Below, piece by piece: positions 1-40,381 of a stretch of DNA of 40,381 bases. The notes under the pieces are model-generated. The model was not told the origin of the DNA. It ran no database searches and worked only from the letters and a program-made list of their open reading frames with translations. Each line of letters begins with the position of its first letter. Within the stretch, counting starts at the first letter, position 1. Made by a program: the position numbers and the translations under genes. This stretch comes from Coriobacteriia bacterium (GTDB lineage: Bacteria > Actinomycetota > Coriobacteriia > WRKU01 > WQUG01): positions 1-40,381 of the forward strand of contig WQYT01000005.1 in the NCBI GenBank assembly GCA_009781115.1, written 5' to 3'.

Positions 1-135
1 AGAAAACGGTAAGCGCCCTCTGATAAAGTCCTGACTGAGCCTGTTGTCTGGCAGGCGGCGCGGGCGCCTCCGTAATAGTCACCACGAGAGAAAGGGGCTG
101 TGCTTCTTCGATCGGGGGGCGAAAGGGGGTGACCC

Positions 136-255
136 ATGATTGATTGGTTCGGCATTGTCGTAGCAATAGCTACGCAGTACCCCACAATCGCAATACTTTT
201 GCAGTACCTATGGGTACTATACAAAGGCAGCCGCCTGATCCGTACTAACGGGTAA
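136..255 (+). CDS. small hydrophobic peptide, possible type I toxin
   Basis: A 39-residue reading frame begins MIDWFGIVVAIATQYP. It continues with a hydrophobic stretch that could span a membrane and ends in a short basic tail (KGSRLIRTNG). A GGGGGTG ribosome-binding sequence lies a few bases upstream of the ATG. The layout (one helix plus a positive tail) resembles type I toxins such as the Ldr and holin-like families, but I recognise no specific family. A hairpin (229-262) overlaps the stop codon, and a minus-strand promoter-like sequence lies just downstream, as expected for an antisense antitoxin RNA. It could also be a chance ORF in intergenic DNA. Confidence 0.35.
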   Translation: MIDWFGIVVAIATQYPTIAILLQYLWVLYKGSRLIRTNG

Positions 256-311
256 GGCGGCTTCTCAACAAAATGAGGCGCTCGCCCGTCCGGGATGACA
301 GGCTCACCTCT
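225..311 (-). ncRNA. putative antisense RNA to the small peptide gene
   Basis: On the minus strand an extended -10 (TGC then TATACT, at 323-318) with a weak ATGACA -35 (343-348, 19-bp spacer) predicts a start near 311. The RNA would run toward and across the 3' end of the small peptide gene. It would contain a 7-bp hairpin (GCCTGTC/GACGGGC, 284-303) and end around the AGCCGCC/GGCGGCT hairpin at 229-262. The U-tract after that hairpin is poor. This is an inference from position and motifs only. Confidence 0.25.
229..262. terminator. hairpin overlapping the end of the small peptide gene
   Basis: A perfect 7-bp stem (AGCCGCC at 229-235, GGCGGCT at 256-262) encloses the last codons of the 39-residue frame. 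Neither strand has a good T-run, so termination is uncertain. It could serve both convergent transcripts. Confidence 0.3.
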
Positions 312-491
312 GACTTCAGTATAGCAGGTCCAGTCCCCGTTTTGTCATCGGAGACAAGGACAGGTCCTCGCTGAAACGTTTTGCTGCCGCCATGAACACA
401 ACACTTAAGGTTGAATTTACTCCCTCGATAAACCGATAGTTCAGGTTCCGTGGCAAAAGGACAGTCCCTCTGCCACGCGGGCCGGCCAGGC

Positions 492-516
492 GGCGCGCCG
501 GGTCGTCGCGGGGGGC
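492..516 (-). repeat. degenerate REP element
   Basis: GGCGCGCC at 492-499 is followed by GGGTCGTCGCG, which on the minus strand gives the CGACGACCCGGCGCGCC body of the second REP subtype seen at 28991-29123. The GTAG end has decayed (TATG-like). About 80 bp downstream, at 594-612, is the CAGAAC...ACCAGCTGGCG motif that also borders the 28.9-29.2 kb element. This suggests the remnant of a similar larger repeat. Confidence 0.5.
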
Positions 517-533
517 ATAGCCCCTGCTCCACT

Positions 534-558
534 GAAAACAAGCCACTGGCTTGTTTTC
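534..558. terminator. strong symmetric hairpin
   Basis: GAAAACAAGCC (534-544) and GGCTTGTTTTC (548-558) form a perfect 11-bp stem with a three-base loop. The A/T-rich base of the stem could let it act as a terminator in either direction, though no long T-run follows. It lies between the REP remnant and the promoter of the next gene. Confidence 0.4.
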
Positions 559-711
559 CGGGCGTTTCGCAGTCTACACAGACTCTGCCAGTCAGAACAT
601 TACCAGCTGGCGCCAGATGAGAGAAAGAGGACCGGCGCACTTTTGCCGCTCAAGGGCATGCGGGCCTTTTTTGCGCTTGGGCTTCAGTACGTAAACGGTG
701 GGGGGTGCTCT

Positions 712-719
712 GTTATAAT
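712..719 (+). promoter_or_regulatory. promoter of the alpha-oxoamine synthase gene
   Basis: A consensus -10 TATAAT lies at 714-719 with an extended TG at 711-712. The -35 is poor (GTAAAC near 691), as expected of an extended -10 promoter. Predicted transcription starts near 726, which rules out the ATG at 705 as the start of the following gene. A T-run at 667-672 after a weak stem may end incoming transcription. Confidence 0.6.
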
Positions 720-767
720 CGTGTAGACAAGTTTGTATACATTCATGCGCCAGACCGAGGAGGCCCC

Positions 768-1979
768 ATGCATCACGCTGATTTTGAAGATGGCATCACC
801 GAGCTCGTTAAGGAATACACGGATCGTGAAGAGGTGATGCGGGCGGCTAATCGCTACTTCTATTTACAGCCGGTGCACGGAAAAGTCAACCACACGGTCA
901 CGATGGCCGATGGGCGCGAGATGATCATGCTTGCCTCCTACAGCTATCTGGGCCTGATGGGGCACCCCAAAATTGAGGCGGCGGCACGAGCCGCAATCGA
1001 CGAGTACGGCACGGGCGCCGGTGGCGTGCGCCTGCTGACGGGCACGACTGACCTGCACGAGCGCATGGAGGCGCGCATCGCGGAGTTCGTCAACCGCGAC
1101 GACGCCTGCGTCTACACCAGCGGCTACATGACCAACATGGCTATCATCACGGGCCTGACCGGTCCCGGCGACCTGGTCATCATGGACAAGCTCGACCATG
1201 CCTCGATCGTTGACGGCTGCATGTTGTCCGGTGCGCGCTGGCGCACCTATCGCCACAACAGCATGGAGCATCTTGAGAGCATTTTGCGCCGCGCCCAGGG
1301 CAAGTACAAGACGATGCTCGTCATCGCCGACTCGGTGTTTTCCATGGACGGCGACATGGCCGACCTGCCAGCGCTGGCCGAGGTCACTCACCGCTTTGGG
1401 GCGCGCCTCATGATCGACGAGGCCCACTCGATTGGCGCGCTGGGCGCAACCGGGCACGGCATCGAGGAGCACTTTGGCCTGTATGGCGCCATCGACCTGA
1501 AGATGGGGACGCTTTCGAAGTCGGTGCCTTCGGTCGGCGGCTATCTGGCGGGCGACCACGAGCTCATCAACTACATGCGCCATGCCTCGCGTCCGTTTAT
1601 TTTCTCGGCGGGCCTGCCACCCGCGCAGTGCGCGACGGCCATGGCCGCTCTCGATGTTATTGAGGAGGAGCCCTGGCGTGTCGAGCAACTGCAGCGGGTA
1701 CAGGGCGATTACGCGCGCGGACTGATGGAGCTCGGATTTGATACTATGGAAACTGACACGGCCATCGTGCCGGTACGTGTGGGCGACGAGGCCCGTACCA
1801 TGGACCTGACGCGCGCGCTCTTTGACCGCGGGATTTTTGTGTGCCCGATTGTTCACCCGGCGGTCCCCCGGGGGACCGAGCGCCTGCGTACCTGCCTGAT
1901 GGCGACGCATACCGACGAGGATCTGGCACGGATCTTTGCGGCGTTTAAGGAGTCGGGAACAGAACTTGGACTCATCTGA
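768..1979 (+). CDS. PLP-dependent alpha-oxoamine synthase family enzyme
   Basis: 403-residue fold type I PLP enzyme of the family containing 2-amino-3-ketobutyrate CoA ligase, BioF and serine palmitoyltransferase. Members condense an amino acid with an acyl-CoA and lose CO2. Visible marks are the N-terminal SYSYLGLMGHP segment, the glycine-rich GTGAGGVRLLTGT, the cofactor Asp/His region (IDEAHSIGALG) and the PLP lysine K251 in GTLSKSVPSVGGY. The TLSKS form and N-terminal extension resemble serine palmitoyltransferase-like members more than BioF, but the substrate cannot be read from the sequence. I chose the ATG at 768 because GAGGAGG lies just upstream and the promoter is at 712-719. The end overlaps the next gene's probable TTG start by 14 bp. 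No sphingolipid or biotin genes are visible nearby. Confidence 0.85.
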   Translation: MHHADFEDGITELVKEYTDREEVMRAANRYFYLQPVHGKVNHTVTMADGREMIMLASYSYLGLMGHPKIEAAARAAIDEYGTGAGGVRLLTGTTDLHERMEARIAEFVNRDDACVYTSGYMTNMAIITGLTGPGDLVIMDKLDHASIVDGCMLSGARWRTYRHNSMEHLESILRRAQGKYKTMLVIADSVFSMDGDMADLPALAEVTHRFGARLMIDEAHSIGALGATGHGIEEHFGLYGAIDLKMGTLSKSVPSVGGYLAGDHELINYMRHASRPFIFSAGLPPAQCATAMAALDVIEEEPWRVEQLQRVQGDYARGLMELGFDTMETDTAIVPVRVGDEARTMDLTRALFDRGIFVCPIVHPAVPRGTERLRTCLMATHTDEDLARIFAAFKESGTELGLI

Positions 1980-3249
1980 AACTAAACTGGTGGTAACAGG
2001 CGCGTCTGCCGCACGCGGGGCGAAAGCGGAGCGCCGAGGCCAGGGCCCGGACCCGGACCGCACCCGCGGCGGGTCACTCCACACTACGCTGGTGCGCTAC
2101 GGCATCCTGGCGCTTGTGGCCGTAATCTGCTTTGCGATTGCGGCGTTTGCCCTGGGGGTCTGGTCGGCCTATGCGCACTATCAGAACGACTATGCGCAGA
2201 CCGGCGCGTGGACGGCCTGGTTCAACGGCCCGATCCTTGCCCGCGACCAGCAACTTACGGCAGACACGCTGCCCGCAGGCGCTCACGCGGCCTATTTTCT
2301 GGTAGGGGACCTGACCTCGGTGAGCGCGCGGGGCAAAACTGTCAACGGGGACGCCGACGCAGACGGCTTCCGCTACTTCCTGGCGTCTTCACCCCAGGAT
2401 GGCAAGCAGTTGTTTGGAACCTGGGTCGCCTCCAATAGCTTTATATCCGGAAGAAAGCAGGCCACGACGCCGGTCATCATCGACCAGCGCACGGCGCGGC
2501 GCCTGGGGGTCGGACCGGGCGACACGATCACCCTTGATGTGAAGATGACCGACGAGCTCTCCAACGAGGTCCAGGGGCGCTTCAGCGCGCTGGTGACCGC
2601 CGTGGCGCGCCCCACGTCAGAGTTTCAGGGGGTGGCGCTGACCTCGCCTGCCATGGCGCGCTTTGTGAGCTCCGCCCGCCAGGTGGCCGCCACTGACCTC
2701 TACGTGTTTGGCGGGGCGGACTCGACCCCGCAGAAGCTGGCTGGCGCCCTGTCGCCGGACCAGATCAAGGGCGCGCTGCGCTCCGAGATGGTCAAGGCGA
2801 TCTCTACGGCCAACAAAGGACGCGCGACCGCTTTGCGTTATGGCATCGCGGGAGTGGTCATCCTGGTGCTGGCGATTTATGCGCTGGGCGAGCTCCGCTT
2901 TAGCATACCGGGCTGGCGGTGTGCGGATAAAAATGGGCTGTTCTCTCTGCGGCGGGCGCGTCTGCGCACGGCAGTTGACGCGCTGGCCTGCTTCTGCATC
3001 TTTGCGGCGGGGCTGGCGGCAGGGACGCTGCTGGCAAACGGAGTGATCCGCGCGCTCCTCAAGTACGAGCCGGTGCGCGCGACCACGATCCAGACGGCGG
3101 TATTGCTCGCCTTTGTGAGCCTGGCGCTTCTGGTTGCGCGCGTGCTGTTTGCGCTGTTTACGCTTGGCAGGCGCGAGCTTGCAGTGCCGGTTGACCCAGC
3201 GCCGCGGGCGACAGGCGACGCACGGGCGGCGGGCACAAAGCATGGATAA
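1966..3249 (+). CDS. FtsX/MacB-like membrane protein
   Basis: About 427 residues with the topology of an ABC permease of the MacB/FtsX type. A basic cytoplasmic N-terminus precedes one membrane helix (about residues 43-66), then an extracellular domain of about 210 residues, then three further helices (starting near RYGIAGVVILVLAIYALG, AVDALACFCIFAAGLAAG and TAVLLAFVSLALLVARVLF). No partner ATPase gene is adjacent. The start is uncertain: TTG at 1966 has AAGGAG 13 bp upstream and gives a short overlap with the preceding gene; TTG 1936 and GTG 1990 are in-frame alternatives. The stop overlaps the coaBC start by 8 bp, so the two are probably translated together. Function is unassigned; the topology is seen, the family link is inferred. 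Confidence 0.65.
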   Translation: MDSSETKLVVTGASAARGAKAERRGQGPDPDRTRGGSLHTTLVRYGILALVAVICFAIAAFALGVWSAYAHYQNDYAQTGAWTAWFNGPILARDQQLTADTLPAGAHAAYFLVGDLTSVSARGKTVNGDADADGFRYFLASSPQDGKQLFGTWVASNSFISGRKQATTPVIIDQRTARRLGVGPGDTITLDVKMTDELSNEVQGRFSALVTAVARPTSEFQGVALTSPAMARFVSSARQVAATDLYVFGGADSTPQKLAGALSPDQIKGALRSEMVKAISTANKGRATALRYGIAGVVILVLAIYALGELRFSIPGWRCADKNGLFSLRRARLRTAVDALACFCIFAAGLAAGTLLANGVIRALLKYEPVRATTIQTAVLLAFVSLALLVARVLFALFTLGRRELAVPVDPAPRATGDARAAGTKHG

Positions 3250-4486
3250 GCGCGTCCTGTTAGGCGTCACGGGTTCGATCGCGGCCTACAAAGCCTGCGA
3301 GCTGGTTCGTCTGCTGGTTAAGGAGGACATCGGCGTCCAGGTTGTCATGACCGCGCATGCCACCGAGCTGATGGGGCCAGCGACCTTTCGTTCACTGAGC
3401 GGAAATCCGGTCGCTCTGGATCTCTTTGATGATCCCGGCGCGCCCATCCATCATATAGAGCTGGCCCAGTCCGCGCCGGTCTTTGTCATCGCGCCCTGCA
3501 CCGCCAATGTGGTAAACAAGCTGGCGGCGGGCGTGGCCGATGACCTGCTGACCACAACGGCGCTGGCTTTTACCGGGCGCCTGATCCTGGCGCCGGCCGC
3601 CAACACGCAGATGTATTTGGACGTGGCCACGCAGGAAAGTATTCGCGCGCTTCAGGCCCGCGGGGTCACCGTGCTTACGGCAGATAACGGCGAGCTGGCC
3701 TGTGGCGACGTTGGTCCCGGGCGCCTGCCGGACCCGCGTGTGATTGCCGATGAGGCGCGGCGCGCGCTGCGCAGCAGCGAGGCGCTGGCGGGGCGCCACG
3801 TGGTCATCACCGCCGGCCCCACGCGCGAGGACTTTGACCCGGTCCGCTTCGTGAGCAACCACTCCACGGGCCGCATGGGCTACGCCCTGGCGCGCGCGGC
3901 CCTGCAGATGGGGGCCACCGTCACGCTGATCTCAGGCCCGGTGAGCCTGCCTGCGCCCGTGGACGCGCGCCTGGAGTTTGTGGGAGTCACCAGCGCGCGC
4001 GAGATGAGCGCGGCGGTGCTGCAGGCGGCGGCGACCGCCGACATCGTGCTGGCGGCAGCGGCGGTCGCGGACTTTCGCCCGCGGATCACCTCGGAGGTCA
4101 AGCTCAAGAAGTACGCGCTCTCTGAGCTCTCCGAGCTGCGGGAGGGAGAGACGGTCATCACCGTCGAGCTGGTGCAAAACCCCGACATCGTGACCCAGCT
4201 CAGCGAGGCGCGCGCCGCCGGCGCGCTGAAGCGCGATCTGGTGCTGGTAGGCTTTGCCGCGGAGACCAACGACGTTGACAGCAACGCGCGCGAAAAGCTT
4301 GCCAGCAAAGGCCTGGACTTCATCGTCGCCAACGATGTCTCGCGCGCAGATATCGGTTTTGGCGCTGCCGAAAACGAGGTGCTGGTGATCTCCCCAGAAG
4401 GAGACACCCCCATCGCCAAAGCCAGCAAATTCGAGGTAGCCTGGCAATTACTGGAGCTAATCACCCAAGCAACAAACGCCTCGTGA
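3242..4486 (+). CDS. coaBC: CoaBC, phosphopantothenoylcysteine synthetase/decarboxylase
   Basis: 414-residue bifunctional enzyme of coenzyme A synthesis. CoaB joins 4'-phosphopantothenate with cysteine and CoaC, a flavoprotein, decarboxylates the product to 4'-phosphopantetheine. The CoaC half shows VTGSIAAYKACEL, the catalytic histidine in HHIEL, a substrate clamp APAANTQMY (Ala replaces the usual Met of PxMNxxM) and the active cysteine in LACGDVGPGRLPDP. The CoaB half shows ITAGPTREDFDPVRF, SNHSTGRMGYALA, NPDIV and FAAETND. The start at 3242 follows from overlap with the preceding stop and the immediate family motif. The final codons (Thr-Asn-Ala-Ser-stop, 4472-4486) lie inside a copy of a repeat unit that recurs at 4880, so the C-terminal end was reshaped by repeat insertion. 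Confidence 0.95.
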   Translation: MDKRVLLGVTGSIAAYKACELVRLLVKEDIGVQVVMTAHATELMGPATFRSLSGNPVALDLFDDPGAPIHHIELAQSAPVFVIAPCTANVVNKLAAGVADDLLTTTALAFTGRLILAPAANTQMYLDVATQESIRALQARGVTVLTADNGELACGDVGPGRLPDPRVIADEARRALRSSEALAGRHVVITAGPTREDFDPVRFVSNHSTGRMGYALARAALQMGATVTLISGPVSLPAPVDARLEFVGVTSAREMSAAVLQAAATADIVLAAAAVADFRPRITSEVKLKKYALSELSELREGETVITVELVQNPDIVTQLSEARAAGALKRDLVLVGFAAETNDVDSNAREKLASKGLDFIVANDVSRADIGFGAAENEVLVISPEGDTPIAKASKFEVAWQLLELITQATNAS

Positions 4487-4548
4487 GCGCTTTAGGTACT
4501 GGGCACCGAGCCCCAACTCATGCGTAGGGCGCGGAGACCCGGCGCGCC
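4472..4548 (+). repeat. outer 77-bp repeat unit ending in REP R1
   Basis: A 52-bp lead segment (4472-4523) plus a 25-bp REP (4524-4548). The same unit recurs at 4880-4956 and inverted at 5620-5696; the two plus-strand lead segments differ at about 6 of 52 positions. The REP starts with GTAG, contains an imperfect palindrome (GGCGCGG...CGGCGCGCC) and ends in GGCGCGCC. The first 15 bases form the last codons of coaBC. Confidence 0.85.
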
Positions 4549-4957
4549 TCTGTGCGGGTCGAGAGAAAAGTTGAAGTTTTCATTAATTGAAGACGGCTGT
4601 TCGGGCCATCGAGGCCCTCGCATCCGTTTGAAAATCCAGACAGGCAGTGGATTGTTGATCAGATTGAGACTTTTGCTGCTCCGGACAAGGCGCGCCGGGT
4701 CGGCACGCCCTACGCATTAATGCATTTCGTTGCAACTACAAGTCCCTGAATCATGAGGGGTCTTTTTTTATGAGACAGCCCTCAGGGCCATCGAGGCCCT
4801 TCGGTCTGTATGGGTCGATTGTGGCCGGTGAGTGTTTTGGGTACTTGGCACTGAGTCACAACCGTCGCTCGCGCTCGCGACAAACGTCTCATGAGCGCTT
4901 TGGGTACTGGGCGCTGAGCCCCAACTCATGTGTAGCGCGTGCCGACCCGGCGCGCCT
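4524..4957 (+). repeat. left 434-bp inverted arm of the RAYT element
   Basis: This stretch matches the reverse complement of 5620-6053 almost throughout, with the same overall length of about 434 bp. It contains REP R1 (4524-4548, plus), R2 (4689-4713, minus) and R3 (4932-4956, plus), two copies of the small palindrome GGGCCATCGAGGCCC (4613 and 4785), the terminator at 4744-4769 and a GC-rich palindromic tract near 4863-4880. No protein-coding gene is supported here. R2 and R3 are flanked on their GGCGCGCC side by a TCCGG(A)-type motif. Confidence 0.9.
4744..4769 (+). terminator. intrinsic terminator in the left arm, reading inward
   Basis: CCCT (4744-4747), loop GAATCATG, AGGG(G) and then seven Ts (4763-4769). 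It would stop transcription arriving from coaBC before the transposase gene. The mirrored copy is at 5806-5831. Confidence 0.6.
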
Positions 4958-4988
4958 TGTCCGAAGCAGCAATGGCTTGCATCAATGC

Positions 4989-5013
4989 GTAGCGCGCGGG
5001 GACCCGGCGCGCC
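4989..5013 (+). repeat. REP R4, next to the transposase gene
   Basis: A full-length REP (GTAGCGCGCGGGG, then ACCCGGCGCGCC) outside the symmetric arm, 80 bp before the transposase start. It has GCATCAATGC before it, as REP R6 has at 5851-5860. Confidence 0.8.
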
Positions 5014-5052
5014 TTTGGTCAAAATGATAGTGAACCACAAGCAAAACGACCG

Positions 5053-5058
5053 TATACT
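5053..5058 (+). promoter_or_regulatory. possible promoter of the transposase gene
   Basis: A -10-like TATACT in an AT-rich stretch just upstream of the RAYT gene. The -35 is weak. The ribosome-binding sequence AAGGA (5082-5086) is 8 bp before the GTG start. Confidence 0.4.
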
Positions 5059-5094
5059 ATACATACGAAACCGCTTACTACAAGGAAAATCAGC

Positions 5095-5595
5095 GTGCCT
5101 GAAAGAAAACAAAGAAAACATATACGACTTCAGGATTATGACTATAACCGTGAAGGCCTTTACTTTGTTACAATTTGCACAAAAGATCGACGTGGGCTAT
5201 TAGGAAAAATTTCGGAGTCCGATACTACGAATCTTCGTGTAAGCCTTTCAAAATATGGCGAGATCGTCGACAGGGCCGTTCAGGCAATTCCTGCCCATTA
5301 CGATGGCGTAAGCGAAGATAAATATGTGATAATGCCTAACCACATTCATCTGATTTTGCTTATTGAAGCTGACGACAATTCGGACTCAACTCAGGCTGCT
5401 CATGCGCTACTTTCAACTGTTATTACCGCATTGAAAAGAGTGACAAGTAAAGCGGCGGGTTTCAATTTATGGCAATCTTCTTTTTACGATCATGTTATTC
5501 GCAACGAAGAAGATTATCAAAGGATATGGGACTACATCGATACAAATCCAAAGAAATGGGTACAGGACCGATTTTTTACAGGGCATGCTGAATAG
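5095..5595 (+). CDS. rayt: REP-associated tyrosine transposase (RAYT, Y1/IS200-like)
   Basis: 166-residue Y1 transposase of the HUH superfamily. The HUH motif is PNHIHLILLI, and the catalytic tyrosine helix lies in the segment around FYDHVIRNEEDYQRIWDYID, followed by the family hallmark NPKKW. The N-terminal YDYNREGLYFVTICTKDR is typical of RAYTs. These enzymes bind and nick single-stranded REP hairpins, recognising a GTAG tetranucleotide; the GTAG-headed REPs on both sides here are therefore the likely substrates. The GTG start is set by AAGGA at 5082. The coding sequence is clearly AT-richer than its neighbours, a sign of foreign origin or separate history. The frame is intact, with no truncation. 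Confidence 0.95.
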   Translation: MPERKQRKHIRLQDYDYNREGLYFVTICTKDRRGLLGKISESDTTNLRVSLSKYGEIVDRAVQAIPAHYDGVSEDKYVIMPNHIHLILLIEADDNSDSTQAAHALLSTVITALKRVTSKAAGFNLWQSSFYDHVIRNEEDYQRIWDYIDTNPKKWVQDRFFTGHAE

Positions 5596-5619
5596 CGACC
5601 TTCTCTCGGCCCGAACAAA

Positions 5620-6053
5620 AGCGCGCCGGGTCCCCGCGCGCTACACATGAGTTGGGGCTCGGCGCCCAGTACTCAAAGCGCTCATGAGACGTTTGTCGCG
5701 AGCGCGAGCGACGGTTGCGATTTGGTGCCCAGTGCCCGAAAAATCACCGGCCACGATCGACACATACAGACCGAAGGGCCTCGATGGCCCTGAGGGCTGT
5801 GTCATAAAAAAGACCCCTCATGATTCAGGGGCTTGGAGTTGCAACGAAATGCATCAATGCGTAGGGCGCGGGGACCCGGCGCGCCGCCTGTCCGGAGTAG
5901 CAAAGTCCCAACCTGATCAACAATCCACTGCCTGCCCGGATTGTCAAACGGATGCGAGGGCCTCGATGGCCCGAACAGCCGTCTTCAATTAATAAAATCA
6001 ATTTCCACTTTATTGCTCGCTTGTATAAGGCGCGCCGGGTCGGCAAAGGGTTA
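5620..6053 (-). repeat. right 434-bp inverted arm of the RAYT element
   Basis: Inverted counterpart of 4524-4957. It contains REP R5 (5620-5644, minus), R6 (5861-5885, plus) and R7 (6029-6053, minus; its GTAG end has changed to TAAC), two GGGCC/GGCCC palindromes and the mirrored terminator. Between R6 and R7 lies the ATTAATTGAAGACGGCTG segment, also found at 4582 on the other strand. No gene is supported within it. Confidence 0.9.
5806..5831 (-). terminator. intrinsic terminator in the right arm, reading inward
   Basis: On the minus strand CCCCT, loop GAATCATG, AGGGG is followed by a T-run (A-run 5806-5811 on plus). It would block minus-strand transcription entering the transposase gene from the right. 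Confidence 0.55.
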
Positions 6054-6057
6054 TACT
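6052..6057 (+). promoter_or_regulatory. possible promoter at the right edge of the repeat arm
   Basis: A -10-like TATACT overlaps the decayed GTAG end of REP R7. No clear -35 is visible (the expected position falls in GGCGCG). Transcription would start near 6064 and lead into the two-gene unit at 6104. Confidence 0.35.
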
Positions 6058-6103
6058 ACAGACGGGCGCTCTGATAGGCAGTCTGGCATAGTGAGGAGAT
6101 CGC

Positions 6104-6445
6104 ATGTTGACGAACACTGATGTGATGAAGTTTCTGGCCGTGTGGGAGCTGGTGCATGAGAGCGCCGATGAAGCGCTCAAGGCCGGTATTGCGCGTGGCA
6201 ATGACACGACGCAGGGCGAGATGGCCGCTGACAAGGGCGCGTTTGTCGATGGCCTGGCTGCGATGGTCAACGCCAAAAAGGACATCATCAAGGCCGAGCT
6301 GACCGCCGGGACCGACGCCACCCTTGAGGCCGATGAAGGCCCGGTCGCCCAAGCCGTCACCGAGCTGCGTTTTGAGGTCGCGGAGCTGCGCGGCCGTCTT
6401 GAATCCATGAACGCGACGCTTGACGCCCTTGCGGCCAAGCTATAA
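6104..6445 (+). CDS. small helical protein, unknown
   Basis: 113 residues, alpha-helical, Ala/Glu-rich, ending in a likely coiled coil (from about residue 85, around AVTELRFEVAELRGRLESM). No signal peptide, membrane helix or known motif. GAGGAG at 6093-6098 supports the ATG. It lies 12 bp before the UbiB-like kinase gene, so the two are probably one operon. I do not recognise the family. Phasin-like or small kinase-partner roles would be guesses. Confidence 0.7.
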   Translation: MLTNTDVMKFLAVWELVHESADEALKAGIARGNDTTQGEMAADKGAFVDGLAAMVNAKKDIIKAELTAGTDATLEADEGPVAQAVTELRFEVAELRGRLESMNATLDALAAKL

Positions 6446-6457
6446 GGCAGGCCTCCG

Positions 6458-7819
6458 ATGAAACAGGGGAGTCGCAAGCGCCACATCTTCTGGGTGATAA
6501 CCCGGCGCTGGTGGCGTGCCGCTTTTGCAGCGCGCCTGGGGCTGACACCAGCCACGCGTCGTCGCGAGATCTTTGCCCATCAGCTGCGGGAGGCTTTTGA
6601 GGAGCTGGGTCCTGCGTTCATCAAGCTGGGACAGCTCATCTCGATCCGCCCCGACATGTTCCCACCGCAGTATGTCTTCGAGATGGAGCATCTGCGCGAC
6701 GAGGTGGCGCCGACGCCGTTTGAGGCCGTCCGTCCCGTCATCGAACGCGATTTTGGGCGCCCACTTGACGAGCTGTTCAGCGACTTTGACACGACGCCCA
6801 TCGGATCGGCCTCCATCGCCCAGGTCTATCAGGCCACGCTGCGGACGGACTACACGCCGGTCATCGGCGAGGTGCTGCCTGCCGGGACAAAGCTTGCCGT
6901 CAAGGTCATCCGCCCCGGTAGCGAAGAGACAATCAGGGCAGACATCGCTGTCATCACGCCGCTGATAAACCGGATTTCGCGTTTCAAGCGCCTGGCGCGC
7001 TTCAATTTGTCCCAGCTGCTCTCAGAGTTTGCAGACTCGCTTGCCTCGGAATGCGACCTGCGCCGTGAGGGACGCACCTCCGATCGCTTTGCCTTTGACT
7101 TTGCAGACGACCCTTACGTGACGACCGCCGCGATCATCTGGCCGCTGACCACTCGCCACGTCCTCACGATGCAGTTTGTAAAGGGCTGGCATCTGGACCA
7201 CGCCAAAGAGGCCGAGGCAGCGGGCGTTGACGCGCGGTTTTTGGCGATGTATGGCGCCAACGTGTTCATGAAGCAGGTGATGGTGCTGGGGCGCTTTCAC
7301 GCCGATCTGCATCAGTCCAACCTGCTGATGACGCCCGATGGCCGCATCTGCTACATCGACTTTGGCATCACCGGCGAGGTGCGCGAGGAGGACAAGGAGG
7401 CCATCGCCCAGGTGCTGGCGGCAACCGTCTACGCCGACGCCAAGCGCGCCATCGACTACTCGGCCGCGCTGGGCTTGGTTGTTTCAGACGAGAAAGAAGA
7501 CGAGGTCACCGCCCGCGTGGCGGAGCTGATGAGGCGTACCTTCTCGTGTACGCCGCGTGATGTGCGCGGTTTTGCCGTGGGATTTCTCTCGATCATGAAC
7601 GAGCAGAAAGTGTCGGTGCCGCGCGGCTTTGGGCTGCTGATCAAGGCGCTTGTGGTTGTTGAGGGCTGCGCGCAGATGGTCTATAACGACATCGACATCG
7701 TTGACGCGGCCAAGGAGTTTACGACCGCCCTGGTGCTGACCCACATGCTGCGCCCCGCGCGCCTCTACGCGCGCATCCCGCGCGCGGTTGACGCGGCCAT
7801 CTCAGAACTGATTGGATAG
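6458..7819 (+). CDS. ABC1/UbiB (AarF)-family atypical kinase
   Basis: 453 residues. Family marks: the KxGQ motif (FIKLGQLISIRPDMFP), an Ala/Gly-rich loop GSASIAQVY, the ATP-binding lysine in LAVKVIRPG, the ECDLRREG helix, the catalytic loop HADLHQSN (most members have HADPHPGN) and the metal-binding DFG in YIDFGITG. Members are atypical ATPases or kinases that support quinone or lipid metabolism at membranes. This one is shorter than the roughly 550-residue bacterial UbiB and no clear C-terminal membrane helix pair is visible. No quinone synthesis genes occur in the window, so the substrate is unknown. The ATG at 6458 follows the upstream stop by 12 bp. Confidence 0.85.
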   Translation: MKQGSRKRHIFWVITRRWWRAAFAARLGLTPATRRREIFAHQLREAFEELGPAFIKLGQLISIRPDMFPPQYVFEMEHLRDEVAPTPFEAVRPVIERDFGRPLDELFSDFDTTPIGSASIAQVYQATLRTDYTPVIGEVLPAGTKLAVKVIRPGSEETIRADIAVITPLINRISRFKRLARFNLSQLLSEFADSLASECDLRREGRTSDRFAFDFADDPYVTTAAIIWPLTTRHVLTMQFVKGWHLDHAKEAEAAGVDARFLAMYGANVFMKQVMVLGRFHADLHQSNLLMTPDGRICYIDFGITGEVREEDKEAIAQVLAATVYADAKRAIDYSAALGLVVSDEKEDEVTARVAELMRRTFSCTPRDVRGFAVGFLSIMNEQKVSVPRGFGLLIKALVVVEGCAQMVYNDIDIVDAAKEFTTALVLTHMLRPARLYARIPRAVDAAISELIG

Positions 7820-7903
7820 TCCAGCGCACTCTGGCTGGCAGGCGCGCTGTGGGTGTGCTAGAGTAAATACTCGCGTGCAGCGTGCGGTTGTACGCAGTGG
7901 TGT

Positions 7904-7980
<77 letters not shown>

Positions 7981-7987
7981 TTTTAGT

Positions 7988-8126
7988 GGCGCCTGGCCGC
8001 CGCGGTGAAAACCTCAAGTAGACAACTACGTATCGGATTTCACCGCGACGCCCATGCACTCGCCAAAACATTCTCCGCTTTACCAAACATCCCAAGTAGA
8101 CAACTACGAATCGGCGCCTGGCCGCC
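7988..8126 (+). repeat. paired direct repeats and hairpin downstream of tRNA-Pro
   Basis: GGCGCCTGGCCGCC occurs at 7988-8001 and 8113-8126. AAGTAGACAACTACG, itself a small GTAG/CTAC hairpin, occurs at 8016-8030 and 8094-8108. CGCGGTGAAA (8001-8010) pairs with TTTCACCGCG (8038-8047) around the first inner hairpin. No ORF or known RNA family is recognised; it may be a decayed mobile or structured element. Confidence 0.55.
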
Positions 8127-8147
8127 TCACCAAAACCTTCTCTTATC

Positions 8148-8177
8148 TTGCTCCTTGCGGCAAAATTCAGGTATGAT
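8148..8177 (+). promoter_or_regulatory. promoter of the T-box leader
   Basis: -35 TTGCTC (8148-8153), 18-bp spacer, -10 TATGAT (8172-8177). The predicted start near 8184 is about 40 bp before the conserved AGAGAG of the leader. Confidence 0.45.
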
Positions 8178-8183
8178 TATTAA

Positions 8184-8463
8184 ATCGGCGTTGACGGAGC
8201 CAAGTAGGGTTTGAAGTGTCGCACAGAGAGTTCCCGGTTGATGCGAGGGGCGTGACCTTTCCTGAAAATACTCTCCTGAGCTGCTTGAAGAACAGCGATC
8301 GCTTACGCGTGCGGTCGTCTCAGTAGAACAAGCCGGGTTCGCCCGTGACAGCGATGAGTGCCCCTGGAGGTACTCGGTGAGGTCGGAACTGTGAGGTTTC
8401 GGCGAATAGAGGTGGTAACACGGGTTCCGCTCGTCCTCTAGCAGCTGCTGGAGGACGTTTTTT
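8184..8463 (+). promoter_or_regulatory. T-box riboswitch, specifier UAC (tyrosine)
   Basis: The leader has the T-box landmarks in order: AGAGAG (8225-8230), the GGTTGATG turn, and the specifier loop with TAC at 8269-8271, placed six bases before GAGC as in other T-boxes. Then come the CAGTAGAACAAGCCGGGTT region, the T-box sequence GAATAGAGGTGGTAACACGG (8404-8422) with the variable base U at 8416, and the terminator. UAC reads tRNA-Tyr, and the variable U matches its usual discriminator A. Uncharged tRNA-Tyr would promote antitermination into the transporter genes. The family is clear; the amino-acid assignment follows from alignment by eye. Confidence 0.9.
8432..8463 (+). terminator. T-box attenuator terminator
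   Basis: CGTCCTC (8432-8438) pairs with GAGGACG (8451-8457), followed by six Ts. The alternative antiterminator pairs AGAGG of the T-box sequence with CCTCT. Confidence 0.9.
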
Positions 8464-8545
8464 GTAACACTCGCAATCATGTTGCGGGATTCTCCAGCGT
8501 ACTCATCCAACGCGGGGAACCGCAGACAAGAAGGAGGCATATCAG

Positions 8546-9568
8546 ATGAAAGGTACAAAGAAAGGGCTACTGGCGCTTGCGGCGTTGCTGATTGTAGCGA
8601 TGCTGGTCTCGCTGGCGGGCTGCGGCTCATCAAACCCAAACAGCTCGGACACGGGCAGTTCAGGCAAAAAGGTCTATCAGATCGGTGTCATTCAAATTGC
8701 AGAGGCTCCGGCGCTTGATGCGGCCTATAAGGGCTTCAAAGAAGAAATGGCTGCCGAGGGCTACAACGACGGTGACAACATCAAGCTCGACTACCAGGTT
8801 GCTCAGGGTGACATGAATAATCTTAATACGATTGCCACGCACCTGGTAAGCGCCAAAAAGGATCTGATTTTAGCGATCGCAACGCCGTCAGCGCAAGCGG
8901 TTGCAAACCAGACGCAGACCATCCCGATCGTGGCCACAGCTATTACTGACTTTCCGACCGCTAAACTGGCGGATTCAAACGATAAGCCTGGTCATAACGT
9001 AACCGGCACTTCGGATTTGGGACCAATTAATGAGCATATCGATCTTGGTCTTGAGCTGGTTCCGGGTGCGAAAACTCTTGGTGTTGCCTATAATTCAAGC
9101 GAACCCAACTCGGTTTATCAGCTGGGCGTGATAAAGAAGTACGCTGCCACCAAAGGGCTGACCGTCAAGGAAGCAACAGCTACGGGTACTAATGACGTGC
9201 AGCAGGCAATACAATCACTGGTAACAAAGTGCGATTTCATTTACATCCCGACCGACAATACGATGGCCTCAGCTATGCAGACGGTCAGCAATGTTGCAAA
9301 TGCCGCAAAGATTCCTGTAATCGGTGGCGAGCCCGGCCTTGTTAAGGGTGGCGCCCTGGCAACAATCGGTGTCGACTACGAGTCACTCGGCAAGGCGACC
9401 GCCAAGATGGCTATCGATATCCTGAAGGGGAAGAACCCGGGCGATATGCCTATTCAGTTCCCGCAAGATACTTCAGTTATCTTTAACGCTGACACGATCA
9501 AGGCGTTGGGCATCACGATTCCGGAGAAATATCAGCAGTATGTCAAAGCACCAGCCGATATTTCCTAG
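8546..9568 (+). CDS. ABC transporter substrate-binding lipoprotein (TrpX-like)
   Basis: 340-residue lipoprotein. The signal peptide ends at the lipobox LAGC with Cys26, followed by a Ser/Gly-rich linker and an ABC_sub_bind-type (PF04392) body beginning KVYQIGVIQIAEAPALD. Further family segments include ATPSAQAV, ITDFPTAKLAD and YNSSEPNSV. This family pairs with the permease and ATPase downstream; the best-known members are TrpX-like tryptophan-binding proteins. AAGGAGG (8531-8537) sets the start. Control by a Tyr-specifier T-box suggests the ligand is tyrosine or a tyrosine precursor, an inference from regulation, not from the protein. Confidence 0.9.
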   Translation: MKGTKKGLLALAALLIVAMLVSLAGCGSSNPNSSDTGSSGKKVYQIGVIQIAEAPALDAAYKGFKEEMAAEGYNDGDNIKLDYQVAQGDMNNLNTIATHLVSAKKDLILAIATPSAQAVANQTQTIPIVATAITDFPTAKLADSNDKPGHNVTGTSDLGPINEHIDLGLELVPGAKTLGVAYNSSEPNSVYQLGVIKKYAATKGLTVKEATATGTNDVQQAIQSLVTKCDFIYIPTDNTMASAMQTVSNVANAAKIPVIGGEPGLVKGGALATIGVDYESLGKATAKMAIDILKGKNPGDMPIQFPQDTSVIFNADTIKALGITIPEKYQQYVKAPADIS

Positions 9569-9602
9569 ATTCGTTGGCATAGAAAAGTAAGGCAGAAGAG
9601 CA

Positions 9603-10514
9603 GTGACTGACATCATCACCGGCGCCGTGGGCTTAGGCTTAGTTTGGTCCATTGTCACGATAGGAGTCTGGATTACCTATCGGATCCTTGATTTTCCCGA
9701 CTTGACCGTCGAGGGAACCATCGTGACCGGCGCCGCGACGACCGCCATCATGATCACGCATGGTGTCAGTCCGCTCCTCTGTCTTCTTATTTCATTCGGG
9801 GCGGGCGCTCTCTGCGGGCTCTGTACCGCGTTTCTGCATACTCGCCTGAAAATTCCGGCGCTTTTGGCCGGCATCCTGACCAACATCGGACTTTATTCGA
9901 TCAATATCCGTATCATGGCGGGCACTTCAAATATCTCGCTTCTGGGGACCCGCTCACTCATCGACATGCTCATGACGTTTATCGGGAGAGATCGCAATGT
10001 GACGACCATCCTGGTGGCAGGCTTCGGCGTGATAGCCGTGTTATCGCTCTGCACCTGGTTTTTGCGCACTTCTTATGGCTGTTCAATACGGGCGACCGGC
10101 AGCAATCCGGATATGGCGCGTTCGCAGGGTATCAACATCAACATGTCAAAGACGGTCGGGCTTATGCTCTCCAATGCATTTGTTGGTCTGGGTGGCTCAC
10201 TGCTCTGTCAGTATCAGGGCTACTCAGACGTGCAGATGGGCATCGGCTGTATCGTGATCGGCCTGGCCTCGCTTATTATCGGCGAAGTGCTCTTTGGGAA
10301 GTCCTCGACCTTGCATTCGTTGATCTCGGTCAGCCTGGGAGCGATTCTGTATCGCATTATCATTGCGTTTGTTATCCAGGCGGGCATGCAGGCAACTGAC
10401 CTGAAGCTCTTTACCGCAATTACGGTAGCGCTTGCTTTGTTTTTGCCAACGGCAATACTGCAAATTAAGGCATTACGCGGTCGCGTGACAAGGCGGCATG
10501 ATGCTGCTCTGTAA
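9603..10514 (+). CDS. ABC transporter permease (TrpY-like)
   Basis: 303-residue polytopic permease of the BPD_transp_2 type with eight or more hydrophobic helices. The N-terminus carries the characteristic WITYRILDFPDLTVEGT and IPALLAGILTNIGLYSIN. The C-terminal half has SQGININMSKTVGLMLSNA. GTG start at 9603, 34 bp after the binding-protein gene, with a weak purine-rich site. The 3' end overlaps the ATPase gene by 17 bp. Likely the membrane pore of the T-box-controlled amino-acid importer. Confidence 0.88.
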   Translation: MTDIITGAVGLGLVWSIVTIGVWITYRILDFPDLTVEGTIVTGAATTAIMITHGVSPLLCLLISFGAGALCGLCTAFLHTRLKIPALLAGILTNIGLYSINIRIMAGTSNISLLGTRSLIDMLMTFIGRDRNVTTILVAGFGVIAVLSLCTWFLRTSYGCSIRATGSNPDMARSQGININMSKTVGLMLSNAFVGLGGSLLCQYQGYSDVQMGIGCIVIGLASLIIGEVLFGKSSTLHSLISVSLGAILYRIIIAFVIQAGMQATDLKLFTAITVALALFLPTAILQIKALRGRVTRRHDAAL

Positions 10515-11274
10515 GAACATCAGCAAGACCTTCTATCCGGGCACCGCCAATGAACGCCGTGCGCTCAGCAACGTGAGTCTGAATATGCGGCGTGGGGAAT
10601 TCGTGGTCATCATCGGCGGCAATGGCAGCGGCAAGTCCACGTTGCTCAATGTGGTCGCGGGCGCCGTAAGCAGCGACGAAGGGCGTGTCTACATCGACAA
10701 GCAAGACGTGACCTTCAGCCCTGAGCACCGCCGTGCTGCCGTCATCGGGCGGGTCTTTCAGGACCCAATGCTGGGCACCGCCGCAAGCATGACCATCGAG
10801 GAAAATCTGGCGCTTGCAAACCGGCGCGGCAAACGGCGCGGCCTGGGCAGCGGCGTGACGCGTACGGAGCGTGCGCTGTTCAAAGAGATGCTTAAGCCCC
10901 TTGAGCTGGGCCTTGAGGATCGCCTGACGGCGCGTGTCGGCCTGCTCTCCGGCGGGCAGCGTCAGGCCCTGACCTTGCTCATGGCCTCGCTGCGCGACCC
11001 CAAGGTGCTGCTCTTAGACGAGCACACGGCGGCCCTTGACCCCAAGACGGCCGCCAAAGTCCTGGAGATCAGCCTGCAGCTGGTCCGCGAGCACCGGCTG
11101 ACCACGCTGATGGTCACTCACAATATGGGCGATGCCCTGCGTTTTGGGGACCGCCTCATCATGATGCAGGAAGGGCGCATCGTGTTTGAAGCCAGCGGGG
11201 CAGAAAAGCAGAGCCTGACGGTTCCTGAACTGGTGGAAAAGTTCGTCGCCGTCGGAAGCGAGGTCCTGTGCTGA
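10498..11274 (+). CDS. ABC transporter ATP-binding protein (TrpZ-like)
   Basis: 258-residue ATPase. Walker A is GGNGSGKST, the signature is LSGGQRQALTL, Walker B is VLLLDEHTAALD and the H-loop is MVTHN. It powers the importer formed with the two preceding genes. The two adjacent ATG codons (10498, 10501) cannot be separated; the overlap with the permease indicates coupled translation. Its stop abuts the next gene's ATG with no gap. Confidence 0.93.
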   Translation: MMLLCKNISKTFYPGTANERRALSNVSLNMRRGEFVVIIGGNGSGKSTLLNVVAGAVSSDEGRVYIDKQDVTFSPEHRRAAVIGRVFQDPMLGTAASMTIEENLALANRRGKRRGLGSGVTRTERALFKEMLKPLELGLEDRLTARVGLLSGGQRQALTLLMASLRDPKVLLLDEHTAALDPKTAAKVLEISLQLVREHRLTTLMVTHNMGDALRFGDRLIMMQEGRIVFEASGAEKQSLTVPELVEKFVAVGSEVLC

Positions 11275-11958
11275 ATGGCAGACCGGCCCACACAGGAAAG
11301 CTCGCGCGAAACCTCGCAGGAAACCTCGCAGGAAAAGGACACCGCGTCGCGTTCTGACGACCTGCTGCGTCAGGTCTATACAGTACCAAACCTCATTACG
11401 CTCATCCGGTTCATGATGGTCCCTCTGGCGTTTTCTGTGCTTATTGGAGGCGCGCACGACATCTTAGCCTTTGTTCTTTTTGCGGTGGCAGGCGCCAGCG
11501 ATTTTCTTGACGGCCAGATTGCGCGGCGCACCAACCAGGTCTCTGAGCTGGGCAAACTGATTGATCCCTTTGTTGACCGTTTTCTTATTGCGGCGGGCCT
11601 GATCGGGCTTTATATCGTCGGGCGGCTTCCGCTCTGGATTCTGGTCATACTTATTGCGCGCGACCTGATTTTGCTGCTGGGGACCATCCCGCTGCACCAC
11701 TTTGGCATCGGGCGCATCGACGTGCTGTTTGCGGGCAAAACGACGACCGTGTTTTTGCTGGCCGGGTTTTCCTGGCTGATCGCAAACATCATGAAGATTC
11801 CCGGGCTCGGCCTGACGCGCTCGCCGGCGCTCCCGGGCTTTAATGCCCAGGTGGTCCCTGCCGGGATCTGGCTGGTCTATATTGGCACGGCGCTTTCGAT
11901 CATTACTTTTGCCTGCTATATCGTGATCGCGTTGAAATTATTGCGGCGCGCTCGATAA
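11275..11958 (+). CDS. CDP-alcohol phosphatidyltransferase (PgsA-like)
   Basis: 227-residue membrane enzyme with the complete CDP-alcohol phosphotransferase motif DG-x2-AR-x8-G-x3-D-x3-D in SDFLDGQIARR...ELGKLIDPFVD. Such enzymes transfer a CDP-linked phosphatidyl group to an alcohol such as glycerol-3-phosphate (phosphatidylglycerophosphate synthase) or inositol phosphate. A hydrophilic Ser/Glu/Thr-rich tail of about 35 residues precedes the first helix. The start directly abuts the ABC ATPase stop, so it may be co-transcribed from the T-box promoter. The exact alcohol substrate is not certain. Confidence 0.85.
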   Translation: MADRPTQESSRETSQETSQEKDTASRSDDLLRQVYTVPNLITLIRFMMVPLAFSVLIGGAHDILAFVLFAVAGASDFLDGQIARRTNQVSELGKLIDPFVDRFLIAAGLIGLYIVGRLPLWILVILIARDLILLLGTIPLHHFGIGRIDVLFAGKTTTVFLLAGFSWLIANIMKIPGLGLTRSPALPGFNAQVVPAGIWLVYIGTALSIITFACYIVIALKLLRRAR

Positions 11959-12092
11959 CAAATCAGTGAACAATTCCCCCATCTCTTACTATTCTCAGGT
12001 AGCATAGGATACGGGATTTTTTACTTAAGTCTACTCAGGTAACACTTCGAGGGGGAGAATGTTCTTAACGTTTTTCTCTGAAAGGATTTCGC

Positions 12093-14072
12093 GTGACGAA
12101 AGATGCGCAACAAGCGCCGAGGACGGAGTATCGTCAACGACGGCAACAACAGCAGCAGGCCCGGCAACAGAAAGCCCGGCAGCAGCGGATACTGATCATT
12201 GCAGGATCGGTCGTGTTGCTCTTTGCGTTAATGGTCGTGGGGGACTTAGCGGTAAATGCAGGAAAGATTCATCATGGAGTTAAAGCCGATACGATCGACC
12301 TGGGTGGGAAGACCCGCAAAGATGCCCGGACCTATTTAGCAGACGAGCTCAGCCGCGGGCAAAAGCGCGCCATAACGATTACCTACGGCAAGCAGAGCTG
12401 GCAGATCACCCCGGCAGATCTGGGGACCAGCTACGATACGGCAAAGATCGTATCTGACGCCTGGCAGATCGGGCGTGAAAAGAATGTACTTACCGCGGCA
12501 AAGACGCGTTTTTTGTCGTACTTTAAGACGCAGACCGTGACAGTTCAGGTGAGCCCTGATCCGCAGAAGGAGACTGCGGTGTACGGCAAGATCACCAAGG
12601 TGACTGATAAGGCGCCGGTCAATGCGTCGGTCACGTTAAAAGACGCTACCTTTACGGCTGCCGATGGCGCCGACGGTACCGCGCTGCAAAAGCAGGAGCT
12701 GACCACAATGATCACGCACGCGAGCATCACCGGGCAAAAGACGCTGGAAGCCCCGGTCGCGGTTGCGCGACGCGCCGTCAGCCTTGAAGAGGCTCGTGTT
12801 GCGGCTACGGTGGCCCAGGATGCCACCAAGACCGCCGTTGCCGCAAAATACAACGATAAAACCTGGCAGCTTGATCCCGCGATGCTGCAGAAGCTGATCG
12901 AATTCAAGCTCAGCAATGACCTGGATAAGGACACCGCCCAGCTTAAGCTCCCCGCACCCGCCAACGGGATCGGCAACAAAGGCGGGGGAGGAAGTACCGA
13001 GACGACGGGCGATGTGCGTCTGATACCGGTAGTCGGAAGCGATATTGTTGCCAAAAACATCATTCCCTTGCTTGGTGCGACCGTTGGCACCGCGCCGGTA
13101 GACGCCAGTTTTCAGGCCGCAGGTGGCGTGGTCACCGTCATCCCCGGTAAAAACGGGCTGGGGGCCGATCCGGTTAAACTGGCCCAGGAACTTGCCACAC
13201 AGATGCAATCTTCTGGCGGCCCCAAAGAAGTCACGGTCGAGACCCGCGAGGTTGCGCCGGCGCTGACAACAGAAAAGGCCGAGGCGCTGGGCATTAAAGA
13301 GCGCATCTCAACCTACACGACGTACTTCTCGGGCGGAAATTCTGCCCGCCTGACAAACATCACCCTCATGGCGAAAGCTTTTGACGGGGCCATCGTCATG
13401 CCGGGAAAGACTTTTTCGCTCAATGGCACGGTGGGCGAGGCCAACGCCGCAAAGGGCTATCAGGAGGCGGGCGCCATCGTTGACGGCCAGCCGACCTCGC
13501 AGGTTGGCGGCGGCATCTGCCAGGTCAACACCACGCTGTTTAACGCCGCTCTGCTTTCTGGCGTCAATATCACGGAGCGTACCAACCACACGCTCTTTAT
13601 CAGCAGCTATCCTCTGGGGCGCGACGCGGCCGTGTCATGGCCCGCGCCTGATTTCAAGTTTGTTAACTCGCTCGATCATGCGATCCTGATCGTGACCAGC
13701 TCCACGCGGGGCTCGGTAACCGTCTCCTTTTATGGCGTTGATCCGGGCTATAACGTGACCTTGGGGCCCGCGTCCTGGCTTTCGCATACAAAGCCGCCGG
13801 AAAAACGGGTCGATGACCCGACGCTTCCGGTGGGGACCGAAACCGTCAAGCAGGAGGGACGCGGCGGCGGACGGGTATCCTTTACCCAGACCGTGACCCG
13901 GCAAAGTGACGGTTCTGTGGTCTTTACGAAAACGTTTGTCAGCAATTACCGGACAGAGGAGAGAATCATATTGGTTGGCACAAAGCCGACGACGAGCCCG
14001 ACACCGGGTCAGACCCCGACGCCGACCCCCGATCCTGCGCCTACGTCCGGCGCGACCCGGAGCAGTCAGTAG
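12093..14072 (+). CDS. VanW-family cell-wall protein with G5-like domain
   Basis: 659 residues. A Gln/Arg-rich cytoplasmic start, one membrane helix (about residues 34-52), two peptidoglycan-binding-like repeats (YoaR type, around residues 70-400), then a VanW domain (about 400-570) with LMAKAFDGAIVMPGKTFSLN, the Cys-containing QVGGGICQVNTTLFNAALL and GRDAAVSWP. A G5-like segment follows (about 575-630), then a Thr/Pro-rich tail. The protein is probably anchored outside the membrane in the wall; VanW function is not well defined. GTG start at 12093 follows AAAGGA at 12081. The 134-bp gap upstream has a TCAGGTA direct repeat but no convincing promoter. Confidence 0.88.
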   Translation: MTKDAQQAPRTEYRQRRQQQQQARQQKARQQRILIIAGSVVLLFALMVVGDLAVNAGKIHHGVKADTIDLGGKTRKDARTYLADELSRGQKRAITITYGKQSWQITPADLGTSYDTAKIVSDAWQIGREKNVLTAAKTRFLSYFKTQTVTVQVSPDPQKETAVYGKITKVTDKAPVNASVTLKDATFTAADGADGTALQKQELTTMITHASITGQKTLEAPVAVARRAVSLEEARVAATVAQDATKTAVAAKYNDKTWQLDPAMLQKLIEFKLSNDLDKDTAQLKLPAPANGIGNKGGGGSTETTGDVRLIPVVGSDIVAKNIIPLLGATVGTAPVDASFQAAGGVVTVIPGKNGLGADPVKLAQELATQMQSSGGPKEVTVETREVAPALTTEKAEALGIKERISTYTTYFSGGNSARLTNITLMAKAFDGAIVMPGKTFSLNGTVGEANAAKGYQEAGAIVDGQPTSQVGGGICQVNTTLFNAALLSGVNITERTNHTLFISSYPLGRDAAVSWPAPDFKFVNSLDHAILIVTSSTRGSVTVSFYGVDPGYNVTLGPASWLSHTKPPEKRVDDPTLPVGTETVKQEGRGGGRVSFTQTVTRQSDGSVVFTKTFVSNYRTEERIILVGTKPTTSPTPGQTPTPTPDPAPTSGATRSSQ

Positions 14073-14082
14073 ACGCCGTGGC

Positions 14083-14099
14083 GCGGCGCGGTGCGCCGC
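14083..14099 (+). terminator. GC-rich hairpin after the VanW gene
   Basis: GCGGCGC (14083-14089), loop GGT, GCGCCGC (14093-14099). No T-run follows, so it may pause transcription or have no role. Confidence 0.3.
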
Positions 14100-14156
14100 A
14101 GGCTACCGGGCGCCCGAATGTAGCCGGACCACCAACCATGACTATCAGGAAAGAGC

Positions 14157-15470
14157 ATGATGTCTGAAACGTATTACCAGGAACACGACGAATGTATGAG
14201 CCGCCAGGCGCTTGAGGACCTCCAGTCGCGCCGTCTGCGCGAGCTGGCAGAGCGTCTGTATCACTCGACGCCCTTCTATCGTCAGGCCTTTGACGAGGCT
14301 GGCATCGACCCTGCGCGCATAGGCGGGCTTCAGGATCTGCCGTCGCTGCCCTTCACGGTCAAAAATGACCTGCGCGCCGCCTACCCCTATAAGCTGTTCA
14401 GCGCACCGCTCGACGATATTGTGCGCATCCATGCCTCCAGCGGCACGACCGGCCAGATCAGCGTCGTGGGCTATACGCGCGATGACCTGCAGATGTGGGC
14501 GCAGTGCGTGGCGCGCGCGCTTACGGCTGCGGGCGCCAGCGCCCATGACATCATCCAGGTGTCGTACGGCTACGGCATATTTACCGGCGGCCTGGGCCTG
14601 CATGACGGGGCGACGTATCTGGGGGCAAGCGTCATTCCTGCCTCGGGCGGCAACACCAAACGCCAGATCCAGTTCCTGCGTGACTTTGGCGTGACGGGGC
14701 TTGCCTGTACGCCCAGCTACGCGCTGCTTATTGCCGAGACCGCCCGTGAGCTGGGGGAGGACCCCGCGGCTTTCCCGCTGCGCTTTGGCGTTTTTGGCGC
14801 GGAGGCCTGGTCGGTGGGCATGCGCGAGCAGCTTGAATCGGCCTTTGGCATCAAGGCCTATGACATCTATGGGCTTTCAGAGATACTGGGCCCGGGGGTC
14901 GCATTTGAGTGCAGCGCGCAGCACGGCCTGCATATCAACGAGGACCACTTCCTGACTGAGATCGTCGATCCGCAGACTCTGCGCCCGGTACCAGAGGGCG
15001 AGTTTGGCGAGATCGTGTTTACGACCCTGACCAAACAGGGCATCCCGCTGCTGCGCTACCGCACGCGCGACATCAGCCGCTTTATTACCGAGCCTTGCTC
15101 CTGCGGGCGCACTCTGCGCCGTCTTGACCGCCTGCGCGGGCGCAGTGACGACATGCTCATCATTCGCGGCGTCAATGTCTTTCCCAGCCAGATCGAGCAG
15201 GTGCTGACCGGGGTCACCGGCGTGTCTTCGAACTATCAGATCATCGTCAGCCGCGAGGGCCTCATGGACAAAGTGCTGGTCAAAGTAGAAATCGAACCGG
15301 ACTTTCCTGCTGATGAAATTGCGCGCTTTGAGTCTATCGAGCGTCAGGTGCGCGCAGAGATCGAGTCGGCACTTGCGATATCGGTGCAGGTCAGGCTTGT
15401 CGAGCCAAAGAGCATCGCGCGCAGCGAGGGCAAGGCGCAGCGCCTGATTGACAATCGTAAGGAGAACTAG
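14157..15470 (+). CDS. phenylacetate-CoA ligase family enzyme (PaaK-like)
   Basis: 437-residue adenylate-forming enzyme. The phosphate-binding loop is ASSGTTGQ, the A5 region is DIYGLSEILGPGVAFEC, the metal or structural cysteines appear in PCSCGRT and the hinge is RGRSDDMLIIRGVNVFPSQIE. Family members activate aryl-acetates to their CoA esters, for example from aromatic amino-acid fermentation. It is followed without a gap by an ACT-domain gene, a pairing common in anaerobes, often next to indolepyruvate oxidoreductase genes (not present here). Two ATGs (14157, 14160) follow AGGA. The substrate is inferred, not shown. Confidence 0.88.
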   Translation: MMSETYYQEHDECMSRQALEDLQSRRLRELAERLYHSTPFYRQAFDEAGIDPARIGGLQDLPSLPFTVKNDLRAAYPYKLFSAPLDDIVRIHASSGTTGQISVVGYTRDDLQMWAQCVARALTAAGASAHDIIQVSYGYGIFTGGLGLHDGATYLGASVIPASGGNTKRQIQFLRDFGVTGLACTPSYALLIAETARELGEDPAAFPLRFGVFGAEAWSVGMREQLESAFGIKAYDIYGLSEILGPGVAFECSAQHGLHINEDHFLTEIVDPQTLRPVPEGEFGEIVFTTLTKQGIPLLRYRTRDISRFITEPCSCGRTLRRLDRLRGRSDDMLIIRGVNVFPSQIEQVLTGVTGVSSNYQIIVSREGLMDKVLVKVEIEPDFPADEIARFESIERQVRAEIESALAISVQVRLVEPKSIARSEGKAQRLIDNRKEN

Positions 15471-15893
15471 ATGGCACAGCAGCTTTCGATTTTTCTGGAG
15501 AACGCCCCGGGACGCCTGGCCGCGCTGTCGCGCGCGTTAGGCGAGGGCGGATTCAATATGTACGCGCTCTCTCTGGCCGACACGAGCGATTATGGGGTCG
15601 CGCGGATATTTGTTGACCGCCCGGCCTCTGCCAAGGACTATCTGGAGCAGCAGGGCTTCTCCGGAACTTTGACCGAAGTCTGCGCCGTCGAGATCCCCGA
15701 TGAGCCGGGCAGCCTGGGGCGCCTTCTTGAGCTCTTATCTGACAACGAGGTAAATATCGCGTACTCGTATGTCTTTGTTAACCCGCTGACCAAGCAGGCT
15801 ATCAATGTCTTTAAGCTCAGCGATCCGGGGGCCGTCGCGCTGCTGGAGCAGGAAGGTTACCGCGTTCTCGATGACGGCGCGCTGCATGCTTAG
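15471..15893 (+). CDS. tandem ACT-domain protein
   Basis: 140 residues forming two ACT modules: the first opens QLSIFLENAPGRLAALSRAL, the second EIPDEPGSLGRLLELLSDN. ACT domains bind amino acids. Abutting the ligase gene (stop TAG then ATG) and preceded by AAGGAGA, it is presumably an allosteric or sensor partner in aromatic amino-acid metabolism. There is no catalytic domain. Its stop lies inside the start region of the next gene. Confidence 0.88.
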   Translation: MAQQLSIFLENAPGRLAALSRALGEGGFNMYALSLADTSDYGVARIFVDRPASAKDYLEQQGFSGTLTEVCAVEIPDEPGSLGRLLELLSDNEVNIAYSYVFVNPLTKQAINVFKLSDPGAVALLEQEGYRVLDDGALHA

Positions 15894-17154
15894 GGCTCGG
15901 CCCCGGATTTCTCGCCCGTCGCCTGAGGCGCCTGCGCCGACGCTCCCACTGTGGCGCCGTGCTGGCGCGCTGACAGTGGCGCTGATTCTGGCGCTGACAG
16001 GGGTCTTCTTGCAGGCGCCTGCAAGCGCGCCTGCCGTCGTACGGGCCACCGATACGATCGGGAGCCAGCCCTATACCACGCTGAAGCTGCCGCAGCGCAG
16101 CATGCCGGATGTCACGATGAAGTCCGGCCTGTTGGTGACCGGCGCCGGGCAGGTCCTCTGGTCGCGCGACCCTGACGCGCGCCGCCAGATAGCGTCGATC
16201 ACCAAGGTCATGACGGCGATCATCGCGATACAAAAACTTGATCCCGACAAAAAGATCACGGTGCCTCCGTTTACGCTGGAGCCAGGCGACAGCACCGCTG
16301 GCCTTAAACCCGGCGAGGTGATGACGCGCCATGAGCTCCTCCAGGCTCTGCTGATACCTTCGGGTAACGATGCGGCGATAACGCTTGCGGTTTCTGCCTG
16401 TGGCACGGTGCCCGCATTTGTTGACAGCATGAACGCCAAAGCCAAAGAGCTGGGCATGGTCAATACGCATTTTGTTGACCCCGACGGCGTCGTGGACCAG
16501 GGCCCCTACAGCACGGCCAATGACGTTGCCACCATGACGCGCTACGCGATGACGCTCCCCGAATTTCGGGAAGTTGTCGGGACGCGTGAAGTAAAGATCG
16601 TGACCAATATAGCGACGCACCAATACAAGACGACCAATGATCTGTTGCTCATGTATAACGGCGCCAATGGCGTTAAGACCGGCTTTACCGACGCGGCCGG
16701 TTACTCGGTAGCGACAGGCGCGGCGCGCCAGGGTGTCCAGCTTTACGCCATCGTCTTAGGCACGAACAATCTGGCCACGCGCTTTATTGAGGCCGCGGAC
16801 TTGCTCGACTTTGGTTTTACTCACTATCGCATGCAAACGCTTGCGCTTAACGGCACGATCCTGGGGCGCGCAACTGTTACCGACTACCTTGATCGCCAGG
16901 TGCCCGTGGCGCTCAGCCAGGAGACCACGGCCTGCGTCAATGATCTTGAAGGGGTGATTACGCGCAAGATCGTCATCTGGGACGGTAAAGCGCCTATCAA
17001 AAAAGGCCAGAAGCTCGGCATGGTGCAGTTTCTCCAGAATAACCGCCTGATAACGACCACTCCTCTGGTCGCGACCGAACAGGTCAACAAGCCGTTTATT
17101 CTGACGCGCTTCTGGTATGCTATCGTCAAAGGATGGCGCAAGATCAGCCGCTGA
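15886..17154 (+). CDS. dacF: D-alanyl-D-alanine carboxypeptidase (PBP5/DacF type)
   Basis: About 422 residues. A signal/anchor helix (about 28-48), then a peptidase S11 domain with SxxK as S104-I-T-K107, SGN in LIPSGNDAAI and KTG in GVKTGFTDAAGYS. A PBP5-like C-terminal domain follows, ending in an amphipathic basic helix (FWYAIVKGWRKISR) that probably tethers it to the membrane. It trims the terminal D-Ala of peptidoglycan peptides. ATG 15886 overlaps the ACT gene by 8 bp; ATG 15871 in frame is an alternative. Confidence 0.92.
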   Translation: MLRARPRISRPSPEAPAPTLPLWRRAGALTVALILALTGVFLQAPASAPAVVRATDTIGSQPYTTLKLPQRSMPDVTMKSGLLVTGAGQVLWSRDPDARRQIASITKVMTAIIAIQKLDPDKKITVPPFTLEPGDSTAGLKPGEVMTRHELLQALLIPSGNDAAITLAVSACGTVPAFVDSMNAKAKELGMVNTHFVDPDGVVDQGPYSTANDVATMTRYAMTLPEFREVVGTREVKIVTNIATHQYKTTNDLLLMYNGANGVKTGFTDAAGYSVATGAARQGVQLYAIVLGTNNLATRFIEAADLLDFGFTHYRMQTLALNGTILGRATVTDYLDRQVPVALSQETTACVNDLEGVITRKIVIWDGKAPIKKGQKLGMVQFLQNNRLITTTPLVATEQVNKPFILTRFWYAIVKGWRKISR

Positions 17155-17270
17155 GTCGCGCGCTGGTCTGAGAGTGGCGCCGGCCTGCTGAAATCCGGAG
17201 GGACCTGCGGGCTTTTGCGCTCAATATAAATCAGCGCCGGCCCTGGCGACCTCTCGGCGAAAGGAATCGT

Positions 17271-18383
17271 ATGTCTACCGACGAGCAACAACTGACCGCA
17301 GACCTGAAGAGAACGCCCCTGTATGAGGAGCATGTGGCCCTGGGGGCTAAGATGGCGCCCTTTGCCGGCTATGAGATGCCGATAGAATATGCGGGCCTGA
17401 TAGCTGAGCATCAGGCGACCAGAAGCACCGTCGGGATATTTGACGTCTCGCACATGGGGGAGTTTCGACTGACAGGCGACGGAGCAAAAGACTTCCTCCA
17501 GCATATGCTTACCAATAATCTTGACCGGATCGATGAGGTGGGGGCGGCGCAGTATACGCTCATGTTAGATGACGAGGGCCACATCATCGATGACCTGATT
17601 GTCTATAACACGGGCGGCGAGTATCTTATTGTGGCAAACGCCGCCAATCGCGACACCGACTTTGCCTGGCTCGGCGATCATGTGCCTGCGACTGTAGCGC
17701 TCAGCGATGAGAGCGAGCGCACCGCGCTGGTCGCGGTGCAGGGTCCAAAGGCCCTGCAGGTCATAAGCGAGCTTGCGGGCCCCGAGTGGACGGCGCCTGA
17801 GCGCTTCTGCATAAACGAGGCGCTGCTTCAGGAAACACTTCCTGCCCTGATTGCCCGGACTGGCTATACGGGTGAAGACGGGGTCGAGGTGTTTGTTCGC
17901 AGCGCAGACGCGCCGGCGCTCTGGCGCCTGCTGCTCTCGTTTCCGGAGGTGAGCCCCGTTGGCCTGGGCGCGCGCGACACCTCGCGCCTGGAGGTCTGCT
18001 ACAGCCTCTATGGCAGTGACATGGACCGCAGCCGGACGCCGATTGAGGCCGGGCTGGGTTGGGTCTGCCCCAAAACAAAGTCTGGCTACATCGGCGCTGA
18101 TGTCGTTGCCGCTCAGCGTGAAAATCCCCCCGCAGAAGTCCTGCGCCACCTGCGCTTTGAGCGCGCGATCCCGCGCCATGGCTACGAGGTGTTCCTGGAA
18201 GGCGCCCCCGCCCCGGCCGGCGTGATCGCAAGCGGATCACACTCTCCAACACTGGGAGTCGGCATTGCCACGGCTTATCTTCCGCGCGAGGGCTCTAAGC
18301 CGGGCGCGCCCCTGGAAGTTGATATCCGGGGCAGGCGGGTCGGCGGAGAGGTGGTAAAACCGCCGTTTTATGTCAAGGATTAA
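17271..18383 (+). CDS. gcvT: glycine cleavage system T protein (aminomethyltransferase)
   Basis: 370 residues. Transfers the aminomethyl carbon from lipoylated GcvH to tetrahydrofolate, releasing ammonia. Family marks: N-terminal TPLYEEHVALGAKMAPFAGY, VGIFDVSHMGEF, the folate-binding region near TGYTGEDGVEVF and GLGARDTSRLEV. AAAGGA at 17260 sets the start. First gene of the gcvT-H-PA-PB cluster. The 116-bp leader has GC-rich dyads but no glycine riboswitch that I can recognise. Confidence 0.96.
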   Translation: MSTDEQQLTADLKRTPLYEEHVALGAKMAPFAGYEMPIEYAGLIAEHQATRSTVGIFDVSHMGEFRLTGDGAKDFLQHMLTNNLDRIDEVGAAQYTLMLDDEGHIIDDLIVYNTGGEYLIVANAANRDTDFAWLGDHVPATVALSDESERTALVAVQGPKALQVISELAGPEWTAPERFCINEALLQETLPALIARTGYTGEDGVEVFVRSADAPALWRLLLSFPEVSPVGLGARDTSRLEVCYSLYGSDMDRSRTPIEAGLGWVCPKTKSGYIGADVVAAQRENPPAEVLRHLRFERAIPRHGYEVFLEGAPAPAGVIASGSHSPTLGVGIATAYLPREGSKPGAPLEVDIRGRRVGGEVVKPPFYVKD

Positions 18384-18429
18384 GGAAGAGAGCGCTACCA
18401 AGTGGCGATTAGCGCACGTTGATATTCGG

Positions 18430-18435
18430 TATAAT
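18430..18435 (+). promoter_or_regulatory. internal promoter before gcvH
   Basis: Consensus TATAAT -10 in the gcvT-gcvH gap; the -35 is poor. It would allow gcvH-gcvPA-gcvPB to be transcribed independently of gcvT. Confidence 0.45.
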
Positions 18436-18481
18436 CAAATGGTTGGATAGCACGCCATATACAGAACAGGAGAACGCACCC

Positions 18482-18859
18482 ATGAGCACGCCAGACGAGC
18501 TTTACTATACAAATGATCACGAGTGGGTCAGGATAGAATCCGATAGCGCGACGGTCGGGATTACCGACTTTGCGCAAGACCAGCTTGGCGGCCTGGTGTT
18601 TGTGAACCTGCCTGCGCCCGGCGAGGGCTTTGTCGCCGGTGAGGTGTTTGGCGAGGTCGAGTCCGTCAAGTCGGTATCAGAGCTGCTGGCGCCACTTGCC
18701 GGTGAGGTCACCGAGGTAAACGCTGAGCTTGAAGGCGCTCCTGAAACTATCAACAACGACCCTTATGGCGCGGGCTGGATTATCAAAATCAAGCTCAGCG
18801 ACCCGGCGCAGGTTGGCGATCTGCTTGACGCCGACGCCTACGCGTCTGTGATCGCCTAG
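18482..18859 (+). CDS. gcvH: glycine cleavage system H protein
   Basis: 125-residue lipoyl carrier that shuttles the aminomethyl group between GcvP and GcvT. The lipoylated lysine is K63 in GEVESVKSVSELLAP. The C-terminal NNDPYGAGWIIKIK is typical. AGGAGA at 18468 places the start at 18482. No lipoate ligase or lipoamide dehydrogenase gene is in the window, so both must be elsewhere. Confidence 0.97.
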   Translation: MSTPDELYYTNDHEWVRIESDSATVGITDFAQDQLGGLVFVNLPAPGEGFVAGEVFGEVESVKSVSELLAPLAGEVTEVNAELEGAPETINNDPYGAGWIIKIKLSDPAQVGDLLDADAYASVIA

Positions 18860-18883
18860 CGTCCTGTCCGGAAGCTGACTGCT

Positions 18884-20218
18884 ATGAACTATATACCGAT
18901 TACCACCGACGAGCGCGAGGAGATGCTTGCGCGCATTGGGGTCGCTACGATCGAGGATCTCTTTTGCGACGTTCCGGCTGAGGCGCGCCTCAACGGCGGC
19001 CTGGATATCGAAGCCGGCCTTGAAGAGATGCAGGTTGCCGCGCGCCTTGACGCGCTGGCGCGCGCAAACAGAAGCGCCGCTGACCTCGTCTGTTTTGCCG
19101 GCGGCGGCAGTTACGATCACTATCAGCCCGCCTTTATCGATAACATTTTGCAGCGCCCTGAGTTTTTCACCGCCTACACTCCGTATCAACCCGAGGTCAG
19201 CCAGGGCACGCTCCAGGCGATCTATGAGTTTCAGACCGGCATCTGCGAGCTGAGCGGGCTTGGCGTAGCAAACGCCAGCATGTATGACGGGGCAAGCGCT
19301 CTGGCTGAGGCGGCGCTGATGGCTTGCCGCATCAAGCGCGGGCGCTCAAGGGTTTTAGTCGCGGGCAGCATCGGCCCGGAAAAGATCGAGACCCTGCGCA
19401 CCTATGCGCAGGCAGGGGCCTTTACGGCAGAAGTTATCAGCGAGGACGCCTATACCTGCAACAGCGACCTGGTGCGCGACGCCCTGCGCGATGACGTTGC
19501 CGCGCTGTGCCTGCCCTATCCTAACTACTACGGCATCGTCGAAGACATCGCCCCTCTTATCGCAGCAGCGCAGGAAGCCGGAGCCCTGGTCATTCTTGAT
19601 TGCAACCCCCTGCTTCTGTCTGTGCTGAAGTCACCGGGTGACCTCGACGCAGACATCGCAACCGGGGAGGCGCAGTGCCTGGGTAACGCTCTGAGTTTCG
19701 GGGGGCCCGGGCTCGGATTTTTTGCCTGCACAGAAGCCCTCATGCGTCAGATTCCGGGGCGCCTGGTAGGAAAGACGGTCGATATCTCCGGCCACGACGC
19801 CTACGTGCTGACGCTGGCTACGCGCGAGCAGCATATTCGCCGCGAAAAGGCCACGTCAAACATCTGCAGCAACCACGCATTAAACGCCCTGGCGGCAGGC
19901 GCTTATCTTGCCGCGGCAGGACCTGAGGGGCTGGCGCAGATCGCGCTGGCTGCCTGCGCAAAGGCGCGCCGCCTCCACGACGCGCTTATCGCGACCGGAC
20001 GCTTTCGCGATCCGTGTCCGGGCGCTGTCTTTGGCTATGAGTTCGTGCTTGAGTGGTGCGGACCGGGACCTCTGGAACAGGCGTATGATGCGCTGATTAA
20101 AGCGGGGATCCTGCCTGGCATTCGCACCGGAGTGGCCGGCCTGCTGATAGCGGTTACCGAGAAGCGCAGCGATCAGGAGATCGACGCGTTTGTCCGGGAG
20201 GTGAGCTCATATGTCTGA
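18884..20218 (+). CDS. gcvPA: glycine decarboxylase subunit 1
   Basis: 444 residues, the N-terminal half of the PLP glycine decarboxylase. Marks include FAGGGSYDHYQPAFIDNIL, FFTAYTPYQPEVSQGTLQ, GVANASMYDGASALAEA and the C-terminal IRREKATSNICSNHAL. It forms a complex with GcvPB, which carries the cofactor lysine. Split P protein is found in Firmicutes, Thermotogae and some actinobacteria, whereas most actinobacteria have a single GcvP. It ends overlapping gcvPB by 8 bp. Confidence 0.96.
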   Translation: MNYIPITTDEREEMLARIGVATIEDLFCDVPAEARLNGGLDIEAGLEEMQVAARLDALARANRSAADLVCFAGGGSYDHYQPAFIDNILQRPEFFTAYTPYQPEVSQGTLQAIYEFQTGICELSGLGVANASMYDGASALAEAALMACRIKRGRSRVLVAGSIGPEKIETLRTYAQAGAFTAEVISEDAYTCNSDLVRDALRDDVAALCLPYPNYYGIVEDIAPLIAAAQEAGALVILDCNPLLLSVLKSPGDLDADIATGEAQCLGNALSFGGPGLGFFACTEALMRQIPGRLVGKTVDISGHDAYVLTLATREQHIRREKATSNICSNHALNALAAGAYLAAAGPEGLAQIALAACAKARRLHDALIATGRFRDPCPGAVFGYEFVLEWCGPGPLEQAYDALIKAGILPGIRTGVAGLLIAVTEKRSDQEIDAFVREVSSYV

Positions 20219-21692
20219 TTTCTGCCGGGACCAGGGGCCGCGCCCCACCCTCTATGAGAGCTCGCGCCCCGGCGCGCGCTGCCTGCGCCCGCCTGCCTGC
20301 GATAGCGCGGGGATAAGCGCGGCGGCACTGTTTGGCGCCTATGCGCGCACGTCGCCTCCCGCGCTGCCCCAGGTAAGCGAACTGGAGATCATGCGCCACT
20401 ACGACCATCTGGCGCGCATGAACTTTGGGGTCGATACGGGTTCGTACCCGCTGGGTTCCTGCACGATGAAGTACAACCCCCGTATAAATGAAGTGGCGGC
20501 GCGTCTGCCAGGCTTTGCCCAGCTGCATCCCGCCCAGCCCGACAGCACGGTCCAGGGGGCGCTGCGTCTGATGTATGAGCTGCAAGAGGATCTGGCCGCG
20601 GCCTCCGGCTTGCCGGGCGTAAGCCTGCAACCAGCGGCTGGCGCGCACGGGGAGTATACGGCGCTGATGGTGTTTCGGGCAGCGCTTACGGCGACAGGAA
20701 ACCCGCGCAAGAAGGTCATCTTACCCGACACCGCGCATGGGACCAATCCCGCTTCGGTTGCCATGGCCGGCTATGACGTGGTCACGGTCCCCTCAACAGA
20801 GGGTGGTCTGGTGGATATGGAGGCCCTGCGCGCCGCTCTTGACAAAGATACCGCCGCGTTCATGCTCACCAATCCCAATACGGTTGGCATCTTTGATCCG
20901 CAGATACTTGAGATCACGCGCGCCGTGCATGAGGTAGGGGCCTTCGCTTACTGCGACGGCGCCAACTTAAACGCGATCCTCGGCATTACGCGACCCGGGG
21001 ACCTGGGCTTTGACGCACTCCACATCAATTTGCACAAGACGTTTTCGACCCCTCATGGCGGGGGAGGCCCGGGCGCAGGCCCGCTCTGCGTCAGCGCCGC
21101 GCTGGCGCCGTACCTGCCGGGGCCGGTGGCCGCGCGCAACTCAGAGGGAACCTATGAGCGCATGACGCCCTCTGCAAGCATAGGGCGGGTGCGCGCCGCT
21201 CTGGGCAACTTCGCCGTATTTGTGCGTGCCTATACCTACATCAAGGCCCTGGGCGCCGAGGGGCTTAAGGGCGTCGCCGAGCAGGCGGTGCTGTCCGCCA
21301 ACTACCTGCGCGTGTGCCTGCAGGACAGCTTTCCTGTTGCCTACGACCGGATTTGCATGCATGAGTTCGTGCTCAGCGGCGCCCGGCTCAAGGCAGAAAC
21401 GGGCGTCTCGACGCTTGACATCGCAAAGCGCCTCTTAGACTACGGATTTCACCCGCCAACGATCTATTTCCCCCTGATAGTCAATGAAGCTATGATGTTT
21501 GAGCCCACCGAGACCGAGCCTCTTGCGGCGCTTGACGCGCTGGCAGATGCGCTCAAGACCATGGCAGAAGAAGCAAAAACCGACCCGGAGCTTTTGAAAA
21601 GCGCCCCGCATACGACGCCCGTGCGACGTCTGGACGAGGCGCAAGCGGCCCGTAACCCCAACCTGCGAGTTGTTCACAGGTTTTGTTCTTAG
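20211..21692 (+). CDS. gcvPB: glycine decarboxylase subunit 2
   Basis: 493 residues. The PLP lysine is K276 in NLHKTFSTPHGGGGPGAGP. YPLGSCTMKYNPRINE and PDTAHGTNPASVAMAG are strongly conserved family segments. A GGGAGGTGA site inside gcvPA sets the ATG at 20211. With GcvPA it decarboxylates glycine and loads the aminomethyl group on GcvH. Confidence 0.97.
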   Translation: MSDFCRDQGPRPTLYESSRPGARCLRPPACDSAGISAAALFGAYARTSPPALPQVSELEIMRHYDHLARMNFGVDTGSYPLGSCTMKYNPRINEVAARLPGFAQLHPAQPDSTVQGALRLMYELQEDLAAASGLPGVSLQPAAGAHGEYTALMVFRAALTATGNPRKKVILPDTAHGTNPASVAMAGYDVVTVPSTEGGLVDMEALRAALDKDTAAFMLTNPNTVGIFDPQILEITRAVHEVGAFAYCDGANLNAILGITRPGDLGFDALHINLHKTFSTPHGGGGPGAGPLCVSAALAPYLPGPVAARNSEGTYERMTPSASIGRVRAALGNFAVFVRAYTYIKALGAEGLKGVAEQAVLSANYLRVCLQDSFPVAYDRICMHEFVLSGARLKAETGVSTLDIAKRLLDYGFHPPTIYFPLIVNEAMMFEPTETEPLAALDALADALKTMAEEAKTDPELLKSAPHTTPVRRLDEAQAARNPNLRVVHRFCS

Positions 21693-21700
21693 GAGAAATA

Positions 21701-21958
21701 ATGAGCGCAGAAAAACCCGATAAGGGAAAGGCAGCGTCTGAAGGTAGCTACCAATTTGGGATTGGGCTTTTGGAGAGGCGAGCGATCACCTACATCATCG
21801 ATGAACTGGACGGCGGTCGTGAGCTGTTTGACATCCTGAAAGATCCCTATATCAAAAACCGGATCGATCCTCCAAAGCTCCGGCAGCTTCTTGCCGACCC
21901 GGAATTGCTTGAGGCCTTCCGGGATGAAATCGACAAGGCGCGCGCGGGCCTGAAGTAG
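21701..21958 (+). CDS. small conserved-looking protein, unknown
   Basis: 85 residues, soluble, charged, mostly helical. Segments such as LLERRAITYIIDELDGGRE and DPPKLRQLLADPELLEAFR suggest a small helical adaptor. AGGAG at 21691-21695 is an excellent ribosome-binding site inside the gcvPB end. It lies between gcvPB and the FHA gene in a run of same-strand genes. I do not recognise the family. Confidence 0.75.
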   Translation: MSAEKPDKGKAASEGSYQFGIGLLERRAITYIIDELDGGRELFDILKDPYIKNRIDPPKLRQLLADPELLEAFRDEIDKARAGLK

Positions 21959-21979
21959 AAGATGTGAGAGGAAAAAGCG

Positions 21980-22444
21980 ATGAATTGTGTGATGTGCGGC
22001 AAACCTGTTTCAGGCGATGGCACGCTCTGTGACGCCTGCCTTGAAGATGTCCGCCAACCCACCACGTCGTTTGCTCCCGTTACCTGCACTGCCCAGGGGC
22101 CGGCAGAAACCTCGCAGCCCCCACAAGATACCCGCCCGCAGTGCCTGGTAGTCATCAAGGGCCCCCATGTCAGCGAGCGTTTTTATCTTGAGAGCGACCG
22201 GATGAGCATCGGGCGCAACCCGCGCGCGGAATTGTTTCTCAATGACCGTACGGTGTCACGCGATCATGCGATCATCACGCGCACCGGGAGCACCTACGTG
22301 ATACAGGACGCCGGGTCGCTGAACGGCACCTACGTAAATGATCGGGTCGTTGATACCAGTGAGCTAAAAGAGGGCGACGTGATACAGATTGGCACGTTCC
22401 AGCTGCTCTTTACCACTCGTCCTGAGGAAAACGGCCTTACGTGA
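21980..22444 (+). CDS. zinc-ribbon FHA-domain protein (GarA-like position)
   Basis: 154 residues. The N-terminus has a compact zinc-ribbon-like pattern, CVMCG...CDAC (residues 3-19). The C-terminal FHA domain (about 55-145) has the phosphothreonine-binding core SIGRNPRAELFLNDRTVSRDHA and SLNGTYVND. In mycobacteria the FHA protein GarA sits between gcvH and the FtsR-type MerR gene; the same neighbours occur here. GarA is switched by phosphorylation of an ETTS motif. This protein has PTTS at about residues 27-30, which may or may not be equivalent. Its stop overlaps the next start (GTGA). Confidence 0.9.
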   Translation: MNCVMCGKPVSGDGTLCDACLEDVRQPTTSFAPVTCTAQGPAETSQPPQDTRPQCLVVIKGPHVSERFYLESDRMSIGRNPRAELFLNDRTVSRDHAIITRTGSTYVIQDAGSLNGTYVNDRVVDTSELKEGDVIQIGTFQLLFTTRPEENGLT

Positions 22445-23151
22445 GCAGCTACCTGACTATTGGTGAGGTCGTGTTGCGGCTCAAGCGTGAATTCGCCGAT
22501 CTCTCAGTCTCTAAGCTGCGCTATTTTGAAGATGAGGGGCTGATAGAACCGAGTCGTACCGAGAGCGGATACCGACAGTTCAGCGTAGCCGACGTCGAGC
22601 GTATCACGCTCATTTTGCGCCTGCAGGGACAGTACTTTTTGCCCCTTGCGGTAATCAGCAAGAAGTTAAAAGAGCATGAACTGGGCGGGCGCGTCCCCGA
22701 GATCGACGCGCTGCTGGGCAACAACAAGCGGGGGCAAACAACTGAAGAAGCTGCCCCCAGCATGACGGCGCTTGTGGATATGGCCGAAGCCGCGCGTCTT
22801 ACCCGGGCGCCCGAAAGCTTTATTCGCGAGCTTCAGGACTTTGGGATCATCAACCTCCAGCAACTCTCTACGGGGCGGGGCGTAACCGGAGAAGACCTCA
22901 AATGTATCCGTGCGGCCTGGGGACTGCGCAGCATTGGGGTCGAGCCGCGCCACCTGCGCATGTACGTGACGTTTGCGGACCGTGAGTCACTGATCTATGA
23001 GCAATTCTTACGACCAACCTATCGTCATAAAACGCCCGAATCGCGCACGCAACTTAAAGAACACCTCGACGAGATCGATGAATATACGCAAATTTTAAAG
23101 AAACAACTGTTGCATTCTGTGTTACATGATAAACTGAACGATTTACTTTGA
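22441..23151 (+). CDS. ftsR: MerR-family regulator, FtsR-like
   Basis: 236 residues. The N-terminal MerR winged helix (YLTIGEVVLRLKREF, LRYFEDEGLIEPSRTESGYR) precedes a second helical domain, as in the actinobacterial FtsR regulators (controllers of ftsZ, adjacent to garA). No metal-binding cysteines. GTG start overlaps the FHA stop by 4 bp. Placement directly after the FHA gene supports the assignment; targets cannot be read here. Confidence 0.82.
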   Translation: MSSYLTIGEVVLRLKREFADLSVSKLRYFEDEGLIEPSRTESGYRQFSVADVERITLILRLQGQYFLPLAVISKKLKEHELGGRVPEIDALLGNNKRGQTTEEAAPSMTALVDMAEAARLTRAPESFIRELQDFGIINLQQLSTGRGVTGEDLKCIRAAWGLRSIGVEPRHLRMYVTFADRESLIYEQFLRPTYRHKTPESRTQLKEHLDEIDEYTQILKKQLLHSVLHDKLNDLL

Positions 23152-23164
23152 GGAAGGGGCGCTT

Positions 23165-23680
23165 GTGGATTTTCAAAACTATATCCGTACGATTGAGGAC
23201 TGGCCGAAGCCGGGGGTAAGCTTTAAGGATATTACGCCGCTGCTTGCCGACGCCGAAGCGTTCAAGGCCGCCATTGACGCCATGTGCGCGCCTTTTGCAG
23301 ACCAGGGCATTACTAAGATCGTCGGGGCAGAAGCGCGCGGCTTTTTCTTTGCCGCGGCAATGGCCTATGCGCTGGGCGCGGGCTTTGTGCCTGCGCGCAA
23401 GCCGGGAAAATTGCCCTACAAAACAATCTCTGAGAGCTACGTTTTAGAATACGGTGAAAACCAGATGGAGATACACGAGGATGCCCTGGCGCCAGATGAC
23501 CGGATCCTTATTGTTGATGACGTGCTGGCTACCGGAGGAACCGCCGGCGCAAAATCACGCCTGGTGCATACCTGCGGCGCAACGCTGGTCGGCTACTCGT
23601 TTTTCATCGAGCTGAGCTTCCTTGAGGGGAGGGCAAAACTTGATCCTGAGCTGCCTTGCTCCGTGCTGATTACGCTGTAG
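23165..23680 (+). CDS. apt: adenine phosphoribosyltransferase
   Basis: 171 residues. Converts adenine and PRPP to AMP in purine salvage. The PRPP loop is ILIVDDVLATGGTAG; GVSFKDITPLL and GAEARGFFF are family motifs. GTG start preceded by GAGGAAGGGG. Lies 13 bp after ftsR and likely ends the operon; no clear hairpin follows. Confidence 0.96.
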   Translation: MDFQNYIRTIEDWPKPGVSFKDITPLLADAEAFKAAIDAMCAPFADQGITKIVGAEARGFFFAAAMAYALGAGFVPARKPGKLPYKTISESYVLEYGENQMEIHEDALAPDDRILIVDDVLATGGTAGAKSRLVHTCGATLVGYSFFIELSFLEGRAKLDPELPCSVLITL

Positions 23681-23802
23681 CGCCCCTCTTTTATAAATGA
23701 TACCTTAGCTTACAGTTTCGTAACCGTCTGTTTCGATTCGATGACGTGAAACTGTGCGCCCTCGTGTATATAGAGTACTATTACTAGGTGAGATACTGCC
23801 TT

Positions 23803-24993
23803 ATGCATAAACGTGCCCTTGTGGCAATTCTGATACTGTCCCTGTTGATGGGTGGATTTGCCTTTACGCCTGCTGTTCAGGCGGCGCCTACGAGCGCAGA
23901 AATCGACAGCCTGCAACAGCAGGCCAGCGCCGCGCAAGGCAAGCTGGATGCGCTCTCTACCGAGATGGAATCTGCGTCAGAAGATTACTACCAGGCCCAG
24001 ACTAAGACCGAAAAGACAAAGCAGCAGATCGTTAAGACCGAGCAGGAACTTGCGGTATCGCAAGAGAAGCTTTCCAGTTACCAGGGGCAGTTAAATCTTC
24101 GTGCGGAGGCGACCTATCGCAATGGCGACGACTCGTTTTTAAATATTGTCCTGGGCGCAAGCAGCTTCCAGGATTTTCTCACGCGCTTCGACTACATCAT
24201 GCGCGTCTCTCAAAAAGATGCTGAGTTGATTCAGAATGTTCGCGCTGCCAAAAGCACGATCGAGCATACCAAGTACACCCTAGAACAGCAAAAAGCCGCG
24301 GAAGAAAAGCAGCAGCAGGTCGAGCTTGATAATCTTACCCGGGTTCAGGGCCTGATAGCTACGCAAAAAACCTACGTCGGCTCTTTGAACACGCAGGTAA
24401 AAGATGCTCTGGCAGCGCGACAGAAAGCACTGGCCGAGGAGGCCCGACGTCGGGCTGCCGCAGCGGCGGCAAAGGCGGCGGCTGAGGCTGCCGCGCAGCG
24501 CGACCGGGAACAATCTGGCACGGGCGCATCTTCGGGCGGAGGCTCGGATGGGGGAGGATCAGACGGGGGCGGCTATGGATCCGGCGCCCTGCTGCGCAAG
24601 TTCGACCCCTCCGTATTAGGCGCCGCGCACCCTGAGGTCGTTACCATTGCGCGAAAGTATCTCGGCATACCGTATGTATGGGGCGGGACGACCCCGAACG
24701 GTTTTGACTGCTCCGGCCTGGTGATGTATTGCTATCGTCAGATCGGGATCAGCCTGCCTCGCACCAGCCGCGAGCAGTATTGGGTCGGGGCCTATATCCC
24801 CGCAACTCGGCGTGACCTGCTCAAGCCGGGCGACCTGCTCTTTTTTGCAACTGACGTAAGCGATCCCAGCACGATTCATCATGTGACGATCTATTCAGGC
24901 CATGGCATGATGATCGAAGCGCCCTACACCGGGGCCAACGTCCGCGAAGTATCCAGCTACCGCTCCGGTTTTATCGGGGCCGTGCGCCCCTGA
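23803..24993 (+). CDS. secreted NlpC/P60 peptidoglycan hydrolase with coiled coil
   Basis: 396 residues. Signal peptide (to about VQAAP), a long coiled coil (about 30-215) resembling PcsB/RipA-type hydrolases, an Ala-rich then Gly/Ser-rich linker, and a C-terminal NlpC/P60 domain. The catalytic cysteine is C303 in GFDCSGLVMYCY, the histidine in IHHVTIYSGHG. It cleaves peptidoglycan stem peptides, probably in cell separation. ATG 23803 is preferred (AGGTGAG 10 bp upstream); GTG 23788 is an alternative. The 120-bp leader has TATATAGAGTAC-type AT-rich sequence but no confident promoter. Confidence 0.92.
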   Translation: MHKRALVAILILSLLMGGFAFTPAVQAAPTSAEIDSLQQQASAAQGKLDALSTEMESASEDYYQAQTKTEKTKQQIVKTEQELAVSQEKLSSYQGQLNLRAEATYRNGDDSFLNIVLGASSFQDFLTRFDYIMRVSQKDAELIQNVRAAKSTIEHTKYTLEQQKAAEEKQQQVELDNLTRVQGLIATQKTYVGSLNTQVKDALAARQKALAEEARRRAAAAAAKAAAEAAAQRDREQSGTGASSGGGSDGGGSDGGGYGSGALLRKFDPSVLGAAHPEVVTIARKYLGIPYVWGGTTPNGFDCSGLVMYCYRQIGISLPRTSREQYWVGAYIPATRRDLLKPGDLLFFATDVSDPSTIHHVTIYSGHGMMIEAPYTGANVREVSSYRSGFIGAVRP

Positions 24994-25008
24994 TCTCCGG
25001 ACGCTCGT

Positions 25009-25419
25009 ATGGCGCGAAATCCTCTGCATACCTCGCGAGCGATGACGCTCATCAGCCTGGCTAAGGAACTCGACCGTTTTTGCGGCGCAATTGAGCAGTC
25101 TGAGCTCCGGCTCAGCGAGGTCTCTGCCGAAGAAATGCGCTCGCGTACCCAGGCGATCATCTCTGAAGCTGACACCATGGCCTTGCCCAAACGCCTGATA
25201 CCCGCGGCGCGCTCCGTTGGCGACGCCGCCTGGCTTCTTGAGAATCTTTTGCTGAAAAGCCTTGCGGTCGTAGACGATTCGACGGTCGTCCTTGACGCGG
25301 CGGCTTGGCAGGAAACGTATGCTTATACCCAGAAGGCTCTTGAAATGCTCAAATCTCCGGCCCGCTACTACGGGGCAGATATTGATGCGCTGGAGATGGC
25401 AGGAGGACTGTATCTGTGA
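25009..25419 (+). CDS. hypothetical helical protein
   Basis: 136 residues, alpha-helical, no signal or membrane segment. Starts 15 bp after the hydrolase gene with a poor ribosome site; an internal ATG at 25042 is possible. The stop overlaps the GTG of the next gene, so the pair is translationally coupled. I do not recognise the family. Confidence 0.65.
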   Translation: MARNPLHTSRAMTLISLAKELDRFCGAIEQSELRLSEVSAEEMRSRTQAIISEADTMALPKRLIPAARSVGDAAWLLENLLLKSLAVVDDSTVVLDAAAWQETYAYTQKALEMLKSPARYYGADIDALEMAGGLYL

Positions 25420-25769
25420 GTGATCCGGCTTGCGATAGCACTGATAATTACGAGGATGAAGGGGCCGCGGCCGCTGCGAGCCGCCCCTGTGACCTCTGGC
25501 GCGTACGTATTGTGCGCCTGGATGCCTACGATGACTTTGATTTTGAGTGGCATGATGACATTTTGTATCATGACTACCAGGGCGCCGACATAGAGATCCG
25601 CGGCCTGTGGCGTGTCGAGATCGTATCGGCGGCGACAGGCGTGCTCAAGCGCGCCATGCAGTCCTTTGAAAACCGCGACGATGCAGAAAGTCTGGCGGCG
25701 CAGGTGACCGATCAATCCTGCAACCTGAGCGTTGCAGATTTCATGGAGCAGTACCTGGTTGGTATCTGA
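25416..25769 (+). CDS. hypothetical acidic protein
   Basis: 117 residues, acidic at the N-terminus, with an alpha/beta-looking centre rich in Trp, Asp and Tyr (LDAYDDFDFEWHDDILYHD). AGGAGG at 25401-25406 supports the GTG start, which overlaps the preceding stop by 4 bp. Last gene before the bidirectional terminator. Function unknown. Confidence 0.65.
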   Translation: MSDPACDSTDNYEDEGAAAAASRPCDLWRVRIVRLDAYDDFDFEWHDDILYHDYQGADIEIRGLWRVEIVSAATGVLKRAMQSFENRDDAESLAAQVTDQSCNLSVADFMEQYLVGI

Positions 25770-25831
25770 CACTGCAGCCCGGGGCGCGCCAGGACCTGTT
25801 GCCGGCGCCATTGCAGAGCTGTAAGGCAAGC

Positions 25832-25867
25832 AAAAGGGACCGCATCGTTTCATGCGGTCCCTTTTTT
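25832..25867. terminator. strong bidirectional terminator
   Basis: AAAAGGGACCGCAT (25832-25845), loop CGTTTC, ATGCGGTCCCTTTT (25852-25865), then more Ts. The A-rich 5' arm makes it work on the minus strand as well. It separates the plus-strand run ending at 25769 from the convergent gene ending at 25913. Confidence 0.95.
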
Positions 25868-25912
25868 GGTGTGGCGCACAGGTGCTGAGCAGGTGCTACC
25901 TCAGGCGGGAGT

Positions 25913-28120
25913 TCAGCGGGCAAGATCACTGAGCCAGGCGTTGGTGATGGTGTTAAATTGTGGCATCCGATAGCTGGCTATTGCATCCGGGGTGAGCACG
26001 TAGAAGTAGTCGTTAATAAACAGCCCGCGCAGGTAGGCGCCGTAAGAGCCGTCTAACTGAATATCAGCATAGCCCTGGTCGTTGGTATCCAGGCTGATCT
26101 CGGTGACTTTTGTAAAGCCCTTGCTCTCGTCATAGCGATAGATCAGGTAGCTGTTGTCCTCCGCCGGAAACGCAATCAGGCCTTTATCCGGGCTGACCAG
26201 GATGGCGTGATGATCATAGCTGGCCTCAGAGTACTGCATGCCCGGAATCGTGAGCTCGTGTTTGACCTTGACGTCTGTCGGATCGCTTGTGTCAAACATG
26301 GCGATCTTCAGGTCGCTTCTGCGCACCGCATTGCCGCCCTCGCTGCTGGGCTCAACGGTGTTGCCCAGACCAAAGAGCTCGGTCGCAGACCAGGGGTGCA
26401 GGTACTCGGAAAATCCTGGTATCTTGAGCGCGCCGACAAGTTTGGGGTGGGCAGGATCGCTCAGGTCGGCGGTAAAGAGTGGGTCTACTTCACGAAATGT
26501 CACGAAGTAGGCATAGTCGCCCACATAGCGACACGAGTAGACCGTCTCATTGGGGGCCAGGTCGTTGATCTTTCCGACCACGCTGAGGTGGGAGTCAAGG
26601 CAGAAGAGGCTGGTCGTGGTCCGCGTCCCTGTTGGCGTGAGGATATCTCTGACTTGGTTGTAGTTTTCGACGGTGGTCACGACGCGCAGAACGCCGCTCT
26701 TCTCATCAAGCGAGAACTGGTCTTTCACGCGCCCGGGAATCCGGCTGGTAGCCGTTACCTTCAGGTTGCCCTGGTTAAAGGCGATTTTGGTAATGGTGCT
26801 GGCGTCCGTGGTCGTTGCGCCCCGCTTCAGGTAGTCCTCACCGATCACATAGAGGTTGTCAAGGCTGGCATAGATCGTATCCCCGCCGCCCAGGATCGAG
26901 CAGCGCGAGATGATCGTGGGGACACCGGAGGTCTCAATCGCGCTTGCGACGGCATAGTCTGTCGTTTTAGTCGCCGGATAGATCGAGATTTCATCGGGTT
27001 TCAAGGTGCTGCGCTGGCCGTTTACCAGGGTGTAGGGAACCAGATTTTTCTCCGGGTCTTTAAGCTGCGACTTAAGCGTGGTGGGGGAGTAGGAATACAT
27101 GGAGCGATAGTCAGTCGTAACAAGATAGAGCTTGGTGCCGATCATACGCGAATCCACATAGGCGCCGCTCTGGCTGATTTGCTTGAGCAGCCGTGGACGC
27201 GCGGGATCGCTGACATCAAAGCTGGTGACTGTTACGACGTCACGGTCGCTTGCGGGTATTTTCGCAGGGGTGTTGGAGGGTGTTGGTTTTACTTTCTGTT
27301 GCAGGGGGCCTGCGCTATCAGTAGATTCGTTGTCGAGCGGAGCAGGCAACTCTGCGCCTTGGTATCCTTGCTGCAATCCGATCAGTCGATCGCCCGAGAG
27401 ATAAATATCAAAGAACTCCGTATTGCCCGTTGCGTGAGGGACGAATGAAACCGTGCCGACCACCCGGGGATGACCGTTGTTTGGGCTGATAACCCAGAGG
27501 CCCTTTGCGCCCAGAGCATAGATGAAGTGCCCATCGGTCTTGATGATGTCTGCCTCCTGTACGCCAACGACTTGGATGTTGGTGTTCGAGAAGTCAGGCA
27601 TAGTGTTCTGTGCGGGCTGACTGGTGGCTGGAGCACCTGCCATATCTTCTTTTAGCACCGCATCAGTTTCTGGAGCGGCGGAGACCTCGGCGCTCGAACT
27701 TTTTGCGGTGGAGCCGTTAAACATCGAAAACGGGTTTAAGAAGCGCTGGATGATCGCAGATCTCTGATCTTGACGATCCTGCGCCGCCTGCTCCTGCTGA
27801 ATGCGGGTAAAGACTGCGGCGACATTCTTGTAGTTGGCGCCGCCGTCCTGGAGCTGCGGGGTAGTGCTGGTTGCAACGTGTGTGCTGCTTGCCTGTGTAG
27901 TGTCCGGCGACTGCGGGTGATTCCAGGGCTGCCACACGACCATGACAGCAACCAGCGCTACGCAGACCACGGCAACCGATCCGGTAACCAGTTGCAGACG
28001 ACGCAGCGATGAAGTTTTAGGTTTGCGAGCGCTCCTGAGCGCGTCTTGCAGGCGTTGACTGCTTTCGGCGCTGGGCGTATAGCGATTCATTTCCTCGTGG
28101 TAGCGTTCTTTAAAGTTCAT
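25913..28120 (-). CDS. membrane-anchored beta-propeller protein, probable anti-sigma partner
   Basis: 735 residues. A cytoplasmic N-terminus of about 45 residues (NFKERYHEEMNRYTPSAESS) precedes one membrane helix (about 47-68), then a linker and a large extracellular beta-propeller domain of the PF09826 type, marked by NIQVVGVQEADIIKTDG and repeated blades. Translation is coupled to the upstream ECF sigma gene: AAGGAGG inside the sigma 3' end serves ATG 28120 (28123 also possible), and the frames overlap. Cytoplasmic tail, helix and exported domain beside an ECF sigma suggest an anti-sigma sensor, although the usual zinc anti-sigma motif (HxxxCxxC) is absent. Function is inferred. Confidence 0.85.
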   Translation of the reverse strand: MNFKERYHEEMNRYTPSAESSQRLQDALRSARKPKTSSLRRLQLVTGSVAVVCVALVAVMVVWQPWNHPQSPDTTQASSTHVATSTTPQLQDGGANYKNVAAVFTRIQQEQAAQDRQDQRSAIIQRFLNPFSMFNGSTAKSSSAEVSAAPETDAVLKEDMAGAPATSQPAQNTMPDFSNTNIQVVGVQEADIIKTDGHFIYALGAKGLWVISPNNGHPRVVGTVSFVPHATGNTEFFDIYLSGDRLIGLQQGYQGAELPAPLDNESTDSAGPLQQKVKPTPSNTPAKIPASDRDVVTVTSFDVSDPARPRLLKQISQSGAYVDSRMIGTKLYLVTTDYRSMYSYSPTTLKSQLKDPEKNLVPYTLVNGQRSTLKPDEISIYPATKTTDYAVASAIETSGVPTIISRCSILGGGDTIYASLDNLYVIGEDYLKRGATTTDASTITKIAFNQGNLKVTATSRIPGRVKDQFSLDEKSGVLRVVTTVENYNQVRDILTPTGTRTTTSLFCLDSHLSVVGKINDLAPNETVYSCRYVGDYAYFVTFREVDPLFTADLSDPAHPKLVGALKIPGFSEYLHPWSATELFGLGNTVEPSSEGGNAVRRSDLKIAMFDTSDPTDVKVKHELTIPGMQYSEASYDHHAILVSPDKGLIAFPAEDNSYLIYRYDESKGFTKVTEISLDTNDQGYADIQLDGSYGAYLRGLFINDYFYVLTPDAIASYRMPQFNTITNAWLSDLAR

Positions 28121-28649
28121 CATAAGCCTCCTTAAGCGTCGCCTTGAGCGCAAGGCGCGCGCGGTGCAGATGGGATTTGACGGTGCTGGGGTTCATGTTC
28201 AGTGCCTGTGCGATCATCTCGATCGAGGCATCTTCGAAATAGAACAAATGTACGCATATGCGTTGCTTCCAGGGGAGACGCGCAACGGCGCCCAGGACGG
28301 ATTCCTGTCGTGCATGAGATTCCTGGACGGCCTCCGGCGAAGCAACCTCAGGAGTCGCGACCATGGGCGCCGGGTTAAACGCGTCGTCAGCAAGCTGACT
28401 CACATTGCGGCGCCAGTACGAGCTGAGCTGCGACTTGCAGCAGTTGATGGTAACGCGCAAAAGCCAGGCTTTTTCATGCTGCGCATCAACAAAGGATGGA
28501 TGCGCCTTTAACGCGCGCAGGAATACCTCCTGCATGATGTCTTCAGCGTCGGCGACCGTGCGCGTATAGCTGAGCGCCAGACGATAGATAATCGGCTGAT
28601 AGCGCCGGGCGACGTCCTGGAGTTCTTGATTTGACCAGTTTCGAGGCAT
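28110..28649 (-). CDS. ECF-type RNA polymerase sigma factor
   Basis: 179 residues. Sigma-2 region with LSYTRTVADAEDIMQEVFLRA and KAWLLRVTINCCK, sigma-4 region with ARLPWKQRICVHLFYFEDAS and NMNPSTVKSHLHRARLAL. It directs RNA polymerase to a dedicated set of promoters, probably including its own. ATG 28649 has AAAGGTG just upstream. Longer in-frame starts (28790, 28814) would add a hydrophobic N-terminus not seen in this family and are rejected. Overlaps the beta-propeller gene. Confidence 0.9.
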   Translation of the reverse strand: MPRNWSNQELQDVARRYQPIIYRLALSYTRTVADAEDIMQEVFLRALKAHPSFVDAQHEKAWLLRVTINCCKSQLSSYWRRNVSQLADDAFNPAPMVATPEVASPEAVQESHARQESVLGAVARLPWKQRICVHLFYFEDASIEMIAQALNMNPSTVKSHLHRARLALKATLKEAYDEL

Positions 28650-28731
28650 AACAACACCTTTACTGTCGCAACGTACAATACCAAGTAGTACTACACCTAT
28701 AATACTCATGAACGTCGTCATAGGTTGCAGA

Positions 28732-28785
28732 CTATCCACAACTGCAAGAAACAGCCGCAGGTAACCGTATATTTTTTTCTGCCAT
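28732..28785 (-). CDS. possible 17-residue leader peptide
   Basis: ATG at 28785 follows a perfect AGGAGG (28796-28791) by five bases and opens MAEKNIRLPAAVSCSCG-stop. It lies in the long leader of the sigma gene. The quality of the ribosome site argues that something is translated here; function, if any, is unknown. It may be a chance frame. Confidence 0.3.
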   Translation of the reverse strand: MAEKNIRLPAAVSCSCG

Positions 28786-28892
28786 ATCATCCTCCTGTAA
28801 ACATTTCCGGACAAACAGTTTCCGCCTGTTGCAAATGCAAGATCCTTCTTTGATATTCACTCCCTTCCACTCTCAATAATGTCTGATAATAT

Positions 28893-28921
28893 ATATTATG
28901 TAATTTTTTTAGAAACGACAA
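28893..28921 (-). promoter_or_regulatory. promoter of the sigma/beta-propeller operon
   Basis: Minus-strand -35 TTGTCG (28921-28916), 17-bp spacer, -10 TAATAT (28898-28893), within a 14-bp AT palindrome (28886-28899). Predicted start near 28886 gives a leader of about 237 bases. A further ECF-like GGAAAC motif lies within the leader. Confidence 0.5.
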
Positions 28922-28930
28922 AATTAATGT

Positions 28931-29180
28931 GCCGTATAGCAATCAGAACATCATCAAATGACGTCTGAGTGTACGTCTGCTCCGGACCCAGGCGCGCCGA
29001 GGTCGTCGCGCCCTACGTGGCGGGTGCCGATTAGAACGGTACCAACTGACGTCTTTATTTTGGCGTTAGCTGAGATGGTTACGATAAGCAAAAACCGCGT
29101 AGGGCGCGACGACTCGGCGCGCCTGGGTCCGGAACTGCAATGGGCCGTATAGCAATCAGAACGTCACCAGCTAACGCCGG
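28931..29180. repeat. REPIN element with flanking direct repeats
   Basis: Two REPs face away from each other: R8 (28991-29016, minus) and R9 (29099-29123, plus). Both begin GTAGGGCGCGACGAC and end CGGCGCGCC, with TCCGG on the outer side. GCCGTATAGCAATCAGAAC occurs directly repeated at 28932 and 29144. The AGAAC...ACCA..TGACG motif occurs at about 28947, 29033 and 29160. The loop differs from REPs beside the transposase, so this is a second subtype. No gene is supported. Confidence 0.85.
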
Positions 29181-29891
29181 TTACTTGGGTGAAAAACTTA
29201 GGCGGGCTGTTTTGATGAGCTCTGCAACCTCTGACAGGCTATCAACTACCAGGTTGGCCTGCGCACGGATCTGAGGCGTGGGTTGCAGGATGTCGGGTAC
29301 CATAATCACGAACATGTCCGCGCTCCTGCCCGCCTGTACGCCCGCAAACGAGTCTTCAAGCACCAGACAGCGCTGCGGCGCCTGCCCCAGGCGCTCTGCT
29401 GCCAGCAAAAAGATGTCCGGCGCTGGTTTGCTTGCGGGCGCCTGGTCGCCACCCACGATCTCACGGAAGTAATCACGTACCCCTGCCGCCTCAAGATGCT
29501 CATCGACACGGTCAGTCCGGGTCGAACTCGCCAGCGCGCAGGGGATCTCGCGCTCTTGCAGAAGCTTCAGCAGGTCAACAAGGCCCGACTTCTTAGGTGG
29601 CCCCATGCGTTTAACGTAGTCCCGATCCAGCTCCCAGAACCGCGCCTCTATCGCGCTGTAGGTTGCCGCGTCGCCCTCACATATTGCAGAGAGTATCTTG
29701 CGGGTCCCTTCGACAGTCTTTCCCACCGCGTGGGTATACTGCTCCATGCTCAGCGGACCGTAGCCAAACTCAGCGCCCGCCTGATTAAGCAGCCGCCAGC
29801 CCAGGCGCTCCGTATCAAACATCAGGCCGTCCATGTCAAAGATGACTGCCGCAAGCGGACGTGATGGATTCAGGACCTCGAAGACTGCCAT
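29181..29891 (-). CDS. HAD-superfamily phosphatase (beta-phosphoglucomutase-like)
   Basis: 236 residues. Motif I is IFDMDGLMFDTE, motif II the Ser/Thr in LASSTRTDRV, the motif III lysine in ASKPAPDIF and motif IV in LVLEDSFAGVQAG. A cap-1 HAD phosphatase or phosphoglucomutase; substrate cannot be assigned. ATG 29891 has GGGGAGAG upstream. Lies 49 bp after priA on the same strand. Confidence 0.88.
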   Translation of the reverse strand: MAVFEVLNPSRPLAAVIFDMDGLMFDTERLGWRLLNQAGAEFGYGPLSMEQYTHAVGKTVEGTRKILSAICEGDAATYSAIEARFWELDRDYVKRMGPPKKSGLVDLLKLLQEREIPCALASSTRTDRVDEHLEAAGVRDYFREIVGGDQAPASKPAPDIFLLAAERLGQAPQRCLVLEDSFAGVQAGRSADMFVIMVPDILQPTPQIRAQANLVVDSLSEVAELIKTARLSFSPK

Positions 29892-29940
29892 GCCCTCTCC
29901 CCTTCTTCTTTGATTGCCAGGTGTTTCGTATTTCGCATCA

Positions 29941-32106
29941 CTACATCGTCTCATAGGGGTCTACGTCTACGGCGATGTTAACGCCCCGGGGTGGTTTTGT
30001 GACCTGCAGGGCGGCCTTGACCAGCGGGCCGAGGGCGGTCTGGGGTCCGGATTTAAGCATGAGGTGGAAGCGCCAGAGTTTTTTGGCGCGCTCGATGATG
30101 CAGGGCGTTGGCCCCAGTATTTGGACACCGGCGGCCTGCAGGGCTGCATCTGCCCGCAGGGTCGTACCCAACTCTGCCGCGTAGTCGGCTGCCCGCTGCT
30201 TATCTGCCGAGGTCAAAAGCACGTTACAGAGGTGCCCGTAAGGCGGATACTGCAGGCCCGCGCGCAGCCGGCGTTCCTGGGCATAAAGCTGCTCTTCATC
30301 ATGGTGCGCCGCTGCCATAATGGCCGACTCCTCCGGCAGGTAGGTCTGCACGATGACCGTGCCGGGCAGATCGGCGCGCCCCGCGCGCCCTGCCACCTGT
30401 TCCAGCAGCTGATAGGTGCGCTCCGGCGCGCGAAAGTCCGGCAAGTTCAGCGTGATGTCTGCCGTGACGACGCCGACCAGCGTGACGTCGGGAAAGTCCA
30501 GGCCCTTGGCGATCATCTGCGTGCCCACCAGCACGCCGCTGTCCAGCTCCTGGAACTCGCGCAGCAGCTCCTCATGCGCATGCGCCCCCGTGGTGGTGTC
30601 GCGGTCCATACGCACGATGGGCCAGTCCGGGATCAGGCGCCGCAGCTCCTCCTCAACCTGCTGCGTCCCTACCCCGAACTTGCGCAGGTAGGGCGATCCG
30701 CATTCCGGGCACTTGTCCGGCACGCGCAGAATCGCGTTACACTGATGGCAACGCAGGGTGTTTCCTGCCGCATGATATGACAGCGAGGTCGAGCAGCTTT
30801 CGCAGTGTGGCACGTAGCCGCATTCCCGGCACAGTAAAAACGAGGCGAACCCGCGCCGGTTGAGCAGGAGCATCGCCTTCTCGCCGCGCTTATGTACGGC
30901 CTTCAGTTCCTGTTGCAACTGCGCAGAAAACATTGAACGATTGCCACTTTCAAATTCACCCGTCAGGTCGATGACCGTGACCGGCGGGAGCGGACGACCG
31001 TTGACCCGCTCTTTCAGCGTGAGCTTTGTGTAGGGCAGAACCGCGCTTGCGCCCTGCTGGGCCGCGTGCAGGCTTTCAAGCGAGGGCGTGGCGCTGCCCA
31101 GGACCAGCGTGGCGCCCTGTAGCGCCGCCAGGTGCTCTGCTACCTCGCGTGCGTGATAGCGCGGCGAGTTGTTCTGCTTGTAGGAACCGTCATGTTCCTC
31201 ATCGATGACGATCAGGCCAAGGTCTTGCAGGGGCGCAAAGAGCGCCGATCGCGCGCCGACGACCACGGGAGCTGCGCCTGCGCGGATGCGCTCAAACTCA
31301 TTAGCGCGCTGGCGCGGCGTCAGACGCGAGTGGAGCACGGCCACCTGGTCGCCAAAGCGCGCGCGGTAGCGCTCGACCGTCTGCGGCGTCAGCGAGATTT
31401 CGGGCACAAGCGTCAGCGCCGTCCTGCCACGGGCCAGCACCTGCTCGATTGCCTGCAGGTATATCTCTGTCTTGCCCGACCCGGTTACCCCGGCAATGAC
31501 GAAAGCACGGGCCACCTCAGCCGCCAGAGCCGGGGCCAGCGCTTCTAACGCCGCCGCTTGCTCAGGGCTCAGGCGCTCCGGCTTCGGCGCGACGGGCCTC
31601 GCAGCCCGACCAGCAACTCCGCGGGCCTCAGGATGGCTCTGAGCGCCCTCAGGCGCGGTTTCTGCATGTGTTTCATCCGGGGACGCCCCTTCCGGCGACT
31701 CCCCTGCCCCCCCGTCAGCCTTTTTCTTGCGGGCTTTAGCGGGCATAATCACTTCGTAGCGGTCCTCAGCGGATTTCTTGAGCCGCGGCAGCAGCGCTGG
31801 CGCCAGAAACAGACGCAGACAACTGATCAGCGGCGCTGCGTAATACGATGCCATCCAGGAGGCCAGCCGGAGGTTCTTCTCATCAAACACTTGCCGGGCC
31901 AGCACGCGCTCGATCGGCTTTGTGTTTGGGTCCGGCGCCGCCCAGAGCTCGATGCCAACCACATAACCCAGCGCGGGACGTGGGCCAAACTCAACCAGCA
32001 CGCAGTCCCCCATCTGCGGCGCCGGCTCATCGGCACGCGTCCAGCTATAGGAAAACGGCGCGTCAAGCGCGCGCGCCGGGATATCAAGCAGTACGTTGAT
32101 CAGCAT
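29941..32106 (-). CDS. priA: primosomal protein N' (replication restart helicase PriA)
   Basis: 721 residues. Loads the replisome at stalled forks as a 3'-5' helicase. Walker A is GVTGSGKTEIY, Walker B IDEEHDGSYKQ. The zinc-binding module contains CRECGYVPHCESC and CHQCNAIL/CPECGSPYL. EQVAGRAGRA is motif VI. An unusual Ala/Glu/Pro-rich linker (about residues 135-190) replaces compact sequence before the helicase core. ATG 32106 coincides with the predicted transcription start, suggesting a leaderless mRNA. Confidence 0.96.
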   Translation of the reverse strand: MLINVLLDIPARALDAPFSYSWTRADEPAPQMGDCVLVEFGPRPALGYVVGIELWAAPDPNTKPIERVLARQVFDEKNLRLASWMASYYAAPLISCLRLFLAPALLPRLKKSAEDRYEVIMPAKARKKKADGGAGESPEGASPDETHAETAPEGAQSHPEARGVAGRAARPVAPKPERLSPEQAAALEALAPALAAEVARAFVIAGVTGSGKTEIYLQAIEQVLARGRTALTLVPEISLTPQTVERYRARFGDQVAVLHSRLTPRQRANEFERIRAGAAPVVVGARSALFAPLQDLGLIVIDEEHDGSYKQNNSPRYHAREVAEHLAALQGATLVLGSATPSLESLHAAQQGASAVLPYTKLTLKERVNGRPLPPVTVIDLTGEFESGNRSMFSAQLQQELKAVHKRGEKAMLLLNRRGFASFLLCRECGYVPHCESCSTSLSYHAAGNTLRCHQCNAILRVPDKCPECGSPYLRKFGVGTQQVEEELRRLIPDWPIVRMDRDTTTGAHAHEELLREFQELDSGVLVGTQMIAKGLDFPDVTLVGVVTADITLNLPDFRAPERTYQLLEQVAGRAGRADLPGTVIVQTYLPEESAIMAAAHHDEEQLYAQERRLRAGLQYPPYGHLCNVLLTSADKQRAADYAAELGTTLRADAALQAAGVQILGPTPCIIERAKKLWRFHLMLKSGPQTALGPLVKAALQVTKPPRGVNIAVDVDPYETM

Positions 32107-32112
32107 AATCCA

Positions 32113-32118
32113 ATTATA
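32113..32118 (-). promoter_or_regulatory. priA promoter, leaderless
   Basis: Extended -10 TGC-TATAAT on the minus strand ends seven bases before the A of the priA ATG (32106). No ribosome-binding site is present between them. Confidence 0.55.
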
Positions 32119-32176
32119 GCAACCACCCCGGACATAACCGCTGCACACACGGTTTTTATGTGCCGTCGCATTCTGA

Positions 32177-32185
32177 TGCTATTAT
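32177..32185 (+). promoter_or_regulatory. glutaredoxin gene promoter
   Basis: Extended -10 TGC-TATTAT at 32177-32185; divergent from the priA promoter. Predicted start about 32192. Confidence 0.45.
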
Positions 32186-32223
32186 AAACGCAATTAAACT
32201 ACAACTTGATGAGGTGATGTCCC

Positions 32224-32442
32224 ATGGAACTGTTCTATTTCCCCGAGTGCCCGTTCTGCAACAAGGTGCGCGCCTATATGGCGGCCCACGACATCGAGCT
32301 CCCGCTGCTCAACGCCCATGAACCAGAAAACGAGGCATGCCTCATCGAACTCGGCGGCATGCGCCAGGTCCCTGCATTGCTCCACGACGGCGAGATCCTC
32401 TACGAGAGCGACGACATCATCGCCTATTTGGACGCCCTTTAA
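32224..32442 (+). CDS. glutaredoxin-like protein
   Basis: 72 residues, near the minimum for the fold. Thiol-disulfide active site CPFC in YFPECPFCNKVRAYM; the cis-proline loop is RQVPALL and the C-terminal ILYESDDIIAYLD contacts glutathione in the family. GAGGTGA at 32211 supports the start. Ends one base from the convergent metK stop. Confidence 0.88.
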   Translation: MELFYFPECPFCNKVRAYMAAHDIELPLLNAHEPENEACLIELGGMRQVPALLHDGEILYESDDIIAYLDAL

Positions 32443-32443
32443 G

Positions 32444-33676
32444 CTATAACCCGGCGGCAGCTTTCAGCGCGTCGACACGGTTGCATTGCTCCCAGGTAAA
32501 ACCTTCTTCCTGGCGACCGAAGTGGCCGTAAGCGGCGGTCTTGCGAAAGATCGGGCGGCGCAGGTCCAGATCGCGGATGATCGCGCCGGGACGCAGGTCG
32601 AAGACCTCATTGATGGCGTGTTCAATGGCCTCAGTGCTGACTGATTCAGTGCCAAAGGTGTTGATCATGATCGAGAACGGGCGTGCCACGCCAATCGCGT
32701 AGGCCAGCTGTATCTCGCAGCGCGCAGCCAGGCCAGCCGCGACCACGTTTTTGGCCACCCAGCGCGCCGCGTAGGCCGCCGAGCGGTCAACCTTCGTGCA
32801 GTCCTTGCCAGAAAAAGCGCCGCCGCCGTGGCGTCCAAAGCCGCCATAAGTGTCAACGATGATCTTTCGCCCGGTAAGCCCCGAGTCCCCCATCGGCCCG
32901 CCAATGACAAAGCGCCCGGTGGGGTTCACATAGATCTCGGCGTCCGCGAAATCCAGTTGCTCCAGCTCAAAGACCGGGCGGATAATCTGCTCGATAAAGT
33001 CCGGCTTCATCTCAGCCTCGATACTGACGCCGTCGGCATGCTGCGATGAGATAAGGATTTTCTCAACAGCCACGGGGCGGTCGTCCTCATAGCGCACCGA
33101 AACCTGGGTCTTGCCGTCAGGGCGCAGATAGCTCAGCTGCCCGCTCTTGCGTACGGCGGTCAGGCGCTCTGCCAGGCGGTGCGCCAGATAGATCGGCATC
33201 GGCATAAGCTGGGAGGTATCCGTGCAGGCATAGCCAAACATCATGCCCTGATCCCCCGCACCCACCGCTTCCAGCGGGTCGCTGCCGCCCTCCCCGCGCT
33301 GAGCCTCAAAGCTTTCATCGACACCCAAGGCAATGTCAGGGCTTTGCGAGTGCAGCGTCGATATCACGCCGCAGGTCTTCGAGTCAAAGCCGTAGGTCGC
33401 GTCGTTGTAGCCGATCTCGTCGATCACACGGCGCACCGTGGTATCCACGTCCACATAGGCGCGCGTACGGATCTCGCCGCCTACGACCACCAGACCCGTC
33501 GTGGTAAAGGTCTCGCACGCGCAGCGCACCTGCTCCAGGCCGCCGGGCTGGGCCTCCTCACGGCGAATCTCATCAGTCAGGATGCTATCCAGGATCGCGT
33601 CTGATATCTGGTCGCAGATCTTATCGGGATGTCCTTCGGTCACACTCTCTGAGGTGAACAGGTAATTTTGCGCCAT
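32444..33676 (-). CDS. metK: S-adenosylmethionine synthetase
   Basis: 410 residues. Makes SAM from methionine and ATP. Motifs: [28 protein letters not shown] and [25 protein letters not shown] 11 bases upstream sets ATG 33676. Expression is controlled by the SAM-I riboswitch and terminator immediately upstream, so high SAM shuts the gene off. Confidence 0.98.
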
Positions 33677-33769
33677 AGCTTTCGTTGCCTCCTCTGCTGT
33701 GCGCCTCAAGGGCGGCGGCGGCGCTTGTTACGCGCACGTAATACGGCGCCGACGCTCTCTTTTGCGCAC

Positions 33770-33799
33770 AATAAAAAACCCTCGCGGCTGGAGCGAGGG
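33770..33799 (-). terminator. riboswitch terminator before metK
   Basis: Minus strand: CCCTCGC (33799-33793), loop, GCGAGGG (33785-33779) and TTTTTTAT. Confidence 0.93.
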
Positions 33800-33814
33800 T
33801 ACGTGTCGTACGGG

Positions 33815-33970
33815 TCATCTTCCAGCCAGAGCTGCCGAGAAGGGGCACCGTGCGCGCTCTGCGGTGTGTTTGTGCCGGTTGCGCGTCGGTTGCCGGGATG
33901 TCATCGGGCTCGGTCCCTCGATCCAACTGCCGGAGAAGCGCGGGAGCGCCTCGCCAGCCTCTTGATGATG
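33815..33970 (-). promoter_or_regulatory. SAM-I (S-box) riboswitch
   Basis: The minus-strand leader has the S-box core: CATCAAGAG at the 5' end, GAGGGACCGAGCCCGATGA, CCCGGCAACC, then GGTGCC..TTC and GGAAGATGA closing P1. It precedes a terminator 16 bases downstream. SAM binding should favour the terminator and lower metK expression. Confidence 0.95.
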
Positions 33971-33975
33971 TAGCA

Positions 33976-33984
33976 ACTATAACA
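33976..33984 (-). promoter_or_regulatory. metK leader promoter
   Basis: Extended -10 TGT-TATAGT on the minus strand (33984-33976); predicted start near 33969, exactly at the riboswitch 5' end. The -35 is weak. Confidence 0.5.
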
Positions 33985-34056
33985 TTGTTTTCTTATGCGC
34001 TCTGATTAAGAGATAATAGTTTCAGGAAGTTTCAGGAAGTCAAGAGAAAACATGGC

Positions 34057-34093
34057 AGGGGCAGGCGGAGGGGCCTTGCCCCTGCGACCTTTT
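34057..34093. terminator. GC-rich hairpin between metK leader and gltX
   Basis: CAGGGGCA and TGCCCCTG form an 8-bp stem closing a GG...CC inner pair; CCTTTT follows on the plus strand. A tandem AGTTTCAGGA repeat (34018-34037) precedes it. No gene in 33985-34115 is supported. Confidence 0.4.
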
Positions 34094-34115
34094 CCGGCTT
34101 GTAGTTCCCGTCTTA

Positions 34116-34145
34116 TTGAGTGAAAAATGGTATGGTTGTTATAGG
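34116..34145 (+). promoter_or_regulatory. gltX promoter
   Basis: -35 TTGAGT (34116-34121), 18-bp spacer, extended -10 TGT-TATAGG (34140-34145). Start near 34152; the long upstream in-frame TTG at 34116 is therefore not used. Confidence 0.55.
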
Positions 34146-34220
34146 AAAAGTGTGGGCTTACCTGCGCTTTTCAGGCCTGCTACGCATACTCTTCTGATTA
34201 CCAAAGGAGCCTTTGTTTTC

Positions 34221-35735
34221 ATGACACCAACTGATGTCTTACCGGCAAAAAGCGACGGCGCCCGCCCGGTGCGCGTGCGCTTTGCCCCCTCGCCTACCGG
34301 ATCGCTGCACCTGGGCGGCGCGCGTACCGCCATCTACAACTGGGCGTTCGCGCGCGCCTGCAGCGGCAGTTTCATCCTGCGCATTGATGACACCGACCCC
34401 GAGCGCTCCACACCGGAAAACATTGCGCAGATCATCAGCGCCCTTCAGTGGCTCGGCATCGACTGGGACGAAGGCCCAGTGGCCGGCGGCGACTACGGCC
34501 CCTATTTTCAGACCGAGCGGGCCGCGACCTATGTACAGGCGCTTGAGACCCTACGGGCCAACGGCTGGGCTTATCGCTGCTTCTGCACCCCGGCCGAGCT
34601 TGCCCTCATGCGCGAGGCTGCTCGTGCCAAAGGTGGCTCCTCCGGCTACGACGGTAGCTGCCGTGCACTCAGTGAAGAGCAGTCCCAGGCACGCGCGGAT
34701 GCGGGTGAGCCCTTCGTCTGGCGCCTGAAGATCCCCGCCGACCATGGTCCGATCGCCTTTGATGACGCAGTCTGCGGGCATACGGAATTCCCGGAAGATT
34801 CGGTCGATGATTTTGTCTTAGTGCGCAGCGACGGCTCGCCCACCTACAATTTCGCGAGTATCGTCGATGACGCCACGATGGCTATCACGCACGTCATCCG
34901 TGGCAACGACCATGTGAGCAATACCCCTAAGCAGATCCTTGTCCTTGAGGGCCTTGGCGCGCAAATCCCGACCTTTGCTCACCTCTCGATGATCAATGGC
35001 CCGGATGGCAAGAAGTTGAGCAAGCGTCACGGCTCTACCGGCGTCGAAGAGTACGCCGACAAAGGCTACCTGCCAGAAGCGCTTATGAACTATCTGGCGC
35101 TGCTCGGTTGGAGCCTGGACGGAGAGACCACACTCATCGACGCCGACACCCTGAAAACGCGCTTCAGCCTGGAGCATGTTGCAAAGCGCCCCGCGAACTT
35201 CGACTTTGCAAAGCTCACCTGGATGAACGGCGAGTACTTGCGTGCCATGGAAACTGATCAGTTCGCACAATTGATGGTCGAGCGGTTGGCACGGGAGGGC
35301 TTGTGTCCCCCTGATGACTTCGCCCGGCGTCCTGACTGGTACCAGGCATTAGCGCCCATGGTTTCTGAGCGTGCCAAGCTCTTGACCGATATCGCACCTA
35401 TAACCCGATTCCTGTTTGTGGATGTGGTTAAACCCGATGAGACTGCCCGCGCTAAAGTACTGGATAAAGACCCCGAGCTGGTACAACGTGCCCTGCGTGC
35501 TACTCTGGAGGCGCTGGAGGCTGTTGAAATCTGGGATGTCGCGCATATCGAGGCTGCTATGGCCGACCTCCCGGACGTTGTTGATGCGAAGCCGCGCCTG
35601 GCCTATCAGCCCTTGCGCGTGGCCATAGCGGGATCGACGGTATCTCTCCCCCTCAACGAATCAATGGAACTGCTCGGGCGAGAGAAGACGCTGGCCCGCA
35701 TCCGCACGTTGCTCCAGACCATGCCGGAAGCTTAA
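34221..35735 (+). CDS. gltX: glutamyl-tRNA synthetase
   Basis: 504-residue class I synthetase charging tRNA with glutamate. HIGH motif as SLHLGGART, KMSKS motif as KKLSKRHGS, and VRFAPSPTGSLHLGG at the N-terminus. AAAGGAG (34203) sets ATG 34221. Whether it also charges tRNA-Gln cannot be told from sequence here. Its stop overlaps that of the convergent metG. Confidence 0.96.
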   Translation: MTPTDVLPAKSDGARPVRVRFAPSPTGSLHLGGARTAIYNWAFARACSGSFILRIDDTDPERSTPENIAQIISALQWLGIDWDEGPVAGGDYGPYFQTERAATYVQALETLRANGWAYRCFCTPAELALMREAARAKGGSSGYDGSCRALSEEQSQARADAGEPFVWRLKIPADHGPIAFDDAVCGHTEFPEDSVDDFVLVRSDGSPTYNFASIVDDATMAITHVIRGNDHVSNTPKQILVLEGLGAQIPTFAHLSMINGPDGKKLSKRHGSTGVEEYADKGYLPEALMNYLALLGWSLDGETTLIDADTLKTRFSLEHVAKRPANFDFAKLTWMNGEYLRAMETDQFAQLMVERLAREGLCPPDDFARRPDWYQALAPMVSERAKLLTDIAPITRFLFVDVVKPDETARAKVLDKDPELVQRALRATLEALEAVEIWDVAHIEAAMADLPDVVDAKPRLAYQPLRVAIAGSTVSLPLNESMELLGREKTLARIRTLLQTMPEA

Positions 35736-37852
35736 AACTGGCTGGGATGGCGCTTGAAGAAGTCAGTGCGCGGCGGCAGCTCCTTCACTTGGTGGAATCC
35801 GCAGTCCTTATCCTCATCGTCTAATACGCCTTCAAATCCGTCATAGGCGTGTTCCCACGAATAAAACTCGCGCTCCTGGACGGGTAGAGCGAGGTATTCA
35901 TACACCATGCGCGTGCCTGCGGGAGCAATAGGATGCATCATGAGGCAGGCGGCTTTGAGCAGATAGAAAGCGTTGGCTATCACGCTACGGCGTGCTGCGG
36001 GGTCCTCTTTCGTCGCCAGGCTTCCATCGTTCCAGTACTTGTTGGCGCGACGGATAGAGACGTCTGCGAGCTGCATGATGCGGTGGAACTCCTGCCGATG
36101 CATCAAGTCCTCATATTCCTCAAGCACCGACGCCGTGTCGTTAACAATCGTTTCCTCAATCTCAGCAAGAGGCATACGTCCGCCGCAATCGTTTTCCGCG
36201 GCGTAGAAGCACGAACGCGCCAGACGGTTAAGCACGTTAGTGAGCAGGCTGCCCTCTTTGAGTACCGGGTCGCCTTGAGTCTGGGGCGCGTCTGCGTTGA
36301 GGGGCTTGGGCTGAAAGCTCACATTTCTTTGCCCCAGGCCCAGGGCAATAAAATGCGCGCGCAGCTGCTCGGCTGTATAGTAGTCGAGCAAGTCGGTAGC
36401 CATCGGAGGCTTGACAGACCCCGACGACGAGGCCTTCTTGCCGAGAAACTGCAGATGATAGTTGGCTATCAGCTGTGTCTGCTGGAGCTCGCCGGGGGCG
36501 GGGTCTAGTGGCAGAACGCAGGCAGCGTCATCGATTGTTGCGAGATCAGTGGCGCCGGTAGCCCTGTTTGCAGAGGCAGCAGGCAGGGCGCTCCACAGGG
36601 CGGTCTGTGCGACGCCATAGAAATAGATGTTGTCTTGTCCGATGAACTGATAGACGCGCGCCTGGGGATCACACCAGTACTGTTCCCAGGCCTCCCCGGC
36701 GCAGTCCAAGCGCTGCGGGTTAAGGCTTTCGACGCCACGCGCGCCGGCGCCGTGTTCAATACGCGCACGCGTAAAGCTGATAGGCGCCCAGAGTGACTCA
36801 GGCCAGCACCAGATGGTCAGCCCGCGGGCCTCCTCCAAAACAGGCGCAGGCACACCCCAGGCAATGTTTCCCGTTAACCTGAAGGGTACCAGTGTCTTCC
36901 CCGTTCTAAAGCGCACGCCAGCTTCAGTCAGGACAGAAAGCGCCTGCTCGCGACTCTCCAGGTCTTCAAACTCAAGCTCAAAGGATGCCTTGCCTTTTTC
37001 TGCGGGCCTGAAGGTGTGCTGTTGCAGCTGCGCTTTAAGTTCTTCATAAGCGTCGAGATACTCGTTTTTTACGTAGGTGATGGGGGGCGCTAAAAACTCC
37101 TCTATCGTTTTCAGCACGACGGGGCGCGTGACGCCATCATCGGCGCGGCTATCGACGTAACTCTGCAAAAGCTCCCTGAAGGCAGGCAGGTCGAAATACC
37201 AGTTCGACACCTCGCGCATCACCGGCCGCTTGCCGCTCACGGTACTTACGGGGTTAAGCAGATCTTTGGGCATGTACTGGTGGCCAAGGTCACACTCATC
37301 CGCATAGCCCTTCTCAGATTTGCAGCCCTGCACGGGGCAGTGCCCCACAACTTGCCGACCATTGAGAAAGGTATGGGCTTCGTCATCATAGAACTGCAAC
37401 GAGGAGAGCTTGTGCAGGTAGCCATTGTCATAAAGACGCTGCATGACCTGATCGGTGACCTCGCGGTGCACCTTGCCCGATGCCCCAATGCCCGAGCCCT
37501 CATAGATATCAAGCGAGATCCCATATTCTTTAAGCGCCTCAAACTGCCTGCGATGATTGCTCTCGACAAAGTCCTCAATGGCGCCGATTGCCGGGTCAAC
37601 ATCGGCTCGCTTGCGGTAGTCTTCTGCGATCGGAGAGCCATAGCAGTCAGTGCCGCTGACAAAGAGCACGTTTTCCTCCCCGATGCGGTCACGCAAAAAG
37701 CGCGCGAATACGTCTGCCGGCAGAAACACGCCGCCAACATGGCCAAAGTGCAGCCCCTTGTTGCCGTAGGGCATTCCTGCGGTAACTATGGCCTTGGTCG
37801 GCCACTGGGGACGCGCAGATGATTTCTCCGTTATGCGATCACTACTCAACAT
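35732..37852 (-). CDS. metG: methionyl-tRNA synthetase, variant lacking KMSKS
   Basis: 706 residues. N-terminal GMPYGNKGLHFGHVGG carries the HIGH-type motif (HFGH), followed by the zinc-bearing region GHCPVQGCKSEKGYADECDLG, FIGQDNIYFYG and a helical anticodon domain. The catalytic KMSKS loop is replaced by GKKASSSGSVKPP (K472). An extra segment (about 285-330, KASFELEFEDLESREQALSV) is inserted. Such KxSSSG forms occur as a second MetRS lineage in anaerobes; whether this is the only MetRS is unknown. ATG 37852 has only a weak ribosome site. Confidence 0.88.
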   Translation of the reverse strand: MLSSDRITEKSSARPQWPTKAIVTAGMPYGNKGLHFGHVGGVFLPADVFARFLRDRIGEENVLFVSGTDCYGSPIAEDYRKRADVDPAIGAIEDFVESNHRRQFEALKEYGISLDIYEGSGIGASGKVHREVTDQVMQRLYDNGYLHKLSSLQFYDDEAHTFLNGRQVVGHCPVQGCKSEKGYADECDLGHQYMPKDLLNPVSTVSGKRPVMREVSNWYFDLPAFRELLQSYVDSRADDGVTRPVVLKTIEEFLAPPITYVKNEYLDAYEELKAQLQQHTFRPAEKGKASFELEFEDLESREQALSVLTEAGVRFRTGKTLVPFRLTGNIAWGVPAPVLEEARGLTIWCWPESLWAPISFTRARIEHGAGARGVESLNPQRLDCAGEAWEQYWCDPQARVYQFIGQDNIYFYGVAQTALWSALPAASANRATGATDLATIDDAACVLPLDPAPGELQQTQLIANYHLQFLGKKASSSGSVKPPMATDLLDYYTAEQLRAHFIALGLGQRNVSFQPKPLNADAPQTQGDPVLKEGSLLTNVLNRLARSCFYAAENDCGGRMPLAEIEETIVNDTASVLEEYEDLMHRQEFHRIMQLADVSIRRANKYWNDGSLATKEDPAARRSVIANAFYLLKAACLMMHPIAPAGTRMVYEYLALPVQEREFYSWEHAYDGFEGVLDDEDKDCGFHQVKELPPRTDFFKRHPSQF

Positions 37853-38027
37853 TGCCTCGCTCTACCATAAAAGCCCAAAACTCTAGATAGATTATCGCAC
37901 AGAGCTATATGAGATAATATTTCGATCATAAAACGAACCAGGTATGAGAGTAGTAGGGCGCTACAAATCCTGGGCAAGTTTACGGTATTTGCAAGCGTGC
38001 GCATACTTAAGCGGAAAGGATCGATTG

Positions 38028-38534
38028 ATGGCATTCAGAGAGATACGGAAGGCGCGCCAAGATATGGCAATGTCGCCGGAGGAATGCGAGCGAATTCTCG
38101 ATCATGCGACACACGGTGTACTGGCAGTGCTGGGCGACGAAGGCTACCCCTATGCTGTGCCGCTCTCTTACGTACGCGTAGACGACACACTCTACTTTCA
38201 CAGCGCCACACGGGGCCACAAACTTGACGCGATTGCCGCATGTGACAAGGCGTCGTTTTGCGTGGTTGCCACTGACGAAGTCGCCCCGGAGGAGTTTACC
38301 ACTCATTACCGCAGCGTGATTGCCTGGGGTCGCGTGTTGGTAGTCACTCATGACGGCGAGAAACGCCAGGCTTTAATTGCGCTGGCAGACAAATACTGCC
38401 GCGCGGGCATCGGCGAGGACTATGACGAAAAACTTGCTGCTGAGATCGATAAAAGCTGGGGTGGTTGCTTATGCTTTAAGCTTGAGATCGAGCATCTGAG
38501 TGGCAAGGTCAGCAGAAAATTGAAAGCTGAATAA
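38028..38534 (+). CDS. pyridoxamine 5'-phosphate oxidase-like flavoprotein
   Basis: 168 residues of the split-barrel FMN family (NimA/Pyridox_ox_2 type). GVLAVLGDEGYPYAVPLSYV and LYFHSATRGHKLDAIAA are family hallmarks. GGAAAGGA at 38012 sets the start. Some relatives reduce nitroimidazoles; substrate here unknown. Confidence 0.85.
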   Translation: MAFREIRKARQDMAMSPEECERILDHATHGVLAVLGDEGYPYAVPLSYVRVDDTLYFHSATRGHKLDAIAACDKASFCVVATDEVAPEEFTTHYRSVIAWGRVLVVTHDGEKRQALIALADKYCRAGIGEDYDEKLAAEIDKSWGGCLCFKLEIEHLSGKVSRKLKAE

Positions 38535-38536
38535 CG

Positions 38537-39037
38537 GTGCCCTGGCTTGGACACTTCGGGTTTTCCTGGATCGGCACGCTCTACCTGCTTGCGCTGTGGA
38601 TTCCCAACATCATCTGGGCGCGCCACAAGCCAGCTGGCTATGACGCTCGTGACGAGAGTCCTGTACTGATCACCTTTGAGCGGATCGGTCAGGTCTTCAG
38701 CACGGCTGCGATCCTGATATTTGCCAACACTAATCCACACGGATTCAGCCACTGGTCGGTGTGGCTCGTGCTCTCGATCCTGCTTATGCTCATCTACGAA
38801 GGCTTCTGGATCCGCTACTTCCGCGGCGGCCACACGCTGGAAGACTTTTACCGACCGCTGTTCGGCTTCCCCGTACCGGGCGCCAGCCTGCCGGTACTGG
38901 CGTTCTTCTTTCTGGGCATCTACGGCAAGCTGGCCTGGCTGATCGGAGCGTCTGTTATCCTGGGCGTCGGCCACATCGGCATCCACCTCCAGCACGCCAA
39001 ACAGCTTGATCAGTTTAGTCCTCAGCCACGTAAATGA
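38537..39037 (+). CDS. four-helix membrane protein, unknown
   Basis: 166 residues with about four to five membrane helices (starting near WIGTLYLLALWIPNIIWA, VFSTAAILIFANT, WLVLSILLMLIYEGFWI and LPVLAFFFLGIYG). GTG start three bases after the preceding stop, so co-transcribed with the flavoprotein. No recognised function. Confidence 0.75.
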   Translation: MPWLGHFGFSWIGTLYLLALWIPNIIWARHKPAGYDARDESPVLITFERIGQVFSTAAILIFANTNPHGFSHWSVWLVLSILLMLIYEGFWIRYFRGGHTLEDFYRPLFGFPVPGASLPVLAFFFLGIYGKLAWLIGASVILGVGHIGIHLQHAKQLDQFSPQPRK

Positions 39038-39048
39038 GAATCGCGTCG

Positions 39049-39921
39049 CTACTGTACTTCCGAATCTAACAATAGCGCAGAGTTTCCGACATCCAATCGA
39101 CCGGGCAAATCCCTGGCACTTAGTTCGCTTATTGCTGAAGTGCCCGTGCGATCTTCGAACTCCTTTCGAGCTGTGCCAGCAATGTGCGCACCGCTTCGCG
39201 CAGACTCCGCGCTCTCGTCAAGACCTTGCGGATCTTCAATTCTGCTTATTGCTGTAGCAGAGACCTCCGCCAGAATGTTGAGCGCCAGCTCAAGACTGGT
39301 CATGTTGTCGCGAAGGCTCTCCTTCTTCAGACCCTTGAAACTCTTGTACTCTTGAACGCTTTTCCCGCTCCACTCTTTAGTCATTAAGTTGGTGAGGACC
39401 GCATATTCCAGTTCGTCTTCAACACCAGAGCGTTTCCATTCATCAGTAAGCTCTTTGCGAAATTGGATGGACTGCAAGCGAGCGTTGATCCACGATTCGC
39501 TATAACCCAGTGCCTGGTATTCGCGCATTGCGCGATTGATGGTTAGCTCAGGGTCCTGGATCTCATCAAGACGTTCACTACCAACTTTCGCTAACCAGAG
39601 CTTGAATGGTTCAGCCTTTTTGCTGGGAATAGACTGGATGAGACGCAGGAGCTGCTTGGTAGTGGCAACGGATGTGTTGTATTGCTTTCCATCTGCCGCA
39701 GTCATTTTCAGTTGGTTACATTCTGTAACCAACTCACTCCCCTCTTTTTTGAGTCGATTTTTCAACACTTTCCAATAATTTTGTGCAGCCTTATAGTTTG
39801 GTTGATCTGTGAGCACTGCCACCACATCAACGATAGAGAAGTACCACTCCTCATGTTTCTCATCCCAAAGGGTGCGAATTTGCTGGTTCTGAAATAGTTT
39901 GATGCTGTTCTCTGCGCTCAT
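39049..39921 (-). CDS. BRO-N domain protein (prophage antirepressor-like)
   Basis: 290 residues. The N-terminal BRO-type DNA-binding domain begins [20 protein letters not shown] and contains [21 protein letters not shown]. The C-terminal half is helical and highly charged. Similar proteins are annotated as phage antirepressor or DinD-like proteins. AGGGAGG supports ATG 39921; an extended -10 TGG-TATACT at 40033-40028 could drive it. Coding use is less GC-rich than housekeeping genes, consistent with acquired DNA. Confidence 0.8.
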
Positions 39922-40141
39922 AGCGGCCTCCCTGGATTCATGGTGTGGATTGCAAAGGACACTCTCCGCCAACAAGTGGCAAAGCAGACCGCTATACGGC
40001 GAGACCTGATGGAAATGTCGCTACTTCAGTATACCAGAAAATACGGACATCAGTACGATAAAATTTTGAGGAGAGTGGACAAAATCCCCATACGCATCAC
40101 CTTCCGAAAACCGGAAACAGATACCCCATTGATGGAAATTC

Positions 40142-40381
40142 CTATTGTGGGTCAAGTAGCCAATGATAATCCTGTCGGCAATCCAGAATGTAATCAACGA
40201 AAACTATATTGTCCTTGATCTGATAGAGAATCAAAAACCAGTTTTCAACGAAGAGTTCATGGTACTTATTAAACGGCAGGAAGTCCTCGTTGATGAATGG
40301 AAATTTCTCTGGCATTGTTTCGAGCGAGCGTATCTCAGATAGTAATCTTGTTCGAAGCTTCCGTGCAGCGGAAAGATCAAC
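40142..40381 (-). CDS. RelE/ParE-family toxin, C-terminal part, cut by window edge
   Basis: An open minus-strand frame enters from the window end and stops at 40142-40144 (79 residues visible). It contains AARKLRTRLLSEIRSLETMP, FVENWFLILYQI and VDYILDCRQDYHWLL, the RelE/ParE-toxin C-terminal pattern ending in D-R-x-D/Y. The 5' end and any antitoxin gene lie beyond the window. The opposing plus-strand frame at 39940-40218 is its shadow and is not annotated. Confidence 0.75.
   Translation of the reverse strand, partial: VDLSAARKLRTRLLSEIRSLETMPEKFPFINEDFLPFNKYHELFVENWFLILYQIKDNIVFVDYILDCRQDYHWLLDPQ

Follow-up and report, generated by a model that had tools for sequence, protein, structure and literature searches.

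The locus described here lies in a 40,381-nucleotide stretch of DNA (hereafter the window) from a Coriobacteriia bacterium. In all anatomical features tested it is a REPtron, a RAYT gene (TnpA-REP) with GTAG REPs in inverted orientation on either side (Nunvar 2010, PMC2817692; TnpAY1 classification, PMC6006769). Cutting by its enzyme, RAYT1, is predicted from sequence. The mirror arms that surround this gene exceed in length, by a factor of about five, those of all of the roughly 80 related genes examined. Taken as a whole, the data make it highly probable that the locus is an immobile REPtron, in a genome where REP subfamilies are linked to RAYT paralogues, with arms due to the inverted duplication of an array and a block that was either gained or lost at this site.

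RAYT1, a REP-associated tyrosine transposase assigned by sequence and profile alignment to the HUH/Y1 single-strand DNA endonucleases, is encoded at 5095-5595 on the forward strand. The ORF (166 aa) has a GTG start preceded by AAGGAAAA and contains no internal stop; as the initial annotation proposed, it is thus an intact RAYT gene lying between two inverted arms, which can be aligned over 429 columns. The protein matches the NCBIfam model REP_Tyr_transpos (NF047646) with 71.5 bits (E 6.4e-20; curated cut-off 80), and a Pfam search retrieved no family at E 0.001, Transposase_17 included. With a profile built from RAYT1 and its paralogue RAYT2, the solved structure of E. coli RAYT (4er8) is retrieved at E 2.8e-7. 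In this alignment, H83, H85, Y147 and N151 of RAYT1 face H60, H62, Y115 and N119 of 4er8, H60 and H62 being the HUH pair of the E. coli enzyme. The HUH motif (H83-x-H85) and the catalytic tyrosine (Y147) are kept in both paralogues. Furthermore, W126, Q127 and R136 of RAYT1 align with W94, Q95 and R104, the residues by which E. coli RAYT contacts and recognises GTAG (PMC6006769). The position of E. coli E100, a GTAG-recognition site that holds E or D, is occupied in RAYT1 by D132, and D at this position is also found in subclasses 2.5 and 2.7 (PMC6006769). The gene is lower in G+C (41%) than the arms (57-58%) and the neighbouring genes (62-67%); a RAYT gene with a G+C content below that of its flanks is common across the RAYT group to which RAYT1 belongs.

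Seven REPs had been reported around this gene, three in each arm and an extra one at 4989, one of them with a decayed head, and all seven are at these places. Six are intact and belong to a subfamily called class 1 (see below). On the left side, they are found at 4524-4548 (forward strand, GTAGGGCGCGGAGACCCGGCGCGCC), 4689-4713 (reverse strand, GTAGGGCGTGCCGACCCGGCGCGCC), 4932-4956 (forward strand, GTAGCGCGTGCCGACCCGGCGCGCC) and 4989-5013 (forward strand), this last being the extra REP and the closest to the RAYT1 start; the REPs at 4689-4713 and 4932-4956 are head-to-head with a gap of 218 nt. On the right side, the REP closest to the end of RAYT1 (5620-5644, reverse strand) is in the same way head-to-head, with a gap of 216 nt, with the one at 5861-5885 (forward strand, GTAGGGCGCGGGGACCCGGCGCGCC). 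The seventh, at 6029-6053 on the reverse strand, has a decayed GTAG head (TAACCCTTTGCCGACCCGGCGCGCC) and an intact GACCCGGCGCGCC. Within the window, the REP core has 22 matches versus 4.3 expected, a count reached by none of 100 shuffles. The REPs are in mirror orientation around RAYT1, and likewise around RAYT2. As single strands, they form a hairpin at the GTAG head, and in the two main forms of the REP this hairpin has an inner mismatch. By analogy with E. coli RAYT, RAYT1 would most likely cut and rejoin single-stranded REP DNA at the GTAG head; the lagging-strand template could provide this substrate, and the outcome could be the seeding and rearrangement of REP units in the genome.

These REPs are not restricted to the locus. 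The pattern GTAGNGCGNGNNGACCCGGCGCGCC has 148 matches in the genome at up to 3 mismatches, against none for the reversed control pattern, which agrees with the proposal of a REP-producing element (REPtron) carrying a RAYT and its own flanking REPs. The clade-wide search suggested at the outset gave, at up to 2 mismatches, 137 matches in this genome, whereas the 349 other genomes of the class have 0-2 each. The combination that the initial annotation had set against its own proposal, arms lacking a RAYT together with no enrichment in REPs, was not encountered, though a short RAYT-less relic of the same array is carried by the congener G001.

The sorting of 85 REPs, taken from the genome stretches examined, by loop type and upstream module distinguishes two subfamilies. 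Class 1 combines the loop ACG with CTGGCGTCAGCTGG, or a related sequence, as upstream module (49 REPs, none with the other module), while class 2 has the loop GGG or GCC and the module GGTACTGGGCACCGAGCCCCAACTCATGC or GCATCAATGC (24 REPs, again none with the other module); the rest of the 85 have no recognised module or an odd loop. Where the module is recognised, loop type and module are thus strictly linked (49:0 and 0:24, Fisher p 8e-20). At the RAYT1 locus the six intact REPs are without exception class 1, and at the RAYT2 locus the six REPs are without exception class 2. These counts are not independent, the REPs at each RAYT being partly copies of one another; the six of RAYT2, taken alone, are not significant (p 0.14 by chance). 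Judged by these sequence classes, each RAYT paralogue appears to be paired with a distinct REP subfamily, RAYT1 with class 1 and RAYT2 with class 2. Of the 15 head-to-head pairs in the stretches examined, 10 have gaps of 82-97 nt, a spacing of the dispersed REPs and not of the arms; class-2 REPs are often in such pairs, mostly with these gaps.

RAYT2, which the initial annotation overlooked and which lies elsewhere in the genome (C59:11455-11922), is a second RAYT of the same type, 52% identical to RAYT1. In a tree of 83 sequences, both are sisters (support 99/96) nested among RAYTs of gut Clostridia, which also provide the closest RAYTs in named genomes (about 50% identity to RAYT1). Inverted GTAG hairpins lie beside the RAYT gene at several of the Clostridia loci (L188, L176, L127 and L128). 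Within the class, the next full-length RAYT1-like proteins are 36-44% identical (350 genomes sampled), and the plasmids and phages searched hold no close relative of RAYT1. The genome has a third RAYT (C21:22267-22674), which is of another kind, is flanked by AGACAGAAGAACCGTCCCTGTGTCT-type repeats and is unrelated to the RAYT1 system.

The left arm (4536-4958, forward strand) and the right arm (5618-6041, reverse strand) are defined by their alignment to each other, the right one being an inverted copy of the left one with 88.3% identity over 429 gapped columns (4536-4958 versus 6041-5618, E 1.6e-152). The ungapped blocks within this alignment reach 90% (4835-4958/5618-5741), 93% (4764-4836/5739-5811), 93% (4689-4768/5806-5885) and 94% (4578-4673/5902-5997), and the longest exact match is 50 nt. 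The earlier description of near-identical arms of 434 bp therefore holds for their inverted arrangement, while their identity is in fact 88-94% and their limits are 4536-4958 and 5618-6041. Both ends of the mirror alignment fall inside a REP or at most 2 nt from one. The left array reaches further out, to about 4469, which had been overlooked: the segment 4469-4567 (forward strand) is an outer class-1 REP unit that aligns as an inverted copy of 5601-5699 (87%). The outermost REP unit on the left is thus similar to the innermost one on the right, tail included.

Besides REPs, the arms carry a second dispersed hairpin family, AGGGCCTCGATGGCCCT, with 15 copies in the genome. It is found in the left arm at 4784-4800 (reverse strand; related copy at 4602-4618) and in the right arm at 5775-5791 (forward strand; related copy at 5957-5973). 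The full arm exists at this locus alone in the genome, while pieces of it are dispersed elsewhere; the filler at about 4568-4670, which the two arms share, is copied nowhere else in the genome except for its short hairpin. The arms thus combine various repeat modules into a mosaic, and part of these modules also occur dispersed at other sites. A comparison of 81 scored RAYT loci (RAYT1, RAYT2 and 79 of 80 relatives, one relative being excluded for its too short flanks), based on the best inverted match between flanks within 1.2 kb, gave 429 columns for RAYT1, 82 for the next locus and 50 for RAYT2. The symmetric architecture is therefore unusually large, as first proposed.

The simplest reading, drawn from collinearity and end points alone, suggests that a composite REP array was duplicated once, in inverted form, to give the two arms. 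Class-1 REPs, the second hairpin repeat and locus-specific filler are present in each arm, and the arms end at REPs. Such a duplication could be due to processing by RAYT at REPs or to replication template switching at these palindromes. A more complete scenario, which we put forward only tentatively, is that a RAYT duplication split the REPs into two enzyme-specific subfamilies and that the inverted duplication of RAYT1's own array led to a long-arm REPtron serving as the source array of class 1.

A role of the arms in the protection or regulation of RAYT1 is possible, if rather doubtful; it would be compatible with the REPtron reading. According to this proposal, inward-facing terminators and hairpins would block read-through entering from coaBC on one side and from beyond the gene on the other, so that expression stays low. 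The only two terminator-like sites in a 2-kb scan are mirror copies facing RAYT1, a hairpin followed by a T run at 4742-4769 (forward strand) and its counterpart at 5806-5832 (reverse strand). However, these sites are weak and do not exceed shuffled sequence (2 versus 2.2). Folded as single strands, the arm pieces 4741-4820 and 4836-4960 are not clearly better than shuffles, and an Rfam scan of the first 12 kb of the window found one tRNA and no other family. The cruciform first proposed is conceivable here, as it would be for any long inverted repeat.

It is unlikely that the arms do not derive from one duplication and that recurrent insertion of REPs instead made the same modules accumulate separately to the left and right of the gene, the symmetry reflecting the action of RAYT in both orientations. 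The dispersal of arm modules elsewhere in the genome and the presence at RAYT2 of inverted REPs without long arms are in keeping with such a build-up. Nevertheless, it fits poorly with collinear identity over 429 columns, which includes the otherwise uncopied filler, and a single inverted duplication remains the preferred origin.

The genomic context of the block was examined in the congener G001, whose collinearity with the window begins at 708 and ends near 25.8 kb; this aligned synteny stops short of the REP pair at 28991-29123. The comparison with an empty site that had been suggested could thus be made: the block (4457-6093, edges approximate) is absent from the matching site of G001, where 28 bases separate the end of coaBC homology from the next gene. 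The coaBC gene of G001 overlaps this next gene, reading into its start. In the genome studied here, the end of coaBC is instead formed by the REP array, which provides the last codons and the stop of this gene (TGA, 4484-4486) within the first bases of the 4469-4567 unit. The same check for RAYT2 found no DNA match in G001 for the RAYT2 flank.

A search of G001 for RAYTs retrieved neither RAYT1 nor RAYT2 nor any other. G001 nonetheless harbours a few REP relics, namely a REP at C11:42225, a REP-like copy on C29 near 6950 and, at C16:1017-1182, the short array without RAYT, made of one REP and the second hairpin family. REPs, and perhaps RAYT too, may therefore predate the divergence of the two species. 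Either the arrival of the block between coaBC and the next gene or its loss from the sister species fits these data; the two cannot be separated because the REP relics of G001 occur without RAYT and no third genome among those searched keeps coaBC beside the downstream gene.

This empty site is also the sole support for the claim that the block moves as a unit, which is otherwise unsupported: the full arms and RAYT1 are found once in the genome, with no other copy. A mobile composite element, in which RAYT would cut at the outermost REPs and move the whole 1.6-kb block with its arms, is very unlikely. Besides the absence of the block from G001, it would account for the outermost REPs being at both ends with their heads outward. 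Against it, the block is in single copy, RAYT2 (52% identical) has no long arms, the GTAG head of the outermost REP on the right is lost, the plasmids and phages searched hold no close copy, and unit transposition is not known for REPtrons (PMC6006769). The RAYT1 locus itself is thus probably immobile. Lastly, a false inverted join is highly improbable: although the genome is a draft of 128 contigs (87.5% complete), the arms differ by 12% with no exact match above 50 nt, and the sequences on either side of the block belong to a single collinear region of G001.

RAYTs are long-lived in their hosts without obvious mobility. The genome studied here and its congener offer a clean natural comparison: the former has a pair of sister RAYTs and two REP subfamilies that can be told apart, while the latter has neither RAYT. 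This makes RAYT-REP specificity and RAYT-dependent spread of REPs directly testable. Furthermore, to judge from the long mirror arms, inverted duplication of a REP array can take place around its own enzyme gene.

Several known systems resemble this locus. It shares with the REPtrons an HUH/Y1 enzyme, mirror-oriented GTAG-headed hairpins that are also dispersed in many copies through the genome, a single RAYT for each REP family and a patchy distribution. In the 2010 survey, REP-associated RAYTs were found in gammaproteobacteria only (PMC2817692). An IS200/IS605 insertion sequence was considered and rejected, as it implies a multi-copy, near-identical transposase that moves as a unit, whereas RAYT1 is in single copy with its nearest paralogue at 52% identity. 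Like TIRtrons (TIRYT), the locus has a RAYT-like gene between long inverted repeats; however, TIRtron repeats are unrelated to GTAG REPs (PMC3733652), and the arms of RAYT1 contain REPs. The REPINs of Pseudomonas are inverted REP pairs (Bertels and Rainey 2011, PMC3116915), as are the head-to-head class-2 REPs described above. Dispersed inverted REP pairs with fixed spacing, as in REPINs, occur among the dispersed REPs of this genome and not in the arms; the spacer and the REP sequence differ from those of Pseudomonas, the class-1 pairs of the arms being 216-218 nt apart.

The closest described case is that of the REP and stem-loop repeats beside P. putida 607 and P. fluorescens 4255, where a RAYT also lies between inverted composites that join GTAG units to unrelated stem-loops (PMC3733652). 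Those composites are dispersed in hundreds and their GTAG units are degenerate (PMC3733652), unlike the full arm of RAYT1, which is unique to its locus and has mostly intact REPs. The locus therefore belongs to a kind already known, the REPtron. Known REPtrons have one or a few REPs, whereas RAYT1 is flanked by arms of about 430 nt that include a second hairpin family, and it is these long composite mirror arms that distinguish it from the REPtrons described so far.

The REP array around the RAYT gene extends into the gene directly 5' of it, coaBC: positions 4469-4486 of the window form the final codons and the stop of coaBC. The predicted protein ends in ITQATNAS in the window genome versus VSDRLRRSDVD in the congener G001, which lacks the RAYT gene; the CoaBC C-terminus differs from that of the congener because the REP array provides the last codons and stop.

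The sole further full REP pair seen in the window contig belongs to class 2, the subfamily found at the sister paralogue RAYT2, and lies head-to-head at 28991-29123 with a gap of 82 nt. Aligned synteny with G001 stops near 25.8 kb, short of this pair. Close to the contig start, a half REP, GACCCGGCGCGCC, has lost its head (492-517, minus strand).

In G001, a relic array without RAYT adjoins a threonyl-tRNA synthetase-like gene (contig C16, extract L203, positions 1017-1182); within it the AGGGCCTCGATGGCCCT hairpin occurs twice and a REP once. The third RAYT of the window genome, located between inverted AGACAGAAGAACCGTCCCTGTGTCT-type repeats (contig C21, extract L095, positions 1139-2653 of the extract), is with these repeats a separate RAYT-repeat pair within this genome.

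A leader-like stretch (8150-8470) precedes a substrate-binding ABC transporter gene (8546). The corresponding site of G001 has 31 bases in place of 7982-8530, and nothing there aligns with this stretch. No Rfam family reached its threshold in 8150-8470; this leader-like stretch contains AGGTGGTAACACGGG and a G+C-rich hairpin with a T run, and resembles a T-box leader.
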